From assembly GCA_019119165.1 (NCBI GenBank), contig DWXO01000021.1:1-64000 (forward strand): a stretch of DNA of 64,000 bases. Reading direction: 5' to 3'. This document shows, one piece after another, positions 1-64,000 of this stretch. Position 1 is the stretch's first letter, and every line of letters begins with the position of its first letter. The notes under the pieces were generated by a model, which was not told the DNA's origin, ran no database searches, and saw nothing but the letters and a program-made list of their open reading frames with translations. Both the position numbers and the translations under genes were made by a program. The DNA is from Candidatus Flavonifractor intestinigallinarum (GTDB lineage: Bacteria; Bacillota; Clostridia; Oscillospirales; Oscillospiraceae).

Positions 1-57
1 TACACCGACGAGGTCATCCGCCGCAAGGAAGGCAAGACCGGCGTCAAGAAGAAATAA
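1..57 (+). CDS. rplF: 50S ribosomal protein L6, C-terminal end (partial)
   Basis: Only the last 18 codons and the TAA stop lie in the window; the gene begins upstream. The translated tail ends in [15 protein letters not shown], the usual lysine-rich C-terminus of bacterial L6, a large-subunit protein near the factor-binding site. L6 directly precedes L18 in the spc operon, and rplR follows after 14 bases with a good ribosome binding site, which supports the assignment. Confidence 0.85.
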
Positions 58-71
58 GGAGGTGTGCCACT

Positions 72-431
72 ATGATCAACAGACCCGATACCAACGCTCA
101 GCGGCTTAAGCGCCACAAGAGAGTGCGCGGCAAGATTTCCGGCACGCCCGAGCGTCCCCGTCTCAACGTGTTCCGCAGCAACACCAACATCTATGCCCAG
201 ATCATCGACGATGTGAACGGCAAGACTCTGGTGTCCGCTTCCTCCATGGAAAAGGGCTTTGAAGGCAAGGGCTCCGACTGCGAGGCCGCCAAGAAGGTGG
301 GCCTGGCTGTCGCCGAGCGCGCCAAGGCCGCCGGCATCGAGAACGTCGTGTTCGACCGCGGCGGTTACGTCTACCACGGCCGCGTGCAGGCCCTGGCCGA
401 AGGCGCCCGTGAGGGCGGCCTGCAGTTCTAA
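72..431 (+). CDS. rplR: 50S ribosomal protein L18
   Basis: Encodes 119 residues, the standard length of bacterial L18, which binds 5S rRNA in the central protuberance of the large subunit. The basic N-terminus ([14 protein letters not shown]), the [13 protein letters not shown] segment and the [22 protein letters not shown]-terminal region are characteristic. The ATG follows AAGGAGGTG. It sits between rplF and rpsE, the normal spc operon order, and must be co-transcribed with them. Confidence 0.97.
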
Positions 432-448
432 GGGAGGAGGAAGATTAA

Positions 449-949
449 ATGGCTCGTTTTGAAAGAGAACCCAGCGAGTTCACCGAGAAGCTGGTTGCCC
501 TGAACCGCGTGTCCAAGACCGTTAAGGGCGGTCGTATCTTCAAGTTTGCCGCCCTGATGGTGGTGGGCGACGAGAAGGGCCGCGTGGGCTTCGGTCTGGG
601 CAAGGCCGCCGAGGTGCCCGAGGCCATCCGCAAGGGCATCGAGGATGCCAAGAAGCATATGTGCAACGTGACTCTGTCCGGCACTACCATTCCCCACGAG
701 GTCATTGGTGAGTTCGGCGCCGGCCGCGTGCTCCTGAAGCCCGCTGCCCCCGGTACCGGCATCATCGCCGGCGGCCCCGTCCGCGCCGTCATGGAGGCCG
801 CCGGCATCCGTGACATCCGCGCCAAGTGCCTGCGCTCCAACAACCCGCAGAACGTGGTCTCCGCCACCTTCGAGGGCCTGAAGGCTCTCCGTGGCCCCGA
901 GGAGGTCGCCCGCATCCGCGGCAAGAGCGTCAGCGAGATCGTAGGTTAA
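449..949 (+). CDS. rpsE: 30S ribosomal protein S5
   Basis: Encodes 166 residues, the family length. S5 helps form the mRNA entry channel and influences decoding accuracy. The N-terminal double-stranded-RNA-binding-like fold shows [24 protein letters not shown] and the C-terminal half shows the glycine-rich [20 protein letters not shown] stretch typical of S5. The start follows GGGAGGAGG. It lies between rplR and rpmD as in other Firmicutes. Confidence 0.97.
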
Positions 950-963
950 GGAGGGCCGTGAAC

Positions 964-1146
964 ATGGCTAATCTGAACATCAAGCTGGTCAAGAGCCTGA
1001 ACGGCCGCATCGCCAAGCATAAGGCCACCGCCGAGGCTCTGGGGCTGCGCCACATCGGCGACACCACCGTACAGCCCGATAACGAGGCTACCCGCGGCAA
1101 GATTGCCCACATCGGCTATCTGCTGCAGGTGACCGAGGAACAGTAA
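964..1146 (+). CDS. rpmD: 50S ribosomal protein L30
   Basis: Encodes 60 residues (start [11 protein letters not shown]), the usual size of bacterial L30, a small large-subunit protein. The ATG at 964 was chosen over an upstream in-frame start because it follows an AAGGAGGG site and gives the family length. Typical features are the N-terminal strand [12 protein letters not shown] and the central [14 protein letters not shown] loop. It lies between rpsE and rplO, the conserved position. Confidence 0.95.
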
Positions 1147-1159
1147 GGAGGTGCGCGAA

Positions 1160-1600
1160 ATGAATCTGCATGATCTTTCCCCCGCTGCCGGGTCCAACCC
1201 CAAGGCTTACCGCAAGGGCCGCGGCAACGGTTCCGGTAACGGCAAGACTGCCGGCCGCGGTCAGAAGGGCCAGTGGTCCCGTTCCGGCGGCGGCGTGCGC
1301 GTGGGTTTTGAAGGCGGCCAGATGCCTCTGACCCGCCGTATCCCCAAGCGGGGCTTCAACAACATCTTTGCCAAGCCCCTGGAGGCCATCAACGTGTCCG
1401 CCCTGAACAAGTTCGAGGACGGCGCTGTGGTTAACGTGTGCGACCTGCTGGAGAAGGGCATCCTCTCCAAGTGCGAGTATGGCTACAAGGTGCTGGGCAA
1501 CGGTACCCTGACCAAGAAGCTGACCGTCCGTGCCTCCGCTTTCTCCGCCTCCGCCAAGGAGAAGATCGTGGCGGCAGGTGGAAAGTACGAGGTGGTCTAA
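1160..1600 (+). CDS. rplO: 50S ribosomal protein L15
   Basis: Encodes 146 residues. L15 is a late-assembly large-subunit protein with a glycine- and basic-rich N-terminal extension, visible here as [20 protein letters not shown] followed by [17 protein letters not shown]. The ATG at 1160 is preferred to an in-frame GTG at 1151, because the GTG overlaps the AAGGAGGT ribosome binding site. The stop abuts the secY start codon, so translation of the two is probably coupled. Confidence 0.96.
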
Positions 1601-2932
1601 GTGATCGAGACCATCCGTAACGCGTGGAAGATTCCCGAGCTGCGCAAGAAGATCCTCTTTACCATCTTCGCGCTGCTCATCTTCCGGCTGGGCTCGGTGG
1701 TTCCTGTTCCCTTTATTGACAGCGACCTGCTGGGCAATACGCTCAACAGCATGGGCGGTATTTTCTCCCTGCTGGGCACCATGAACGGCACCGCCTTCTC
1801 TATGGCCGCCGTTTTCGCCCTGGGCGTACAGCCGTATATCAACAGCTCCATCATCATCCAGCTGCTCACCGTCGCTATCCCCGCCCTGGAGCGTCTCCAG
1901 CGGGAAGGCGGCGAGGAGGGGCGGAAGAAGATCGCGGCCATCACCCGTTACGTGACCGTGGCTATCGCTATCCTGCAGGGTCTGGGCTACTACACCCTGG
2001 TCGCCAGCACCAACAATGGCGCTTTGCTGGACACCGCCGGTCTGCCCGGCTGGTGGGTGGCCGTTGTGATCATCCTGTGCTTTACCGCCGGTTCCGCCTT
2101 TGTCATGTGGCTGGGTGAGCAGATCACCGAGTTCGGCATCGGCAACGGCATTTCCATCATTCTGTTTGCCGGCATCCTGTCCCGGGTGCCCGGCATGGTC
2201 GCCACCGTCTACGCCGGCATCCAGAACAACCTCAACGGCGTCACCGGCGAGGGCGTCTTTAATCTCCCCTGGTGGGGCGCCATCCTCATTGTCATTGGTA
2301 TGCTGGCCATCGTGGTGCTCATCGTGTTTATCCAGAACTCCGAGCGCCGCATCCCCGTCCAGTACGCCAAGCGGGTGGTGGGCCGCAAGATGTACGGCGG
2401 CCAGTCCAGCCACATCCCCCTGAAGGTGAATATGAGCGGCGTTATGCCCATCATCTTCGCCCAGGCCATTGCCTCTCTGCCGGCTACCATCGGTATGTTC
2501 TTCGGCAAGAGTGCCAACAGCGAGGGCGGCTGGGGCGTGTTCCTCAGTGTGTTCAACACCACCAGCATCGTTTATATCATCGTTTATTTCCTGCTGATTG
2601 TCGGCTTCAGCTATTTCTACTCCACCATGCAGTTCAACCCCGTGGAGGTGGCCAACAATCTCAAGAAGAACGGCGGCTTTATCCCCGGCTTCCGTCCCGG
2701 CAAGCCCACCGCCGACTTCATCCACAAGGTTCTGGGTAAGATCACCATGTTTGGTGCTCTCTATCTGGCTGTGATTGCCATCGCTCCCATCGTCACCGGC
2801 GCCATCATCGGCGTCAGCAGCCTGGCCATCGGCGGTACTTCCGTCATCATCGTGGTGGGCGTTGCTCTGGAGACCACCAAGGCGATGGAGGCCCAGATGA
2901 TGATGCGCCATTACAAGGGCTTCCTGGAGTAA
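1601..2932 (+). CDS. secY: Preprotein translocase channel subunit SecY
   Basis: Encodes 443 residues, the family size, with about ten hydrophobic segments. SecY forms the membrane channel of the Sec translocon with SecE and SecG. Recognisable features include the first transmembrane region followed by PVPFID, the plug and second-helix area GVQPYINSSIIIQLL, and the cytoplasmic loop ending in PGFRPGKPTADF. The GTG start lies directly after the rplO stop. Its spc-operon position before adk is typical of Firmicutes. Confidence 0.97.
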   Translation: MIETIRNAWKIPELRKKILFTIFALLIFRLGSVVPVPFIDSDLLGNTLNSMGGIFSLLGTMNGTAFSMAAVFALGVQPYINSSIIIQLLTVAIPALERLQREGGEEGRKKIAAITRYVTVAIAILQGLGYYTLVASTNNGALLDTAGLPGWWVAVVIILCFTAGSAFVMWLGEQITEFGIGNGISIILFAGILSRVPGMVATVYAGIQNNLNGVTGEGVFNLPWWGAILIVIGMLAIVVLIVFIQNSERRIPVQYAKRVVGRKMYGGQSSHIPLKVNMSGVMPIIFAQAIASLPATIGMFFGKSANSEGGWGVFLSVFNTTSIVYIIVYFLLIVGFSYFYSTMQFNPVEVANNLKKNGGFIPGFRPGKPTADFIHKVLGKITMFGALYLAVIAIAPIVTGAIIGVSSLAIGGTSVIIVVGVALETTKAMEAQMMMRHYKGFLE

Positions 2933-2944
2933 GGGGCGAGGAAA

Positions 2945-3577
2945 ATGAAAATCATTCTTCTCGGCGCCCCCGGCGCCGGAAAGGGCACCCAGGCTGAGAT
3001 CATCAGCAAGAAGCTGGGTATCCCCACCATCTCCACCGGCAACATCCTCCGGGCCGCCGTCAAGGCCGGCACCCCCATCGGGCTGGAGGCCAAGAGCTAT
3101 ATGGACGCCGGCAAGCTGGTTCCCGATGAGGTCATTATCGGCATCATCCAGGAGCGGCTGGCCGAGAGCGACTGCGCCAACGGCTTCATTCTGGACGGCG
3201 TGCCCCGCACCATTGCTCAGGCCGAGGCTCTGGATGCCCACGGCATCCACTTTGACGCGGTGCTCTCCCTGGAGATTGCCGACAGCGTCATCGAGGCCCG
3301 CATGACGGGCCGCCGGACCTGCCACACCTGCGGCGCCACCTACCACATCGTGGCCGCTCCTCCCAAGCAGGAGGGCGTCTGCGACAAGTGCGGCGGCGAG
3401 CTGGAGCAGCGCAAGGACGACCAGCCTGAGACCGTCAAGCACCGGCTGGAGGTCTATCACAACGAGACCGAGCCCCTCAAGGACTATTACCAGGCGCACG
3501 GTGTGCTCATGAGCGTGCCTGACCTGGGCGGGATCGAAGAGACCAACGACAAGATCATGGAACTGCTGGGGAAGTGA
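2945..3577 (+). CDS. adk: Adenylate kinase, zinc-binding LID type
   Basis: Encodes 210 residues. It interconverts ATP plus AMP with two ADP. The P-loop [10 protein letters not shown] is at residues 7-16, the AMP-binding region includes STGNILR and the DGVPRT motif is present (the usual DGFPRT with V for F). The LID domain carries two CxxC pairs (C126/C129 and C146/C149), so this is the zinc-stabilised long form common in Gram-positive bacteria. It lies between secY and map, as in Bacillus and Clostridia. Confidence 0.97.
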
Positions 3578-3583
3578 TTTGAG

Positions 3584-4342
3584 ATGGAAATGATCTCACT
3601 GAAATCCCCCCGTGAAATCGAGCTCATGCGCCGGGCCGGGCGGCTGACCGCCCAGGCCCGGGCGCTGGCCGGTTCCATGGTGCGTCCCGGCGTCACCACC
3701 CATGAGATCGACACCGCGGTACGCAAGTTTATCGAAAGCCACGGAGCCAAGCCCTCTTTCTTGGGATACGGCGGCTTTTCCGGCTCCGCCTGCATCTCCA
3801 TCAATGAGCAGGTCATCCACGGCATCCCCGGCCCCCGGAAGCTGCAGGAGGGCGATATCGTCTCCATCGACGTGGGCGCCTACCTCAACGGCTTTCACGG
3901 TGACTGCGCCGCCACCTTCCCCTGCGGCGAGGTGAGCGACGAGGCCATGCGGCTCATTCGGGTCACCGAGCAGAGCTTCTGGGAGGGCATCCGTCTGGCC
4001 CGGCCGGGCAAGCGGGTGTACGACATCTCCCACGCCGTCCAGCAGTACGTGGAGGCCAACGGCTTCTCCGTGGTGCGGGACTTTGTGGGCCACGGCGTGG
4101 GCGCCAAGCTCCACGAGGCCCCGGAGGTGCCCAACTACGGGCCCGCCGGACACGGTCCCCGGCTCCAGCCGGGCATGACCATTGCCGTGGAGCCCATGGT
4201 GTGCGCCGGCGACTGGCGGGTGAAGGTGCTCAAGGACGGCTGGACCACTGTGTCCGCCGACGGCAGCCTGACCGCCCACTATGAAAACACCATCCTCATC
4301 ACCGACGGCGAGCCGGAAGTGCTTACCGTGGCGGAGGAGTGA
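3584..4342 (+). CDS. map: Methionine aminopeptidase, type I
   Basis: Encodes 252 residues, the type I size, and removes the initiator methionine from nascent proteins. The dinuclear metal ligands are in place: two aspartates in SIDVGAYLNGFHGD, the histidine in VGHGVGAKLHEAP, and glutamates in VEPMV and HYENTILIT. No N-terminal SEC-C zinc region is present. A second in-frame ATG two codons in is also possible. The gene starts 6 bases after adk and overlaps none of its neighbours. Confidence 0.96.
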   Translation: MEMISLKSPREIELMRRAGRLTAQARALAGSMVRPGVTTHEIDTAVRKFIESHGAKPSFLGYGGFSGSACISINEQVIHGIPGPRKLQEGDIVSIDVGAYLNGFHGDCAATFPCGEVSDEAMRLIRVTEQSFWEGIRLARPGKRVYDISHAVQQYVEANGFSVVRDFVGHGVGAKLHEAPEVPNYGPAGHGPRLQPGMTIAVEPMVCAGDWRVKVLKDGWTTVSADGSLTAHYENTILITDGEPEVLTVAEE

Positions 4343-4344
4343 GC

Positions 4345-4623
4345 ATGGCGGCGGAGCATCCGCGGATCGTCCGCTCACTGGCAGGGCATGACAAGGGGCA
4401 GCTGTTCTGCGTTGTGGATCAAGATGGCCCCTATCTGCTGCTCTGCGACGGCAGACGGCGAAAGGCAGAGTCCCCCAAGCGAAAGAAGGCCGTACACACG
4501 GCGGACGCCGGGGACTTCCAACACCCCGTCCTGGAGAAGCTCCGGACCGGGGAACCCATCACAAACCGAGAGGTGCGGAGGGCGCTGGCCGCTTTCCGAG
4601 CTGAGGAGTCAAGGAGGGTATGA
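4345..4623 (+). CDS. KOW domain RNA-binding protein (L14e-like)
   Basis: Encodes 92 residues. The N-terminal half ([16 protein letters not shown] followed by [19 protein letters not shown]) resembles the KOW-type RNA-binding domain seen in small proteins that Firmicutes carry between map and infA. The ATG at 4345 follows GCGGAGGAG; an in-frame GTG at 4339 overlaps map and is less likely. A role in ribosome function is inferred from position only; no precise function is known to me. Confidence 0.8.
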
Positions 4624-4627
4624 CGCT

Positions 4628-4846
4628 TTGGCAAAAGACGATATGATCGAAGTGGAGGGCGTCGTCACCGAGTCCCTTCCCAATACCACGTTCCATGTGG
4701 ACATCGGAAACGGCCACATCATTCTGGCCCACATCTCCGGCAAGCTGCGGATGAACTTCATCCGCATTCTGCCCGGCGATAAGGTCACCGTCCAGATGTC
4801 CCCCTACGACGTAACCCGGGGCCGGATCACTTGGCGAAGCAAGTAA
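4628..4846 (+). CDS. infA: Translation initiation factor IF-1
   Basis: Encodes exactly 72 residues when begun at TTG 4628 ([13 protein letters not shown]), the standard IF-1 length. IF-1 binds the 30S A site during initiation. The OB-fold is evident in [20 protein letters not shown] and ends in [10 protein letters not shown]. The TTG is 8 bases after AAGGAGGG, which overlaps the end of the preceding KOW gene. No ATG or GTG alternative gives the family N-terminus. The TTG start probably limits its translation. Confidence 0.95.
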
Positions 4847-4960
4847 TCCGGCTCATTCCGGCGGGCGCAGGCCTGCCGACCCTATCAATGACCGGTGCGG
4901 GTCAGCGGGGCCTTGCCTCCGCCGTACCGGGGCCATCAGGCTCTACAGGAGGTTAATGAC
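4847..4960. other. infA-rpmJ spacer, 114 bases
   Basis: This is longer than neighbouring spacers in the operon. It is GC-rich with several short self-complementary stretches (for example GGCGGGCGCAGGCCTGCC), followed by an AGGAGG site just before rpmJ. I see no coding potential and no recognisable promoter. It may be a structured leader within the operon, but nothing specific can be claimed. Confidence 0.3.
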
Positions 4961-5074
4961 ATGAAAGTTAGACCGTCCGTGAAGCCCATGTGCGAGAAGT
5001 GCAAGATCATCAAGCGCAAGGGCAAGGTCATGGTTATTTGCGAAAACCCCAAGCATAAGCAGAGACAAGGTTAA
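4961..5074 (+). CDS. rpmJ: 50S ribosomal protein L36, zinc-binding form
   Basis: Encodes 37 residues, the usual L36 size. The zinc ribbon is complete: C11 and C14 in MCEKCK, then C27 and H32 in [13 protein letters not shown]. This is the zinc form, as opposed to the cysteine-free paralogue made under zinc limitation. It follows an AGGAGG site and precedes rpsM in the standard alpha-operon order. Confidence 0.97.
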
Positions 5075-5093
5075 TAGGAGGTGCTGAAACAGT

Positions 5094-5462
5094 ATGGCAC
5101 GTATTGCTGGCATTGATTTGCCCAAGGATAAGCGGGTCGAGATCGGCCTTACCTATATCTTTGGTATCGGGCGCACCAGCGCCAACAAGATCCTGGCTGA
5201 GGCCGGTATCAACCCCGACACCCGCGTGAAGGATCTGACTGAGGCCGACGAGGCTAAGCTGCGCGAGATCATCAGCCACAGCTACACTGTGGAGGGCGAC
5301 CTCCGTCGTGACGTGGCGATGGACATCAAGCGTCTCACCGAGATCGGCTGCTACCGCGGCCTGCGTCACCGCAAGGGGCTGCCCGTCCGCGGTCAGCGTT
5401 CCAAGACCAACGCTCGTACCCGCAAGGGTCCCAAGCGTACCGTCGCTAACAAGAAGAAGTAA
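5094..5462 (+). CDS. rpsM: 30S ribosomal protein S13
   Basis: Encodes 122 residues, the family length. S13 sits in the head of the small subunit and contacts the P-site tRNA and the large subunit. Recognisable parts are the N-terminus [20 protein letters not shown], the helix-hairpin-helix region [11 protein letters not shown], and the basic C-terminal tail [18 protein letters not shown]. The start follows AGGAGGTG. First gene of the alpha-operon block rpsM-rpsK-rpsD-rpoA-rplQ. Confidence 0.97.
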
Positions 5463-5477
5463 GGGAGGGAGAGACAC

Positions 5478-5879
5478 ATGGCTACCGCTACCAAGGGTAA
5501 GAAGGTTATCCGCAAGCGCCGCGAGCGCAAGAACGTTGAAAAGGGCCAGGTGCACATCCGCTCTTCCTTCAACAACACCATGGTTACCGTGACCGACATG
5601 GGGGGCAACGCCCTGTCCTGGGCCTCTTCCGGCGGCCTGGGCTTCCGCGGCTCCCGTAAGTCCACCCCCTTCGCCGCTCAGACCGCTGCCGAGACTGCCG
5701 CCAAGGCTGCCATGGAGCACGGCCTGAAGACCGTGGAGGTGTACGTGAAGGGCCCCGGCGCCGGCCGTGAGGCTGCCATCCGCGCCCTGCAGGCCGTGGG
5801 CCTGGAGGTCACCCTGATCAAGGACGTGACCCCCATCCCCCACAACGGCTGCCGTCCGCCTAAGCGCCGCCGCGTGTAA
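5478..5879 (+). CDS. rpsK: 30S ribosomal protein S11
   Basis: Encodes 133 residues. S11 lies on the platform of the small subunit near the mRNA exit site. Conserved blocks are [33 protein letters not shown] and the C-terminal [18 protein letters not shown], which is nearly invariant in bacteria. The start follows GGGAGGGAG. Co-transcribed with rpsM and rpsD. Confidence 0.97.
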
Positions 5880-5899
5880 GAGAAGGAGGAGTACGAATT

Positions 5900-6529
5900 A
5901 TGGCTAGATATACCGGAGCAGTCTGCCGCCAGTGCCGCAGAGAGGGCCAGAAGCTCTTCCTGAAGGGCGACCGCTGCTACACCGACAAGTGCGCCATGGA
6001 GCGCCGTCCTTTCGCCCCTGGTATGCACAACCAGGGCCGCACCAAGAAGCTGTCCGAGTACGGAATGCAGCTGCGTGAGAAGCAGAAGGCCCGCCGCTAC
6101 TACGGCGTGCTGGAGAGCCAGTTCCACAAGTACTACGAGATGGCCGCCGCCCGCAAGGGCGTGACCGGCGACAACCTGCTGAGCATCCTGGAGACCCGCC
6201 TGGATAACGTGATCTATCGTCTGGGCTTCGCCATGAGCCGTCCTGAGGCTCGTCAGCTGGTCCGTCACGGCCACTTCACCATCAACGGCCATCGCGTGGA
6301 CATCCCCTCCTACCTGGTCAAGCCCGGCGAGGTCATCGCCCTGAAGGAGACCAGCCGGAGCAAGGAGAAGTTTAAGGCTTCTCTGGAGGCCAACGGCTCT
6401 CGTCCCGCCCCCAAGTGGCTGGACTTTGACCAGAACAACCTGGTGGCCAAGGTGGTTGCGCTCCCCGCCCGCGAGGACGTGGACCTGCCCATCGAGGAGC
6501 ACCTCATCGTCGAGCTGTACTCCAAGTAA
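5900..6529 (+). CDS. rpsD: 30S ribosomal protein S4, zinc-binding form
   Basis: Encodes 209 residues. S4 is a primary 16S rRNA-binding protein that starts small-subunit assembly. Four N-terminal cysteines (C9, C12, C26, C31) form the zinc site of the C+ type. The S4 RNA-binding domain follows ([20 protein letters not shown], then [17 protein letters not shown]). The start follows AAGGAGGAG. S4 autoregulates in many bacteria, but no S4-binding pseudoknot was positively identified here. Confidence 0.97.
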
Positions 6530-6566
6530 TCGTGCTTGTACCCTCGATTATTGGTGAGCTGTATAA

Positions 6567-6589
6567 GGCGGCGGACAGAGTCCGCCGCC
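6567..6589 (+). promoter_or_regulatory. Perfect stem-loop upstream of rpoA
   Basis: GGCGGCGGAC at 6567-6576 and GTCCGCCGCC at 6580-6589 form a perfect 10-bp stem with an AGA loop. It is followed by CGCGAAAAGGAGGG, not by a T-run, so it is not an intrinsic terminator. It lies about 9 bases upstream of the rpoA ribosome binding site. It may affect rpsD mRNA stability or rpoA translation; this is inference. Confidence 0.5.
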
Positions 6590-6608
6590 GCGAAAAGGAG
6601 GGTAACAC

Positions 6609-7556
6609 ATGGTAGAAATCGAGAAGCCCCGCATCGAATGTGTGGAGAATCCCGGTGACGGCTCCTACGGCAAGTATGTCGTGGAGCCCCTGGAGCGTGG
6701 CTACGGTACCACGCTGGGTAACTCCCTGCGCCGCATCCTGCTCTCGTCCCTGCCCGGCACGGCGGTTACCTCCATCAAGATCGCCGGCGTGCAGCACGAG
6801 TTTTCCACCATTCCCGGAGTGAAGGAGGACGTCACCGAGATCGTCCTCAACGTGAAGAGCATCATTGCCAAGCTTCACTCCGAGGGCGTGAAAACGGTCT
6901 ATATTGAAGCCAGCGGTGAGTGTGAAGTCACCGCCGGCGACATCAAGGCCGACGGCGAGGTGGAGATCCTCAACCCGGATCTCCACATTGCCACCCTGGG
7001 ACCGGACGCCAGCCTCAACATGGAGCTGACCCTGTCCCATGGCCGGGGCTATGTCCCCGCCGACCGGAACAAGCCGGCCCAGACCATCATCGGTCTGATC
7101 CCGGTGGATTCCATCTACACGCCGGTGCGGAAGGTCAATTACACGGTGGAGAACACCCGTGTCCGCGACCTGACCGACTTCGACAAGCTGACCCTGGAGG
7201 TGTGGACCAACGGTACCATCACCGCCCGGGACGCCGTCAGCCTGGGCGCCCGCATCCTCTGCGACCACTTCGTCCTCTTCACCGATCTCTCTGAGACCAT
7301 GGGCTCCAAGTCCACGGTGGTGGAGAAGGCCGAGGCCCAGCGGGACAAGGTGCTGGAGCTGACCATTGAGGAGCTGGACCTGTCCGTCCGTTCCTTCAAC
7401 TGCCTCAAGCGTGCCAACATCAACACGGTGGAGGATCTGATCTCCAAGACCGAGGACGAGATGATGAAGGTGCGCAACCTGGGCCGCAAGTCCCTGGAAG
7501 AGGTCATCAACAAGCTGGCCATGATGGGCCTGCGCCTGGCCGACGAGGAAAACTGA
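6609..7556 (+). CDS. rpoA: RNA polymerase alpha subunit
   Basis: Encodes 315 residues, the Firmicutes size. The N-terminal domain (dimerisation and assembly) includes [20 protein letters not shown] and [16 protein letters not shown]. The C-terminal domain after the linker shows [20 protein letters not shown] and [11 protein letters not shown], which contacts promoter UP elements and activators. The start follows AAAAGGAGGG. It is placed between rpsD and rplQ as in most bacteria. Confidence 0.98.
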
Positions 7557-7703
7557 GGCCAGCGAAGAGGGCGGCCCGGGGGCACGTAACGTCCCCTCCC
7601 GGGCCCGCAGGCCGTAAGGCGCTCTCTTCAGGGGAAGGTTCCCCCCGGACGAATTTAAATTGTGGAGTTCGCCTTGGCGAACATCCGATAGGAGTTGGAT
7701 TTC
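7557..7703 (+). other. rpoA-rplQ spacer rich in stem-loops
   Basis: This 147-base spacer is unusually structured. GAAGAG near 7564 can pair with CTCTTC near 7624, enclosing a GC-rich pair built on GGCCCGGG and CCCGGGCC. GTTCGCC at 7669-7675 pairs with GGCGAAC at 7678-7684 just before the rplQ ribosome binding site. There is no T-run after the stems. No coding potential was seen. It may tune rplQ expression relative to rpoA. Confidence 0.45.
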
Positions 7704-8045
7704 ATGTCTCACAACCGTAAGCTGGGCAAGCCCACTGATCAGCGCATCGCCATGCTGCGCGCCATGACCACCTACCTGCTGGAGAATGGTCAGATCAAGA
7801 CCACCTATGCCCGTGCCAAGGAAGTTGCTCCCATGGCCGAGAAGATGATCACCCTGGCCAAGAACCCCAACCTGGCCAATTACCGCAAGGCCCTGTCCTA
7901 CCTGACCAAGGAGGACGTGGCCAAGAAGACCTTCGACGAGCTGGGCCCCAAGTATGCCAGCCGTAACGGCGGTTACACCCGTGTGGTCAAGATCGGCCCC
8001 CGCCGCGGCGATGCCGCCGAGATGGCCATCGTGCAGCTGGTGTAA
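7704..8045 (+). CDS. rplQ: 50S ribosomal protein L17
   Basis: Encodes 113 residues, the usual length of short-form bacterial L17, at the peptide exit side of the large subunit. It begins MSHNRKLGKPTDQRIAMLRA and contains TTYARAKEVAPMAEKMITLAK and the C-terminal GPRRGDAAEMAIVQLV block. ATG 7704 follows GATAGGAG; an upstream in-frame TTG at 7695 would overlap that site. It is the last gene before a strong terminator. Confidence 0.97.
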   Translation: MSHNRKLGKPTDQRIAMLRAMTTYLLENGQIKTTYARAKEVAPMAEKMITLAKNPNLANYRKALSYLTKEDVAKKTFDELGPKYASRNGGYTRVVKIGPRRGDAAEMAIVQLV

Positions 8046-8054
8046 GTTCACCTC

Positions 8055-8088
8055 AAAAAGCGCCCTGCCAAAAGCAGGGCGCTTTTTC
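8055..8088 (+). terminator. Intrinsic terminator of the ribosomal operon
   Basis: AGCGCCCTGC at 8059-8068 and GCAGGGCGCT at 8074-8083 make a 10-bp perfect stem, followed by a run of T. It lies 10 bases after the rplQ stop, closing the spc/alpha operon. Confidence 0.93.
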
Positions 8089-8101
8089 TGTGCGCAGCTT
8101 C

Positions 8102-8130
8102 TTGCAATTTGTGGGATGCTATGGTATACT
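8102..8130 (+). promoter_or_regulatory. SigA-type promoter upstream of the M-box-like leader
   Basis: TTGCAA at 8102-8107 and TATACT at 8125-8130 are separated by exactly 17 bases. It would start transcription about 7 bases downstream, giving a leader of roughly 160 bases before the transporter gene. Confidence 0.75.
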
Positions 8131-8149
8131 ATGCAACAATAAACCATAA

Positions 8150-8270
8150 AGGAGACGGTGAGCCCTCGTGGACGAACCTCCGCCCAGTTGTAACTGCAAA
8201 ACAGACCATGTGGAACAGGACAGCCTTACCCTGAACAGGGGATAGGGTTGTCCTTTTGCGCGTTCCACAC
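8150..8270 (+). ncRNA. M-box-like (magnesium) riboswitch candidate
   Basis: The leader shows, in M-box order, GGTGAG at 8157, CCGCCCAG at 8180, a small CTG/CAG hairpin with a CAAAA loop at 8194-8204, GGAACAGG near 8212, and a long stem in which AGGACAGCC (8217-8225) pairs with GGTTGTCCT (8246-8254). GTGGAAC (8210-8216) pairs with GTTCCAC (8262-8268). M-box RNAs sense Mg2+ and control Mg2+ transport genes; the gene behind is a CNNM/CorC-type protein. The match is by eye from remembered consensus, so a covariance search is decisive. Confidence 0.6.
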
Positions 8271-8300
8271 ATTTTGAACATTGGAGTTGATGATTTTCCT

Positions 8301-9581
8301 ATGCCTGACAGTTCAAGTTTGACCATGATCGTGATTTTGATTGTTCTGGTGATTCTGTCCGCCTATTTCTCCGCCACGGAGACCGCCTTTACCTCTCTCA
8401 ACCGCATCCGCCTGAAGAGCAAGGCCGACGCCGGCAACCGCCGGGCCGCCCTGGCCCTCCGGCTGGTGGACCAGTATGACAACCTGCTGTCCACCATTCT
8501 GGTGGGCAACAACATCGTCAACCTGTCCGCCTCCTCTCTGGCCACCGTGTTCTTTACCGAGGGCCTGCGCCTGCAAAACGGCGCGGTGATCTCCACCGCC
8601 GTCATCACCATTGTGGTGCTGATCTTCGGCGAGGTCTCTCCCAAGAGCCTGGCCAAGGAGTATCCCGAGAGCTTTGCCGTGTTTTCCGCTCCCATTATGC
8701 GGATTCTCATGGTGATCCTTACCCCGGTGAACTTCCTGTTCAGCCTGCTGAAAAAGCTGCTGTCCATGGTGTTCCACAAGGAGGGGGACAGTGGCATCAC
8801 CGAGGAAGAGCTGGTGACCATGGTGGACCAGGCCGAGATCGAGGGCGGGCTGGACCAGCACGAGAGCAAGCTCATCCGCTCCGCCATCGAGTTCAATGAT
8901 ATGGAGGTGGATGAGATCCTCACCCCCCGCGTGGACATCGTGGCGGTGGAGGACACCGACTCCATGGACGACATCGCTCAGGCCTTCGCCGAGAGCGGTT
9001 ACTCCCGGCTGCCGGTGTACCATGAGGACATCGACGACATCATCGGCGTGATCCATGAGAAGGACTTCCACGCCGCCCGCTATCGTGGTCAGACCGACGT
9101 AAAGGCCATTACCGGCCCCATGCTGTACACCACCGGCAATACTAAGATCTCCGAGCTGCTGCGGATTCTCCAGCGGGAGAAGGCCCACATGGTTATTGTG
9201 GTGGACGAGTACGGCGGCACCGAGGGCCTGGTGACCCTGGAGGACATCGTGGAGGAGCTGGTGGGCGAGATCTGGGACGAACACGACGAGGTGATCGAGG
9301 AGTTCAAGAAACAGGAGGACGGCAGCTACCTGATCTCCTGTTCCGCCGACCTCACCGACCTGTTCGACCTGTTCTCCATCAAGGGAGAGTGCGACGCCAA
9401 TACCATCTCCGGCTGGGTGATGGAGCAGATCGGCCGCATCCCCGAGGAGGGGGACCATTTCACCTCCGACGGACTGGACGTTACCGTCACCAAGGTGGAT
9501 CACCGGCGGGTGCTGGAGATCCGGGTAGAGGTGCTCCCGCAGCCGGAGGATGAGAAAAAAGAGAAGGCGAAGGACCAGTGA
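8301..9581 (+). CDS. CNNM/CorC-HlyC family transporter with CBS domains
   Basis: Encodes 426 residues from ATG 8301. An N-terminal DUF21 membrane domain (about residues 5-190, with [20 protein letters not shown]) is followed by two CBS domains (about 205-330, with [20 protein letters not shown] and [20 protein letters not shown]) and a C-terminal CorC_HlyC domain. This family is linked to Mg2+ or Co2+ export and resistance. The start is uncertain: GGAG at 8283 is farther away than usual, and an in-frame TTG lies at 8256. An M-box-like leader precedes it, fitting a magnesium role. Confidence 0.88.
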
Positions 9582-10683
9582 ACCAAGCAGATCTGAGTTT
9601 GGCAGCCGCTTTGCGCCATGCGCTCCACGCCCATCCGGAGCTGTCCGGACAGGAGACGTGGACCAAGGCCCGGCTGATGGACTTCCTCATGGAACATACC
9701 CATTTGGCCCTTTACGACCGGGGTAGCTGGTTTTATGCTCTGTGCCGGGGCAGGGGAGAGGGGAAGATCGCCTTTCGGGCGGACTTTGACGCCCTGCCTA
9801 TAGAGGAAACCTGTGACCTGCCCTACCACTCCCAATGTCCCGGCGTGGCCCACAAGTGCGGTCACGACGGCCACAGCGCCGCCCTGGCGCTGCTGGGACT
9901 CACTCTGGAGCGGACCGGGGCGGACCGGGACGTAACCTCATCTTTCAGCCCGCCGAGGAGGTGGGGGCCGGCGGCGAAGCCTGCGCCGCTCTGCTGAAGG
10001 AGGAGGGCATCGGGGAGGTATACGCCTTCCACAATATGCCCGGCTATCCCCTGCATACTGTGGCCCTGCGGCGGGGCACCATGAACTGCGCCTCCAAGGG
10101 GGTGACCTACCGCTTTGAAGGGGTGCCCGCCCACGCCAGCACCCCGGAGCTGGGCCGAAACCCCGCCCAGGCGGTGGCTCGGATGGTGAGCGCTCTGCCT
10201 GGATTGACCCGGCGGGAGGACCACCGGGGACTGGTGATGGCTACTGTGGTCCAGATGGACGTGGGGGAGCCCGCCTTCGGTATCTCGGCTTACCGGGGCG
10301 CCCTGCTGCTCACCCTGCGGGCCCAGTACCAGGAGGAGCTGGACGCTCTCTCCCGGCAGGTGACTGAGATTGCCCGCCGGGCGGCGGCGGAGGACGGCCT
10401 GACCCTGACCATAGAGGAGCAGGATGTGTTTCCGGAGACTGCCAACCACCACGCCGGGGTGGAACGGGTGGAGCGTGCCGCCCGGGCCCTGGACCTGCCG
10501 GTGGTGGAAATGGCAGAGCCTATGCGGGCATCGGAGGATTTCGGCTGGTACCTGCGGCAGGCGGAGGGCGCCCTGTTTCTGCTGGGGGACGGGGAGGACC
10601 ATCCGCCCCTCCACAGCAGCGACTTCGATTTTCCCGACGCACTGCTGGAGAAGGCCTGCGCCCTCTTTCAAAAATTGATCTGA
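9578..10683 (+). pseudogene. M20 family amidohydrolase, single-base frameshift
   Basis: Two adjoining reading frames together encode one M20D peptidase/amidohydrolase of about 368 residues. The first (9578-9933) has FRADFDALPIEE and HKCGHDGHSAALALLG, holding metal ligands; the second (from 9934) resumes with NLIFQPAEEVGAGG and continues through GVPAHASTPELGRNPAQA to the C-terminus. One base is missing at about 9933. Either the gene is broken or the assembly has an error. The GTG start overlaps the preceding TGA, so it forms an operon with the transporter. Substrate unknown; hippurate- or acyl-amino-acid-type hydrolysis is typical of the family. Confidence 0.85.
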
Positions 10684-10717
10684 AAAAAGCCCTGCGGCAA
10701 TGCCGCAGGGCTTTTTG
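10684..10717. terminator. Bidirectional terminator between convergent genes
   Basis: AAAAAGCCCTGCGGCA and TGCCGCAGGGCTTTTT form a long perfect stem-loop with A- and T-tracts on both sides, so it can end transcription from both the amidohydrolase (+) and the CYTH gene (-). Confidence 0.92.
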
Positions 10718-10720
10718 ACA

Positions 10721-11200
10721 TTATGGGCGGGTCCGCTGCCAGTAGGCGGCCATGCTTTCCCCGGGCTGTCCGGTGACCTCGTTTGAGAGATAGGCTGCCA
10801 GTTCCCCGGGCGGCGTCCAGGCCAGGGCGGAGGCCTCGTCGGGGAACTCCACCTCGGCGTAGAAAAAGCCGGTTTCCAGCTGGGGGTCCACCGAATTGAC
10901 CTCCAGAGTGAGCCCGCCGTGCAGGGAATAGCGGCGCTGCTCCTTCTGGATCATGGGCTTGCCAATCATGGCCCGCAGGCGCTGATAGCGGTCCTGATCC
11001 ACCTCCACCTCGATCTCCTCCCGCACCAGTCCGGCGCCTCCTTTGAAACAGAGCACATAGGTGGTGTTGCCACCCTGGAGGGCCTCCTGGCGGATGCGGA
11101 TGGCGGGGTGGGTGAGGAAGTAGCCCTGCTCCATAAAAAAGGTAGAAGCGGGTTTCAGGTCGGGCCAGCTTTCCACCAGCCAGCGGCGTTCGATCTCCAT
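10721..11200 (-). CDS. CYTH domain protein (triphosphate tunnel enzyme)
   Basis: Encodes 159 residues. The N-terminal MEIERRWLV is the ExExR/K signature of CYTH domains, and alternating charged strands follow (AIRIRQEAL, VLCFKGG, VREEIEVEV, EQRRYSLH, TLEVNSVD, FYAEVEF). CYTH proteins form a beta tunnel that binds triphosphate compounds, acting as triphosphatases or rarely as adenylate cyclases. The substrate cannot be told here. It starts after an AAGGAGG site and lies 12 bases downstream of the lysO-like gene, so the two probably form an operon. Confidence 0.85.
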   Translation of the reverse strand: MEIERRWLVESWPDLKPASTFFMEQGYFLTHPAIRIRQEALQGGNTTYVLCFKGGAGLVREEIEVEVDQDRYQRLRAMIGKPMIQKEQRRYSLHGGLTLEVNSVDPQLETGFFYAEVEFPDEASALAWTPPGELAAYLSNEVTGQPGESMAAYWQRTRP

Positions 11201-11212
11201 AGAAATACCTCC

Positions 11213-12187
11213 TTAAAAGGGAAGAGCCACGATGGCGGGCACCAGCACGGGCACCGCCAGGGAGAGCACCACGCCGGAGGTAAAGGAGTAGATGGTGATG
11301 CGCTCATGGGTGGCGCCCACCACCACCGGCAGCACGGTGTCCATGGCGGCGGCGCCGGGCAGAGCGGCGCACTCCACATAGCCCACATACCGGGCGATGA
11401 AAGGAATGGCCAGGATGGAGAAGATCTCACGCATCACGTTGGACAAAAAGGCCACCGCCGACACCGACGGGGAATAGGGGGCCAGCAGGGTGGGGGCCAG
11501 GGAGTACCAGCCCATACCGGCGGAGGCGGCCATGGAGTCCTTCACCCCCAGAGGGAGGAAGAGCCCGGCCACGGCGGCAAAGACCAGAGTACCAGCGCAT
11601 ACCGCCACCGGCACCAGCAGCACCTGAAAACCGGCGGTCTTGATGTCGCTGACGAAGGTGCCCTGCTTGCCCATATCCATGCCTACCATAAATAAAAGCA
11701 GATAGAGGCCGAAGTTGATGACCGTACCGCAGTGGGCGGTGACGGCGGGGGGAATGATGAACCGGCCCGCCAGCATTCCCAGCACCACGGCAATCACGAT
11801 CCACTTGGTCAGGGAATTGTCTGCCTTGCCGGCGGAGTGGGCGCTGTCATGATCGGTCTGACTGCTGCCCCGGGGCAGGCCCACATGGTTCAGCCGCAGG
11901 ACGAACCGGCGCAACAGGGTGAGAAACAGGATGGAACCGAACATGGCCAGCACCGTGATGATGAGAGCGGCCAGGCCGATCTGCCCCAGAGAGGAGATAA
12001 CCTCGTCGTTGGCGCCCAGGTTGACCCCCAGGGTGACGATCAGGATCATCAGCGCCACAAATTGCAGCTTGCCCACCCAGACCAGGGGGCGGCTGCGTAC
12101 CCCGGGCCGGGAGCCGATCAGCGCGCCCAGGATCACCAGGGCGATGTAGATGGCCAGATTGCTCAGAGTGCTGAGCGTGGTGTCCAT
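11213..12187 (-). CDS. LysO-type amino acid exporter (DUF340)
   Basis: Encodes 324 residues with about eight hydrophobic segments. The C-terminal half has the conserved GLYLLLFMVGMDMGKQG, GMGWYSLAPTLL and MREIFSILAIPFIAR motifs of the LysO family, whose E. coli member exports lysine. The start at 12187 (MDTTLSTLSNLA) follows AGAAAGGATG with suitable spacing; the longer upstream frame lacks a ribosome binding site. The actual substrate is inferred from family only. Confidence 0.85.
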   Translation of the reverse strand: MDTTLSTLSNLAIYIALVILGALIGSRPGVRSRPLVWVGKLQFVALMILIVTLGVNLGANDEVISSLGQIGLAALIITVLAMFGSILFLTLLRRFVLRLNHVGLPRGSSQTDHDSAHSAGKADNSLTKWIVIAVVLGMLAGRFIIPPAVTAHCGTVINFGLYLLLFMVGMDMGKQGTFVSDIKTAGFQVLLVPVAVCAGTLVFAAVAGLFLPLGVKDSMAASAGMGWYSLAPTLLAPYSPSVSAVAFLSNVMREIFSILAIPFIARYVGYVECAALPGAAAMDTVLPVVVGATHERITIYSFTSGVVLSLAVPVLVPAIVALPF

Positions 12188-12245
12188 ATCAATACATCCT
12201 TTCTGAACCGTAGTAAGAAAAAACACGGAAACAGGCAGCAGGGCC

Positions 12246-12274
12246 ATTCTAGCATATCTCCTGTGGAAAGTCCA
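12246..12274 (-). promoter_or_regulatory. Probable promoter of the lysO-like gene
   Basis: On the minus strand TGGACT (12274-12269) and TAGAAT (12251-12246) are separated by 17 bases, about 60 bases upstream of the start codon. Confidence 0.55.
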
Positions 12275-12441
12275 CCCCTGAACGACAGCGGTCAATAAGA
12301 GAAAGTCAGCGCTTATTTTTGAAACCAATTAGTTTATAACAGATACTGGAATTATAGAAAATGCCCTAATATTCTGGATATAATTTTATGAATTACACAA
12401 AAAAAGGCAAAGAATTTTGGGGGGCATGCTTCATTTTACAC

Positions 12442-12470
12442 TTGCATCTCAAGTTTAAATGGGTTATAGT
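12442..12470 (+). promoter_or_regulatory. Probable promoter of the purine permease gene
   Basis: TTGCAT at 12442-12447 and TATAGT at 12465-12470 are spaced by 17 bases and lie about 50 bases upstream of the permease start. The 12275-12441 stretch before it is AT-rich with no gene. No purine riboswitch aptamer (no paired loops with GTCTCTAC-like motif) was found between promoter and gene. Confidence 0.65.
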
Positions 12471-12523
12471 TTGGTTGAGCAAAAAAACAATTTGGGCAAA
12501 AAAATTTTTGTGAGGTGATTGGA

Positions 12524-13852
12524 ATGGGTACACCAAAAACAAAGAACTCTGATACCGTATTTCAATGGAACGGTATCCCCCAGCCGGGTCAGCTGATCCC
12601 CCTGGGCCTCCAGCACGTGGTGGCCGCGGTAGTGGGTATCATTACGCCTGCTATTTTGGTTGCCAACACCTGTGGCCTGAGCGAAGCGGAAAAGACCCTG
12701 ATGATTCAGGTCTCCCTGATCCTGACCGCGCTTGCCACCCTGCTCCAGCTCTTCCCCATCTTCCGGCGCATTGGCTCCGGACTGCCCGTCATCATGGGCA
12801 TTAGCTTTGCGTACATCCCCACGCTCCAGGCCATCGGCGCACAGTTTGACATCGCAACGATTCTGGGCGCTGAGATCATCGGCGGTATTGTGGCCATCGT
12901 CTTTGGCGTGTTCGTCAAGTGGATCCGTCCTCTGTTCCCGCCCCTGGTCACCGGCACCGTCATCTTTACCATCGGCCTGTCCCTCTATCCCACCGCCGTC
13001 AAGTACATGGCCGGCGGCGCCGGCACCGAGTGGTTCGGCAATGTGAAGAGCTGGGTCGTGGCCCTCATCACCCTGGTTGTGGTGGTGATCCTGTCCAACT
13101 TCACCAAGGGTATCTTCAAGCTGGGCGCCATCCTCATTGGCATGATCGTGGGCTACATCGTGGCCTACTTCGTGGGCATGGTGGACTTCTCCAGCGTGGG
13201 TACCTCCAGCTGGTTTGCTCTGCCCGAGGTTATGCCCTTTGAGATCAAGTTCGTGCCCTCCGCCTGCGTCTCTCTGGCCATTGTGTATGTGGTCAACGCG
13301 GTGCAGACCATCGGCGACCTGAGCTCCACCACCATGGGCGGCATGGATCGGATGCCCACCGATCGCGAGCTGTCCGGCGGTATCGTTGGCCAGGGCATCA
13401 TGAGCATCGTGGGCGCCTTCTTCGGCGGCCTGCCCACCGCTTCCTACAGCCAGAACGTGGGTATCGTCACTGTGAACAAGGTCATCAACCGGGCCGTCTT
13501 TACCCTGGCTGCCGGTATCCTGCTGGTGGCCGGCCTGATGCCCAAGTTTGCCTCCCTGCTCACCACCATTCCCCAGTGCGTCATCGGCGGCGCCACCATC
13601 TCTGTGTTTGCCACCATCACCATGACCGGCATCCGCATGATCACCGAGGGCGGCTTTACCCCCCGTAAGAGCTCCGTGGTCGGCCTGTCCGTGGCTCTGG
13701 GCGTCGGCATCACTCAGGTGTCCGGCTGCCTGGCCGGCGAAGGCTTCCCCGAGTGGGTCAACACCGTGTTTGGTTCCTCCTCCGTGGTGGTTGCCACCAT
13801 CGTGGCCATCATCCTCAACCTGGTCCTGCCCAAGGAGCAGAACAACAAGTAA
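12524..13852 (+). CDS. NCS2 family purine (xanthine/urate) permease
   Basis: Encodes 442 residues with 12 or more hydrophobic segments. NCS2 hallmarks include GLQHVVAAVVGIITPAIL near the start and the region around SGGIVGQGIMSIVGAFFGGL and PTASYSQNVGIV. These proteins import nucleobases with H+ or Na+. ATG 12524 follows GAGGTG; the in-frame GTG at 12515 is inside that site. Placement next to the ssnA-ygfK-xdh cluster and its regulator suggests xanthine, urate or a related purine as substrate. Confidence 0.9.
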   Translation: MGTPKTKNSDTVFQWNGIPQPGQLIPLGLQHVVAAVVGIITPAILVANTCGLSEAEKTLMIQVSLILTALATLLQLFPIFRRIGSGLPVIMGISFAYIPTLQAIGAQFDIATILGAEIIGGIVAIVFGVFVKWIRPLFPPLVTGTVIFTIGLSLYPTAVKYMAGGAGTEWFGNVKSWVVALITLVVVVILSNFTKGIFKLGAILIGMIVGYIVAYFVGMVDFSSVGTSSWFALPEVMPFEIKFVPSACVSLAIVYVVNAVQTIGDLSSTTMGGMDRMPTDRELSGGIVGQGIMSIVGAFFGGLPTASYSQNVGIVTVNKVINRAVFTLAAGILLVAGLMPKFASLLTTIPQCVIGGATISVFATITMTGIRMITEGGFTPRKSSVVGLSVALGVGITQVSGCLAGEGFPEWVNTVFGSSSVVVATIVAIILNLVLPKEQNNK

Positions 13853-13864
13853 GCATGATAATGC

Positions 13865-13897
13865 AAAAGGCCCGACCCACAAGGGGTCGGGCCTTTT
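13865..13897. terminator. Bidirectional terminator after the permease
   Basis: AAAAGGCCCGACCC and GGGTCGGGCCTTTT form a strong stem with A- and T-tracts at its ends, serving the convergent permease (+) and regulator (-) genes. Confidence 0.92.
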
Positions 13898-13904
13898 CCT
13901 AAGA

Positions 13905-14543
13905 TCATTCCTTGGCTTCGTCGATGTAGCTGTACAGCGTATACTTGGAAATTCCGAAGAACTTGCATACCTTGTCGCCGCTTTTGGTGATGAGGAAGGC
14001 GCCGGTGTCGTTGAGGAACTGCACCGCCTTGACCTTGTCCTCCTTGTTCATCAGGGCCACAGGCTTGCCTACGATCTTCACGCTCTGCTCCATCAGCTCG
14101 TCCAGCAGGTCGGAGACGTTGCGGGAGATGGCCTCGGGTTCCTTCTCGTCCTTCTCCGTGGCAGTGAACTGCTTGATGGCGGTTTCCATAGCCAGCATGA
14201 GGGTGATATCGTAGTTGATCCCGAAGATCCCGATGGGCGTTCCGTCGTCGTCCCGGATGTAGATGGTGGTGGACTTCAGGATCTTGCCGTCCTTGGTGCG
14301 GGTGAGGTAGCTGAGATGATCCTGCAGCTGGTCCTGATTGCCCCGCAGGGCCTCCAGGACCACGTGAGACGGTCCGTCCCCCACCTTTCGTCCCGTGACC
14401 TGCCCGTTTTCAATGGCGACGATGGAGCTCTCCGGGTCGTTGGTGGACAGGTCGTGGACCACCACTTCACAGTTGGGGCCAAACTGGCTGGCAATGCCCT
14501 TGGCCAACTTGAAGAGGAATTGCAGGGTAGATGCTTCTGGCAC
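13905..14543 (-). CDS. YheO-type PAS and HTH transcriptional regulator
   Basis: Encodes 212 residues if begun at GTG 14543 (VPEASTLQFLFK), which lies 7 bases after a minus-strand AAAGGAGGG; the longer frame from 14618 lacks such a site. The first part (about residues 1-120, with EVVVHDLSTNDPESSIVAI and GIFGINYDIT) is a YheO-like PAS domain that may bind a small molecule. The C-terminal part (VQFLNDTGAFLITKSGDKVCKF, SKYTLYSYIDEA) is the HTH_22 DNA-binding domain. It is divergent from ssnA and convergent with the permease, so it probably controls the purine genes. Confidence 0.88.
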   Translation of the reverse strand: MPEASTLQFLFKLAKGIASQFGPNCEVVVHDLSTNDPESSIVAIENGQVTGRKVGDGPSHVVLEALRGNQDQLQDHLSYLTRTKDGKILKSTTIYIRDDDGTPIGIFGINYDITLMLAMETAIKQFTATEKDEKEPEAISRNVSDLLDELMEQSVKIVGKPVALMNKEDKVKAVQFLNDTGAFLITKSGDKVCKFFGISKYTLYSYIDEAKE

Positions 14544-14722
14544 GTAGATTCCCTCCTTTCGGAGTCTGCGCCGGACGGCAGACGCCCCCCGGAGGAAGGG
14601 ACGCCAAAGGTTGCCCATTCAGCGGCAGACGGTAAGATATACTTTATCATTTTACCACATTTCAGCTCAGATTCAACTGATTTTGCAGACCTAAAAATTT
14701 TTTTGCTTTTCTAACAAAAGTA

Positions 14723-14751
14723 TTGCATATCCGTGCGAACTGTGGTAACAT
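14723..14751 (+). promoter_or_regulatory. Probable promoter of the ssnA leader
   Basis: TTGCAT at 14723-14728 and TAACAT at 14746-14751 are spaced by 17 bases. Transcription would begin near 14758, leaving a leader of about 210 bases before ssnA. Confidence 0.6.
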
Positions 14752-14757
14752 AGAAAC

Positions 14758-14931
14758 AACGAGAGATTGAAACTATGCAAGATGCACAAATTTCCATATA
14801 AAAAGTTGTAGCTGCAACGGAGTGCTTTCGCGCACGGGCTGAATGGACATGGAATTCGGCTGGGTTGCGGACGCAACCTAGAAAAGAACGAATTTGTACT
14901 GTCCATTCCACCGGGAATGGGCAATTTTTTT
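14758..14931 (+). promoter_or_regulatory. Attenuator or riboswitch-like leader of ssnA
   Basis: The leader ends in an intrinsic terminator: GTCCATTCC (14901-14909), ACCG loop, GGAATGGGC (14914-14922) and seven T. The terminator's left arm TGTCCATTC (14900-14908) is fully complementary to GAATGGACA at 14841-14849, giving an alternative, antiterminating pair. Other stems are TGGGTTGC/GCAACCTA at 14861-14880, GTGC/GCAC at 14823-14835 and GTTG/CAAC at 14805-14818. This is the architecture of a riboswitch or protein-controlled attenuator. I could not assign it to a known aptamer class; a distant Moco-type RNA would fit the context but is not shown. Confidence 0.65.
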
Positions 14932-14968
14932 ACGGAGAAAAAGAACGAATTTAAAGGAGGAACTTACT

Positions 14969-16309
14969 ATGCTGCTGATCGGTAATGGCAGACTCATCAC
15001 CCGGAGCGAGGAGCTCCCTTATCTGGAAGACGGCGCCGTTGTTCTGGACGGCGAGGTGGTCAAGGAGGTCGGCTCCCTGGCCGACATGAAGGCCAAGTAC
15101 CCCGACGCCGAGTTCGTGGACGCCAAGGGCGGCGTCATCATGCCCGGCCTCATCAACGTCCATACCCACATCTATTCCGGCCTGGCCCGGGGCCTGTCCA
15201 TCAACGGCTTCAATCCCACCAACTTCTTTGAGGTGCTGGACGGCCAGTGGTGGTACATCGACCGTCACCTGACTCTGGACGGCACCCGCGCCTGCGCCTA
15301 CGCCACCATCCTGGACTGCATCCGGGACGGCGTGACCACCATCTTCGATCACCACGCCTCCTTCTGCGAGATCCCCGGTTCCCTCTTTGCCATCAAGGAC
15401 GTGTGCAAGGAGCTGGGTATGCGCGCCAACCTCTGCTACGAGGTGTCCGAGCGTGACGGCCAGGAGAAGTGCGATCAGTCCATCCAGGAGAACGCCGACT
15501 TCGCCAAGTGGGCCAAGGAGCAGGACGACGACATGATCAAGGCCATGTTCGGCGGCCACGCCCTGTTCACCATCTCCGACAAGACCTTTGAGAAGATGGT
15601 CAAGGCCAACGACGGCATGACCGGCTTCCACATCCATGTGGCCGAGGGCATGAACGATGTGTACGACTCCCTGCAGAACTACGGCTGCCGGCCCATCAAC
15701 CGCCTGCTGTACAACGGCATCCTGGGCGAAAAGACCATGCTGGGCCACTGCATCCACGTCTCTCCCGCCGAGATGGACATCATCAAGGAGACCAACACCA
15801 TGGTCTGCCACAACCCCGAGTCCAACATGGGCAACGCTGTGGGCTGCTCCCCCGTGCTGCAGCTGTACAACCGGGGCATCCTCATCGGCCTGGGCACCGA
15901 TGCCTACACCCACGATATGCTGGAGAGCCTGAAGGTCCTGCTGCCCATGCAGCGCCACAACGTCTGTCAGCCCAACGTGGGCTGGTGCGAGGCCACCGGG
16001 ATGCTCTTCCAGAACAACGCCAAGATCTGCTCCCGCTACTTCAAGAAGCCTCTGGGCGTGCTGAAGCCCGGCGCCGCCGCCGACGTGATCGTCATGGACT
16101 ACAAGCCCTTCACCCCCTTCTCCGACGCCAACATCGACGGGCATATGCTCTTCGGCATGATGGGCAAGAACTGCCGCACCACCATCATCAACGGCAAGGT
16201 GCTGTACAAGGACCGCGAGTTCGTGGGCATTGACGAGGACAAGATCAACGCCTGGTGCATGGAGCAGTCCAAGAAACTGTGGGGCGAGCTGAACCACTGC
16301 ACTTACTGA
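14969..16309 (+). CDS. ssnA: Putative aminohydrolase SsnA
   Basis: Encodes 446 residues of the amidohydrolase superfamily related to guanine/cytosine deaminases. Metal-site motifs are visible: GLINVHTHIYSG near residue 65, HIHVAEG near 220, GHCIHVSP near 260 and the aspartate in LGTDAYTHDM near 310. SsnA proteins are known from selenium-linked purine-degradation clusters and act on purine-derived intermediates; the exact reaction is not settled by sequence. ATG 14969 follows AAAGGAGG. The gene lies behind an attenuator and ahead of ygfK. Its last 20-odd codons are duplicated downstream. Confidence 0.9.
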   Translation: MLLIGNGRLITRSEELPYLEDGAVVLDGEVVKEVGSLADMKAKYPDAEFVDAKGGVIMPGLINVHTHIYSGLARGLSINGFNPTNFFEVLDGQWWYIDRHLTLDGTRACAYATILDCIRDGVTTIFDHHASFCEIPGSLFAIKDVCKELGMRANLCYEVSERDGQEKCDQSIQENADFAKWAKEQDDDMIKAMFGGHALFTISDKTFEKMVKANDGMTGFHIHVAEGMNDVYDSLQNYGCRPINRLLYNGILGEKTMLGHCIHVSPAEMDIIKETNTMVCHNPESNMGNAVGCSPVLQLYNRGILIGLGTDAYTHDMLESLKVLLPMQRHNVCQPNVGWCEATGMLFQNNAKICSRYFKKPLGVLKPGAAADVIVMDYKPFTPFSDANIDGHMLFGMMGKNCRTTIINGKVLYKDREFVGIDEDKINAWCMEQSKKLWGELNHCTY

Positions 16310-16312
16310 GAA
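16240..16312 (+). repeat. Direct repeat copy 1: 3' end of ssnA
   Basis: These 73 bases, covering the last codons of ssnA and its stop, recur at 16439-16511 with a single mismatch (A at 16276 against G at 16475). The mismatch is synonymous in the ssnA frame (lysine AAA/AAG). Confidence 0.97.
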
Positions 16313-16438
16313 CAACGTAGGTTGAGCTTGTCTTCGCCAAGCGTTTTGCCCCAGGCAAAACCTTGATGCCGGGGCGATTCATTCGACCCGAGCAGATGAA
16401 AGGAATCGGGGTCCCCGCCCGGCCGGGCCGGGTGGGGC
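16313..16438. repeat. Palindrome-rich insert between the ssnA tails
   Basis: This 126-base segment separates the two copies of the ssnA tail. It holds TTTTGCC/GGCAAAA and a GC-rich stem built on CCCGCCCGGCC and GGGCCGGGTGGGG. It also has a GGGGCGATTCATTCG stretch that resembles intergenic REP-type repeats. No open frame is supported. Confidence 0.7.
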
Positions 16439-16511
16439 CAAGATCAACGCCTGGTGCATGGAGCAGTCCAAGAAGCTGTGGGGCGAGCTGAACCACTGCA
16501 CTTACTGAGAA
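16439..16511 (+). repeat. Direct repeat copy 2: vestigial ssnA tail
   Basis: Second copy of the ssnA 3' end (72 of 73 bases identical to 16240-16312), still carrying the TGA stop but with no start or upstream coding sequence. It therefore looks like a remnant and not a gene. Confidence 0.95.
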
Positions 16512-16574
16512 ATCCCCCAAAAACTGAAAACAAAATGTAATTCCGAGTTATAACGATAACTGGAGGTTTTGATT

Positions 16575-19571
<2,997 letters not shown>

Positions 19572-19596
19572 AAGTGTAAATCGGTTCCACTGCCTC

Positions 19597-19654
19597 CCCC
19601 CACGGCAGCGCGCATCGCCTCAGTGTTGACTGAGGCTTTGCGTGCGCGTGGGGG
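19597..19654. repeat. Large imperfect hairpin between ygfK and the ferredoxin gene
   Basis: CCCCCACG (19597-19604) pairs with CGTGGGGG (19647-19654), GCGCGCA with TGCGTGC inside it, and GCCTCAG (19617-19623) with CTGAGGC (19630-19636) at the tip. There is no T-run on the plus strand, so it is more likely an mRNA stability or processing element, or a REP-type repeat, than a terminator. Confidence 0.65.
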
Positions 19655-19730
19655 ATAGGTGGATTGGACGATGGAATACTGACCGGGCGGGAAATCCCTG
19701 GAGCCCGCCCCGTGTAAGGAGGAACCCAAC

Positions 19731-20282
19731 ATGGCACCGACCCAAAACAACCGTATCGCCATGGTGTACTGCGCCGGCGGCAGCCGGGCCAAGCGCCGGG
19801 GAGAGGCGGACCTGTCCTACTTGGATTGCAGCATGGCAAAGCAGGCCTTTGCCGACGGGGTGCTGGAGTGCGCCCAGGGGTGCCTGGGCCTGGGCAGCTG
19901 CGTGGAGGCCTGCCGTCTGGACGCCATCCACATTGGAGCCCACGGCGCCGCCGTGGTGGACCGGGAGGCCTGTGTGGGCTGCGGCCTGTGCGTGGAGGCC
20001 TGTCCCCAGGGTCTGATCCGTCTGGTGGACGCGGACACCACCATCGTGCCCCGCTGCTCCAACCAGGACGCTGGCCCCGTGGCCCGGAACGCCTGCGACG
20101 TCAGCTGCATCACCTGCCGGATGTGTGAGCGCAACTGTCCGGCGGCCGCCATCACCATGGTGGACAACCACGCGGTGATTGATCCGGAGCTTTGCATCTC
20201 CTGCGGAATGTGCGCGGTAAAGTGCCCCCGGGGCGTGATCGTGGACGCCGACGGCGTCTTTACCGTGGCCGACTTTGCATAG
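19731..20282 (+). CDS. Multi-cluster 4Fe-4S ferredoxin, RnfB-like
   Basis: Encodes 183 residues with many cysteines. A first set (CAGG, CAQGCLGLGSCVEACRLDAI) is RnfB/FdxA-like, followed by CVGCGLCVEACPQG, a middle group CDVSCITCRMCERNCPAAAI and a last group CISCGMCAVKCPRG. It probably binds three or more 4Fe-4S clusters. It starts after TAAGGAGGA. Its place between ygfK and the molybdenum hydroxylase makes it the likely electron carrier between them; this is inference from position and cofactor content. Confidence 0.85.
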   Translation: MAPTQNNRIAMVYCAGGSRAKRRGEADLSYLDCSMAKQAFADGVLECAQGCLGLGSCVEACRLDAIHIGAHGAAVVDREACVGCGLCVEACPQGLIRLVDADTTIVPRCSNQDAGPVARNACDVSCITCRMCERNCPAAAITMVDNHAVIDPELCISCGMCAVKCPRGVIVDADGVFTVADFA

Positions 20283-20298
20283 GAAAGAGGAACCACAG

Positions 20299-22869
20299 AT
20301 GAGCTATTCTTTTACCGTAAACGGCGTCCTCCGCACCACCGAGGAGGATAAGCCCCTGCTGCGCTATCTGCGCGACGATCTGCACCTCTATTCCGTCAAG
20401 GACGGGTGCAGCGAAGGCGCCTGCGGCACCTGTACCATCGTGGTGGACGGCAAGGCCGTCAAGTCCTGTGTCCTCACCACCAAGAAGGCGGTGGGCAAGA
20501 CCATCCTTACCGTGGAGGGCCTGTCCCACGACGAGCAGGAGGCCTTTGTGTACGCCTTCGGCAAGGTGGGCGCCGTCCAGTGCGGCTTCTGTATCCCCGG
20601 CATGGTGATGGCGGGCAAGGCTCTCATTGACCGCAATCCCAACCCCTCTGAGGAGGAGATCAAGAAGGCCATCCGGGGCAACATCTGCCGGTGTACCGGC
20701 TACAAGAAGATCATCGAGGGCATTGCCCTCACCGCCGCCATTCTCCGGGGGGAGGAGAAGATTGACCCCGAGCTGGAGAAGGGTGACATCTACGGCGTGG
20801 GCGACCGGGCCTTCCGCACCGACGTGCGGGGCAAGGTGCTGGGCAGCGGCGCTTACTGCGACGACATCGAGATGGAGGGCATGGTCCATGCCTCCGCCGT
20901 CCGTTCCCAGTATCCCAGAGCAAAGGTGCTGGATATTGACGCCTCCAAGGCCCTGGAGCTGCCCGGCGTGCTGGCCGTTCTCACTGCCGAGGACGTGCCC
21001 AACAACAAAGTGGGCCACATCCAGCAGGACTGGGATGTGTTCATCGCCAAGGGCGACATCACCCGCTGCGTGGGCGACGCCATCTGCCTGGTGGTGGCTG
21101 AGAACGAGAAGGTGCTGGCCCAGGCCAAGAAGCTGGTGAAGATCAGCTATGAGCCCCTGGAGCCGGTGCGCTCCATCCAGGAGGCTATGGCCGAGAACAC
21201 CCCCAAGCTCCATCCCAACGGCAACCTGTGCCAGCAACGCCATGTGACCCGGGGCGACGCCAAGACCGCCCTGGCCAACTCCAAGTATGTGGTGACCCAG
21301 AGCTACAAGACTCCCTTCACCGAGCACGCCTTCCTGGAGCCCGAGTGCGCCGTGGCCTTCCCCTATAAGGACGGCGTGAAGGTGTACACCTCCGATCAGG
21401 GCGTGTACGACACCCGGAAGGAGATCTCCATCATGCTGGGCTGGGAGCCCGACCGCATCGTGGTGGAGAACAAGTTCGTGGGCGGCGGCTTCGGCGGCAA
21501 GGAGGACGTGTCCGTGCAGCACCTGGCGGTGCTGGCAGCCCTGAAGGTCCAGAAGCCGGTGAAGGTGAAGTTCACCCGGCAGGAGTCCATCAACTTCCAC
21601 CCCAAGCGCCACTATATGGAGGGTACCTTCACCCTGGGCTGCGACGAGAACGGCATCTTTACCGGCCTGGACTGCGAGATCTACTTCGACACCGGCGCCT
21701 ATGCCTCCCTGTGCGGCCCCGTGCTGGAGCGTGCCTGCACCCACTCCGTGGGCCCCTATTGCTACCAGAACACCGACATCCGGGGCTTCGGCTACTACAC
21801 CAACAATCCTCCCGCCGGCGCCTTCCGTGGCTTCGGCGTGTGCCAGAGCGAGTTCGCCCTGGAGTCCAACATCAACCTGCTGGCTGAGAAGGTGGGTATC
21901 TCCCCCTGGGAGATCCGCTACCGCAACGCCATTGAGCCGGGCAAGGTGCTGCCCAACGGCCAGATCGCCGACTGCTCCACCGCTCTGAAGGAGACCCTGC
22001 TGGCGGTGAAGGACGTGTACGAGGCCAACATGGACCACGCGGGCATCGCCTGCGCCATGAAGAACGCCGGCGTGGGCGTGGGCCTGCCGGACAAGGGCCG
22101 CTGCAAGCTGGTGGTGCGGGACGGCATGGTGGAGCTGTACGCCGCCGCCTCCGACATCGGCCAGGGCTGCGCCACCGTCTTCCTCCAGGTTCTGGCTCAG
22201 ACCACCGGGCTGCCCCGGCTGCTGCTGCGGAACATGGGCGCCAACTCCGAAGTGGCCCCCGACTCGGGCACCACCTCCGGCTCCCGTCAGACCCTCATCA
22301 CCGGCGAGGCCGTGCGTATGGCCGCCGTGGATCTGAAGAAGGATATGGACGAGGTGAACGGCGACCTCAGCAAGCTGGAGGGCAAGGAATATTTTGCCGA
22401 GTTCTTTGACCCCACCGACAAGCTGGGCTCCGACAAGCCCAACCCCAAGAGCCATGTGGCCTACGGCTTTGCCACCCATGTGGTTATCCTGGACGACGAG
22501 GGCCAGGTCAAGGAGGTCTACGCGGCCCACGACTCCGGCAAGGTGGTCAACCCCACCTCCATCCAGGGTCAGATCGAGGGCGGCGTGCTCATGGGTCTGG
22601 GCTACGCCCTCACCGAGGACTTCCCCCTGAAGGACTGCGTGCCCCAGGCCAAGTACGGCACCCTGGGCCTGATGCGGTCCAACCAGATCCCCGATATCCA
22701 CGCCATCTATGTGGAGAAGGACGAGCTGCTGCCCTTCGCCTACGGCGCCAAGGGCATCGGTGAGATCGCCACCATCCCCACCGCGCCGGCCGTCCAGGGC
22801 GCCTATTACGCCAAGGATCACATCCTGCGCACCAGCCTGCCCATGGAGAACACCTACTACAAAAAGTAA
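20299..22869 (+). CDS. Molybdenum hydroxylase, xanthine dehydrogenase type (XdhD-like)
   Basis: Encodes 856 residues. The N-terminal 2Fe-2S domain has C37, C42, C45 and a following cysteine; the helical second 2Fe-2S domain has C95, C98, C130 and C132 (QCGFC, NICRCTGY). The rest is the molybdopterin-binding subunit with GGGFGGKED, GAFRGFGVCQSE and the C-terminal GAKGIGE that carries the catalytic glutamate. No FAD domain is present. It matches selenium-dependent molybdenum hydroxylases of purine clusters, hydroxylating purines. No in-frame UGA occurs, so any selenium would be a cofactor and not selenocysteine. Start ATG 20299 gives MSYSFTVNG. Confidence 0.92.
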   Translation: MSYSFTVNGVLRTTEEDKPLLRYLRDDLHLYSVKDGCSEGACGTCTIVVDGKAVKSCVLTTKKAVGKTILTVEGLSHDEQEAFVYAFGKVGAVQCGFCIPGMVMAGKALIDRNPNPSEEEIKKAIRGNICRCTGYKKIIEGIALTAAILRGEEKIDPELEKGDIYGVGDRAFRTDVRGKVLGSGAYCDDIEMEGMVHASAVRSQYPRAKVLDIDASKALELPGVLAVLTAEDVPNNKVGHIQQDWDVFIAKGDITRCVGDAICLVVAENEKVLAQAKKLVKISYEPLEPVRSIQEAMAENTPKLHPNGNLCQQRHVTRGDAKTALANSKYVVTQSYKTPFTEHAFLEPECAVAFPYKDGVKVYTSDQGVYDTRKEISIMLGWEPDRIVVENKFVGGGFGGKEDVSVQHLAVLAALKVQKPVKVKFTRQESINFHPKRHYMEGTFTLGCDENGIFTGLDCEIYFDTGAYASLCGPVLERACTHSVGPYCYQNTDIRGFGYYTNNPPAGAFRGFGVCQSEFALESNINLLAEKVGISPWEIRYRNAIEPGKVLPNGQIADCSTALKETLLAVKDVYEANMDHAGIACAMKNAGVGVGLPDKGRCKLVVRDGMVELYAAASDIGQGCATVFLQVLAQTTGLPRLLLRNMGANSEVAPDSGTTSGSRQTLITGEAVRMAAVDLKKDMDEVNGDLSKLEGKEYFAEFFDPTDKLGSDKPNPKSHVAYGFATHVVILDDEGQVKEVYAAHDSGKVVNPTSIQGQIEGGVLMGLGYALTEDFPLKDCVPQAKYGTLGLMRSNQIPDIHAIYVEKDELLPFAYGAKGIGEIATIPTAPAVQGAYYAKDHILRTSLPMENTYYKK

Positions 22870-22921
22870 GCAGCGAATCATACCCAGTTACCCAGTTACG
22901 GAGGCCGCCCAAAGACCTTCC

Positions 22922-22973
22922 AGGGGGCCTCGGATCAGCGGTGGAAAACTGCCGCTCTGAGGCCCCCTTTTTT
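22922..22973 (+). terminator. Terminator after the xdh-like gene
   Basis: AGGGGGCCTC (22922-22931) pairs with GAGGCCCCCT (22959-22968), with AGCGG/CCGCT pairing inside, followed by six T. It ends the ssnA-ygfK-ferredoxin-xdh transcript. The remaining bases up to the next promoter hold no gene. Confidence 0.9.
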
Positions 22974-23078
22974 GCGCCCACAGGCAAGAGGGGAGGGGGT
23001 AGAATCCACTGAAACCAGAGAGTTTGAAACGCTACCAAAAAATTTTTTAGCTTCTCAATATTTTTTTCTGATTTCCTC

Positions 23079-23106
23079 TTGACAACTGGAAAACAAGTGG
23101 TATGAT
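23079..23106 (+). promoter_or_regulatory. Strong promoter of the ygeX operon
   Basis: A perfect TTGACA (23079-23084) and TATGAT (23101-23106) are spaced by 16 bases, about 60 bases upstream of ygeX. A separate transcript for ygeX-ygeY-ygeW-arcC follows. Confidence 0.85.
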
Positions 23107-23168
23107 GGTCTCAGAAAAACAAAAGAAAGTTTGCGAGTGCGCAAAGAAAATTTGGAGGCGAGTGTTCG

Positions 23169-24404
23169 ATGAAAGACCAGCTCAAATGGGTCCTCAACAA
23201 AATGCCGAAGAGCGACGACAAGCAGCTGGACGTGATGTCCCTGTCCAACGTGGCCAAGGCCCGCTTCTTCCACAGCTCCTTCCCCCAGTACTCCATCACC
23301 CCCCTGGCTCAGCTGGAGGGCATGGCCAAGTACCTGGGCCTGGGCGGCGTGTATGTGAAGGACGAGTCCTACCGCTTCGGCCTCAACGCCTTTAAGGTGC
23401 TGGGCGGCTCCTTCGCCATGGCCAAGTACATTGCCAAGGAGATGGGCCGGGACGTTTCCGAGATGACCTACGACTACCTGACCAGCGAGGCCTTCCGCAA
23501 GGAGTTCGGTCAGGCCACCTTCTTCACCGCCACCGACGGCAACCACGGCCGCGGCGTGGCCTGGGCTGCCAACAAGCTGGGCCAGAAGGCTGTGGTACAT
23601 ATGCCCAAGGGCAGCGCCAAGTCCCGCTTTGACAACATCGCCAAGGAGGGCGCCAAGGTCACCATCGAGGAGGTCAACTACGACGACTGCGTGCGTATGG
23701 CCGCCGCCGAGGCCGAGCAGACCGAGCACGGCGTCATCGTGCAGGACACCGCCTGGGACGGCTACGAGGAGATCCCCTCCTGGATCATGCAGGGCTACGG
23801 CACCATGGCCAACGAGGCCGCCGATCAGCTCCGTCAGTGCGGCGTGAACCGCCCCACCCACGTGTTCGTGCAGGCGGGCGTTGGCTCTCTGGCCGGCGCT
23901 GTGGTGGGTTACTTCACCAACCTGTTCCCCAATGATCCCCCCAAGTTCGTGGTAATGGAAGCCCGCGCTGCCGACTGCCTCTACCAGGGCGCTCTGGCCG
24001 CCGACGGCAAGCCCCGCATCGTGACCGGCGACCTCCAGACCATCATGGCCGGTCTGGCCTGCGGCGAGCCCAACACCATCTCCTGGGATATCCTGCGCAA
24101 CCATGTGTCCGCTTTCATCTCCTGCCCCGACTGGGTCAGCGCCAAGGGTATGCGGATGCTGGGCGTGCCCGTGAAGGGCGATCCCACCGTGATCTCCGGC
24201 GAGTCCGGCGCCGTGGGCATGGGCTGCCTGGACGCCATTATGTGCGACGACACCTACAAGGAGCTGCGTGACGCTCTGGAGCTCAACCGCTTCAGCCAGG
24301 TGCTCATGTTCTCCACCGAGGGCAACACCGATCCCCTGAAGTTCCGCCGGGTGATCTGGGACGGCGAGTATCCCACCACCGAGACCCCCCAGAAGCCCTA
24401 CTAA
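23169..24404 (+). CDS. ygeX: 2,3-diaminopropionate ammonia-lyase
   Basis: Encodes 411 residues, close to the E. coli YgeX length. This PLP enzyme converts 2,3-diaminopropionate to pyruvate and two ammonia. The PLP lysine is K76 in NAFKVLGGSFA, the phosphate-binding loop region includes TDGNHGRGVAWAANKLG, and QAGVGSLAGAVVGY is the glycine-rich loop. It begins after TTTGGAGG. In purine-degrading gut anaerobes this enzyme uses diaminopropionate formed from the urate ring, feeding pyruvate to fermentation. Confidence 0.94.
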   Translation: MKDQLKWVLNKMPKSDDKQLDVMSLSNVAKARFFHSSFPQYSITPLAQLEGMAKYLGLGGVYVKDESYRFGLNAFKVLGGSFAMAKYIAKEMGRDVSEMTYDYLTSEAFRKEFGQATFFTATDGNHGRGVAWAANKLGQKAVVHMPKGSAKSRFDNIAKEGAKVTIEEVNYDDCVRMAAAEAEQTEHGVIVQDTAWDGYEEIPSWIMQGYGTMANEAADQLRQCGVNRPTHVFVQAGVGSLAGAVVGYFTNLFPNDPPKFVVMEARAADCLYQGALAADGKPRIVTGDLQTIMAGLACGEPNTISWDILRNHVSAFISCPDWVSAKGMRMLGVPVKGDPTVISGESGAVGMGCLDAIMCDDTYKELRDALELNRFSQVLMFSTEGNTDPLKFRRVIWDGEYPTTETPQKPY

Positions 24405-24469
24405 GTTCGTGCCGACCGGGATTATTCCCGATGAAACCGTGAAATAAATTGAAAATGGAGGTCATTACC

Positions 24470-25861
24470 ATGGATTTTGAGAAGATCAAAGCTGCTGCCG
24501 AAGGTTATAAGGCCGACATGACCCGCTTCCTGCGGGACATGATCCGCATCCCCAGCGAGAGCTGCGAGGAGAAGGGCGTTTGCGAGTGCATCAAGGCCGA
24601 GATGGAGAAGCTGGGCTTTGACAAGGCCGAGTTCGACGGCCTGGGCAACGTGATCGGCTGGATGGGCGAGGGCGACAAGATCATCGCCATCGACTCCCAC
24701 ATCGACACCGTGGGCATCGGCAACATCAACAACTGGACCCACGACCCCTACGAGGGCTATGAGGACGACGAGGTCATCTACGGCCGCGGCGGTTCCGACC
24801 AGGAGGGCGGCATGGCTTCCGCCGTGTACGGCGCCAAGATCATGAAGGATCTGGGCCTGATCCCCGCCGGCTACAAGATCATGGTGGTGGGCTCCGTTCA
24901 GGAAGAGGACTGCGACGGTATGTGCTGGCAGTACATCGTCAACAAGTTCTTCCCCGCCAACGGCATCAAGAAGGAGCAGGTTGAGTTCGTTATCTCCACC
25001 GAGCCCACCGACGGCGGCATCTACCGCGGTCACCGCGGCCGTATGGAGATCCGCGTGGACGTGAAGGGCGTGTCCTGCCACGGCTCCGCTCCCGAGCGCG
25101 GCGACAACGCCATCTACAAGATGGCCGACATTCTCCAGGACGTGCGCGCCCTCAACGAGAACGACGACGCCGACTCCACCGAGATCAAGGGCCTCGTGAA
25201 GATGCTCAACCCCAAGTACAACCCCGACCACTACGAGGACGCCCGCTTCCTGGGCCGCGGCACCTGCACCACCTCCCAGATCTTCTACACCTCTCCCAGC
25301 CGCTGCGCTGTGGCTGACTCCTGCTCCATCTCCATCGACCGCCGCATGACCGCCGGCGAGACCTGGGATTCCTGCCTGGAGGAGATCCGCAACCTGCCCA
25401 GCGTGAAGAAGTACGGCGACGACGTGAAGGTCTCCATGTATATGTACGACCGTCCCTCCTGGACCGGCGAGGTGTACGAGACCGAGGCTTACTTCCCCAC
25501 CTGGATCAACAAGGAGAACGCCGCTCACGTTCAGGCTCTGGCCGACGCCCACCACGCCCTGTTCGGCGAGGAGCGCATCGGGCCCGACGGCGCCATGCAC
25601 CTGCGTCACCGTCCTCTGATCGACAAGTGGACCTTCTCCACCAACGGCGTTGCCATCCAGGGCCGCTACGGCATCCCCTGCGTGGGCTTCGGCCCCGGCG
25701 CCGAGTCTCAGGCTCACGCCCCCAACGAGATCACCTGGAAGCAGGATCTGGTCTCCTGCGCCGCCCTGTACGCCGCCGTGCCCGGCCTGTACAAGGAGGA
25801 GAACAAGACCGCTGACGTGACCCAGTTCCGCGCCGGCAAGACCAACAACAACATCCAGTAA
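24470..25861 (+). CDS. ygeY: YgeY family M20 metallohydrolase
   Basis: Encodes 463 residues. Metal-binding motifs of M20 peptidases are present: IDSHIDTVG near residue 75, [10 protein letters not shown] near 108 and [11 protein letters not shown] near 145, with a dimerisation lid domain after that (about 190-320). The family is annotated as selenium-metabolism-linked and occurs with ygeX and ygeW; it is likely to hydrolyse an amide or ureido intermediate. ATG 24470 follows TGGAGG; the upstream ATG at 24449 lies before that site. A small stem (CGGGATTATTCCCG) lies in the 65-base spacer after ygeX. Confidence 0.92.
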
Positions 25862-25872
25862 TTTCGTCCCAT

Positions 25873-25894
25873 AAGGGGCGGCGCAAGCCGCCCC
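25873..25894. repeat. GC-rich palindrome between ygeY and ygeW
   Basis: GGGGCGGC and GCCGCCCC flank a short GCAA-like loop just after the ygeY stop. There is no T-run. It resembles a REP-type unit and may protect the ygeXY message from 3' decay. Confidence 0.55.
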
Positions 25895-25957
25895 TGCGGA
25901 TATGAAACCCGTATCCATCCACCAACCGACTAAATATTGAAAAGGAGATCGATTGCA

Positions 25958-27157
25958 ATGGACAAGACTCTGCAGATGTATATTGACAAGCTGAATTCCC
26001 TGAACTTCAAGGAGATGTACGAGGGCGACTTCTTCCTGACCTGGGACAAGAGCGACGACGAGATCGAGGCCGTTTTCACCGTGGCCGACGCTCTGCGCTA
26101 TATGCGTGAGAACAACATCTCCACCAAGATCTTCGAGTCCGGCCTGGGCATCTCCCTGTTCCGCGACAACTCCACCCGCACCCGTTTCTCCTTCGCTTCC
26201 GCTTGTAACCTGCTGGGCCTGGAGGTTCAGGACCTGGACGAGGGCAAGAGCCAGATCGCTCACGGCGAGACCGTCCGCGAGACCGCTAACATGATCTCCT
26301 TCATGGCCGACGTCATCGGCATCCGCGACGATATGTACATCGGCAAGGGCCACACCTATCAGAAGGAAGTGGTCGAGGCCGTGACCCAGGGCCACAAGGA
26401 CGGCGTTCTGGAGCAGAAGCCCACCCTGGTCAACCTGCAGTGCGACATCGACCACCCCACCCAGGCTATGGCCGATATGCTGCACATCATCCATCACTTC
26501 GGCGGCGTTGAGAACCTGAAGGGCAAGAAGATCGCCATGACCTGGGCTTACAGCCCCTCCTACGGCAAGCCCCTCTCCGTGCCCCAGGGCATCATCGGCC
26601 TGATGAGCCGCTTCGGCATGGACGTCGTCCTGGCTCACCCCGAGGGATACGAGGTTATGCCCGAGGTCGAGGAGGTCGCCAAGAAGAACGCCGAGAAGTC
26701 CGGCGGCACCTTCACCAAGACCAACAGCATGGCTGAGGCCTTCAAGGATGCCGACATCGTGTATCCCAAGAGCTGGGCTCCCTTCGCCGCCATGGAGAAG
26801 CGCACCAACCTGTACGCCGAGGGCGACACCGACGGCATCAAGGCTCTGGAGAAGGAGCTGCTGGCTCAGAACGCCAACCACAAGGATTGGTGCTGCACCG
26901 AGGAGCTGATGAAGACCACCAAGGACGGCAAGGCTCTGTATATGCACTGCCTGCCCGCCGACATCAACGACGTGTCCTGCAAGGACGGCGAGGTCGAGGC
27001 TTCCGTGTTCGATCGCTATCGTGATCCTCTGTACAAGGAGGCTTCCTACAAGCCCTACATCATTGCCGCTATGATCTTCCTGGCTAAGGTTAAGGATCCC
27101 CAGGCCACTCTGAAGGCCCTGGAGGAGCGCGGCATCGCCCGTTGGTTCCAGAAGTAA
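25958..27157 (+). CDS. ygeW: YgeW-type knotted carbamoyltransferase
   Basis: Encodes 399 residues. The carbamoyl-phosphate motif is NSTRTRFSFASA (near residue 72), with HPTQAMADML and the HCLPAD motif near residue 328, as in ornithine/aspartate carbamoyltransferases. YgeW belongs to the knotted group of unknown substrate and is thought to run in the catabolic direction, releasing carbamoyl phosphate from a ureido compound. It starts after AAAGGAG. The carbamate kinase gene follows, which would turn the carbamoyl phosphate into ATP. Confidence 0.93.
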   Translation: MDKTLQMYIDKLNSLNFKEMYEGDFFLTWDKSDDEIEAVFTVADALRYMRENNISTKIFESGLGISLFRDNSTRTRFSFASACNLLGLEVQDLDEGKSQIAHGETVRETANMISFMADVIGIRDDMYIGKGHTYQKEVVEAVTQGHKDGVLEQKPTLVNLQCDIDHPTQAMADMLHIIHHFGGVENLKGKKIAMTWAYSPSYGKPLSVPQGIIGLMSRFGMDVVLAHPEGYEVMPEVEEVAKKNAEKSGGTFTKTNSMAEAFKDADIVYPKSWAPFAAMEKRTNLYAEGDTDGIKALEKELLAQNANHKDWCCTEELMKTTKDGKALYMHCLPADINDVSCKDGEVEASVFDRYRDPLYKEASYKPYIIAAMIFLAKVKDPQATLKALEERGIARWFQK

Positions 27158-27206
27158 GATTCTGATCCATATCTGACTTCCATTTTTCCTTCCCCTTCCT
27201 TTTAGA

Positions 27207-27252
27207 GGCCCGTCCGCATAGGTCAACCTGCCTGTATCTGTGCGGACGGGCC
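27207..27252. repeat. 12-bp-arm hairpin between ygeW and arcC
   Basis: GGCCCGTCCGCA (27207-27218) pairs perfectly with TGCGGACGGGCC (27241-27252) around a 22-base loop. It is followed by CCACTATTTTACG, only a weak T-tract, so partial termination or mRNA stabilisation are both possible. Confidence 0.6.
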
Positions 27253-27283
27253 CCACTATTTTACGAATATTGAGGTGTTTATC

Positions 27284-28225
27284 ATGGGCAAGCGTATCGT
27301 GATCGCCCTGGGCGGCAATGCTCTGGGCAACAATCTTCCTGAGCAGATGATCGCCGTGAAGCAGACCGCCAAGGCCATCGTGGACCTGATCCAGGAGGGC
27401 CATGAGGTCATCATCGCCCACGGCAACGGTCCCCAGGTGGGCATGATCCAGAAGGCCATGACCGAGCTGACCCGTTCCGATCCCGAGAAGTACATTCCCT
27501 GCCCCCTGTCTGTGTGCGTGGCCATGAGCCAGGGCTACATCGGCTACGATCTGCAGAACGCTCTGCGTGAGGAGCTGCTGGACCGGGGCATCAACAAGGG
27601 CGTGGCCACCGTGCTGACCCAGGTGGAAGTGGACCCCGAGGACAAGGCTTTCCAGAATCCCACCAAGCCCATCGGCGCCTTCATGACCAAGGAAGAGGCC
27701 GACAAGATGGTGGCCGAGCGCGGCTACAACGTCATCGAGGACGCCGGCCGCGGCTATCGCCGTGTGGTGGCTTCCCCCAAGCCCCAGTCCATCATCGAGA
27801 TCCAGTCCATCCGTGACATGGTGGCCGCCGGCCTGGTGGTCGTGGCCTGCGGCGGCGGCGGTATCCCCGTCTACAAGACCGAGGGGCATCACCTGAAGGG
27901 CGCCGCTGCCGTCATCGACAAGGACTTTGCCTCCTGCGTGCTGGCCCAGCAGGTGGAGGCCGACACCCTCATCATCCTCACCGCCGTGGAGAAGGTGGCC
28001 ATCAACTTCGGCAAGCCCGACGAGAAGTGGCTGGACTCCCTCACTCCCGACGAAGCCCGCAAGTACATCGCCGAGGGCCACTTCGCTCCCGGCTCCATGC
28101 TGCCCAAGGTGCAGGCCGCTGTGGAGTTCGCTGAGAGCGCTCCCGGCCGCTCCGCTCTCATCACCCTGCTGGAGAAGGCCAAGGACGGCGTCGCCGGCCG
28201 CACCGGTACCGCCATCCATCAGTAA
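27284..28225 (+). CDS. arcC: Carbamate kinase
   Basis: Encodes 313 residues, the family length. It transfers phosphate from carbamoyl phosphate to ADP, giving ATP, CO2 and ammonia. Motifs: ALGGNALG at the N-terminus, HGNGPQVG near residue 47, ACGGGGIPV near 190 and DKDFASCVLAQQVEAD near 212. ATG 27284 follows GAGGTG. As the last gene of the ygeX-ygeY-ygeW set it supplies the energy-conserving step of the pathway; it corresponds in role to YqeA. Confidence 0.95.
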   Translation: MGKRIVIALGGNALGNNLPEQMIAVKQTAKAIVDLIQEGHEVIIAHGNGPQVGMIQKAMTELTRSDPEKYIPCPLSVCVAMSQGYIGYDLQNALREELLDRGINKGVATVLTQVEVDPEDKAFQNPTKPIGAFMTKEEADKMVAERGYNVIEDAGRGYRRVVASPKPQSIIEIQSIRDMVAAGLVVVACGGGGIPVYKTEGHHLKGAAAVIDKDFASCVLAQQVEADTLIILTAVEKVAINFGKPDEKWLDSLTPDEARKYIAEGHFAPGSMLPKVQAAVEFAESAPGRSALITLLEKAKDGVAGRTGTAIHQ

Positions 28226-28235
28226 TCTATACCAG

Positions 28236-28275
28236 AAAAGAGCACGTTCCGGAATCATCCGGAACGTGCTCTTTT
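28236..28275 (+). terminator. Terminator after the carbamate kinase gene
   Basis: AAAAGAGCACGTTCCGGA pairs with TCCGGAACGTGCTCTTTT around ATCA, a perfect 18-bp stem ending in T. Confidence 0.94.
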
Positions 28276-28277
28276 GC

Positions 28278-28311
28278 TATAAAAATTCCCCTGCCGTCAG
28301 GCAGGGGAATT
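28278..28311 (-). terminator. Terminator of the pst-pho operon
   Basis: AATTCCCCTGCC (28284-28295) and GGCAGGGGAATT (28300-28311) form a 12-bp stem. Read on the minus strand it ends in a run of T and lies directly after the phoR stop. Confidence 0.92.
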
Positions 28312-28314
28312 GTA

Positions 28315-30045
28315 TTAGTTCTTGGGAATGGGAAGGATCACGGTGAAGGTGGAGCCTTTGCCCACCTGGCTCTCCAGCCCCACGGTGCCGCCGTAGAGCT
28401 GGGTGATGTGCTTGACAATGGCCAGCCCCAGGCCGGTGCCGCCGTTTTTGCGGGCCCGGCCCTTTTCCACCCGGTAGAACCGCTCAAACACCCGGCTCTG
28501 ATCCTCCTCCGGGATGCCGATGCCGTGGTCCTCCACCGAGATCACAGCCTTGCCGTCCTCCACCCGGACGCGGGTGGTCACGGTGCCGCCGTTTTCGCTG
28601 TACTTGATGCCGTTGCCCATCAGATTGAAGAGCAGCTCCTTCAGCCGGCTCATGGGGACGCCTACGGTGACGCTCTCGCCCTCCACGGCCAGGGTCACGC
28701 CGGCGGCCTTGGCAGAGGGCTCCAGCAGGGAGGCGGTGTCATGGGCCGCATCCAGCACCGCGGAGCGCTCCTCGGTCTGGTCAATGGCCACCGATTCCAG
28801 CTCGGACAGCTTAAGGATGTCGTTGATGAGGTCGATGAGCCGGTCCACCTCCACGCCGATCATGGTGATAAACCGCTTCTGATCGGCGGGAGAGGTCACC
28901 ATGCCGCTGGACAGCATATCGGTAAAGCCCTTGATGCTGGTCAGGGGGGTTTTCAGCTCATGGGACACGTTGGCGGTGAACTCGCTGCGGATGCCCTCCG
29001 CCTTCTTCAGCTCGGTGACGTCGGACACCAGGATGGAGGTGCCCACCGGCTGGCCTTCGTACTGGCGGCCGGAGACGGGGGAGACAAACAGCCGCAGGGA
29101 GCGGGCGTCCTCGGTAAGGGCGTCCACATCCAGCATGATGGAGGAATGCTTCTCCTGGCAGTCGTGGATGGCCTTCCGGAGCCGGCGGCTGCGGGTGAGC
29201 AGCAGAGCGCCGTCCTCCTGCTCCCCCTCGGGGAAGCCGAACAGGGTGCGGGCGGCCCGGTTGATGGCCAGCACCTTGCCATCCTCGTCCAGCAGGATCA
29301 GGCCCTCGTCCATGCAGTCCAGGATGAGGCTGACCTTGTCCCGCTCGGCGGTAATGGACTGGATGTAGCCTTCCAGCTGATCCATCAGCTTGTCAATGTA
29401 GCGCAGGATGGGACGCAGCTCGTCGTCGGCCTGGGGCCCCTCCAGTCCGGGGGCCTTTTTGCCGTCCAGCACCCCCTGGAGGGCGGTGCCCACCGAGCTG
29501 AGGGGAGCCACGACCCGGTTGGCGGTACGGCGGGACAGCAGGAAGGCCAGCAGCAGAGCGGCGGCGGAGGCGATCAGAGCGCCCCATACGCTGGTCATGG
29601 CAAGGGAGTTGATGGAGGACAGGGGCATGGCGGCCCGGCCGATCATGCCGTCGGCAAAGCGCTTGGCCACATAAAGCATGGAGGTGCCCAGGGTATCTGA
29701 GCGGCGCACCGCCTCACCCCAGCCGGTGGCCTCCGCCTGGGCCACCTCCGGGCGGTCGTTGTGGTCCTCCAAGGTGGAGGCGTCCGCGCCGGTGTCGGCC
29801 AGCACGGTGCCGTCGGTGTCGATGATGGTGAGCCGCTTGTCGGGGGCGGCGGCGTGGAATTGCTCCATCAGGGCCTCCGGCTCTGTGATGGCGCTCTGGG
29901 CGTCCATCAGCTCCAGCAGCTCCTGCAGGGTGGAGCGGGCGGCGTCCATCTCCCGGCTGCGGAACATCAGAACCCCCACCACATTGGAGATCAACAGGGC
30001 GAACACCACGGTGAGCAGCGTTGCGCCGATGATTCGTTTCTTCAT
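28315..30045 (-). CDS. phoR: Phosphate sensor histidine kinase PhoR
   Basis: Encodes 576 residues. Two membrane segments (about 6-28 and 158-180) frame an extracytoplasmic sensor; HAMP- and PAS-like regions follow (CMDEGLILLDEDGKVLAINRAA). The phospho-accepting histidine is near residue 359 in NVSHELKTPLTS. The ATPase part has LLFNLMGNGIKYSE (N box), VEDHGIGIPEED (G1) and GGTGLGLAIVKHI (G2). It is the last gene of pstSCAB-phoU-phoB-phoR and should control PhoB according to phosphate supply. Confidence 0.92.
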   Translation of the reverse strand: MKKRIIGATLLTVVFALLISNVVGVLMFRSREMDAARSTLQELLELMDAQSAITEPEALMEQFHAAAPDKRLTIIDTDGTVLADTGADASTLEDHNDRPEVAQAEATGWGEAVRRSDTLGTSMLYVAKRFADGMIGRAAMPLSSINSLAMTSVWGALIASAAALLLAFLLSRRTANRVVAPLSSVGTALQGVLDGKKAPGLEGPQADDELRPILRYIDKLMDQLEGYIQSITAERDKVSLILDCMDEGLILLDEDGKVLAINRAARTLFGFPEGEQEDGALLLTRSRRLRKAIHDCQEKHSSIMLDVDALTEDARSLRLFVSPVSGRQYEGQPVGTSILVSDVTELKKAEGIRSEFTANVSHELKTPLTSIKGFTDMLSSGMVTSPADQKRFITMIGVEVDRLIDLINDILKLSELESVAIDQTEERSAVLDAAHDTASLLEPSAKAAGVTLAVEGESVTVGVPMSRLKELLFNLMGNGIKYSENGGTVTTRVRVEDGKAVISVEDHGIGIPEEDQSRVFERFYRVEKGRARKNGGTGLGLAIVKHITQLYGGTVGLESQVGKGSTFTVILPIPKN

Positions 30046-30134
30046 AATATGCTCCTCTCGCAGATAATGGGAACACGGGCGGAGGGAGGCCGCCCGTGGT
30101 GCGTGGCCCGCCTCCCCGGCAGGGAGGCAGACAG

Positions 30135-30803
30135 TCAGGACATTTTATAGCCCACGCCCCGGACCGTGGTGATCACGTCGTCCCCCAGCTTCTGGCGCAG
30201 GGCCTTGACGTGCATATCCACGGTGCGGGTCTCGCCGGTATAGTCGTAATCCCAAACCGTCTGGAGGATTTCGTCCCGGGTGAGGGCCACCCCCCGGCGG
30301 GCGCACAGCAGCTTGAGCAGCTCGAATTCCTTGAAGGTGAGCTCCACCGGCCTGCCGCCCTTGCGGACCTCCCGGGCGGCGGGGTCGATCTCCAGATCGC
30401 CGCAGGTCAGCACCTGGTCGCCCCGGCGTTGGGTGCGGCGAAGCACCGCCTTCACCCGGGCCTGGAGCTCCATAATGCCGAAGGGCTTGACCACATAGTC
30501 GTCGGCCCCGTTTTCCAGGCCGGACACCCGGTCCATCTCGGCGCTGCGGGCGGTGAGCATAATGACCGGCACCTCGGCGGTGTTCCGGCCCTCCCGCAGG
30601 CGGCGGAGGATCTCCAAACCGTCCATACCCGGCAGCATGATGTCCAGGATGAACAGCACGGGGAGGCTTTGGGCGGTCTCCCCCTCAAACATGGCCTCGC
30701 CGGATTCGTAGGGGCGGACGGTATAGCCCACGGATTGAAAATAGTACCGGAGCATCTCCCGGATGCTCTCGTCGTCCTCCACCACCACGATGGATCTGGA
30801 CAT
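30135..30803 (-). CDS. phoB: Phosphate response regulator PhoB/PhoP
   Basis: Encodes 222 residues from ATG 30803 (MSRSIVVVEDDE). The receiver domain has the acidic pair VEDDE, the phospho-accepting aspartate in FILDIMLPGMDG (near 54) and the lysine in VKPFG. The C-terminal OmpR-type winged helix has ELTFKEFELLKLL, TRTVDMHVKALRQKLG and TTVRGVGYKM. It is encoded between phoU and phoR. It should bind the Pho box in front of pstS. Confidence 0.94.
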   Translation of the reverse strand: MSRSIVVVEDDESIREMLRYYFQSVGYTVRPYESGEAMFEGETAQSLPVLFILDIMLPGMDGLEILRRLREGRNTAEVPVIMLTARSAEMDRVSGLENGADDYVVKPFGIMELQARVKAVLRRTQRRGDQVLTCGDLEIDPAAREVRKGGRPVELTFKEFELLKLLCARRGVALTRDEILQTVWDYDYTGETRTVDMHVKALRQKLGDDVITTVRGVGYKMS

Positions 30804-30832
30804 GGGATCACCTTCCATTTCGTATTGGGGGC

Positions 30833-31483
30833 TTAGGCCTGCAGCTGGATCTCGCCGGTGACGCAGAAAATAGCCCACTGGGCGATGTTGACCGCGTGAT
30901 CCGCGATGCGCTCCAGATACTTGGCAATGATGATCAGGTCGATGGCCTGGTCGGCTGTCTCCCGGTTCTCCACGATGAGCTCCACCAGCTCGCTCTTAAT
31001 GGTGCGGAAGAGCTGGTCGATCTCGTCGTCCAGGCTGACCACGGCGTTGGCCGCCTCGGTGTCTCGGTTGACGTAGGCGAAAATGGCCCGCTTGACCATG
31101 ACGCCGGCCTTCTGGCTCATGGTGCGGATGTCCGCCAGGGTCTGAGTCTGCTGCTGTTCCTTCAGCAGCAGGGAGATCTCGGCGATGTTGGAGCACTGGT
31201 CCCCGATGCGCTGCAGGTCGGTGACCATTTTTAGGGCGGCGGAGATGGTGCGCAGGTCCCGGGCCACGGGCTGCTGCTGGAGGAGCAGACGCAGGCAGCG
31301 GTTCTCGATATCCCGCTCCATCTCGTCCATGTGCTTGGTCATTTCCACCGCGGATTTGGCGGCGGCGTCGTCGCTGGAGGCCAGGGACTCCACCACCACG
31401 TCGATGGCGTCCTCGGCGGCGGCGGCCATGTCGATCATTTCGTAGTTGAGCTCCTGGAGCTCGGCGTCAAAGGTTTTTCTCAT
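30833..31483 (-). CDS. phoU: Phosphate transport regulator PhoU
   Basis: Encodes 216 residues in two PhoU helical repeats, with the metal-binding EMERDIENRCLRL stretch in the first and an equivalent SLDDEIDQLFRTIKSE in the second. PhoU connects the Pst transporter with the PhoR kinase and prevents excess phosphate uptake. The minus-strand AGGAGG site precedes the ATG by 5 bases. It lies directly after pstB, the standard order. Confidence 0.95.
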   Translation of the reverse strand: MRKTFDAELQELNYEMIDMAAAAEDAIDVVVESLASSDDAAAKSAVEMTKHMDEMERDIENRCLRLLLQQQPVARDLRTISAALKMVTDLQRIGDQCSNIAEISLLLKEQQQTQTLADIRTMSQKAGVMVKRAIFAYVNRDTEAANAVVSLDDEIDQLFRTIKSELVELIVENRETADQAIDLIIIAKYLERIADHAVNIAQWAIFCVTGEIQLQA

Positions 31484-31495
31484 GAGAGCCTCCTG

Positions 31496-32257
31496 TTAAC
31501 CGAAGCGGCCAGTGATGTAGTCCTCGGTACGCTTATCCTTGGGCACGGAGAAGAGCTGGGTGGTATCGCCGAACTCAATGAGCTGGCCCAGCAGGAAGAA
31601 GGCGCATTTGTCGGACACACGGGTGGCCTGCTGCATATTGTGGGTGACGATGACGATGGTGTAGTCTTTCTTCAGATCGGCGATCAGGTCCTCGATCTTG
31701 GAGGTGGAGATGGGGTCCAGGGCGGAGGTGGCCTCGTCCATCAGAAGGATGTCGGGCTCCACAGCCAGAGCCCGGGCGATACAGATACGCTGCTGCTGGC
31801 CGCCGGACAGGCCCAGAGCCGACTTCTTAAGCCGGTCCTTCACCTCATCCCAGATGGCGGCGCCCTGGAGGGACTTCTCCACGATGTCGTCCAGACGGCT
31901 CTTATTCTTGATGCCGTGGGTGCGGGGGCCGTAGGCGATGTTGTCATAGATGGACATGGGGAAGGGGTTGGGCTTCTGGAACACCATGCCGATCTGCTTG
32001 CGCAGCCAGGTTACGTCCACCTTGGAGTCGTAGATCTCCTGGCCCCGGTACTGAATGGAACCGGTGATCTTGATGCCGGGCACCAGATCGTTCATCCGGT
32101 CCAGGGTTTTCAGGAAGGTGGACTTGCCGCAGCCGGAGGGGCCGATGAGGGCGGTGACCTGCTTTTCGGGAATATCCACGCTGACATCCTTCAGGGCCTG
32201 GGTCTGGCCGTACCAGAGGTCCAGCCCCTTCACAGACAGAATTGTATTTTCATCCAT
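31496..32257 (-). CDS. pstB: Phosphate ABC transporter ATP-binding protein PstB
   Basis: Encodes 253 residues, the family size. Walker A is GPSGCGKST, the signature is [15 protein letters not shown], Walker B is [12 protein letters not shown], and the switch histidine is in [19 protein letters not shown] is typical of PstB. It powers high-affinity phosphate import with PstS, PstC and PstA. The AAGGAG site lies 8 bases before the ATG. Confidence 0.97.
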
Positions 32258-32269
32258 GGTTGGAACTCC

Positions 32270-33139
32270 TTATTTTTTCTTTAATTTCTTGCCCACCAGC
32301 TTGGCGGTCAGGTTGATCACCAGGGTGAGCAGCATCAGGATGGCGGCGATGGCGAAGGCCACGTCAAACTCGGCCCGCTCCTTGGCGTACACATACAGGG
32401 CCACAGTGAGGGAGGCGCCGGAGGAGTGGATAAACTGGTCGAAGGAGCCGAAGAAATCGTTGAGCGCCATACCCATACCGGCGGTAAAGAGCAGGGCGGC
32501 GGACTCGCCTACAATGCGGCCGATGGACAGGATGCAGCCGGTGACGATGCCGTCCACCGAGGAGGGGAGCACCACCGTGCGGATCATGCGCCACTTGCCG
32601 GCGCCCAGGCCCAGAGCGGCCTCACGGTAGGACTGGGGCACCGTCTTAAGGGCCTCCTGGGTGGTGCGGACGATGGTGGGCAAAGTCATAATGACCAGGG
32701 TGAGGGCGCCGGCCAGCAGGGAGGCCTTCAGACCCAGGAACTGACAGAAGAAGAGCATACCCACCAGGCCGAAGATGATGGAGGGGATGCCGGTGAGGGT
32801 CTCGGTGGCAAACTCCAGAATACCCACCAGCCGGCGGTTGCGGGCGTACTCGGTCAGGTAGATGGCGGCCCCAACGCCCAGGGGCAGAATGAAGATGAGG
32901 GTGACCACCACGATATACACCGTGTTTAAAATATTGGGAAGAATACCGATGGTATCCTTAATATAGCTGGTCTCGGTGGTCAGGAACTCCCAGGAGATGT
33001 GGGGCAGACCGTTGATGAAGATATAGCCGATGACGAACACCAGCAACGCACAGGTGAGGGCGGCGCAGAAGTAAAGCAGGAAGCGGAGGATACGGTCATA
33101 GGCCTTCCGCTTTCCGGAGAGAGGTTTCATTTCGATCAC
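32270..33139 (-). CDS. pstA: Phosphate ABC transporter permease PstA
   Basis: Encodes 289 residues with about six membrane segments. The EAA-type cytoplasmic loop is YREAALGLGAGKWRMIRTVVLPSS, and GIPSIIFGLVG is a PstA/PstC hallmark. GTG 33139 is chosen because it stands 7 bases after AAGGGGTG; the ATG three codons later is too far from that site. It starts 6 bases after pstC. Confidence 0.95.
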   Translation of the reverse strand: MIEMKPLSGKRKAYDRILRFLLYFCAALTCALLVFVIGYIFINGLPHISWEFLTTETSYIKDTIGILPNILNTVYIVVVTLIFILPLGVGAAIYLTEYARNRRLVGILEFATETLTGIPSIIFGLVGMLFFCQFLGLKASLLAGALTLVIMTLPTIVRTTQEALKTVPQSYREAALGLGAGKWRMIRTVVLPSSVDGIVTGCILSIGRIVGESAALLFTAGMGMALNDFFGSFDQFIHSSGASLTVALYVYAKERAEFDVAFAIAAILMLLTLVINLTAKLVGKKLKKK

Positions 33140-33145
33140 AGTATA

Positions 33146-34012
33146 TCACCCCTTCTTCCGTTTGAGAAGCGTGTTGAGGATCACATTGATGAGCATGATA
33201 AAGAGGAAGAGCACCAGGGCGATGGAGAACAGGGCCTGACGCTGGAGGCCGGAGGCATAGGACATCTCGCTGGCCACGGCGGTGGTGAGGAAGCGGACGG
33301 AGGAGAAGAGGGAGGGCATATTAGCCACGTTGCCCGCTACCATGATGACGGCCATGGCCTCGCCGATGGCCCGGCCGATGCCCAGCACGATGGAGGCGGC
33401 GATGCCGCTGGAGGCGGCGGGCACACTCACCCGGAACACCGTCTCGATGTGGGTGGCGCCCAGGGCCAGGGAGGCCTCCTCATACTCCTTGGGGACGGCC
33501 TTCAGGGCAGTCTCGGACACGGAGATGATGGAGGGCAGGATCATGACGGCCAGCACGATGATGGCGCAGAACAGGCTGGCGCCGTCAGGCAGGTTGAACA
33601 GCTCCCGGACGGCGGGGACCAGCACCATCATGCCGATGAGGCCGTAGACCACCGAGGGGATGCCTGCCAGCAGGTCCACCGCGGTACGCACGGCGGAGGC
33701 CAGCCTGGGCGGGGCGATCTTGGCGAGAAACACCGCCGTCATGAAGCCCACCGGAACGCCCAGCACAATGGCGCCGGCGGTGCCGTAGATGGAGGTCAGA
33801 ATAAAGGGAAGGATACCGAAGGAGGGCTCTGATGCAGTGGAGGCCCACTTGGTCCCGAACAGGAACTCCACCAGCCCGATCTCCTTGATGGCGGGCAGGC
33901 CGGAGATGATCAGGTAGATGCTGATGAACAGGACGAAGACGACCGCGATGAAACCGCACAGGAAGAACAGCAGGTTCATGGTCACTTCCAACGGTCGGAG
34001 CTTTTGTTTCAT
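33146..34012 (-). CDS. pstC: Phosphate ABC transporter permease PstC
   Basis: Encodes 288 residues with about six membrane segments. LLAGIPSVVYGLIG and the cytoplasmic loop YEEASLALGATHIETVFRVSVPAA identify the Pst permease family; GTKWASTASEPSFGILPFI is typical of PstC. It pairs with PstA to form the channel. Its ribosome binding site is weak (AAAGG about 14 bases upstream). Confidence 0.95.
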   Translation of the reverse strand: MKQKLRPLEVTMNLLFFLCGFIAVVFVLFISIYLIISGLPAIKEIGLVEFLFGTKWASTASEPSFGILPFILTSIYGTAGAIVLGVPVGFMTAVFLAKIAPPRLASAVRTAVDLLAGIPSVVYGLIGMMVLVPAVRELFNLPDGASLFCAIIVLAVMILPSIISVSETALKAVPKEYEEASLALGATHIETVFRVSVPAASSGIAASIVLGIGRAIGEAMAVIMVAGNVANMPSLFSSVRFLTTAVASEMSYASGLQRQALFSIALVLFLFIMLINVILNTLLKRKKG

Positions 34013-34053
34013 GGTTGATGACCGGCCTTTCGTAAAAAGTTGAAATCATGGAG

Positions 34054-34081
34054 ATTGCCCCCTCGTGACCGAGGGGGCAAT
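34054..34081. repeat. Stem-loop between pstS and pstC
   Basis: ATTGCCCCCTCG (34054-34065) and CGAGGGGGCAAT (34070-34081) form a perfect 12-bp stem with a four-base loop. On the minus strand it follows the pstS stop without a T-run. Such stems after pstS usually protect its message or partly terminate, making more PstS than permease. Confidence 0.75.
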
Positions 34082-34098
34082 CGGAACGGCGGATGGAT

Positions 34099-34992
34099 TT
34101 ACTCGGCCACAGGCACCGCGCCGGCGCCGGCGATCAGATCGGCGGCATCAGCGGAGGTAGCCCAATCGATGAAGGCCTGAGCCGCGTCGGAGAGCTCGGC
34201 GCTGTCGCTGACGATGAAGTTGAAGTTACGCTGAATGGCATAGGTGCCGTCCAGAACGGTCTCCTCGGTGGGAGCCACACCGCCCACGGTGATGGCCTTC
34301 ACGGTGTCATCCACAGCGGACAGGGAGGCGTAGCCGATGGCGTTGGGGTTGGAAGCCACGTTGGCGATCACTTCGCCGGTGGAGGTCAGCTCGTTCTGGT
34401 ACTTGCAGGCGTCCTCGGTGCCGGTGATGGACTCGAAGCCGTCGCGGGTGCCGGAGCCGGCCTCACGGCCGATGAACACGACCTGAGCGTCGTTGCCGCC
34501 AACCTCGGACCAGTTGGTGATCTCACCGGTGGCCAGCTGAGCGATCTGCTCCACGCTCAGGTCAGCCACGGGGTTCTCGGGGTTGATGATGATGGCGATG
34601 CCGTCCTTGGCCACGGTGATGGCCTTCACGCCGGTCTCATCATCCTTCAGGTCGCGGCTGGCCAGACCGATGTCGGCGGTGCCGTCCTGAGCGGAGGTGA
34701 TGCCGGCGCCGGAACCGGAACCGGTGTACTGAACCTGGATGCCGGGCTGGACCTCACGGAAGGCCTCGGTCAGGGAGCCCATCACGCTCTCCATAGAGGT
34801 GGAGCCGTTGGTGACCACGGTGCCGGTCAGCTCGGTGGTGGCGTCATCGGGGGTCTCGGACTCGGTGACAGCGGGGCTGCCGGTGTTGCCGGCGGGGGTG
34901 TTGGCGCTGCCGGTGTCGCCGCCGCCGCAGCCGGCCAGCATACCCACGCACAGAGCAGCGGAAAGCATCAGCGCAAGAGTTCTCTTTTTCAT
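34099..34992 (-). CDS. pstS: Phosphate-binding lipoprotein PstS
   Basis: Encodes 297 residues from ATG 34992. A lipoprotein signal peptide ends at LAGC with the lipidated cysteine at C22, followed by a low-complexity Gly/Thr/Ser linker. The binding domain shows NGSTSMESVMGSL, QVQYTGSGSGAGI, IGLASRDLKD and GREAGSGTRDGFE, the phosphate-contacting loops of PstS. The longer upstream frame covers the Pho-box promoter and is not coding. Confidence 0.95.
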   Translation of the reverse strand: MKKRTLALMLSAALCVGMLAGCGGGDTGSANTPAGNTGSPAVTESETPDDATTELTGTVVTNGSTSMESVMGSLTEAFREVQPGIQVQYTGSGSGAGITSAQDGTADIGLASRDLKDDETGVKAITVAKDGIAIIINPENPVADLSVEQIAQLATGEITNWSEVGGNDAQVVFIGREAGSGTRDGFESITGTEDACKYQNELTSTGEVIANVASNPNAIGYASLSAVDDTVKAITVGGVAPTEETVLDGTYAIQRNFNFIVSDSAELSDAAQAFIDWATSADAADLIAGAGAVPVAE

Positions 34993-35045
34993 GGTGTTCA
35001 ATCTCCAATCATGCAATGTATTCTTGGTGTCTCGGAACAAGCTAC

Positions 35046-35101
35046 AGTATAGCTGCCGATTGTAAAGTTGTCCTTCAACGAATTGTAAAGAATGGGTAAA
35101 G
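35046..35101 (-). promoter_or_regulatory. Pho box and promoter of pstS
   Basis: Reading the minus strand, TTTACC (35100-35095), TTTACA (35089-35084), TTGAAG (35078-35073) and CTTTAC/TTTACA (35067-35061) recur every 11 bases, the PhoP/PhoB box pattern of Firmicutes. A -10 element TATACT (35051-35046) follows. The last repeats occupy the -35 region, as expected of an activated promoter. Two further TTTACA hits 22 bases apart on the plus strand (35128 and 35150) extend the site toward ppa. Confidence 0.85.
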
Positions 35102-35226
35102 TCACTCTCTCCCAGCCGTTTGCGGACTTTACATTGTAGGATGTCCCATTTTACAAAAGGGATACCGGTCAATTTTCAGCGGTGGGGAAAAAAGACAGAA
35201 CGTGGAAAAATGAGCGGGGCTGGGTA

Positions 35227-35255
35227 TTGTATTCTTTCCGGAGGAAAGATATAAT
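35227..35255 (+). promoter_or_regulatory. ppa promoter with a palindromic spacer
   Basis: TTGTAT (35227-35232) and a perfect TATAAT (35250-35255) are spaced by 17 bases. The 17-base spacer is itself an inverted repeat, TCTTTCC-GGA-GGAAAGA, which could be an operator lying between the two promoter elements. Confidence 0.75.
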
Positions 35256-35340
35256 AATGATCACTGAATTGGCTCTTTCTATGTCCGCCCGGGAACCCAG
35301 GGGGACATAAACAGAACAAGGAATAAAAGGAGATACCGTT

Positions 35341-35913
35341 ATGTCTAACATCTGGCATGATATCAGCCCCAGCCGCATCCAGCCCGAGGATTTTGTGGCG
35401 GTCATCGAGATCCCCAAGGGCAGCAAGAAGAAGTATGAGCTGGACAAGGAGACCGGCCTCATCATTCTGGACCGGGTGCTCCACACCTCCACCCACTATC
35501 CCGCCAACTATGGTTTCATCCCCCGGACCTACGGCGACGACGGCGACCCCCTGGACGTGCTGGTGCTCTGCTCCGAGGCCATGGACCCCCTGACCCTGGT
35601 GCGCTGCTACCCGGTGGGCTTTATCTCCATGCTGGACGGCGGCAAGAACGACGAGAAGATCATCGCCATCCCCTTCTCTGATCCTACCTATAATACCTAT
35701 CAGGACCTGATGGATCTGCCCGGCCACATCTTTGACGAGATGGCCCACTTCTTCACGGTGTACAAGGCTCTGGAGGGCAAGGAGGCCGTGGCCGGTGACG
35801 TGAACGACCGACAGGCCGCCATCAAGGTCATTCAGCACGCCATGGATCACTACGCCGAGTGCTTCCTGGGTGGGGCAGCCCCCCGGGTGGATCACCGCCA
35901 TTCGGATCGATAA
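35341..35913 (+). CDS. ppa: Inorganic pyrophosphatase, family I
   Basis: Encodes 190 residues. Family I active-site segments are visible: VIEIPKGSKKKYELDKETG, YPANYGFIPRTYGDDGDPLDVLV (metal-binding aspartates) and KNDEKIIAIP. It hydrolyses pyrophosphate to phosphate in the cytoplasm. It follows AAAAGGAG and is divergent from pstS, sharing a 350-base regulatory region, so both phosphate-related genes may respond to the same signals. Confidence 0.95.
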   Translation: MSNIWHDISPSRIQPEDFVAVIEIPKGSKKKYELDKETGLIILDRVLHTSTHYPANYGFIPRTYGDDGDPLDVLVLCSEAMDPLTLVRCYPVGFISMLDGGKNDEKIIAIPFSDPTYNTYQDLMDLPGHIFDEMAHFFTVYKALEGKEAVAGDVNDRQAAIKVIQHAMDHYAECFLGGAAPRVDHRHSDR

Positions 35914-35977
35914 CGGCGTTAAGGAAAACTTAATGGATTCTTTTCCCCCTTTTTTCCCATTCTGTGTTACAATGAAG

Positions 35978-36007
35978 CAGTCCTATGCCCCAATCGGCGC
36001 ATAGGAC
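35978..36007. repeat. Stem-loop upstream of glf
   Basis: GTCCTATGC and GCATAGGAC form a 9-bp stem around an 11-base loop about 45 bases before glf. A TACAAT (35968-35973) could be a -10 element just before it, though no good -35 was found. Its role is unknown. Confidence 0.5.
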
Positions 36008-36052
36008 CGCATCCAATATCTGCGATCATTCCAATGAGAGAGGACGGATACC

Positions 36053-37222
36053 ATGGGTCATCCATTTGACTGCCTGGTCATCGGCGCCGGCATGGCGGGG
36101 GCCATCTGCGCCCGGGAGCTGGCCGAGCGGGGCGGGAAAAAGGTGCTGGTGCTGGAGCGCCGGGACCATGTGGGCGGCAACGCCTACGACTGCTTTGACC
36201 AGGCCGGTGTGCTCATCCACCGGTACGGTCCCCATATCTTCCACACCAACGACAAGCGGGTCTATGACTACCTGTCCCGCTTCACTCCCTGGCTGAGCTA
36301 CCAGCATCAGGTGGTGGCCAACATCCCGGCGGAAAACGGCCGGATGGAAATGCCGGTGCCCTTCAACCTGGTGTCCATGCGGGCGGCCTTCGGCAAGGAG
36401 AAGGCCGACAGCCTGGCCAAGCGGCTTATCGCCGCCTACGGCGCGGAGAAGAAGGTCACCATTCTGGAGCTGCGGCAGAATCCCGATCCCGAGATCGCCG
36501 CGCTGGCCGACTATGTGTACGAGCACGTCTTTGTCCACTACACCATGAAGCAGTGGGGACAGCGCCCGGAGGACATCGATCCCAACACCACCGCCCGGGT
36601 GCCGGTATTCCTGTCCGAGGACTGCCGCTACTTCCAGGACACCTATCAGGGGATGCCCAAGGAGGGCTACACCCCCATGTTCGAGCGGATGCTGGACCAT
36701 CCGGACATCACCGTGGAGCTGAACGTCGACGCCGGGGAACGCCTGACCCTGGCCGACGGAGGGGTGCTGCTGGATGGGGAGCCCTTCGACGGCACGGTGA
36801 TCTATACCGGTGCGGCGGACGAGCTGTTCTCCTGCAAGTATGGCCGGCTGCCCTACCGCACCCTGACCTTCCGGTTTGAGACCCACCCGGTGGACTACTG
36901 GCAGAGCCACGGCACGGTAAACTACACCGTGGACCAGGACTATACCCGCATCACCGAGTTCAAGTATCTCACTGGCCAGGAGCTGCCCGGCGTCACCACC
37001 ATTATGAAGGAATACTCCAGCGCCTATACCGGCGCGGCGGGCGAGATCCCCTACTACTCCATCATCAACGAGGACAACAACGCCCTCTATGCCAAATACA
37101 AGGCGGAGGCCGACCGCTTCCCCCGGTTCCACCTGCTGGGCCGGCTGGCGGAATACAAGTATTACAACATGGACGCCATCGCTGCCCGGGCCCTGGCGCT
37201 GTGTGACGATCTGTTGAAGTGA
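36053..37222 (+). CDS. glf: UDP-galactopyranose mutase
   Basis: Encodes 389 residues. The FAD-binding N-terminus is VIGAGMAGAICAREL, followed by RRDHVGGNAYD and RYGPHIFHTND, which are diagnostic of Glf. Later motifs include KQWGQRPEDI and the C-terminal HLLGRLAEYKYYNMD. It interconverts UDP-galactopyranose and UDP-galactofuranose, providing galactofuranose for surface glycans. A glycosyltransferase gene follows after 12 bases, so the two likely act in one glycan pathway. Confidence 0.95.
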   Translation: MGHPFDCLVIGAGMAGAICARELAERGGKKVLVLERRDHVGGNAYDCFDQAGVLIHRYGPHIFHTNDKRVYDYLSRFTPWLSYQHQVVANIPAENGRMEMPVPFNLVSMRAAFGKEKADSLAKRLIAAYGAEKKVTILELRQNPDPEIAALADYVYEHVFVHYTMKQWGQRPEDIDPNTTARVPVFLSEDCRYFQDTYQGMPKEGYTPMFERMLDHPDITVELNVDAGERLTLADGGVLLDGEPFDGTVIYTGAADELFSCKYGRLPYRTLTFRFETHPVDYWQSHGTVNYTVDQDYTRITEFKYLTGQELPGVTTIMKEYSSAYTGAAGEIPYYSIINEDNNALYAKYKAEADRFPRFHLLGRLAEYKYYNMDAIAARALALCDDLLK

Positions 37223-37234
37223 GGAAAGGTACAT

Positions 37235-38263
37235 ATGTCAAAGCTCATTACATTCGCGGTGCCCTGCTACAACTCCGCGGCCTACATGGAGCACTGTGTG
37301 GAGACCCTGCTCACCGGCGGGGAGGACATTGAGATCATTCTGGTGGACGACGGCTCTACCAAGGACGACACGCCCGCCATCTGCGACCGCTACGCCGCCC
37401 AGTACCCCAACATCGTCAAGGCCATCCACCAGGAGAACGGCGGCCACGGCGAGGGCGTTAACCAGGGCATCCGTAACGCCACCGGCTTTTATTTCAAGGT
37501 GGTGGATTCCGACGACTGGCTGAACGAGGCCGCCCTCCAGAAGGCCCTGGAGAAGCTGCGGAAGTTTGCCAAGATGGAGAAGCCGGTGGATATGTTCGTG
37601 GCCAACTACGTCTACGAGCACGTGGAGGACAACACCCAGAAGGTGATCCGCTACACCAATGTGTTCCCCCAGAACAAGATCTTCTCCTGGAGCAAGGTGG
37701 GCCGGTTCCGCCCCTCCCAGTTCCTGCTGATGCACAGCGTGATCTACCGCACCCAGCTGCTGCGGGACTGCGGGCTGGAGCTGCCCAAGCACACCTTCTA
37801 TGTGGACAACATCTTCGTCTACCAGCCCCTGCCCTATGTGAAGCGGATCTACTATATGGACATCGATCTGTACCGCTACTTCATCGGCCGGGCCGACCAG
37901 AGCGTCAACGAGCAGGTGATGGTGGGCCGGGTGGACCAGCAGCTGCGGGTCAATAAAATCATGATCGACAGCCACGATCTCCGCAAGCTCCACGCCCAGC
38001 AGCCCAGGCTGGCCCGATATATGAGCAGCTACCTGTCCATGATGATGACCATTTCCTCCATCTTCCTCATCCTGGACGGTTCTCCCGAGGCCCTGGGCAA
38101 AAAGACCGAGCTGTGGGAGTACCTCCGCAGCAAGGACGTGGGTCTCTACCACAAGTACAAGTACCGCTCCCTGTCCTTTGTGGGCAACATCCCCGGCTAT
38201 CAGGGCCGGAAGCTGTCGGTCAAGCTGTACCGGCTGGCCCGCAAGATTTACAAGTTCAACTGA
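37235..38263 (+). CDS. GT2 family glycosyltransferase
   Basis: Encodes 342 residues. The GT-A fold starts with TFAVPCYNSAAYMEHCVETL, followed by EIILVDDGSTKDDT and the DxD-type motif KVVDSDDWLNE. The C-terminal half is helical with a conserved DNIFVYQPLPYVKRIYYMD. It transfers a sugar from a nucleotide donor; a galactofuranosyl role is suggested only by the adjacent glf. RBS GAGGAAAGG precedes the ATG. Confidence 0.9.
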   Translation: MSKLITFAVPCYNSAAYMEHCVETLLTGGEDIEIILVDDGSTKDDTPAICDRYAAQYPNIVKAIHQENGGHGEGVNQGIRNATGFYFKVVDSDDWLNEAALQKALEKLRKFAKMEKPVDMFVANYVYEHVEDNTQKVIRYTNVFPQNKIFSWSKVGRFRPSQFLLMHSVIYRTQLLRDCGLELPKHTFYVDNIFVYQPLPYVKRIYYMDIDLYRYFIGRADQSVNEQVMVGRVDQQLRVNKIMIDSHDLRKLHAQQPRLARYMSSYLSMMMTISSIFLILDGSPEALGKKTELWEYLRSKDVGLYHKYKYRSLSFVGNIPGYQGRKLSVKLYRLARKIYKFN

Positions 38264-38309
38264 GCAGCAAAAAAACAGGACGCGTTCGCGTCCTGTTTTT
38301 TTGCTGCTC
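38262..38309. terminator. Bidirectional terminator, 20-bp stem
   Basis: GAGCAGCAAAAAAACAGG is mirrored by CCTGTTTTTTTGCTGCTC around a GC-rich GACGCGTTCGCGTC tip. Both strands carry T-runs, so it serves the convergent glycosyltransferase (+) and DUF554 (-) genes. Confidence 0.94.
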
Positions 38310-38310
38310 T

Positions 38311-39021
38311 TCACCCCAGCAGACCTGCCAGCCAGTCCCGGATGGGCAGGTAGGCCAGAGGCAGAAAGATGGCGGGCAGCATATTGCCCACCCGCAGCTT
38401 CTCCTTGGGCAGGCCCAGCATATTGATGCCGATGCCCACGATGATGGTGCCGCCCACGGCGCTCATCTCGGTGACCACCGCCGGATCCATCCCCTGTCCC
38501 ACGATGCTGAAAATAATGGTGAGCGCGCCCTGGTAGAGGAAGGTGGGCAGGGCGGCGAAGGCCACACCCACGCCCATGGCGGCGGCAAAGGTGATGGAGC
38601 TCACCCCGTCGATCACCGCCTTGGAGATGATGATGTCGTAATTGCCGTTCATCCCCGCCTCCATGGCGCCGTTGATGGCCATGGCTCCCACACAGTAGAG
38701 CACCGAGCAGTTCACAAAGGCCTCCACAAAGCGGCTGTTGCTCTCCCCCCGGATCAGCTTGCGGCGGAGCACATCCCCCACCGAGTCCATCCGCTTCTCG
38801 ATATTGATGAGCTCCCCCAGCAGCGTGCCGATGACCATGCACACGATGACGCATAAGGTATCGGCTGTGCCGATCATACTGGTGGTGCCGATGCCCAGCA
38901 CGCACAGGCCCAGGGCAAAGGTGATGCCCGAGGCAAACCGGGCGCTGATGCGGTTTTTGAACAGAAGGCCCAGAATACTGCCCAGCAGAATCAGGACCAC
39001 GTTGATGACGGTGGCGATCAT
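38311..39021 (-). CDS. DUF554 membrane protein
   Basis: Encodes 236 residues with about seven hydrophobic segments. The DUF554 family features are evident: the N-terminus VINVVLILLGSILGLLFKNR, GTLLGELINIEKRMDSVG, and VGGTIIVGIGINMLGL near the end. Function is unknown; a transport role is often supposed. It is monocistronic, with a bidirectional terminator downstream. Confidence 0.87.
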   Translation of the reverse strand: MIATVINVVLILLGSILGLLFKNRISARFASGITFALGLCVLGIGTTSMIGTADTLCVIVCMVIGTLLGELINIEKRMDSVGDVLRRKLIRGESNSRFVEAFVNCSVLYCVGAMAINGAMEAGMNGNYDIIISKAVIDGVSSITFAAAMGVGVAFAALPTFLYQGALTIIFSIVGQGMDPAVVTEMSAVGGTIIVGIGINMLGLPKEKLRVGNMLPAIFLPLAYLPIRDWLAGLLG

Positions 39022-39170
39022 AGGGATTCCTCACTTTTATACTGCAATTCGTTAAAATATATGGTTCTATGATAAAACCTTTGCCGCCGTTTGTCAAAAG
39101 TTTTCTGGATGTATGCCGGGCCTGTCCGGGGAATAGAGTGGAAATGGACCATTGAAAGGGGGAGGGCCCA

Positions 39171-40736
39171 TTGAAGCTCGACCGGACATCCATGCTCTAC
39201 GGCACCCTGCTGCTCACCGGTACCGGCATTGCCGGGCAGTTTTTGGGGTTTGTCTACCGGATCTTACTCTCCCGCCTCATCGGGGCGGAGATCATGGGCC
39301 TTTACCAGCTCATCATGCCGGTGTATTCCGTGCTCCTCTCCCTGACGGCGGTGGGGCTGACGGCGGCGGTGTCCAACCTGTCCGCCGGATACTACGCCCG
39401 GGGCCAGTGGGGGGCGGCGGCTCAGGTGCTCCGCCGGTGTCTGTTGTGCTTTTTGGGGCTGTTCGGCGTGCTGGCCGTTATCACCGCCCTGCTGTACGAC
39501 CCCATTTCGGTGTATCTGCTGGGGGACGCCCGCACCCAGATGGGGCTGTTGCTGCTGCTGCCCTGCATCCTGCTCACCGGCGTGGAGAACCTGCACAAGC
39601 ACTTCTTCTACGGCACCGGCGCCATCCGTCCCCCGGCGGCGGTGGAGCTGTGCGAGCAGGTAATCCGGGCGGCGGCAGTACTGGGACTGCTGGTCCTCTT
39701 CCTGCCCCAGAATCCCGAGCGTACCGTGGCCCTGATCGTGACGGGCATGATCGTGTGCGAGCTCTTTTCCTCCCTTACCCTGATGCTGCTGGCCCGCCGC
39801 CGGCTGGCGGGGGAGAAGCTGGGGGAGCCGGGGGCCTCCCGGCGGATGAACCGGCAGATTTTGGCCATCGCCCTGCCGGTGGGATTTACCAGCCTGCTGG
39901 GCAACCTGATGGGCTCGGCCAACGCGGTGCTCATCCCCCAGCGGCTGGTGGCCGCCGGGGCGGAGGTGAGCCGGGCCATGGAGGAGTTCGGCGTGCTGTG
40001 CGGCATGACCATGCCCATGCTCTGCCTGCCCACCGCCTTCATCGGGGCGCTGGGGCTGGTGCTTATGCCCAAGCTGGCCCAGGGGGCCGCCCTGGGGAAC
40101 CAATCTCTCATCCGGCGGCGGATCGACCGGTCCATGCTGGCCGCCTCGGTGCTTATGTTTCCCGCCATGGCCCTGCTGGTGGTGCTGGGTCCCACCCTGG
40201 GAGCCCTGCTCTTTCGGGAGGAGGGGGTGGGCCGGTATCTGCTCCCCCTGTCGGTGGGGGTGCTGCTGTCCTGCTGGCAGGCGGTGCTGGGGTGCGCCCT
40301 CAACGGCCTGGGCAGACAAAAAGCCGCCGCCCGCAGTTCCATCCTGTCGGGCGGCGTGCAGCTGGTATGTACCTATGTTCTCTTGGGCCTGCCTGGGGTG
40401 GGCATCGGAGGCTACCCCGTGGGGGTGGTGGCCTCCTCCGCCCTGGGGGCGCTGCTGAACTGGCTCCAGGTGCGGCGGACCACCGGATTAAAGCTCCGGA
40501 TCTTCGACTGGGCGGTGGCCCCGGGCTTGGCCGCCCTGCTGGCGGGCCTTGCGGGCAACCTGCTCTTTCATGTGCTGCTGGACAGCGGGGTGGGGGAGTG
40601 GACCGCGGTGGGGGCCTGCGCCTTCTTCGGCGTGGTGCTCTATCTGGCGGCCCTCCAGGCCCAGGGAGTGCGGTTGAGCGGCATTACAGGACGTAGCTGG
40701 CCATCAGGAAAAGGGCCAGCAGACAGAAAAAGATAA
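39171..40736 (+). CDS. SpoVB-like polysaccharide/lipid flippase
   Basis: Encodes 521 residues with 12-14 membrane segments. The N-terminus GTGIAGQFLGFVYRILLSRLIGAEIMGLYQLIMP is cited here only in short form as LLSRLIGAEIMGLYQ, the hallmark of the SpoVB/MurJ-like (MOP superfamily) group in Firmicutes. These export lipid-linked glycans, in SpoVB's case for the spore cortex. The TTG start is supported by AAGGGGGAGG upstream and by alignment of the N-terminus from memory. Its end overlaps the convergent CPBP gene by 53 bases. Confidence 0.88.
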   Translation: MKLDRTSMLYGTLLLTGTGIAGQFLGFVYRILLSRLIGAEIMGLYQLIMPVYSVLLSLTAVGLTAAVSNLSAGYYARGQWGAAAQVLRRCLLCFLGLFGVLAVITALLYDPISVYLLGDARTQMGLLLLLPCILLTGVENLHKHFFYGTGAIRPPAAVELCEQVIRAAAVLGLLVLFLPQNPERTVALIVTGMIVCELFSSLTLMLLARRRLAGEKLGEPGASRRMNRQILAIALPVGFTSLLGNLMGSANAVLIPQRLVAAGAEVSRAMEEFGVLCGMTMPMLCLPTAFIGALGLVLMPKLAQGAALGNQSLIRRRIDRSMLAASVLMFPAMALLVVLGPTLGALLFREEGVGRYLLPLSVGVLLSCWQAVLGCALNGLGRQKAAARSSILSGGVQLVCTYVLLGLPGVGIGGYPVGVVASSALGALLNWLQVRRTTGLKLRIFDWAVAPGLAALLAGLAGNLLFHVLLDSGVGEWTAVGACAFFGVVLYLAALQAQGVRLSGITGRSWPSGKGPADRKR

Positions 40737-41601
40737 CGCCGGGGTTTTCAAAAAAGAGCCGCCACTTCCACCCCTGAGACAGGGATACGGAGCCAGGCTC
40801 CAGTCGGATGTGCCGCCAGCTGGTGACCAGAAAGGTCAGGCCCACCACAATGGAGCCCACCACCAGCAGGGAGGTCAGCTGTTCTCCGGTTTGGCCCAGC
40901 CGCTCCAGCAGGGGCACCAGACCCACCGAGGTGAAGTTGACCAGGGCGTGGAGCAGGATGGACTGCCACAGACAGCCGGTTCGGAGCACCACATAGGCAA
41001 AGAGCGCCCCCACGGCAAAGGCATAGAACAGCTGATTCAGATTGCCGTGAAACAGGCCGAAGCACAGGGCGGAGGCCAGAATGGCGAATTTGTCTCCATA
41101 GGGCCGCAGCCGCTCCAGCAGCAGACGGCGGAAGAGATATTCCTCCGACAGGGGCGCGATGACGCAGCCCAGCAGAAGATTGAGGACCATGGGATAGCCC
41201 GCCAGGCTGTCCACCGGGTTGGTGACCGCCTGTCCCCGCAGACTGCCGATGAGCTGGGTGAGGAGCAGGGTGAGCAGATTGGACAGATAAACCAGCCCCA
41301 GGGTGGTGATCAGCGCCTTGCACAGCCTCAGCGGACCCATGGGCCGCCGTACCGGAGGCCGGGGGGCGGGGAGGCCCCGCAGCGCCAGACAGAAGGCGGG
41401 TACGCCCACCCCGTAGGCCGAGCCCACGGAGAGGCACCAGCGGGAGACCGGGTGGCTCAGTACGCCGGGGACCGCGGCGGTGACTGCCAGCTGGAGGACC
41501 AGCATGGCGGCCATCTGGGCAAACAGGGCCCACCCAAGCCGGGAGAACCATTGACAGTGGGGGCGCAGCAGCTGGGCCCGGTCCGGTTGATGGCGATCCA
41601 T
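40684..41601 (-). CDS. CPBP family intramembrane metalloprotease
   Basis: Encodes 305 residues with about eight membrane segments. The catalytic motifs of the CPBP/Abi family are present: SEEYLFRRLLLERL (EExxxR), LCFGLFHGNLNQL (FxxxH) and ILLHALVNFTS (HxxxN). Such enzymes process membrane proteins or prenylated proteins. ATG 41601 (MDRHQPDRAQ) follows GAGGTG with 5 bases spacing; the longer frame lacks support. Substrate is unknown. Confidence 0.87.
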   Translation of the reverse strand: MDRHQPDRAQLLRPHCQWFSRLGWALFAQMAAMLVLQLAVTAAVPGVLSHPVSRWCLSVGSAYGVGVPAFCLALRGLPAPRPPVRRPMGPLRLCKALITTLGLVYLSNLLTLLLTQLIGSLRGQAVTNPVDSLAGYPMVLNLLLGCVIAPLSEEYLFRRLLLERLRPYGDKFAILASALCFGLFHGNLNQLFYAFAVGALFAYVVLRTGCLWQSILLHALVNFTSVGLVPLLERLGQTGEQLTSLLVVGSIVVGLTFLVTSWRHIRLEPGSVSLSQGWKWRLFFENPGVIFFCLLALFLMASYVL

Positions 41602-41737
41602 TCCGTCACCTCGCACAAAAATTTTTGCTTTTCCTGACGCCCGGGGCAGGCGGGAGCTTCCCGCCTGCTTCGGGCGCAAGGGTTTCAGGCAGTATTATAG
41701 CAGGAACAGGGGGGAAGCGCAAGAAAGAGACAGTATA

Positions 41738-41765
41738 TTGACATGGCTGTTTTTCATGATACAAT
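41738..41765 (+). promoter_or_regulatory. Promoter of the ribonucleotide reductase gene
   Basis: TTGACA (41738-41743) and TACAAT (41760-41765) are spaced by 16 bases, about 45 bases before the start codon. No cobalamin riboswitch or NrdR box was recognised between them and the gene. Confidence 0.82.
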
Positions 41766-41809
41766 ATCTTGTGCTTAGAACTGAAATACACTCAGAGGAG
41801 AGATACCAT

Positions 41810-44110
41810 ATGCCCATTTCTGAAAACGCCAAGGCAGTGCTGGAGCGGCGCTACCTGGCCCGGGACGAGCAGGGGAACCCCACCGAGACGGTGGACGGAC
41901 TGTTCCGCCGGGTGGCCAACGCGGTGGCCGAGGGCGACCGCCACTTTGACCCCAAGGCCGATGTGGTGGCCACGGCGGCGGAATTCTATGAGATGATGAC
42001 CAACCTGGAGTTTTTGCCCAACTCCCCCACCCTGATGAACGCTGGCCGCCCCCTGGGACAGCTGTCCGCCTGCTTTGTGCTGCCGGTGGCCGACTCCATG
42101 GAAGATATCTTTGACGCCATCAAGAACGCCGCCCTCATCCACAAGAGCGGCGGCGGCACCGGATTCTCCTTCTCCCGGCTGCGGCCCAAGGGATCTACCG
42201 TCAACTCCACCGGCGGCGTGGCCAGCGGTCCCATCTCCTTTATGAAGGTGTTCAACGCCGCCACCGAGGCGGTGAAGCAGGGCGGCACCCGCCGGGGGGC
42301 CAACATGGGCATCCTCCGGGTGGACCACCCTGACATCATGGACTTTATTACCTGCAAGAACGACACCTCCGAGATCACCAACTTCAACATCTCCGTGGGC
42401 ATTACCGAGGCCTTTATGGAGGCGGTGAGCGCCGACGGGATGTATGATCTGGTGGACCCGGCCACCGGCCGGAAGGTGGGCCAGCTGAAGGCCCGGGAGG
42501 TCTTTGATACCATCGTTACCTCCGCCTGGCAGACCGGCGAGCCGGGCATCATCTTCCTGGACCGGCTCAACCGGGACAACGCGGTGCCCAGCCAGGGCGA
42601 GATCGAGTCCACCAACCCCTGCGGCGAGCAGCCTCTGCTGCCCTACGAGAGCTGCAACCTGGGTTCCATCAACCTGGTCAACCACATTACCAAGACGGTG
42701 GCCGGCTGGGTGCTGGACCGGGCCAAGCTGGAAAAGACCATCCGCACCGCCGTCCACTTCCTGGACAACGTCATCGAGGTCAACCAGTACCCCCTGCCCG
42801 AGATCGACAAGATGACCCGCTACACCCGGAAGATCGGACTGGGCGTGATGGGCTTTGCAGATATGCTCCTCTATATGGGCGTGCCCTACAACAGCGAGGA
42901 GGGCGTGGCCCTGGCCCAGGAGATCATGGACACCATCAACACCATCGGCCACCAGGAGAGCGAACGCCTGGCCGAGAGCCGGGGCGCCTTCCCCCTCTTT
43001 GACCAGAGCGTCTACAAGGACGGCAAGCCCATCCGCAACGCCACCGTCACCACCATCGCCCCCACCGGCACCCTGTCCATCATCGCCGGGGTGTCCTCCG
43101 GTGTGGAGCCGGTGTTTGCCTACGCCTATATCCGCAACGTCATGGACAACACCCACCTCATTGAGACCAACCAGATCCTGAAGGACAAGCTGGTGGAGGC
43201 GGGGATCTACTCCGAGGAGCTGATGCGGAAGATTGTGGAGCAGGGTTCCCTGGCCCATGTGGACGGCATCCCCGAGGACATCAAGCGGGTCTTTGTGTGC
43301 GCCCACGATGTGTCCCCCATCTGGCACGTCAAGATGCAGGCCGCTTTCCAGCAGTACACTGACAACGCCGTCAGCAAGACGGTGAACTTCCCCAACTCCG
43401 CCACCAAGGCTGAGGTGGCCGAGGTCTACCGCCTGGCCTACACCCTGGGGTGCAAAGGTACCACCATCTACCGGGACGGTAGCCGCAACGAGCAGGTGCT
43501 CAACATCGGCAAGGTTAACGACGGCAAGGAGCCCGCCCCCACCGGCCGGGTGTGCGAGGAGTGCCAGGTGCCCCAGGAGGCCTACGGCCACATCCAGCCC
43601 CGACCCCGCCCGGCGGTGACCACCGGCTTTACCGAGAAGGTGCATATCGGCTGCGGTAACCTCTATATTACGGTCAACTATGATGAGAACGGCATCTGCG
43701 AGGTGTTTACCAACACCGGGCGGGCCGGCGGCTGTCCCAGCCAGTCTGAGGCTACCGCCCGGCTGGTCAGCGTGGGTATCCGCTCCGGCATGGACCCCAA
43801 GGAGATTATCCAGCAGCTCAAGGGCATCCGCTGCCCCTCCTGCCTGCGGCAGCCAGGCGTGCCGGTGACCTCCTGCCCCGACGCCATTGCCAAGGCCCTG
43901 GAGAAGGTGCTCAAGGTGTCCAAGGTCACCCACGAGCCCGCCCCCGCCCCCATCAGCCCCACGGCCAAGGCGGCGGCTCCCATTCCCCGGCCCGGCATGA
44001 CCCCCGCCGAGGCCAAGCTGGCCAAATTCTGCCCGGAATGCGGCTCCAGACTGGAACATGAGGGCGGCTGCGTCACCTGTCGGGACTGCGGCTACTCCAA
44101 GTGCGGCTAA
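41810..44110 (+). CDS. nrdJ: Adenosylcobalamin-dependent ribonucleotide reductase (class II)
   Basis: Encodes 766 residues. It reduces ribonucleotides to deoxyribonucleotides with coenzyme B12, needing no oxygen. Motifs include NSPTLMNAGRPLGQLSACFV (first redox cysteine), SGGGTGFSFSRLRP, the active-site NPCGEQPLLPYESCNLGSI and PTGTLSIIAGVSSG. The C-terminus has a zinc-ribbon-like KFCPECGSRLEHEGGC and the terminal redox pair in CGYSKCG. ATG 41810 follows AGAGGAG. It is a single-gene transcript with its own promoter and terminator. Confidence 0.95.
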   Translation: MPISENAKAVLERRYLARDEQGNPTETVDGLFRRVANAVAEGDRHFDPKADVVATAAEFYEMMTNLEFLPNSPTLMNAGRPLGQLSACFVLPVADSMEDIFDAIKNAALIHKSGGGTGFSFSRLRPKGSTVNSTGGVASGPISFMKVFNAATEAVKQGGTRRGANMGILRVDHPDIMDFITCKNDTSEITNFNISVGITEAFMEAVSADGMYDLVDPATGRKVGQLKAREVFDTIVTSAWQTGEPGIIFLDRLNRDNAVPSQGEIESTNPCGEQPLLPYESCNLGSINLVNHITKTVAGWVLDRAKLEKTIRTAVHFLDNVIEVNQYPLPEIDKMTRYTRKIGLGVMGFADMLLYMGVPYNSEEGVALAQEIMDTINTIGHQESERLAESRGAFPLFDQSVYKDGKPIRNATVTTIAPTGTLSIIAGVSSGVEPVFAYAYIRNVMDNTHLIETNQILKDKLVEAGIYSEELMRKIVEQGSLAHVDGIPEDIKRVFVCAHDVSPIWHVKMQAAFQQYTDNAVSKTVNFPNSATKAEVAEVYRLAYTLGCKGTTIYRDGSRNEQVLNIGKVNDGKEPAPTGRVCEECQVPQEAYGHIQPRPRPAVTTGFTEKVHIGCGNLYITVNYDENGICEVFTNTGRAGGCPSQSEATARLVSVGIRSGMDPKEIIQQLKGIRCPSCLRQPGVPVTSCPDAIAKALEKVLKVSKVTHEPAPAPISPTAKAAAPIPRPGMTPAEAKLAKFCPECGSRLEHEGGCVTCRDCGYSKCG

Positions 44111-44115
44111 AACAG

Positions 44116-44145
44116 AAAAGGGCCTGCTCCGGCAGGCCCTTTTTG
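44116..44145 (+). terminator. Terminator after nrdJ
   Basis: AAGGGCCTGC (44118-44127) pairs with GCAGGCCCTT (44132-44141) around TCCG, followed by T. Confidence 0.93.
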
Positions 44146-44236
44146 CACTATCATAACCGGGATAGCCTGGGACGGGAACAGTTACACTAAGAGGGACGCC
44201 GTCAGGCGTTCCATCTGAATACAGGAGGTTTCAGCC

Positions 44237-45208
44237 ATGTGTACCAGCCTGACCTTTACCACCGAGCACACCTATTTCGGCCGGAATCTGGATCTGGAAT
44301 ACCACTTCGGCCAGCAGGTGGTCATTACCCCCCGCAATTACCCCTTTTCCTTTCGAGCCATGCCTGCCCTGGAGAAGCACCATGCCATCATCGGCATGGC
44401 CACGGTGGCGGAGGGCTATCCCCTCTACGCCGAGGGAGTCAATGAAAAGGGCCTCTATATGGCGGGGCTCAACTTCCCGGGCAACGCCTGCTATCCCTGC
44501 GGCCCGGAAAACGGCACTCCCGCCGCCCCCTATGAGCTGATCCCCTGGCTGCTGGGCACCTGCGACAGTGTGGACCAGGCCGAGGAAAAGCTGCGCTCCG
44601 TCCGGATTCTGGACACCCCCTTTGCCCCCAATATGCCCAACGCCCCCCTCCACTGGCACCTGGCCGACGGGCGGCGGGCTCTGGTGGCGGAGCCTATGGC
44701 CGACGGCCTGAAGTTGTTTGAGGACCCGGTGGGTGTGCTCACCAACAACCCAACCTTTAATTTCCACCTGACCAATCTGAACCAGTATATGGGCCTGTCT
44801 GCCGCCCAGCCGGACAATCGCTTCGGCGGGGTGGAGCTGCGCCCCTTCGGTCAGGGCATGGGCACATTGGGCCTGCCGGGGGACTGGTCACCTGCCTCCC
44901 GCTTTGTCCGGGCCGCCTTCCTCAAGTGGAACAGCGCCTGCCAGGGGGACCAGGCCTCCAGCGTCAGTCAGGTCTTTCACATCCTGGACGCCGTGGCCAT
45001 GCCCCGGGGGGCGGTGCGGACGCCCGAGGGGAAGTGGGACATTACGGATTACTCCTGCTGCATCGACGGCCGGACGGGCACCTACTACTATAAGACCTAC
45101 GACAACAGCCAGATTACCGCGGTGCCTATGGACGAGGCAAAGCGGGAGGGAGCAGCGCTGATCTGCCACCCTCTGGTGACCGAGCAGCAGTTCCGGATTG
45201 TGCCGTAA
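44237..45208 (+). CDS. Bile salt hydrolase (choloylglycine hydrolase family)
   Basis: Encodes 323 residues, the usual bile salt hydrolase (BSH) length. The N-terminal nucleophile is C2, exposed when Met1 is removed. The other family residues are present: R16 and D19 in FGRNLDL, N79 in AGLNFPG, N171 in LTNNPTF and R222 in PASRFVRAAF. The set matches BSH better than penicillin V acylase. It has no signal peptide, so it acts in the cytoplasm, cleaving glycine or taurine from conjugated bile acids. The start follows AGGAGGT. A short stem (GGACGCC/GGCGTTCC) lies upstream. Confidence 0.9.
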   Translation: MCTSLTFTTEHTYFGRNLDLEYHFGQQVVITPRNYPFSFRAMPALEKHHAIIGMATVAEGYPLYAEGVNEKGLYMAGLNFPGNACYPCGPENGTPAAPYELIPWLLGTCDSVDQAEEKLRSVRILDTPFAPNMPNAPLHWHLADGRRALVAEPMADGLKLFEDPVGVLTNNPTFNFHLTNLNQYMGLSAAQPDNRFGGVELRPFGQGMGTLGLPGDWSPASRFVRAAFLKWNSACQGDQASSVSQVFHILDAVAMPRGAVRTPEGKWDITDYSCCIDGRTGTYYYKTYDNSQITAVPMDEAKREGAALICHPLVTEQQFRIVP

Positions 45209-45411
45209 GCTCCGCCGGGGCCTCTGCCCCGGCACTTGTACACATTGCATAAGAAGAGGACTGTCCCACCGGGGCGAAAAACGGGAAAACCAGGCCTAAA
45301 ACCACGCAGTTTGCCAATTCGGCTGAGAGTTAAGGCGGCTTTCTTAAATTTCATTGTGCATATTGGACATAATCATTGATAAAAAAATAACGAATTTCTC
45401 TTGCATTTTAC

Positions 45412-45440
45412 TTGCCTGTTGGCCGGCAGTGCGCTATACT
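45412..45440 (+). promoter_or_regulatory. Promoter of the butyrate operon
   Basis: TTGCCT (45412-45417) and TATACT (45435-45440) are spaced by 17 bases. A Rex-like operator lies just downstream of the start point. The rest of 45209-45508 is AT-rich with no gene. Confidence 0.78.
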
Positions 45441-45454
45441 TATTAGGTAAGAAC

Positions 45455-45472
45455 TTGTTAAAAATATAACAA
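45455..45472. promoter_or_regulatory. Rex box (redox-sensing repressor operator)
   Basis: TTGTTAAAAATATAACAA differs by one base from the Clostridia Rex consensus TTGTTAANNNNTTAACAA. It lies about 15-30 bases after the -10 element, where a bound repressor would block transcription. Rex releases DNA at high NADH/NAD+, and it is known to control crt-bcd-etf-hbd genes in Clostridium. Confidence 0.82.
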
Positions 45473-45508
45473 TTCTAGATAGGTTACAGGACAAGGAGGT
45501 AGAACATA

Positions 45509-46285
45509 ATGGGTTTTGTGAAGCTGGAAAAGCAGGGCCATGTTGGCGTGGTCACCATTGACCGGCAGGAGGCGCTGAACGCGCTGAACAGCCAGGTTCT
45601 GAGCGATCTGGACGCGGTCATTGATCAGGTGGCTGCCGACGACGAGATCTATGTGATGATCCTCACCGGCGCGGGCCGTTCCTTCGTGGCGGGCGCTGAC
45701 ATCGGCGAGATGAAGAACTTCTCTTCCATCGACGGCAAGAAGTTCGGCGTACACGGCGGCGGTGTGTTCCTGAAGCTGGAGAATATGGCCAAGCCGGTCA
45801 TTGCCGCCATCAACGGGTTCGCTCTGGGCGGCGGCTGCGAGCTGAGCATGGCCTGCGATATCCGTCTGGCCAGCGAGAAGGCCAAGTTCGGTCAGCCCGA
45901 GGTGGGCCTGGGTATCACCCCCGGCTTTGCCGGTACTCAGCGGTTGCCCCGCATCGTGGGCATCTCCAAGGCCATGGAGCTGATCCTGACCGCCAAGGTC
46001 ATCAAGGCCGACGAGGCCAAGGCCATCGGCCTGGTCAGCGAGGTCTATCCCGCCGAGGAGCTGATGGACAAGGCCATGGAGCTGGCCAACGCCATCTGCG
46101 CCAACGCTCAGATCGCCGTGCAGGAGTCCAAGCGCTGCATCCGCATGGGTATGCAGACCGACATCGCCACCGGCTCCGCCTTTGAGGCCGAGGCCTTCGG
46201 CGTCTGCTGCGGCACCGCCGACAAGGACGAGGGCATGGGCGCCTTCCTGGAGAAGCGGGCTGAGAAGCACTTCCAGAATAAGTGA
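45509..46285 (+). CDS. crt: 3-hydroxybutyryl-CoA dehydratase (crotonase)
   Basis: Encodes 258 residues. It dehydrates 3-hydroxybutyryl-CoA to crotonyl-CoA in butyrate synthesis. The oxyanion-hole segments are AGRSFVAGADIGEM and NGFALGGGCELSMACDIR, with catalytic glutamates in GGGCELS and GQPEVGLGITPGF. RBS AAGGAGGT. First gene of crt-hbd-bcd-etfB-etfA, directly behind promoter and Rex box. Its last codons are repeated 191 bases downstream. Confidence 0.94.
   Translation: MGFVKLEKQGHVGVVTIDRQEALNALNSQVLSDLDAVIDQVAADDEIYVMILTGAGRSFVAGADIGEMKNFSSIDGKKFGVHGGGVFLKLENMAKPVIAAINGFALGGGCELSMACDIRLASEKAKFGQPEVGLGITPGFAGTQRLPRIVGISKAMELILTAKVIKADEAKAIGLVSEVYPAEELMDKAMELANAICANAQIAVQESKRCIRMGMQTDIATGSAFEAEAFGVCCGTADKDEGMGAFLEKRAEKHFQNK
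46262..46285 (+). repeat. Direct repeat copy 1: 3' end of crt
   Basis: These 24 bases (the last seven codons and stop TGA) recur at 46453-46476 with two differences, AAT/AAC and TGA/TAA, both silent in the crt frame. Confidence 0.9.
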
Positions 46286-46452
46286 TCTGGCGGTGTGTGG
46301 GCCGATGAGGGCATCGGCCCCTACGTCTCCAATCCCCTCGGAGAGCGGAGGGGGTATCGCGCCGCTTGCGGCGCGTATCTAGGGGGAACTGGTTCCCTCT
46401 GGACGGCGCGGACGTAATACCTGCGTTTCCCGCAGGAAACGCCCGCGCCGTG
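46286..46452. repeat. Palindrome-rich insert between the crt tails
   Basis: A 167-base segment with several palindromes: GGGCCGATGAGGGCATCGGCCC, CGCGCCGCTTGCGGCGCG and CTGCGTTTCCCGCAG. The first resembles the REP-type units common between genes of this group. No open frame is supported. Confidence 0.7.
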
Positions 46453-46476
46453 GAGAAGCACTTCCAGAACAAGTAA
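46453..46476 (+). repeat. Direct repeat copy 2: vestigial crt tail
   Basis: Second copy of the crt 3' end, reading in frame to a TAA stop but lacking any upstream coding sequence. Together with copy 1 it brackets the insert. Confidence 0.88.
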
Positions 46477-46547
46477 GGAAGTTCGGCGAATTTGATTCAG
46501 CAAACCAACTACATACATTTATAGTATTTGAAAAGAGGTTTTCTGCT

Positions 46548-47399
46548 ATGAAAAAGATTGTTGTCATCGGCGGCGGCACCATGGGCCTGGATATCGCTCA
46601 GGTCTTTGCCAAGAAGGATTTTGACGTTGTGGTCCGCGACATCAACGACGACATCATCAAGGCATCCGAGGCCCGCCTGAACAAGAGCCTGGACAAGCTG
46701 GTGGCCAAGGGCAAGATGGACGAGGCCAAGAAGGCCGACATCCTGGCCCGCATGAGCTTCACCACCGATCTGAAGGCTGCCGCCGACGCCGACCTGGTGG
46801 TTGAGGCCGCCATCGAGAACCTGGACATCAAGAAGAGCATCTTTGCCGAGCTGGACAGCATCTGCAAGCCCGAGACCATCCTGGCCTCCAACACCTCTTC
46901 CATCTCCATCACCGCTATCGCCGCCGCCACCAAGCGGGCCGACAAGTTTATCGGTATGCACTTCTTCAACCCCGCCACGGTCATGAAGCTGGTGGAGGTC
47001 ATCCGGGGCGCTCACACCTCCGACGAGACCTTCAAGACCATCAGCGACCTGTCCGTGGAGATCGGCAAGGAGCCTGTTGAGGTCAACGAGGCCCCCGGCT
47101 TCGTGGTCAACAAGATCCTGATCCCCATGATCAACGAGGGCATCGACCTGGTGTACACCGGCGTGGCTTCCGTGGAGGGTGTTGACACCGCCATGAAGCT
47201 GGGCGCCAACCACCCCATGGGCCCCCTGGCTCTGGGCGATCTGGTGGGCCTGGACGTGTGCCTGGCCATCATGGACACCCTGTACAACGAGACCCACGAT
47301 CCCAAGTACCGCGCCTCTCTGCTGCTGCGGAAGATGGTCCGCGCCGGCAAGCTGGGCCGCAAGACCGGCATCGGCTTCTACGACTACACCAAGAAGTAA
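46548..47399 (+). CDS. hbd: 3-hydroxybutyryl-CoA dehydrogenase
   Basis: Encodes 283 residues, the family size. The Rossmann motif is [17 protein letters not shown]; the catalytic histidine lies in [16 protein letters not shown], and the C-terminal domain starts at [16 protein letters not shown] with [15 protein letters not shown]. It reduces acetoacetyl-CoA with NAD(P)H. The RBS (AAAGAGGT) is moderate. The separation from crt (262 bases) is caused by the repeat insertion. Confidence 0.96.
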
Positions 47400-47426
47400 G
47401 AAGCCAGTTCATACTGCGCAAAACGA

Positions 47427-47455
47427 CGGGCGGGAGCCTAAAACACTCCCGCCCG
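47427..47455. repeat. Stem-loop between hbd and bcd
   Basis: CGGGCGGGAG (47427-47436) pairs with CTCCCGCCCG (47446-47455). The downstream tract CCGTTGTG is not a proper T-run, so read-through into bcd is expected; it may stabilise the upstream mRNA. Confidence 0.65.
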
Positions 47456-47491
47456 CCGTTGTGAAATACATATCTAGGAGGAAGGCAACAA

Positions 47492-48652
47492 ATGGATCTG
47501 CACCTTTCCAAAGAGCAGGAAATGCTCCGCAAGATGTACCGTGACTTTGCCGAAAACGAAGTCAAGCCCCTGGCTGAGTGGGTGGACGAGAACGAGGCGT
47601 TCCCCGAGGAGACCGTCAAGAAGATGGCCAAGCTGGGCATGATGGGCATCTATTTCCCCAAGGAGTATGGCGGCGCCGGCGCGGACGTTCTGTCCTACGT
47701 CATGGCCGTCGAGGAGATGAGCAAGGTCTGTGGTACCACCGGCGTTATCATCTCCGCTCACACCTCCCTGTGCTGCGCTCCCATCTATGAGAACGGCACC
47801 GAGGAGCAGAAGATGAAGTATCTGCCCAAGCTGTGCTCCGGCGAGTGGATCGGCGCCTTCGGCCTGACCGAGCCCGGCGCCGGCACCGACGCCCAGGGTC
47901 AGCAGACCACCGCCGTGAAGGACGAGAACGGCAACTGGGTGCTCAACGGCTCCAAGATCTTCATCACCAACGCCGGCTATGCCAACGTGTTCGTGATCTT
48001 CGCCATCACCGGTATCTCCACCGACAAGCGCGGCCGCAAGAAGAAGGAAATCTCCGCCTTCATCGTGGAGCGCACCGATCCCGGCTTCTCCGTGGGCAAG
48101 CACGAGAAGAAGATGGGCATCAAGGGCTCCTCCACCTGCGAGCTGATCATGGAGGACTGCGTGATCCCCGCCGACCGTCTGCTGGGCAAGCAGGGCAAGG
48201 GCTTCGGCATTGCCATGAAGACCCTGGACGGCGGCCGTATCGGTATCGCCTCCCAGGCTCTGGGCCTGGCCGAGGGCGCCATCGAGGAGACCATCAAGTA
48301 CACCAAGGAGCGTGTCCAGTTCGGTAAGCGCATTTCCCAGTTCCAGAACACCCAGTTCCAGCTGGCTGATATGCACGCCAAGACCGAGGCTGCCAAGTGG
48401 CTGGTTTACTCCGCCGCTATGAAGAAGCAGAACCATGAGCCCTACACCATGGACGCTGCCATGGCCAAGCTGTTCGCCGCCGAGACCGCCAGCGACGTGA
48501 CCCGCCGCTGCGTGCAGCTGTTCGGTGGCTACGGCTACACCCGTGAGTACCCCGTGGAGCGCATGATGCGCGACGCCAAGATCACTGAGATCTACGAGGG
48601 CACCAGCGAGGTCCAGCGCATGGTCATTTCTGCCAACCTGGGCGTGAACTAA
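47492..48652 (+). CDS. bcd: Butyryl-CoA dehydrogenase
   Basis: Encodes 386 residues of the acyl-CoA dehydrogenase family. FAD and substrate motifs are GAFGLTEPGAGTDA, FITNAGYA and GIKGSSTCELIMEDC; the catalytic glutamate is near residue 368 in ITEIYEGTSEVQRMV. With EtfAB it reduces crotonyl-CoA to butyryl-CoA, probably coupled to ferredoxin reduction by electron bifurcation. RBS TAGGAGGAAGG. It is followed by etfB after 23 bases. Confidence 0.96.
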   Translation: MDLHLSKEQEMLRKMYRDFAENEVKPLAEWVDENEAFPEETVKKMAKLGMMGIYFPKEYGGAGADVLSYVMAVEEMSKVCGTTGVIISAHTSLCCAPIYENGTEEQKMKYLPKLCSGEWIGAFGLTEPGAGTDAQGQQTTAVKDENGNWVLNGSKIFITNAGYANVFVIFAITGISTDKRGRKKKEISAFIVERTDPGFSVGKHEKKMGIKGSSTCELIMEDCVIPADRLLGKQGKGFGIAMKTLDGGRIGIASQALGLAEGAIEETIKYTKERVQFGKRISQFQNTQFQLADMHAKTEAAKWLVYSAAMKKQNHEPYTMDAAMAKLFAAETASDVTRRCVQLFGGYGYTREYPVERMMRDAKITEIYEGTSEVQRMVISANLGVN

Positions 48653-48675
48653 AGGAACTGGAGGGAAGTTACGAT

Positions 48676-49476
48676 ATGAAATGCATCGTTTGTGTTAAGC
48701 AGGTCCCGGATACCTCCGGTGTGGTGGCGGTGAAGGAAGACGGCACCATGGACCGTGCCGCCATGGCTACCATCACCAACCACGACGACCTGGCTGCTGT
48801 TGAGGCCGCTCTGCGCATCAAGGATGCCACCGGCTGCAAGGTGGTTGTGGTCTCCATGGGCCCCCCGCCCGCCGAGGGTATGCTCCGCGAGCTGCTGGCC
48901 ATGGGCTGCGACGAGGCCGTTCTGGTCTCCGCCCGTGAGTTCGGCGGTTCCGATACTTACGCCACCTCTCAGATCCTGGCTGCCGCCATCAAGAAGATCG
49001 GCGTGGACGACGACGATATCGTGTTCTGTGGCCGTCAGGCCATCGACGGCGATACCGCTCAGGTCGGTCCCCAGATCGCTGAGAAGCTGAACCTGCCCCA
49101 GGTCTCCTATGTGGCCGAGATCAACGTGGACGGCAAGGCTGTCACCGTGAAGCGTCTGCTGGAGGACGGCTACATGACCATCAAGGTCCAGACCCCCTGC
49201 CTGCTGACCTGCGTGAAGGAGCTCAACGATGCCCGCTACATGAGCGTGGGCGGCATCATGGAGTGCTACCAGAAGCCTCTGGAAGTGTACAACTATGAGA
49301 CTCTGAAGGACGATCCCCTGATTGATGTTACTACCATCGGCCTGAAGGGCTCTCCCACCAATGTGTACAAGTCCTTCTCTCCCCCGGTGAAGGGCGCCGG
49401 TATGATGATGGAGGGCGCCGATAAGGCGACTGTCGAGAAGCTGGTCTCCATCCTCAACGACAAGCACATTATCTGA
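48676..49476 (+). CDS. etfB: Electron transfer flavoprotein beta subunit
   Basis: Encodes 266 residues. N-terminal MKCIVCVKQVPDT, nucleotide-binding VVVSMGPPPAEGMLRELLAMG and DIVFCGRQAIDGDTAQVGP are family hallmarks. In bifurcating Etf proteins of butyrate producers this subunit carries an additional FAD and takes NADH electrons. Position between bcd and etfA supports that role. Confidence 0.95.
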   Translation: MKCIVCVKQVPDTSGVVAVKEDGTMDRAAMATITNHDDLAAVEAALRIKDATGCKVVVVSMGPPPAEGMLRELLAMGCDEAVLVSAREFGGSDTYATSQILAAAIKKIGVDDDDIVFCGRQAIDGDTAQVGPQIAEKLNLPQVSYVAEINVDGKAVTVKRLLEDGYMTIKVQTPCLLTCVKELNDARYMSVGGIMECYQKPLEVYNYETLKDDPLIDVTTIGLKGSPTNVYKSFSPPVKGAGMMMEGADKATVEKLVSILNDKHII

Positions 49477-49495
49477 TTGAAAGGAGAGCAATAGA

Positions 49496-50599
49496 ATGGC
49501 TTTCAATAGTAGCGATACCGCCGCCTTCAAGGGCGTATGGGTTTTCTGTGAGCAGCGCGAGGGCGTTATCATGTCCACCAGCTACCAGCTCCTCTCCGAG
49601 GGCCGTAAGCTGGCCAACGACCTGGGCGTTGAGCTGTGCGGCGTGGTCCTGGGCAAGGACATCAAGGAAGAGTACCTGAAGGCTCTGGGCGGCTACGGCG
49701 CCGACAAGGTGTACTACTGCAACCACGAGCTGCTGGACGTTTACACCACCGACGCCTACACCAAGGTCATCTGCGACCTGGTGGAGGACAAGAAGCCCGA
49801 GATCTTCCTCATCGGCGCCACCAACATCGGTCGTGACCTGGGCCCCCGCTGCGCTGCCCGGCTGCACACCGGTCTGACCGCCGACTGTACCCACCTGGAC
49901 GTGGACGTGGCCAAGTACAAGGAGTTCCTGAAGACCACCTCCACCATCGACGTGGATAACACCGTGTTCGAGGAGAACACCAACCTGAAGATGACCCGTC
50001 CCGCTTTCGGCGGTCACCTGATGGCCACCATCATCTGCCCCCGCTTCCGTCCCCAGATGTCCACCGTCCGTCCCGGCGTGATGCAGACCCAGCCCTACGA
50101 CGAGGCCGGCGCTGCCAAGACCGAGATCGTCAACGTGGATGTGGCCCTGTCCAAGGACGACATCCATGTGGACGTCATCGAGGTCAAGAAGGCCGCCAAG
50201 AAGCTGGTTGACCTGATCGGCGCCGACGTTGTGGTCTCCGTGGGCCGCGGCATCAGCAAGGACGTTGAGGGCGGCATCAAGCTGGCCGAGGAGCTGGCTT
50301 CCGTCCTGGGCGGCGTTGTGGGTTCCTCCCGTGCCTGCGTGGACGCCGGCTGGATCACTGCCGACCATCAGGTCGGCCAGACCGGCAAGACCGTCCATCC
50401 CCGCATCTATGTTGCTCTGGGTATCTCCGGCGCCATCCAGCACCTGGCTGGTATGCAGGACTCCGAGTGCATCATCGCGGTGAACAAGAACGAGTCCGCC
50501 CCCATCTTCGACGTGGCTTCCTACGGCATCTGCGGCGACCTGTACAAGGTTACCCCCATGCTCATCGAGGCCATCCGGGCTGCCAAGGCTGCCAAGTAA
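49496..50599 (+). CDS. etfA: Electron transfer flavoprotein alpha subunit
   Basis: Encodes 367 residues. The C-terminal FAD domain has VSVGRGISKDVEGG, LGGVVGSSRACVDAGW, HQVGQTGKTVHP and YVALGISGAIQHLAGM. The N-terminal extension (about 1-25) is slightly longer than in simple Etf. With EtfB and Bcd it forms the crotonyl-CoA-reducing complex. The start follows AAAGGAG. Last gene of the operon. Confidence 0.95.
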   Translation: MAFNSSDTAAFKGVWVFCEQREGVIMSTSYQLLSEGRKLANDLGVELCGVVLGKDIKEEYLKALGGYGADKVYYCNHELLDVYTTDAYTKVICDLVEDKKPEIFLIGATNIGRDLGPRCAARLHTGLTADCTHLDVDVAKYKEFLKTTSTIDVDNTVFEENTNLKMTRPAFGGHLMATIICPRFRPQMSTVRPGVMQTQPYDEAGAAKTEIVNVDVALSKDDIHVDVIEVKKAAKKLVDLIGADVVVSVGRGISKDVEGGIKLAEELASVLGGVVGSSRACVDAGWITADHQVGQTGKTVHPRIYVALGISGAIQHLAGMQDSECIIAVNKNESAPIFDVASYGICGDLYKVTPMLIEAIRAAKAAK

Positions 50600-50613
50600 G
50601 ATCCTTTACATCC

Positions 50614-50648
50614 AAAATCACCGGCTGGATTCCAGCCGGTGATTTTTT
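50614..50648 (+). terminator. Terminator of the butyrate operon
   Basis: AAAATCACCGGCTGG and CCAGCCGGTGATTTT form a 15-bp stem with a short loop, followed by T. Confidence 0.94.
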
Positions 50649-50715
50649 ATTGGGAGAATCATTGCGGAAGGGGACGGAATGGGATATACTGATAAGCCGT
50701 GAGGAGGTGAGGAGA

Positions 50716-51585
50716 ATGTTGGAACGCCATCCCAACAGTGTGCTGCTGCTGGGCGTGGTGGGGATCTCCATCTCCGCCATCCTGGTGCGCTACTCCCAGG
50801 CCCCTTCGGTGATCACCGCCGTATACCGCCTGGGCTGGACGGTGTTGCTGCTGCTGCCGGCGGTGCTTACAAAGTTCCGGCAGGAGCTAAAGCAGGTACG
50901 GGGGAAGGACGTGCTGCTGTGTACCCTCAGCGGCATTTGTCTGGCCCTCCATTTTCTCACCTGGTTTGAGTCCCTGAAATGGACCGGCGTGGCGGTGTCC
51001 ACTGTTCTGGTGAGTACGGAGGTTATCTTTACAGCTCTGGGCTTTGCCCTCTTTCTCAAGGGGAAGATCCCGCCCCTGGGGGTGGCAGCCATCCTGCTGG
51101 CCTTCGGCGGCAGCGTCCTGTTGGCCCTGGCGGGAGGGGGAACGGGCAGCGCATGGTATGGAAATGTGCTGGCATTGGCGGCAGCTTTCTTTGTCGCTCT
51201 GTATACTTTGATTGGAAGAATACAGAGAGGATACCTTTCCACCACCGTTTACACCTTTTTGACCTATCTGGCCTGCTTCCTGACCCTGCTGCTCATGGCT
51301 GTGGCCAGCGGTACCCCCCTGGTGGGCTACGGCGGGCGGGAGTGGCTCATCGGCCTGGGGCTGGCGGTGCTGTGTACCCTTATGGGCCACAGCCTGTTCA
51401 GCTGGTGCCTGAAATTTCTCTCCCCCGCCTATGTGTCGGCGGCAAAGCTGTGCGAACCGGTGTTCTCCGGCGCTCTGGCCGTCCCCCTGTTCGGAGAGAT
51501 CCCCACCCCCATGCAGCTGCTGGGGGCGGCGGTCATCTTGGGGGCGGTGCTCCTCTACACCTGGGCGGAGGGGCGGCAGTCCTGA
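50716..51585 (+). CDS. EamA/DMT family transporter
   Basis: Encodes 289 residues with ten hydrophobic segments in two EamA repeats (about 5-140 and 150-285); SQAPSVITAVYRLGWTVLLL and KFLSPAYVSAAKLCEPVFSGAL are typical of drug/metabolite transporters. Substrate unknown. ATG 50716 lies behind GAGGAGGTGAGGAG; the longer upstream frame runs through the etfA end and the terminator and is not credible. Confidence 0.88.
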   Translation: MLERHPNSVLLLGVVGISISAILVRYSQAPSVITAVYRLGWTVLLLLPAVLTKFRQELKQVRGKDVLLCTLSGICLALHFLTWFESLKWTGVAVSTVLVSTEVIFTALGFALFLKGKIPPLGVAAILLAFGGSVLLALAGGGTGSAWYGNVLALAAAFFVALYTLIGRIQRGYLSTTVYTFLTYLACFLTLLLMAVASGTPLVGYGGREWLIGLGLAVLCTLMGHSLFSWCLKFLSPAYVSAAKLCEPVFSGALAVPLFGEIPTPMQLLGAAVILGAVLLYTWAEGRQS

Positions 51586-51627
51586 CCCCCTTTGGCGATT
51601 TGTGACGAAAGAATACGAATGGTTGTA

Positions 51628-51656
51628 CTTTACAATTTATGGTAAAGATGTATAAT
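51628..51656 (+). promoter_or_regulatory. Promoter with inverted repeat upstream of the 82-residue gene
   Basis: TTTACA (51629-51634) and TATAAT (51651-51656) are spaced by 16 bases. CTTTAC (51628-51633) and GTAAAG (51642-51647) are an exact inverted repeat across the -35 and spacer, a possible operator. Confidence 0.7.
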
Positions 51657-51690
51657 TGAGTCATAGAATCGTACAAAGGGGGAGGACGCC

Positions 51691-51939
51691 ATGAAAGAGC
51701 TGCTGCTGGAGAGCCCGGAGGGCTGTGGGTACCGCTACGCCATTCTGGTGGACGAGATGGCGGTGGGGGGACTGTGCTGCGAGAGTTACGGCATCAAGGT
51801 CACCGGGCCGGACGGGGACAGCCAGGCGGTGCCCAACATCACGGTAAGCGCCGGGCGGATTGACGAACTGGCTGAGTTGGTCTGCCGCAACCAGGTGTCG
51901 CCGGTGACCCTGCGGGATGTGGTGGAGGACTGGCTGTAA
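51691..51939 (+). CDS. DUF6514-like small protein
   Basis: Encodes 82 residues after a GGGGGAGGA site. The pattern (a strand YRYAILVDE, YGIKVTG, then ITVSAGRIDELAELVCRN and LRDVVEDWL at the C-terminus) is reminiscent of the DUF6514 group of Clostridia. The function is unknown. It has its own promoter and no co-directional partner close by. Confidence 0.7.
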   Translation: MKELLLESPEGCGYRYAILVDEMAVGGLCCESYGIKVTGPDGDSQAVPNITVSAGRIDELAELVCRNQVSPVTLRDVVEDWL

Positions 51940-51979
51940 GAGAAATGGATAACAATGCAGCACAATTGGATTCTTTGCA

Positions 51980-52008
51980 TTGACAGCACCGGTAAAATCG
52001 GCTATGAT
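51980..52008 (+). promoter_or_regulatory. Promoter of the NSS transporter gene
   Basis: A perfect TTGACA (51980-51985) and TATGAT (52003-52008) spaced by 17 bases. It gives a leader of about 225 bases. Confidence 0.85.
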
Positions 52009-52014
52009 AATGTC

Positions 52015-52240
52015 TGCTGAATCAACTGCTTTGTCCTCCGCTTGGGCAGACGTTCGAGAGGAAAAAAGAAAAAAACTGCTGTTCAGACGGCAAAGTAGCT
52101 TGTTTCCCGCGGTGAGGACCGCGGGAATTCTCTTTGTGGAGGGGTTTTCCTCCCGGAGAGGCAGCGGGGCCGGATGCCGGAGCTTCGGCGAAGCCGGCTC
52201 AGAAGGCCGCCCTGGGCGGCCAAACCAAGGAGGAAAGATC
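52015..52240 (+). other. Long structured leader of the NSS transporter
   Basis: The untranslated leader has three stems: CCCGCGGT/ACCGCGGG with a GAGG loop (52106-52125), a GCTTC/GAAGC stem around 52182-52194 within a GCCGG/CCGGC context, and GGCCGCC/GGCGGCC (52205-52221) directly before the AAGGAGG site. No T-run follows the stems, so control of translation is more likely than attenuation. I could not match it to a known class; it is not a clear T-box. Confidence 0.5.
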
Positions 52241-53626
52241 GTGAAAGAGAGAGAGACCTTTGCGTCCCGGCTGGGCTTCGTGCTCATCTCCGCCGGGTGC
52301 GCCATCGGCCTGGGCAACGTCTGGCGTTTCCCCTACATTGTGGGGCAATACGGCGGCGCCGCCTTTGTGCTGATCTATCTGGTGTTTCTGGTGATTATGG
52401 GTGTACCCATCATGGCCATGGAGTTCGCTGTGGGCCGGGCCAGCCGGAAGAGCATCATCGTGTCCTTTCAGGAACTGGAGCCCAAGGGCACCAAATGGCA
52501 CTGGTACGGCTGGTTCGGTATGGCGGGCAACTACCTGCTGATGATGTTCTATACCACCATTGCCGGCTGGCTGCTGATGTACTTCTTCAAGATTGCCGCC
52601 GGCCAGTTTGATGGACTGGACCAGGCGGGTGTGTCACAGGCCTATGCGGATATGACGGCTGATCCTGGCATTCAGCTGATCTTCATGGCCGTCGTAGTGG
52701 TGTTGGGCATGGTGATCTGCAGCCGGGGCCTCCGCAACGGCGTGGAGAAGGTCAACAAGTTCATGATGCTCTGTCTGCTGTGCCTGCTGGTGGTGCTGGC
52801 CATCCGGGCCATCACCCTGCCCGGCGCCATCAAGGGCCTGGAGTTCTATCTGGTGCCCAATTTCGATAACCTGATGTACGACGCCAACGGCAATTTCCGG
52901 CTGGGCGAGGCCATCTACGCCGCCATGGGGCAGTCCTTCTTTACCCTGAGCCTGGGCATCGGCGCCATGGCCATCTTCGGCAGCTACATCGGCAAAGAAC
53001 GCCGCCTCTTCGGCGAGGCTATCAGCGTGGGTATTCTGGATACCTGCGTGGCCTTTGTGGCCGGCCTGATCATCTTCCCCTCCGCCTTCGCTTTTGGGAT
53101 TAACCCTGACTCTGGCTTCAATCTCATCTTCGTCACCCTGCCCAATGTGTTTAACGCCATGTCGGGCGGGCGACTGTGGGGTGCGCTCTTCTTCGTGTTC
53201 CTCTTCTTTGCCGCCCTGTCCACCATCACCGCCGTGTTTGAGAATATTTTGGCCTGCTGGATGGACAAGTGGGGGGTGTCCCGCCGTAGGGCGGTGGCCG
53301 TCAACCTGGTGCTGATCTTCCTGCTCAGCCTGCCCTGCCTGCTGGGCAACAATGTGTGGAGCGGCGTGCAATTCCTGGGTTCCGGCATTATGGAGTGGGA
53401 GGACTTCCTGATCACCAACAACCTGCTGCCCATCGGCTCGGTGATCTATCTGCTCTTCTGCTGCCTGTCCAAGAAGGTCGCCTGGGGCTTCGACGGCTTC
53501 CTGGCCGAGGTCGACCAGGGCAAGGGGGCCCGGTTCCCCGCCAAGCTGCGGATGTATTTCACCGTGGTGGTGCCCATCATCGTGCTTATCATCTTTGTCA
53601 TGGGCTATATTGAGAAATTTGCATAA
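52241..53626 (+). CDS. Neurotransmitter:sodium symporter family transporter
   Basis: Encodes 461 residues with about eleven membrane segments. The first helix has SRLGFVLISAGCAIGLGNVWRFPY (sodium site, cited in part: GLGNVWRFPYIVG), then GGAAFVLIYLVFLVIMGVP. LeuT-like bacterial members import amino acids such as tryptophan or tyrosine with Na+. GTG 52241 stands 7 bases after AAGGAGG; the longer frame runs through the structured leader and promoter. Substrate is not shown by sequence. Confidence 0.9.
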   Translation: MKERETFASRLGFVLISAGCAIGLGNVWRFPYIVGQYGGAAFVLIYLVFLVIMGVPIMAMEFAVGRASRKSIIVSFQELEPKGTKWHWYGWFGMAGNYLLMMFYTTIAGWLLMYFFKIAAGQFDGLDQAGVSQAYADMTADPGIQLIFMAVVVVLGMVICSRGLRNGVEKVNKFMMLCLLCLLVVLAIRAITLPGAIKGLEFYLVPNFDNLMYDANGNFRLGEAIYAAMGQSFFTLSLGIGAMAIFGSYIGKERRLFGEAISVGILDTCVAFVAGLIIFPSAFAFGINPDSGFNLIFVTLPNVFNAMSGGRLWGALFFVFLFFAALSTITAVFENILACWMDKWGVSRRRAVAVNLVLIFLLSLPCLLGNNVWSGVQFLGSGIMEWEDFLITNNLLPIGSVIYLLFCCLSKKVAWGFDGFLAEVDQGKGARFPAKLRMYFTVVVPIIVLIIFVMGYIEKFA

Positions 53627-53632
53627 ACCTGC

Positions 53633-53666
53633 AAAAAAGGACCTGCCCCAGGCAGGTCCTTTTTTG
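53633..53666. terminator. Bidirectional terminator
   Basis: AAAAAAGGACCTGCC and GGCAGGTCCTTTTTT form a perfect stem with A- and T-tracts on both sides, serving the convergent NSS (+) and deacetylase (-) genes. Confidence 0.94.
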
Positions 53667-53667
53667 T

Positions 53668-54393
53668 TCATGGGTAGGCGTTCCAGTACACCTCGCCCGG
53701 GTCCAGGGAGATACCCCGGGCGGCAAAGAGCTGGTCGATGGTACAGAAATAGTAGCCCTGGGCGTGGAGTTCGTCCACAATGGCCAGGGCCGCGTCCACC
53801 GACTCCGGGTAGATGTCGTGGAGCAGGATGATCCCCCCGTCCCGGGCCTGGTTCACCACCATATTTACTACCCGGTCGGTATTTTTATCGTCCCAGTCCT
53901 CCGGATCGATGGACCAGAGAATGATGGGACAGCCCGCCCGCTGTTTCACGCCCTCGTCCCACTTGCCGTAGGGGGGCCGGAGGAGAAAGTCGTTGTGGCC
54001 CAGCAGATCCTTCAGCAGGGTGCGGGTGGACTCCACCTGGGCGTCAAAATCCGCCTGATTCAGGTCGGTGAGCTGTACATGGTCGAAGGTGTGGATGCCG
54101 ATCTGGTGGCCCTCCCGGTCCATCCGCTCCACCACGTCCTCATTGTCGGCGATCTGACAGCCGATGAGGAAAAAGGTGGCCTTCACCCCCCGCTCTGCCA
54201 GCCCGTCCAGCAGGCGGGTGGTGGTGGAGCGCCGGGGGCCGTCGTCAAAGGTGAGGGCAATGAGCCTCTGCTGGGGCAGCTGGGTGGGGGCGTCAACGGA
54301 CAGGGCCGTCCGGCGAACGCCCATGGAGCAGGTCAGACAGACCAGCGTGACCGCCAGAAGAACCACCAACCACCGCTTTTGCCTCTGACTCAC
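53668..54393 (-). CDS. Polysaccharide deacetylase (NodB/CE4 family)
   Basis: Encodes 241 residues. An N-terminal membrane anchor or signal (about 8-26) is followed by a NodB domain with the catalytic aspartates in ALTFDDGPR, the metal-binding histidines in IGIHTFDHVQL, and RPPYGKWDE; LLHDIYPES holds the late histidine. It probably acts outside the membrane on peptidoglycan or another N-acetylated glycan. The group includes the sporulation enzyme PdaA/B types, but membership cannot be decided here. Confidence 0.9.
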   Translation of the reverse strand: MSQRQKRWLVVLLAVTLVCLTCSMGVRRTALSVDAPTQLPQQRLIALTFDDGPRRSTTTRLLDGLAERGVKATFFLIGCQIADNEDVVERMDREGHQIGIHTFDHVQLTDLNQADFDAQVESTRTLLKDLLGHNDFLLRPPYGKWDEGVKQRAGCPIILWSIDPEDWDDKNTDRVVNMVVNQARDGGIILLHDIYPESVDAALAIVDELHAQGYYFCTIDQLFAARGISLDPGEVYWNAYP

Positions 54394-54470
54394 GCCCCTC
54401 GCCGCCCTTCCGCTGTTATGCCCTTAGTATGTCCGGGGCGGCGGGGAAGCTTTCACGCAAAATCTGTCAA

Positions 54471-55148
54471 TCAGCTCTGACGGGGGTCTGGGTCCCCGCT
54501 GAGGGAGAGGACGTACTGATAGTAGGGCAGCAGAAACTCGTAGCTGTCCACCAGAACGTCGGCCAGCTCGTGGCTCCACAGCAGCTCCTGATGGGAGGCG
54601 CTGTGGGAGAGGGCAAAGCTCTTTTTGCTGTACCAGGGCTGGAGCAGAGGGGAGGGGGCGGTCTTGGGCCGCTTGTAGTCCTGTCCCTCCAGGATAAACT
54701 GGTCCTGCTTGTTCAGACGGCGGGCCAGCTGCTCCATGGGCTTGGGGTCTTTGTCCATCCGGGCCCGGAGCTTGGCCATGGTGACCGCCGGGGCCATCCA
54801 GAAGCCCATGCCGCAGGACCAGCCCTCCGGCTCCAGCTCAAACCAGAACACCGGCTCGGAGCCTGGCTCCACATGGGGCCGGACCAGACTCATCCAGAGG
54901 TGGTCCTTGTAGGGCCCACGGCCAAAGAGCCGACGGGCGTCCCGGTAGATGCGGGAGACCTTGCACACCAGATCCAGGTCGGGGTGCTTGTCCAGAAAGC
55001 GGGAATAGACCTCATTGGCCAGCTCCTTCATGGGACGCTGAAAGTGGGTCAGGTATTCCTCCTTATGGGCCTCAAACCAGGACTTCTCATTGTTGAAGCG
55101 GATGCCCCACATGAAGTCCACGGTGGCGCCGGAAAATCCTTCAAACAT
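54471..55148 (-). CDS. DUF2461 family protein
   Basis: Encodes 225 residues with the family pattern: N-terminal FMWGIRFNNEKSWFEAHKEEY, SRIYRDARRLFGRGPYKDHLW, and FWFELEPEGWSCGMGFWMA. DUF2461 proteins are widespread, cytoplasmic and of unknown function. It is transcribed toward the deacetylase gene with a 77-base gap. Confidence 0.88.
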   Translation of the reverse strand: MFEGFSGATVDFMWGIRFNNEKSWFEAHKEEYLTHFQRPMKELANEVYSRFLDKHPDLDLVCKVSRIYRDARRLFGRGPYKDHLWMSLVRPHVEPGSEPVFWFELEPEGWSCGMGFWMAPAVTMAKLRARMDKDPKPMEQLARRLNKQDQFILEGQDYKRPKTAPSPLLQPWYSKKSFALSHSASHQELLWSHELADVLVDSYEFLLPYYQYVLSLSGDPDPRQS

Positions 55149-55182
55149 AGCGGTTCCTTTCCAAGTTCATATTTGGGCAAGC

Positions 55183-55212
55183 AAGGCCCCCCGCCGGGCG
55201 GGGGGCCTTGGC
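55183..55212 (-). terminator. GC-rich hairpin after the VanW gene
   Basis: AAGGCCCCCCGCC and GGCGGGGGGCCTT form a 13-bp stem about 10 bases after the VanW stop. On the minus strand the downstream tract is TTGCTTGCC, a poor T-run, so termination may be weak. Confidence 0.65.
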
Positions 55213-55223
55213 AGATGCTGGGG

Positions 55224-57062
55224 TCAGGCCGCGGGGGCCTCCGATGCGGGCGGTACGCTGTCCTCAGGCTGCATACCGGGGCCGGGTGTGGTTGTAATTT
55301 CCAGTGGAGGCGTGGCGGTGGGCACCGCGCTGGGCGTTGCCGAGGGGGTTGCGGAAGGTGTGGCGGAAGGCGTTGCACTGGGCGTTGCCGCGGGCGTGGG
55401 GGTGGGTACCACCGGGGTGAGAGTCTTTAGACCGGTGGAGGTGTCAATGCCCCAGCGGGCCGCGTCGGCGGGGTTGTAGTAGTACACCGCGTCGGAGGAT
55501 TTATAGCTGTTCCGGTAGAGGAAGATGGTGTCTACGGTGTTGCCGTTTTTGTCCACCAGCTTCTGATACACATCCACCGTGACGCCGTTATAACGGGAGT
55601 AGTTGGGGTCCCGCTGGGGCTCGGTGCCCTGGGGGATAGAGGCGTCTGGCTTATAGATGTTTTTATAGGGGGTGGTGGAGATGGTTACGGAGTAGGGCTC
55701 TCCGTGAATACCGGTGGTATCGGTGCCGTAGATAGTGACATGGAGTTTGTGGTTCTTATCCTGATAGGTCTCAATCTTAATGGGATAATCGGTGCTGTTT
55801 TTAAATTTGAAGTCGATCTGATTGCTCCAGACGGTGGCGTCAGTGCCGATCACCGGCATATAGCCGCCGTTGAAGGCGTGCTTGGACCGCTCCACCGTCT
55901 CCAAATTGGCCTTCAGAGTGACCCAGTAAATGGTGGAGGAGAGCTGGCAGATGCCGCCGGCAGTGGCGTCAATGCTCTGGCCGTTCTGGTAGGTGCCCGC
56001 GTCCTTGTAGCCGCTGGACTTGGTATAGGGGCCGGCCAGGTCGTTGTAGGAGAATACCTCGCCAGGCAGCAGGATGGTGCCGTTGACCCGGCTGGCAGCC
56101 AGGTCGATGTTATACCAGCGGTTGGAGGGGCCGGCGCAGCTGGTGGTGCCGGTGCCCAGCACGTCCTTGAAAAGGTTGGCCTCCAGGTCGGCGGTGGTCA
56201 TATCCGGCTCGGTCTTGGTCAGGGGTACGGAGACATCGGAGCCCTCCGCCGCGCTGTCCAGGGCGGACTTGGCGGCGGTGGTGTCCAAGCTGACGCCGGT
56301 GACAGAGGGCACGATCTGCTTGGTGCTCTTGTCTAAGTAGGCGTCGGCGGGCTCCACGCAGATCTCGTCGTGGATGGCGTCAAAGTCCGGGTCCAGGGGA
56401 GGGGCGTTGGTGACCTGGGTTTCCAGAGGGGTATTTTCGGCGCTGCTGTCGTTGAGCAGCTGGGTGAAGCGCTCCTCGGCGGCGTCGGTCAGGGCGGTCA
56501 CGTCAATGGTGCGGCCGGTGACACCCTTGTGGAACACCAGCTGATCCCCCGACACCTCCCAGGTGGTCTGGGCCTCCGGATCGGCGTAGGTTTCCACCGC
56601 CTCAGTCACAACGGCGGGGGTGTCCTTCAGGGTCACGGGGACGGAATACTGGGCGCCTCCGGTCATGGCCCCCAGATACTGGGCGCCCCGGGTGAAGAAG
56701 CTGCCGGACTGCTGGTCCAAAGCCTCCTGCAGGGCGGATTCCACCGCCTGGTCGTCTATGGTGGCGTCACTGCCCGGAATGGTAAATTCCTGTCCCTGGC
56801 ATACGAAGGGCACGGAAAGCTGAGAAAGCCGGTCAGGCAGCTGGGTCTTGAGGGTGTCCAGGGCCTGCTCCCGGGTCTGGCCGCTCAGATCGATCCCGGC
56901 GATGGTGGTATTGGGCAGGAAGGTGCCGCTGCCGGCGGCGGCGCACAGAATGAGGTAGCCGCCCACCAGGACGACCACTACTGCCAGCGCCGCGATGAGG
57001 GCGATCTTGCCGCCCTTGGGCTTCTCGGCCTGAGCACTTCGCTTGCCCGCTGTTTGTGCCAT
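55224..57062 (-). CDS. VanW family cell-wall protein
   Basis: Encodes 612 residues. After a short cytoplasmic part and a membrane anchor (about 22-44) come two YoaR-like putative peptidoglycan-binding repeats (starting at GTFLPNTTIAGIDLSGQT and around PSVTGVSLDTTAAKSAL). The VanW domain follows (GPSNRWYNIDLAASRVNG, GEVFSYNDLAGPYT, GGICQLSSTIYW, HAFNGGYMPVIGTDAT). The tail is a proline/threonine-rich linker with five ATPS repeats. It is probably surface-exposed; the exact role of VanW is unknown. No VanA/B resistance genes are near. Confidence 0.9.
   Translation of the reverse strand: MAQTAGKRSAQAEKPKGGKIALIAALAVVVVLVGGYLILCAAAGSGTFLPNTTIAGIDLSGQTREQALDTLKTQLPDRLSQLSVPFVCQGQEFTIPGSDATIDDQAVESALQEALDQQSGSFFTRGAQYLGAMTGGAQYSVPVTLKDTPAVVTEAVETYADPEAQTTWEVSGDQLVFHKGVTGRTIDVTALTDAAEERFTQLLNDSSAENTPLETQVTNAPPLDPDFDAIHDEICVEPADAYLDKSTKQIVPSVTGVSLDTTAAKSALDSAAEGSDVSVPLTKTEPDMTTADLEANLFKDVLGTGTTSCAGPSNRWYNIDLAASRVNGTILLPGEVFSYNDLAGPYTKSSGYKDAGTYQNGQSIDATAGGICQLSSTIYWVTLKANLETVERSKHAFNGGYMPVIGTDATVWSNQIDFKFKNSTDYPIKIETYQDKNHKLHVTIYGTDTTGIHGEPYSVTISTTPYKNIYKPDASIPQGTEPQRDPNYSRYNGVTVDVYQKLVDKNGNTVDTIFLYRNSYKSSDAVYYYNPADAARWGIDTSTGLKTLTPVVPTPTPAATPSATPSATPSATPSATPSAVPTATPPLEITTTPGPGMQPEDSVPPASEAPAA
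55329..55388 (-). repeat. Five 12-base repeats coding for ATPS
   Basis: Residues 559-578 of the VanW protein are five tandem ATPS units. The DNA units have diverged at silent positions, so expansion is not recent. They sit in a low-complexity C-terminal tail. Confidence 0.9.
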
Positions 57063-57184
57063 ATTCGATCACTCCAACTCATATGATTGCCCGGCCTGTG
57101 GTACGGGCAGAATATCCGGCAGACTTTCCCCAGGAAAAACAGGTGAAACCGCCGGGCTGCATCAAAATTGATTCAGTAACCCAT

Positions 57185-57213
57185 ATTATAGGTGTTTCCT
57201 ATGAGAAAAGCAA
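57185..57213 (-). promoter_or_regulatory. Promoter of the VanW gene
   Basis: On the minus strand TTGCTT (57213-57208) and a perfect TATAAT (57190-57185) are spaced by 17 bases, about 125 bases upstream of the start. The rest of the 363-base gap holds a possible weak plus-strand promoter (TTGACA at 57363-57368, CAACAT at 57386-57391) for the XpaC-like gene and nothing else I recognise. Confidence 0.7.
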
Positions 57214-57425
57214 TTACAGATTGGTTACATGGTCCGGCGGCGGAAATCGCTTTACAGAACTGCCGATTCAGTGTATGATTATATTCACCCGGGCGGTGGT
57301 TGCGCCGATGGTTGTCTGCCCTTACAGCATGACCCGCCCGGCCCATCATATCCAGCGAAACTTTGACACTTTTGTGATGGAATGACAACATTTTTTCAGC
57401 TTAGACTGGAAAAGGAGCGGTATCT

Positions 57426-58538
57426 ATGTCATATGGTGGATACAGACGTCCCGATGGGAACGGGGATTTAGGTTCCTGGATCGTGACGCTGATCCTGCTG
57501 GTCAGCCCCCTGTGGTTCGTGGGGCTGATCCTGCTGTTCCGCAAGCTGAACGCTCTGGGACGCAGGCCCCAATTCCCCTATCTGGGGCCCAGCCCCGGCA
57601 CCCAGGGAGTCCGTACCCCGCCGCCGGGGGCGGCGGGCCGGGGACTGGGCTTCGGCAAGGCCAAGGCCATGACCATCGGCGGAGCCGCCATGGCCATTCT
57701 CTTCGGTATCGCCACGGCGGCGGGCCTGCCGGTGGTGAGCAGCATCCTGGGCTTCCCTCTGTCCCTGGCGGCCATGTCCCCGGTGATTGGCCTGTGTACC
57801 GGCGGCCTGGCCCTTATGCTGGCGGGCAGCCTCAGTACCCGCAAGATCCGGCGGTTCCGGAAGTATCTGGCCCTCATCGGCCGGCGGGAGAGCGTGTCGG
57901 TGGTCCAGCTGGCCCACGCCATGCCGGTAAGCGTGCGGAAGGCGTGCAATGACTTGCAGGAGATGCTGGACCGGGGCATCCTGCCTGCGGGCTATCTGGA
58001 TATGTCCTCCCATCAGCTCATCCTCAGCGACGAGGGGCTGAAGGACGAGCCGGAGCCGGCGGCGGAGCCAGAGGCGCCCGACCAGGAAGAGGAGGAGCCT
58101 CTGGACATCCGGGACGACGACGCGGTGCTCCGGGAGATCCGCCGCCTCAACGACGATATCGACGATGCGGAGATGAGCCGCAAGATTGACCGGATCGGGG
58201 AGATTACCAGCAAGATTTACGGCTATGTAAAGCAGAATCCCAGCAAGGAGGGGCAGCTGCGCTCCTTCCTCAATTACTATCTGCCTACCACCCTGAAAAT
58301 CCTCAAGGCCTATGCCCGCATGGAGGACCAGGGCGTGGAGGGGGAGAACATCCGCACCGCCAAGGAGCGCATCGAGGGGATGATGGACAAGGTGGTGGAC
58401 GGCTTCGAGAAGCAGCTGGACCGCCTCTTTGAGGTGGACACCATGGACATCACCGCCGATGTGGAGGTGCTGGAGCGGATGCTGGAGAAAGACGGCCTGT
58501 CCGGCGGCATGGACTTTGGCCAGAAGGGTACTTCATAA
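57426..58538 (+). CDS. XpaC-like (5-bromo-4-chloroindolyl phosphate hydrolysis) family protein
   Basis: Encodes 370 residues. Membrane segments lie at about 18-38 and 80-130. A small winged-helix-like part (ESVSVVQLAHAMPVSVRKACNDLQEM) and a soluble domain follow, including SRKIDRIGEITSKIYGYV, QLRSFLNYYLPTTLKILKAYARM and VDGFEKQLDRLFEVDTMDI, which match the XpaC family. XpaC proteins are often next to TelA; no TelA is nearby. Function unknown. RBS AAAGGAG. Confidence 0.85.
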   Translation: MSYGGYRRPDGNGDLGSWIVTLILLVSPLWFVGLILLFRKLNALGRRPQFPYLGPSPGTQGVRTPPPGAAGRGLGFGKAKAMTIGGAAMAILFGIATAAGLPVVSSILGFPLSLAAMSPVIGLCTGGLALMLAGSLSTRKIRRFRKYLALIGRRESVSVVQLAHAMPVSVRKACNDLQEMLDRGILPAGYLDMSSHQLILSDEGLKDEPEPAAEPEAPDQEEEEPLDIRDDDAVLREIRRLNDDIDDAEMSRKIDRIGEITSKIYGYVKQNPSKEGQLRSFLNYYLPTTLKILKAYARMEDQGVEGENIRTAKERIEGMMDKVVDGFEKQLDRLFEVDTMDITADVEVLERMLEKDGLSGGMDFGQKGTS

Positions 58539-58572
58539 ATCGTTTACATAAGGTCCAAAAATTATCCATCAC

Positions 58573-58601
58573 TCGACAGGGGCGCTGTGGTATCTTATAA
58601 G
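58573..58601 (+). promoter_or_regulatory. Promoter of a candidate small RNA
   Basis: TCGACA (58573-58578, five of six matches) and TATAAG (58596-58601, five of six) are spaced by 17 bases. GCTGTG (58584-58589) and CACAGC (58602-58607) form an inverted repeat centred on the -10 element, a possible operator. No open frame of credible composition follows. Confidence 0.7.
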
Positions 58602-58607
58602 CACAGC

Positions 58608-58822
58608 CAAGCAAGACGGCAAGGGCGGCGCGCCGGGAGCGTGCGGAGGACAAATGCCATCCGGAGCGCGCTCAACAGACCGGCCCGCCCTTGTGACTGC
58701 CCCCCGGCTGTGGGGGCAGACCAAAGACAACACCTGGCTCTGCCGAGTGATGAAATACATCTGAATTCCTCCGCGTAAGCAAGGAAGCCCCGGACGGCTC
58801 TGCCGTCCGGGGCTTCCTTGTT
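58608..58822 (+). ncRNA. Candidate structured non-coding RNA
   Basis: From the promoter to a terminator-like hairpin this stretch of about 215 bases folds strongly. CAAGGGCGG near 58619 pairs with CCGCCCTTG near 58687-58695, GCCGG with CCGGC inside it, and GAGCGTGC with GCGCGCTC further in, ending in an internal loop; a second stem is CTGCCCCC/GGGGGCAG near 58698-58720. The hairpin AGGAAGCCCCGGACGGC/GCCGTCCGGGGCTTCCT (58782-58819) closes it. It lacks the SRP GGAAGGAAGCAGCC-type loop. 6S RNA remains possible in size but is not shown. Confidence 0.5.
58781..58822. terminator. Terminator-like hairpin between the RNA and the Big-domain gene
   Basis: AAGGAAGCCCCGGACGGC and GCCGTCCGGGGCTTCCTT make a near-perfect 18-bp stem around TCT. 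The flanking T-tracts are short on both strands (TTGTTGG on +, TTGCTTACG on -), so it may end both the candidate RNA and the convergent minus-strand gene. Confidence 0.75.
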
Positions 58823-58829
58823 GGTTGAA

Positions 58830-59780
58830 TCAGGTGCAGCGCACCGTGCAGGTCAAGGTTTTGCCGTCCACGGTGCAGGTCAGGGTGGTGGTGCCCTTGC
58901 CCACATAGGTCACGGTGCCGTCGCCGGATACGGTGGCCACTGCGCTGTTGCCGATGCTCCACACGGGGGTGGAGGAGGTGCCGCTCACTTCCACCTGGAA
59001 GGAGGGATAGGTCTTGCTCAGGGTGAAGTCCGTCCGGTTCAGGGACAGAGCGGTGGAGGTAGTGGTGCCGGAACCGGTGTTGGTGGAGGCGCCGGTGGTC
59101 ACCGAGTTGTGGACCAGGCAGGTATGGGTCACGCCGCCGGGCATGGTGGCGGTAATGGTGGCGTTGCCTGTTTTGGTCCCGGCGCTTACCTTGCCGGTCT
59201 CATCCACGCTGGCCACCTCGGGATCGCTGCTGGTCCAGGTGATGGTACCGGTGGAGCCCTCGGGAATGAAGGTGACCGTCAGGGTGATGGGATCGGGATA
59301 GCGGTTGCTCAGGGAGAACTCCGTCAGGCTCAGGGTGAAGTCGGTGGCAGTCTGGTCGGCGGGAATGGTCTCCGTCGGCTCAGGCGAATCGGTGGGTTCG
59401 ACGCTGGGCTGGGCGGAGTCGGTGGGCATGACGCTCTCCACGGCGGAGGGATCGGTCACCGAGCTGCCCTTGGTCACCAGGGGAATAATCACCGAGATCA
59501 CGATGATGACCGCAGCGATGATGATGGCCAGAGAGATGATGATCCCCACCAGACGGAGGGGAGAGGGGCCCCGGCCATAGCCGCCGCCTCTGGTGTTGGT
59601 CACCAGCCGTTTGCCGCCACGGGCACGGCGGGGAGAATCCTCGTCGCCGTCAAAGTCCTCGTCGTCCAGGGGAACTTCATCACAGAAAGGGCAGTGTTTA
59701 TAAGTAGAGGCGTAGTCCTCGCCACAGTATTCGCAGTGGATCATTTTGGGACGGTCGTCCCGGCTTCGTCTGGATGCCAT
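58830..59780 (-). CDS. Zinc-ribbon, membrane-anchored Big-domain protein
   Basis: Encodes 316 residues from ATG 59780 (MASRRSRDDRPK), 7 bases after TTGGAGGG. An N-terminal zinc ribbon (C16, C19, C30, C33) is followed by an acidic linker, one membrane helix (about 78-103), a Ser/Thr/Pro linker, and two bacterial Ig-like (Big_2) domains (about 145-228 and 242-316, with TWTSSDPEVASVDETGKVSA and WSIGNSAVATVSGDGTVTYV). The Big domains would be outside the cell. Function unknown. Confidence 0.85.
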   Translation of the reverse strand: MASRRSRDDRPKMIHCEYCGEDYASTYKHCPFCDEVPLDDEDFDGDEDSPRRARGGKRLVTNTRGGGYGRGPSPLRLVGIIISLAIIIAAVIIVISVIIPLVTKGSSVTDPSAVESVMPTDSAQPSVEPTDSPEPTETIPADQTATDFTLSLTEFSLSNRYPDPITLTVTFIPEGSTGTITWTSSDPEVASVDETGKVSAGTKTGNATITATMPGGVTHTCLVHNSVTTGASTNTGSGTTTSTALSLNRTDFTLSKTYPSFQVEVSGTSSTPVWSIGNSAVATVSGDGTVTYVGKGTTTLTCTVDGKTLTCTVRCT

Positions 59781-59959
59781 AGGAAATCCCTCCAATCGAC
59801 ATTCTTATGCCTATTGTACAACGACGACGCGCGGCCCGTCAACGGTACTTCGGGAAATATAAAAGTTTTTTAACAATTATGTCAACTGATAGGGCGGGGT
59901 TGCGCCGCCAGAACAAATTGGATATAATAGCAGGCAAGACGGCAGGGGAGGCAGAAAAT

Positions 59960-61381
59960 ATGAAAGGTTCCATCAGCGCAGGAGAGGCCCACAGACAGTA
60001 CAGCGAAGCCATGACGGCCTTCCGGCGTCAGATCCCGGATCAGACCCTGCGGGAACGGTTTGGACGGGAGGCGGACACCTTCTTCCGCGCCTGCGCCCTG
60101 GGCCTGTGGCAGCGGGATGGGGCCTCTCCCACCCCCCGGTATGTGGAGTTCTACAACGCCATCTATACCAAGGGCAATCCGGTGCCCTCAGTGCTGTTCT
60201 GGGAGCTGTCCTCGGCGGTGGCGGACTACCCTGGTTTCCGGCCGCCGGACTTTTTCAACCGGATGCGGGCCTGCGACAAGGTATCGGGTACCAGTCTGGC
60301 CCGCCGGTTTGTGGATGTGACTACCCTGATGCTGCTGCTCTTCGCCGCGGTGGACGATCAGGTCAGCGAGGCCGAGGCCGGTTTTGTCAACCAGTGCGCT
60401 GACGCCCTCACCGCCCTGTGCGATGGGGACGGGCTGAAAGGGGAGAAGGCCCCTCTGGACGTGGGGGACTTTGTGACCCGCAGGCCCACGCCCCAAACGC
60501 CTCAGACCGCACCGGCGGCGGAGCCCAAGGAGGAGGACAAGCCGGAGGAGCCAGAGCCCACCCTGGAGGAGCTGATGGCCCAGCTGGATGGGCTGTGCGG
60601 CCTGGAGCAGGTGAAGGCCGACGTGAAGAGCCTGGTCAACCTGGTGAAGGTACGCAAGATGCGCCAGGAGCACGATCTGCCGGTGCCGCCTCTGTCCCTC
60701 CATCTGGTGTTTATGGGCAATCCGGGCACCGGCAAGACCACCGTGGCCCGGCTGCTGGCCCAGCTGTACAAGGCCATCGGCGTGCTGTCCAAGGGGCAGC
60801 TGGTGGAGGTGGACCGGTCCGGCCTGGTGGCCGGGTTTGTGGGACAGACCGCCATCAAGACCAGCGAGGTCATCCAGAAGGCCCTGGGGGGCGTGCTCTT
60901 CATCGACGAGGCCTACGCCCTGGCGGGGCAGGACAACCCCAACGACTTCGGCAGGGAGGCCATCGAAACCCTGCTGAAGGGGATGGAGGACCACCGGGCG
61001 GATCTGGTGGTCATCGTGGCGGGCTACACCCAGCTGATGGACCGCTTCCTCCACGCCAACCCCGGCCTGGAGAGCCGGTTTAACAAGTATTTCTATTTTG
61101 AAGACTACAACGGGGAGCAGCTGATGGAGATTTTCTGCTCCATGTGTGGGAAAAATGGGTATACCCTCAGTGATGAAAGCCGGAAGTATGCCGAAAAGTA
61201 TTTCAAAACCCTGTATGAGGAGCGGGACGAGAACTTCGGCAACGCCCGGGATGTGCGAAACCTGTTCGAGCGGGCGGTGGCCCGGCAGTCCGACCGGGTG
61301 GCCGTTCTGGAGGCTCCCGGTAAGGAGGAGCTGATGGCGCTGACGGTGGAGGACCTGAGGGAGGACCAGCCGGAGGCATAA
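59960..61381 (+). CDS. CbbX/SpoVK-like AAA+ ATPase
   Basis: Encodes 473 residues. The first 170 residues are helical and unassigned; an acidic, proline-rich linker follows (about 175-205). The AAA+ module carries DGLCGLEQVKADVKSLVNLV, Walker A GNPGTGKTTVARLLAQ (near 253), GFVGQTAIKTSEVIQ, Walker B VLFIDEAYAL (near 313) and the arginine in GLESRFNKYF. This is the CbbX/SpoVK type, remodelling protein complexes. ATG 59960 follows GGGGAGG; the longer frame is unsupported. Sporulation is possible but not shown. Confidence 0.9.
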   Translation: MKGSISAGEAHRQYSEAMTAFRRQIPDQTLRERFGREADTFFRACALGLWQRDGASPTPRYVEFYNAIYTKGNPVPSVLFWELSSAVADYPGFRPPDFFNRMRACDKVSGTSLARRFVDVTTLMLLLFAAVDDQVSEAEAGFVNQCADALTALCDGDGLKGEKAPLDVGDFVTRRPTPQTPQTAPAAEPKEEDKPEEPEPTLEELMAQLDGLCGLEQVKADVKSLVNLVKVRKMRQEHDLPVPPLSLHLVFMGNPGTGKTTVARLLAQLYKAIGVLSKGQLVEVDRSGLVAGFVGQTAIKTSEVIQKALGGVLFIDEAYALAGQDNPNDFGREAIETLLKGMEDHRADLVVIVAGYTQLMDRFLHANPGLESRFNKYFYFEDYNGEQLMEIFCSMCGKNGYTLSDESRKYAEKYFKTLYEERDENFGNARDVRNLFERAVARQSDRVAVLEAPGKEELMALTVEDLREDQPEA

Positions 61382-61412
61382 AAAGAGCCCCTGCCGTGCG
61401 GCAGGGGCTTTG
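61382..61412. terminator. Terminator between convergent genes
   Basis: AAAGAGCCCCTGCC and GGCAGGGGCTTT form a strong stem around GTGC, with short A/T tracts on both sides. Confidence 0.85.
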
Positions 61413-61419
61413 AGCCGTC

Positions 61420-61836
61420 TTACAGGTGATCGCTGTCCACCAGAATGTTGTCGGTGCCGTGCTCCTCGAACTCGGCGATATAGGCGTCGATGCGGCTGGC
61501 CAGCTCGTCATAGTTGCTCTCGTCGATGGGGGCGTCGTCCATGTCCCGGCGGGCCAGGTCCTCCGCCAGGATATCAAAAAAGACGTTGTTCTCATACTCC
61601 ATAATGGCCTCGTGGATGCCGCCCTCGGCAAAGGCGCGGGAGGGGACCACTTCGCCCTGCCAGTCCTCGGCCAGGGTGGGCATACCCTCCGCCCGGGCCT
61701 TGGCAAAGAGCAGGCTCTCTACCTCGTCATAGTCCCTGAACCGGTCGTCGCCCCGGGTGGAATTCAAGATCCAGTTGCCGATATAGGCCATATCCAGCAG
61801 ACGGCGAAACTGCTTGGTCGTCAGTTCCAGCTTCAT
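61420..61836 (-). CDS. Hypothetical acidic protein
   Basis: Encodes 138 residues, which I do not recognise. It is acidic and soluble with no signal peptide or membrane segment. The N-terminal MKLELTTKQFRRLLDMAYIGNWILNSTRG, cited in part as FRRLLDMAYIGNWILN, and the C-terminal SRIDAYIAEFEEHGTDNI are probably helical. An AGGAGG site (minus strand GCGAGGAGGTCGC) precedes the ATG. It lies alone between convergent and divergent neighbours. Confidence 0.75.
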   Translation of the reverse strand: MKLELTTKQFRRLLDMAYIGNWILNSTRGDDRFRDYDEVESLLFAKARAEGMPTLAEDWQGEVVPSRAFAEGGIHEAIMEYENNVFFDILAEDLARRDMDDAPIDESNYDELASRIDAYIAEFEEHGTDNILVDSDHL

Positions 61837-62018
61837 ACCAATGCGACCTCCTCGCTGTCATGACGTTGGGGCAGGAGGGACCATACCCCACTCTCATATT
61901 ATAATCACCCCCGAAGAAATGTCAAACCGGGGAGGGAAAAATGTGAAAATAATCCTTGTTTTCCTGCCCTGTTTCCCCTATCATTAAAAGAACCATAGTA
62001 TTACAAGGAGGGAACGCC

Positions 62019-62834
62019 TTGGACAGTCGACCCATCGGCGTATTTGACTCCGGCCTTGGGGGCCTGACCACGGTGCGGGAGCTGTGCCGCCTGCTGCCGG
62101 GGGAGGACATCGTCTATTTCGGAGATACCGGACGGGTGCCCTACGGCAGCCGCTCCAAGGAGACCATTATCCGGTACGCCCGTCAGGACGTGGCCTTTCT
62201 GCGTACCTTTGATCTCAAACTCATCGTTATTGCCTGCGGTACCGTGTCCACCACGGCCCTGGACATCCTGGCCAATGAGAATCCCATCCCGGTGCTGGGA
62301 GTGGTGGCTCCCGCCGCCGCCGCTGCCGCACAGACCACCCAAAACGGCAGGATCGGACTCATCGGCACCCAGGCCTCCATCCGTAGCGGCGCCTATGAGG
62401 CCCTCATCCGCAAGGCTGACCCGGAGGCCCAGGTGACCGCCCAGCCCTGCCCCCTCTTTGTGCCCCTGGTGGAGAATGGACGCTTCCGGCCTGGCGATAT
62501 CGTCATTGAGACGGTGGCGGGGGAGTACCTGGCCCCCCTGAAGGAGGCGGGGGTGGACACCCTGGTGCTGGGCTGTACCCACTATCCCCTTCTCCAGGAT
62601 GTGATCGCCGCCCAGATGGGGCCTCAGGTCCGGCTGGTCAACGCCGGAGCGGAGGGGGCCCGGGCCGCCGCCGCCCGGCTGGCGGCCGACGACGCCCTGT
62701 CCGGCAGGACGGAGGGGGGCAGCTGCCGGTACTTCGTCAGTGACCGGCAGGAGGACTTCTCCCGGTTGGCCTCCATCTTCCTGGGCTGGGACGTCACCGG
62801 GACGGTGGGACAGGTGGATATCAGCTGCTATTGA
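62019..62834 (+). CDS. murI: Glutamate racemase
   Basis: Encodes 271 residues from TTG 62019, which follows AAGGAGGG by 6 bases. It makes D-glutamate for peptidoglycan. The N-terminal GVFDSGLGGLTTVREL and the two catalytic cysteines (C73 in VIACGTVSTTALD and C186 in LGCTHYPLLQ) are present. The first motif reads ACGTVS where ACNTAS is usual, an Asn-to-Gly change near the active site. Upstream in-frame sequence has no start with a binding site. Confidence 0.93.
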   Translation: MDSRPIGVFDSGLGGLTTVRELCRLLPGEDIVYFGDTGRVPYGSRSKETIIRYARQDVAFLRTFDLKLIVIACGTVSTTALDILANENPIPVLGVVAPAAAAAAQTTQNGRIGLIGTQASIRSGAYEALIRKADPEAQVTAQPCPLFVPLVENGRFRPGDIVIETVAGEYLAPLKEAGVDTLVLGCTHYPLLQDVIAAQMGPQVRLVNAGAEGARAAAARLAADDALSGRTEGGSCRYFVSDRQEDFSRLASIFLGWDVTGTVGQVDISCY

Positions 62835-62922
62835 AAACCAGCCCTTTACATTGGGGCCGGAATTGGATATAATATGGTGCAATTTGCGGCCGGAAGTGCC
62901 GGTAAAGAGGGAACATAGAACC

Positions 62923-63366
62923 ATGGAGAACAATGTTATCATATCCATTCAGGGCAGGCAGTCCTTTGAGGACCAGGAGCCGGAGGTCATTGAGCTGGTG
63001 ACTGAGGGCAGGCTGTCCCCCGACGGCGAGGACGGCTATACCCTCAGCTACCAGGAGAGCGAACTGACCGGACTGGAGGGTACCCTCACCACCTTCCAGA
63101 TCGAGCCCGAGCGGGTCACCCTGCTGCGGGTGGGGGAGGTCAACTCCCAGATGGTCTTTGAAGAGGGACGGCGGCACCTGTCCATGTACAACACGCCCTA
63201 CGGCGCCCTGGCGGTAGGGATCAACACCAAGAAGATGCGGGCCCAGCTCAGTCCGGTGGGAGGCAGCATCGAGATCAACTATGCCCTTGAGATTGACCAT
63301 GCGGTGGCGGGAGAGAATCTCTTCCACATCCAGGTGCGGCAGAAGGGGAACGCCATCCGGCAGTAA
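62923..63366 (+). CDS. DUF1934 (YwiB-like) protein
   Basis: Encodes 147 residues, a beta-barrel-like DUF1934 protein: MENNVIISIQGRQSFED, DGYTLSYQESELTGLEGTLTTF and TPYGALAVGINTKKM are characteristic. B. subtilis ywiB lies next to argS, as here. The function is unknown; the fold resembles calycin proteins. ATG 62923 gives the family length; RBS AGAGGGAAC is moderate. Confidence 0.87.
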   Translation: MENNVIISIQGRQSFEDQEPEVIELVTEGRLSPDGEDGYTLSYQESELTGLEGTLTTFQIEPERVTLLRVGEVNSQMVFEEGRRHLSMYNTPYGALAVGINTKKMRAQLSPVGGSIEINYALEIDHAVAGENLFHIQVRQKGNAIRQ

Positions 63367-63418
63367 AACCGGCGGCGTGCATTTTTGATTTGAGAAGTTA
63401 AAAGAAAAGGTGATAGAT

Positions 63419-64000
63419 ATGTCCAATATGATCCAGGCGGCCCGGGAGCAGGTCGCCCAGCTGACCCAGGCGGCCTACGAGAAGGCTGCGGCCCAGGGCC
63501 TGCTGCCCGCCGGGGCGGAGGTCAAGGCCACCATTGAGATTCCCAAGGACCCCACCCACGGGGACTACGCCTCCTCCTTTGCCATGGCGGGAGCCAAGGC
63601 CCTCCACAAGGCCCCCCGGCAGATCGCCCAGACCATCGTGGACAACCTGGAGCTGGAAGGCACTTTCTTTGATAAGGTGGAGATTGCAGGGCCCGGCTTC
63701 CTCAACTTTACCCTGGGCAGCAAGTGGTATGGTGAGGTCCTCACCGATATCCAGGCCGAGGGGAACACCTACGGTGCGGTGGACGAGGGCCACGGCGAGA
63801 AGGTGATGGTGGAGTTCGTCTCCGCCAACCCCACCGGCCCCATGCACATCGGCAACGCCCGGGGCGGCGTGCTGGGCGACGCCCTGGCCAGCGTCCTCAC
63901 CCGGGCCGGGTACGACGTGTGGCGGGAGTTCTACGTCAACGACGCCGGCAACCAGATCCACAAGTTTGCCATGTCTATCGACGCCCGCTACCTCCAGATC
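63419..64000 (+). CDS. argS: Arginyl-tRNA synthetase, N-terminal part (runs off the window)
   Basis: The first 194 residues are in the window and the frame continues beyond the end. The N-terminal additional domain is followed by EFVSANPTGPMHIGNARGGV, cited for its HIGNARG form of the class I HIGH motif, and EFYVNDAGNQI, typical of ArgRS. It charges tRNA-Arg. ATG 63419 follows AAAAGGTGATAGAT. It is 52 bases after the ywiB-like gene, probably the same transcript. Confidence 0.93.
   Translation, partial: MSNMIQAAREQVAQLTQAAYEKAAAQGLLPAGAEVKATIEIPKDPTHGDYASSFAMAGAKALHKAPRQIAQTIVDNLELEGTFFDKVEIAGPGFLNFTLGSKWYGEVLTDIQAEGNTYGAVDEGHGEKVMVEFVSANPTGPMHIGNARGGVLGDALASVLTRAGYDVWREFYVNDAGNQIHKFAMSIDARYLQI

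Follow-up and report, generated by a model that had tools for sequence, protein, structure and literature searches.

The OMEGA omegaRNA/HEARO elements of IscB have a structured, RNA-like non-coding scaffold, a target-complementary segment on its 5' side and a short motif where insertion takes place; a 5' guide and a TAM are described for IscB (PMC9640706). REP/BIME/REPIN sequences with RAYT are small, palindromic, intergenic and present in many copies; MITEs are small, non-autonomous, dispersed and rich in hairpins; in group I and other mobile introns, pairing with a guide spans the insertion junction, and the intron homes to one conserved coding site. Integrative elements with attachment sites at gene 3' ends, as well as synthetic home-and-rescue gene drives, use a conserved coding insertion point near the gene end and restore that end. 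The element considered here, E, is a structured non-coding sequence of ~125 nt situated near gene ends, between an upstream (R1) and a downstream (R2) copy of the host-gene tail, and it resembles each of these systems in the respects just listed, the likeness to integrative elements and gene drives being one of analogy.

Like an omegaRNA, E carries a predicted 5' guide complementary to its target; unlike it, E fails to match the HEARO model, is without IscB in its neighbourhood or elsewhere in the genus, and shows a local hairpin architecture and a long duplication of the host-gene tail. Compared with REP/BIME/REPIN, E is larger, its core motifs are conserved, its complementary segments differ from gene to gene and its direct repeats are long; in contrast to RAYT systems, several E-rich genomes lack the Y1 transposase; a short palindrome repeated over the genome (~30 copies) is seen only at 46299–46325 of the insert at crt described below. 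Whereas MITEs have a short target-site duplication of fixed length, the repeats flanking E are gene tails of variable length (26–210 nt), and no terminal inverted repeats were seen in a non-systematic look. Unlike group I/II introns, E has only ~125 nt and no match to intron models up to E-value 1; moreover, the gene functions without removal of E, R2 can be missing, and some insertions are opposite to the gene. Retroelements (TPRT, SINE-like) would require a resident reverse transcriptase, which is lacking in the E-rich genomes G201, G006, and G198, although an enzyme from a rare donor might serve instead. Finally, E differs from integrative elements in having neither an integrase gene nor coding capacity and in a site apparently set by the complementary segment, and no recombinase lies within or beside it (403 neighbouring ORFs).

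Tail duplications at crt and ssnA

The window, i.e., the whole stretch of 64,000 nt that was analyzed, is contig C86 of a 2.29-Mb genome in 105 contigs; the nearest relatives of its crt locus are from Flavonifractor. The first-pass annotation of the window had reported that crt has a second copy of its last 24 nt, 191 nt downstream (start to start) and with two changes, and re-reading of the coordinates shows this to be exact (Table 1). One change is silent (AAT/AAC), and the other replaces a stop with a stop (TGA/TAA). The 167 nt in between, described there as palindrome-rich, indeed form several strong hairpins. At the ssnA-like gene, ~73 nt are repeated at a distance of 199 with a single interior difference. 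The Rfam ssnA RNA motif (RF03031, 53.6 bits) is found at 14802–14850, immediately 5' of this gene.

Table 1. Positions of the host genes, tail copies and inserted elements in the window
Feature	Position	Strand	Evidence
ssnA-like gene, the other host gene of the window	14894..16309	+	Rfam ssnA RNA just upstream
R1 at ssnA, functional tail, stop TGA at 16307-16309	16240..16312	+	
Complementary segment at ssnA, GTTGAGCTTGTCTTCG, reverse complement (2 mismatches) of the gene across the left junction of R1	16321..16336	+	
E core at ssnA, CAAGCGTTTTG..CAAAACCTTG; second hairpin; GGGGTCCCC-hairpin-GGGGC	16338..16438	+	covariance-model match 16314-16442
R2 at ssnA, repeated tail, followed by native downstream sequence; one copy in the empty allele of G002	16439..16511	+	
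crt, short-chain enoyl-CoA hydratase (crotonase), host gene	45509..46285	+	NF004475, E-value 2.9e-114
R1 at crt, tail copy closing the functional reading frame, GAGAAGCACTTCCAGAATAAGTGA	46262..46285	+	
Insert at crt, 167 nt, palindrome-rich, REP-like palindrome + D-family element	46286..46452	+	
REP-like palindrome GGGCCGATGAGGGCATCGGCCCCTACG, ~30 copies in the own genome	46299..46325	+	
D-family element, hairpins CCCCTCGG.., CGCGCCG.., TATCTAGGGGGAACTGG..	46334..46452	+	relatives L298-L306
R2 at crt, second tail copy, GAGAAGCACTTCCAGAACAAGTAA, then native crt-hbd intergenic sequence	46453..46476	+	

The last 24 nt of each ORF end were sought up to 300 nt downstream, for 340 ORF ends on both strands with an open frame of at least 80 codons. 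The tail of crt recurs with 22/24 matches and that of the ssnA-like gene with 24/24, while all other ORF ends stay at or below 18/24, as do the controls. Such a tail repeat thus marks 2/340 ORF ends vs. 0/1,630 control comparisons. The two genes had been taken as independent cases of the phenomenon; both are real, with the refinement that their inserts come from different families, the one at ssnA being a standard member of the E family (type A).

Element E: structure and distribution

E shares the invariant motifs CAAG·GTTTTG…CAAAACCTTG, and its stems show compensatory variation, with GC, CG, AT, and TA all seen at one pair. The signature CAAGYGTTTTG-N-CAAAACCTTG occurs eight times in the own genome, and a strict version is found in all 20 tested genomes of the genus vs. 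0/20 others in the sample; the reversed-pattern control gives zero matches in both cases. A covariance model detects E in 78/251 genomes and 45/106 genera of the family, often in at least ten copies. Some copies form tandem arrays (L243, L246, L248, L249, and L271). In longer copies (L164, L264, and L280), the A part runs into a B part, which suggests that B is the 3' half of a larger element. Viral contigs contain seven pattern matches, and two of these contigs (L180 and L183) carry genuine E elements; in the phage contig L183, E is accompanied by a duplicated tail of a phage gene.

E has no match in Rfam: a search with eight E loci up to E-value 1, intron models included, yields none. The pattern is apparently widespread in gut Oscillospiraceae and undescribed so far; no published description of such elements was found in the open-licence literature, which is weak evidence of novelty.

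Direct repeats and gene ends

The general layout is the host coding tail R1 with its stop, 0–100 nt sometimes containing a terminator, a complementary segment of 10–16 nt, zero to two hairpins with the E core, R2, and the native downstream sequence. Direct repeats of 26–210 nt flank 86/99 E copies (65/71 in an earlier count in fetched loci), orthologous sites in these and the following counts being non-independent events. The upstream repeat ends at the stop of a same-strand gene in 74/86 cases (17% at random positions), and in 39/86 the end of R1 lies within –4 to +1 nt of the stop (1.3% at random positions). This bears out the earlier proposal of a recurring mechanism, with small non-coding elements at gene ends preceded by an intact stop. 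The notion of a vestigial 3' tail fits as well: at several sites (L211, L146, L158, L269, and L279) R2 is truncated or missing while R1 is intact. Empty alleles of the ssnA site, with a single tail leading straight into native sequence, occur in G002, G008, and others, and occupied ones in G000, G004, G005, and G018. One insertion site, GGCGA|ATTCGG (the bar marks the junction), is common to different genera.

At some sites E is opposite to a gene (L143; L261, 3987–4115; L267), and R1 then ends at or just past the start codon of that gene, which is hisS-like in L143. These gene-opposed insertions disfavor template jumping at mRNA 3' ends as the sole source of R1.

A segment complementary to the target

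The segment between the first tail and the E core is complementary to host-gene sequence spanning the left end of R1, which corresponds to the junction between E and the second tail. The duplex usually begins 3–7 nt upstream of the left end of R1 and extends 7–14 nt into the repeat; the E/R2 junction has a fixed place in it, usually 3–7 nt from its start, beside a GA|G motif. In 34 sites, the complementarity score averages 11.3, compared with 6.4 for swapped sites, and reaches at least 10 in 71% of sites vs. 2.4% of swapped pairs. Watson–Crick pairing at positions –3 to +6 around the junction is 83–98% (47 sites), these per-position figures being inflated by the requirement of a duplex near the junction, so the swapped-site control is the clean one. 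GA immediately precedes the junction in 24/65 targets vs. 6.8% in the background, and the cut sites favor GA|G. Among mismatches in the duplex, G–U (16) is not enriched relative to A–C (25); with no wobble enrichment, RNA–RNA pairing of a guide with the mRNA gains no support. The site-specific segment had been missed in the first-pass annotation.

The crt–hbd gap of relatives provides a natural comparison. Many sites are empty, e.g., L034–L038 and L042–L045 with one tail, and many have a different palindromic insert with another copy of the crt tail behind it; a second tail is present in 15/45 distinct loci. A segment complementary to crt occurs in 9/15 of these and in 2/30 of the others, and one of the latter two (L079) is a degenerate occupied site. 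Three scaffold types (A, B, and C) are seen at the crt tail. Types A and B use a nearly identical target position across several genera, and most of their copies have the segment complementary to the coding sequence there, e.g., CGCGCCCATGCCCT against AGGGCATGGGCGCG; type C (L089 and L092) has a different position and its own complementary segment. In L091, the gap reads tail–A–tail–C–tail.

Proposed guide-directed insertion and its alternatives

The best reading, to which we assign a probability of about one half, is guide-specified insertion with rescue of the reading frame, the old tail being left as a relic. The complementary segment would be the guide, setting a cut a few dozen nucleotides before the gene end, as a rule within conserved coding sequence. 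The element would enter with, or by copying, the remainder of the reading frame, so that the gene stays intact, and the old tail would remain downstream as R2, to erode later. Since the coding sites are conserved, one guide could recognize its site again in further strains and species, i.e., homing. More speculatively, the element might act as RNA, possibly made by read-through transcription from the host gene, and the enzyme might act in trans or be only rarely resident. This reading does not explain the origin of guides for new sites; further, R1 of the occupied allele still offers a match to the segment, and a guided nuclease would therefore attack the element's own site unless something shields it. 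Also against it, no protein family recurs beside E, and the crt insert of the window has no detectable guide.

A view based on DNA alone, which we consider unlikely, dispenses with the guide. Here, in replication or repair, the nascent strand would fold back at the gene end and be extended by 10–16 nt on itself as template; after a jump to an E template it would rejoin the gene, so that the tail is made twice and the inverted segment is a side effect. Hairpin-rich DNA favors template switching, and the lack of G–U enrichment and of an enzyme in searches for neighbours, reverse transcriptase, and Y1 would be in line with such copying. Where R1 and R2 differ, the segment agrees with R1 in 11 cases and with R2 in three, as expected for a same-strand copy, but the same is also expected if R2 drifts as non-coding DNA. 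Fold-back copying also leaves without account the centring of the segment on the E/R2 junction, the GA|G motif there, the frequent end of R1 exactly at the stop, and the use of the same nucleotide in different genera. Snap-back after E synthesis is rejected: the segment contains native nucleotides upstream of the cut, which are absent at the E/R2 junction, and therefore was not copied from that junction.

The behavior of the second tail bears on another, distinctly unlikely, model, in which R1, the segment, and E are spliced from RNA as an intron-like unit that joins the gene to R2, the same protein being made from spliced and unspliced mRNA; the segment would behave as a group I internal guide sequence and base-pair with the joined exons, and reverse splicing would provide mobility. 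In its favor, the segment spans the junction that splicing would make, and R2 keeps an in-frame tail of the same length, when read from the gene, at 69/80 sites. R1–R2 differences are mostly silent (167 at third, 36 at second, and 28 at first codon positions), and between species R2–R2 comparisons are as silent-biased as R1–R1 ones (88:21 vs. 91:17). This bias could reflect selection on R2 through splicing, which is questioned by the sites named above where R2 is truncated or gone with R1 intact; such R2 disfavor obligatory splicing in particular. The silent bias can also come from recently functional alleles or from refreshment by recombination, as in L263/L288, and the model is further weakened by the gene lying on the opposite strand at some sites, e.g., the hisS-like start, and by the small size of E, which matches no intron or other family of Rfam.

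A known system acting in trans, such as an IS200/IS605 Y1 transposase, OMEGA IscB/TnpB, or a reverse transcriptase, is very unlikely. The hairpin-rich ends, the junction by a short motif, and the scaffold with a 5' guide do resemble OMEGA or IS605, and the long variable repeats recall target-primed reverse transcription, but such transposons normally lack a target duplication of 26–210 nt. Among the 403 neighbouring ORFs, no protein family recurs beside E except host-gene orthologues, with neither a recombinase nor IscB, hence no partner gene adjoins E. No IscB passes the cut-off in the genus, and it is found in just 4/401 family genomes. The HEARO model RF02033 gives no match up to E-value 1 for eight E loci, or up to E-value 10 for the ssnA element, whereas the same search recognizes a true HEARO RNA in the same family (L355, E-value 1.5e-25); the omegaRNA/HEARO identity of E is thus rejected. 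RVT_1 is absent not only from the three E-rich near-complete genomes listed in the opening comparison but also from 11/16 tested genomes of the genus, and Y1_Tnp from five element-rich near-complete genomes (G018, G013, G286, G115, and G130), which rejects reverse transcriptase as an obligatory resident partner and Y1 transposase as an obligatory partner. The genuine IscB genes with HEARO RNA (L355, 3145–3390; L357) are rare in the family and unrelated to E.

Least likely of all, and already disfavored, is allelic replacement as the sole cause, in which the second tail would simply be what homologous recombination with a related species left behind, and the palindromes would play no part: R1–R2 pairs with up to 8–9 silent changes, the little flank difference at L263/L288, and the tails of L033 (below) agree with it, but many pairs are identical, and dozens of unrelated genes share one structured element, with the same 3' limit of E against R2 and with the complementary segment.

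With somewhat less assurance than guided insertion itself, E may be placed in a new class of programmable mobile elements that look protein-free, a guided scaffold with frame rescue, i.e., a natural home-and-rescue element served by an enzyme or a ribozyme. If the guide reading is true, E represents a natural system of guide-directed DNA insertion that spares the genes it enters, with relevance to genome engineering and to the coexistence of mobile elements with essential genes. Even without a guide, E is an abundant structured family of gut Oscillospiraceae with no Rfam match, and accounts for a class of duplicated gene tails ignored by annotation.

History of the tails

The exchange of alleles that the first-pass annotation had offered as an alternative still has a place here: some unit and tail sequences look imported from relatives. 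It does not replace insertion, because empty alleles with a single tail exist. In L263 and L288, from two species, R1 is identical and R2 has six silent changes, a pattern indicative of recombination with functional alleles; the flanks differ little. Behind R1 of L033 stands a 3' untranslated stretch resembling another species, and the sequence behind R2 is native-like. The coding tails of L265 and L278 agree, but the terminator that goes with R1 there is not related to the native one behind R2. For the site shared by L293, L276, and L261, relationships of the elements disagree with those of the flanks, suggesting between-species exchange; at other sites, element and flank divergence run parallel, as under vertical descent.

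The insert at crt in the window

At 44237–50599, a choloylglycine (bile salt) hydrolase gene adjoins the crt–hbd–acyl-CoA dehydrogenase–etf cluster, which resembles acryloyl-CoA reductase genes. REP/RAYT-type inserts, as suggested earlier, do not hold in general, E being a different, larger, structured element and the Y1 transposase being absent from several rich genomes, yet they describe part of the crt insert; REP as a general explanation is rejected, as only that 27-nt part recurs widely in the own genome. The D element has copies in other genomes of the genus. A guide was sought in the crt insert of the window and in other D elements, with nothing convincing found, and only the D element, the REP, and the end of R2 are now left at the site. 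Since relatives have guide-bearing elements at the same crt site, the insert is probably an eroded, composite member of the guide-bearing class; most likely, an element with a guide once duplicated the tail and was then lost, D and REP taking its place. In G006 (L033), E occupies the same crt site and is followed by the same D inside R2, and in L302 one gene tail has nested insertions of E and D, with D inside the E site and four tail copies. Several D elements have no tail duplication (L298, L299, L303, L304, and L305), and their right end lies almost exactly at the stop codon of an opposite-strand gene.

Follow-up and report, generated by a model that had tools for sequence, protein, structure and literature searches.

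Comparative sequence analysis indicates that the window, that is, the whole stretch of 64,000 nucleotides analysed here, contains a real gene, equipped with a promoter and a terminator of its own, for a non-coding structured RNA that measures about 220 bases (Table 1). In our best reading, which we consider about 65% probable, the gene encodes a trans-acting regulatory small RNA that is activated by a response regulator and represses target mRNAs through anti-Shine-Dalgarno (anti-SD) pairing. The conservation of the gene, its covarying structure, the promoter layout, and the CU-tract small RNAs behind the same type of promoter were computed for this reading; we infer transcription, the identity of the regulator, the targets, and repression as the outcome. 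An initial annotation had proposed a candidate new structured RNA with promoter and terminator at this locus, and this proposal is supported by the single copy, covariation in several helices, changing gene neighbours, and the lack of an Rfam match.

Distribution and genomic context of the RNA gene

The RNA gene is present in one copy in every genus member, 20 genomes in all. When 149 related genomes were searched at the DNA level, the region was recovered from all 19 other genus members and from one genome of another genus (G038). A covariance model (R1), which was built from the sequences of the genus members and of G038 and matches positions 58603-58759 in the window, was then run against 301 sampled genomes of the family and found the RNA in 13 genomes outside the genus. 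One more carrier (G082) came from a search across the order with a model of the short form, so that the total outside the genus is 14 genomes from eight genera, all of which also have the 11-bp-repeat promoter described below. Beyond the family, this sparsely sampled and strictly filtered search yielded nothing convincing; its sole match there (L280) lacks the promoter and was not counted. One R1 match (L223) was dropped because it has no promoter and resembles coding sequence. Genome G320 carries two copies of the RNA (L219 and L225), and in G082 a second promoter of the same 11-bp-repeat type lies just upstream of the RNA gene.

The upstream neighbour gene in the window encodes a Halogen_Hydrol domain, and the downstream neighbour is a convergent gene for a Big_2 protein on the minus strand, which the terminator of the RNA may also serve. 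Among the neighbours in relatives, which were recognised by eye from their sequences, are acetate kinase, a major-facilitator transporter, PurL, RecR, and others. Because the neighbours vary between loci, the RNA is not the leader of one gene, and its gene is independent of any one neighbour. The locus combines the general features of a trans-acting small RNA, namely an independent gene, its own promoter and terminator, and no fixed neighbour. Strong hairpins on both strands and the convergence of the flanking genes would also fit a cis-acting leader, a miniature mobile element, or a mere GC-rich spacer with a bidirectional terminator, but the single copy per genome, the varying neighbours, the conserved promoter, and the covariation make any of these extremely improbable. 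A mobile inverted-repeat element had been considered in its own right, as a long-range stem in the single-sequence fold (58567/58757) hinted at terminal repeats. It was rejected because this stem is unconserved, its 3' strand forming P5 instead, and because the locus is single-copy. A contig scan with the same stem returned unrelated loci only, five of which were compared with the model and did not match it.

The initial annotation could match the region to no RNA that it could name. An Rfam search found no known family at the gathering score, and a permissive setting (E up to 10) gave only sub-threshold matches in the RNA region, none of them to 6S RNA. The more distant members had no Rfam match either, and the models of RoxS/RsaE and FsrA matched at neither the gathering nor the permissive threshold. 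Identity with 6S RNA (RF00013), which the initial annotation had suggested checking, is ruled out by a separate 6S RNA gene on contig C13; such a gene is present, apart from the studied RNA, in all members of the genus. The RNA is thus covered by no Rfam family, and it is undescribed in the open-access literature searched, which yielded analogues. The only Rfam match in the window is an ssnA RNA motif (RF03031) at positions 14802-14850 on the plus strand.

Structure of the predicted transcript

Table 1 Features of the RNA gene and its promoter (positions in the window).
Feature	Position	Strand	Observations in relatives and basis
Four 11-bp direct repeats, presumed response-regulator sites	58532-58570	+	Register common to 31 of 32 aligned promoters
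Repeat units TTCATA, TTTACA, TCCAAA, TCCATC	58532-58537, 58543-58548, 58554-58559, 58565-58570	+	
Extended −10 (TG 58588-58589, G, TATCTT 58591-58596)	58588-58596	+	
Inferred transcript, ~220 bases, start A58603	58603-58822	+	−10 position, invariant start, model match, terminator
Pseudoknot 5' strand ACAGCC, pairs with GGCTGT 58706-58711	58603-58608	+	3 of 6 pairs changed on both sides
P2 (58620-58627 with 58686-58693), encloses P3	58620-58693	+	Two-sided changes in 8 of 8 pairs
P3	58633-58644 with 58666-58673 and 58680-58683	+	
GGAGGA-CAA-ATG, P3 apical region, imitation ribosome-binding site	58645-58656	+	In much, not all, of the genus
P4 hairpin CTGCCCCC/GGGGGCAG, loop CGGCTGT	58697-58719	+	In all members; two-sided changes in 5 of 7 pairs across genera
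P5 hairpin CAC..GTG	58731-58749	+	Helix of the genus alignment; local pairing in relatives
TTCCTCC, candidate anti-SD seed	58766-58772	+	CCTCC in most close relatives
Terminator hairpin, 19 perfect pairs, loop TCT	58780-58820	+	Stem recurs in relatives with differing sequence

The features named in the initial annotation are all present in the sequence, and the predicted transcript folds far better than expected by chance. The minimum free energy of region 58603-58822 was −118.1 kcal/mol, compared with −86.5 ± 4.7 kcal/mol for dinucleotide shuffles (z = −6.7), and none of 200 shuffles folded as well. The closing hairpin that it reported is present as the terminator stem, to which a mechanical scan gave a partial match. 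Covariation analysis of the relatives revealed two-sided changes in P2, P4, and the pseudoknot. For P2 the count leans towards structure, as the genus alignment from which it comes was fitted to the structure; the covariation score of this alignment was 0.228, compared with 0.130 ± 0.009 in shuffles. Among 13 distinct sequences, the pseudoknot strands were ACAGCC/GGCUGU, GCAGUC/GRCUGC, ACAGCA/UGCUGU, and ACAGUC/GACUGG, the last with one mismatch. In these sequences 96.4% of the cells in the pseudoknot blocks pair, compared with 28-53% when the partner is slid, a favourable figure in that the blocks were assembled by hand by choosing the loop segment and contain few independent changes. Most other genera have a short form of about 80-100 bases up to the end of P5. 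The P2/P3 region is missing from most of these relatives, and the short form without it shows the core of the RNA.

Apart from one reservation, the initial annotation was right to see no credible reading frame in the region: GGAGGA and ATG in the apical region of P3 open a frame of 36 codons. Several relatives lack this frame or have it interrupted, and a coding gene was rejected because the frame from GGAGGA-N3-AUG is not conserved. An RNA of dual function, which would also encode a peptide from this start, has in its favour a good Shine-Dalgarno sequence and spacing and the retention of MPSxARSxxRPAxVTAPRLWGQT in about half of the genus. However, the frame is broken in L012, L013, L015, and L019, the start is missing in L021 and L023, the C-termini are unrelated, and the region is missing from the short forms in other genera, so that we regard such a peptide as very improbable. 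The imitation ribosome-binding site on the P3 hairpin also led to the idea that the long form of the genus is a sponge, in which GGAGGA-N3-AUG would capture CU-rich anti-SD small RNAs of the same promoter type. We deem this quite unlikely; if true, one RNA of the set would tune or shut off the others.

Promoter architecture and candidate regulators

The promoter named in the initial annotation exists as hexamers TCGACA (58573-58578) and TATAAG (58596-58601), each with 5 of 6 matches and 17 bases apart, but its −35 element is unconserved (equivalents in relatives are, e.g., CCGATG, CCCCTG, and TGAATG) and the hexamers are slightly out of register. No sigma-70 site was listed at the locus by a mechanical promoter scan. 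Based on the conserved TG-n-TAnnnT and the start sequence ACAG, the functional −10 is most likely located at 58591-58596 and the start at A58603. In 19 non-redundant promoters the TG (−15/−14), T−12, A−11, and T−7 (TGnTAnnnT) are invariant, as is the RNA start ACAG (or GCAG) in the aligned members. The inverted repeat seen earlier over the −10, GCTGTG (58584-58589) and CACAGC (58602-58607), is present, with conservation limited to GTG/CAC. Regulation, which had been suspected from it, is supported, but the element is the upstream array of 11-bp repeats and not the inverted repeat. When the promoters are aligned on the RNA start, this array (TTYAYA-N5 type) has its units at −71, −60, −49, and −38 with the respective consensus sequences TTYAYA, TTYAYA, TTYAAA, and TCCAAC. 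At one locus (L216) the whole array lies one unit (11 bp) closer to the start, and the TG of the extended −10 is lost.

Phase-locked 11-bp repeats that replace a −35 element are typical for activators of the OmpR/PhoB family, as known for PhoB, and the promoter layout is apparently that of promoters activated by response regulators of this family. CiaR promoters also possess 11-bp-phased direct repeats ahead of the −10 (PMC3091779). The genome encodes 16 OmpR-type proteins. A CiaR-like recognition helix was found in three regulators, which is a lead only, and comparison with NCBIfam and solved structures gave no name for the response regulator.

Activation by PhoP/PhoB would place the RNA in the phosphate regulon, with its action at the RNA level unchanged from our best reading. 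Both a PhoB-type regulator and pstS are encoded within the window, and the pstS promoters of the genus contain TTTACA repeats with an 11-bp period, phased relative to the −10 as in the RNA promoters. However, when promoters were scored with a model of three repeats derived from the RNA promoters, those of pstS reached 0 to 15, and none exceeded 17.7, the highest background value in 1.8 million positions of unrelated genomes of mixed composition, whereas 15 of the 17 htrA promoters in the genus scored 19 to 26. We consider membership in the phosphate regulon unlikely. The pstS promoter in the window (35010-35100, minus strand) contains TTTACC/TTTACA/TTGAAG/TTTACA ahead of TATACT and is strongly conserved in the genus; these repeats are likely a Pho box.

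Other genes with the same or a similar type of promoter

In addition to the studied RNA, a search of ten genomes with the repeat pattern only retrieved two other small-RNA genes, each present in several genomes of the genus. One family starts near GUCAGGA (L238, L245, L250, L253, L263) and includes a locus in the window's own genome (L155; contig C103, ~10820, minus strand) with the same promoter type, a CACTCCTCCTCTCTTCTCTCTC tract, and hairpins. The other (L226, L227, L228, L239, and L240 in relatives, position ~1500) consists of the 11-bp repeats, a GUGGU..ACCAC hairpin, CTCCTCTCTTTCCTCTCTTTTTC, and a terminator. Both contain CUCCUCUCUUUCCUCUC-like tracts followed by hairpins. A query with the second small-RNA family, taken from a relative, had no match in the genome to which the window belongs; as this genome is 86% complete, it may nevertheless contain the family. 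CU tracts of at least 12 bases followed 18 of the 25 best repeat sites, compared with 9% of random windows from the same loci, and a CU tract together with a strict perfect hairpin was found at 13 of these 25 sites, compared with 1.9% of random windows. The analysis thus yields a covariance model and a promoter signature that alone finds more small RNAs.

Repeat sites also precede ABC exporter genes, VTC-domain genes, and an htrA gene, and the scores of the htrA promoters are suggestive of the same repeat type as that of the RNA. Promoters of trypsin-like/PDZ (HtrA-type) proteases (L175, 1500-1594; L297-L312; L314) contain a highly conserved 11-bp array that resembles the one of the RNA. Similar repeats at L258, L267, and L269 lie ahead of a tiny frame of about 25-30 codons with the shared sequence GSDVDxLIFGSxxxVIxSER, which is perhaps a conserved small protein. 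Upstream of ABC-transporter ATPase genes in two genomes (L265 and L268, different genera-level loci), the sequence TTCACA-N5-TTTACA-N5-TTTCAG was observed.

Anti-SD segment and proposed mode of action

In distant members of the RNA family, the anti-SD position is taken by long CU tracts, which in some cases include CAU. The segment after P5 is CAUUUCUCCCUC at L215 and L217 and CAUUUUUACCUCCUCUC or nearly so at L219, L220, and L225, where the tract, CAU(U)nACCUCCUCUC, is complementary to an entire ribosome-binding site including its start codon. Complementarity to Shine-Dalgarno plus AUG is clear at these five loci. The segment is short in the genus; the window has UUCCUCC only, and in its single-sequence fold of lowest energy, part of the segment pairs with the 3' arm of P4. 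In eight genus members (L014, L015, L019-L024) the anti-SD segment is missing, a warning that the long form may have another role. This absence, together with the pseudoknot and P4 being the best conserved parts, would agree with a structured RNA that chiefly binds protein, having the pseudoknot and P4 as its functional core and an anti-SD stretch that is incidental in the genus. Such a role appears rather unlikely in view of the long CU tracts in distant members and the CU tracts of the further small RNAs behind this type of promoter.

According to our preferred reading as a regulatory small RNA, a response regulator of the OmpR/PhoB family, probably sensing envelope or related stress, would bind the four 11-bp repeats and activate the extended −10 promoter, which has no conserved −35. 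The RNA made from A58603 would fold into hairpins tied by the pseudoknot, in which the P4 loop pairs with the six bases at the 5' end, and its synthesis would end at the Rho-independent terminator. The stretch that follows P5 and precedes the terminator (UUCCUCC in the window) would then pair with Shine-Dalgarno sequences and block the translation of target mRNAs. If this is true, a whole bacterial family fires a set of anti-SD small RNAs via a two-component regulator.

Comparison with known RNA systems

The studied RNA is similar to 6S RNA in length and in its strong hairpins, but it has no central bubble, its promoter appears regulated, and the genus has its separate 6S gene. RoxS is controlled by a two-component regulator. 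In RoxS/RsaE and FsrA of Bacillus and Staphylococcus, C-rich single-stranded segments pair with Shine-Dalgarno sequences (PMC10433868). A C-rich segment with the potential to pair with Shine-Dalgarno sequences is a feature shared with the studied RNA, which differs in its regulator sites and matches these RNAs in neither sequence nor structure in Rfam searches.

The csRNAs of Streptococcus are several small RNAs under the control of the CiaRH two-component system (PMC3091779). Shared features are the small-RNA set, an OmpR-family regulator (putative here), direct repeats spaced by 11 bp before the −10, and a terminator. The csRNAs also have an unpaired segment complementary to the Shine-Dalgarno sequence and, in some, to the start codon; a clear counterpart occurs at L215, L217, L219, L220, and L225, the window has only UUCCUCC, and eight genus members lack the segment. 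CiaR-dependent promoters are defined by NTTAAG-N5-TTTAAG (PMC3091779), whereas the RNA promoters contain, at the same 11-bp spacing, TTYAYA/TTYAAA repeats, usually four instead of the TTTAAG pair. The studied RNA is also longer, has a pseudoknot at its 5' end and, in the genus, a long inserted hairpin, and occurs in other bacteria; no sequence relation to the csRNAs was found. In our best reading, it would be one of a set of trans-acting small RNAs controlled by a response regulator, following a csRNA/RoxS-like logic as a separate family. If so, the CiaR/csRNA logic of streptococci has been reached here with different RNAs.
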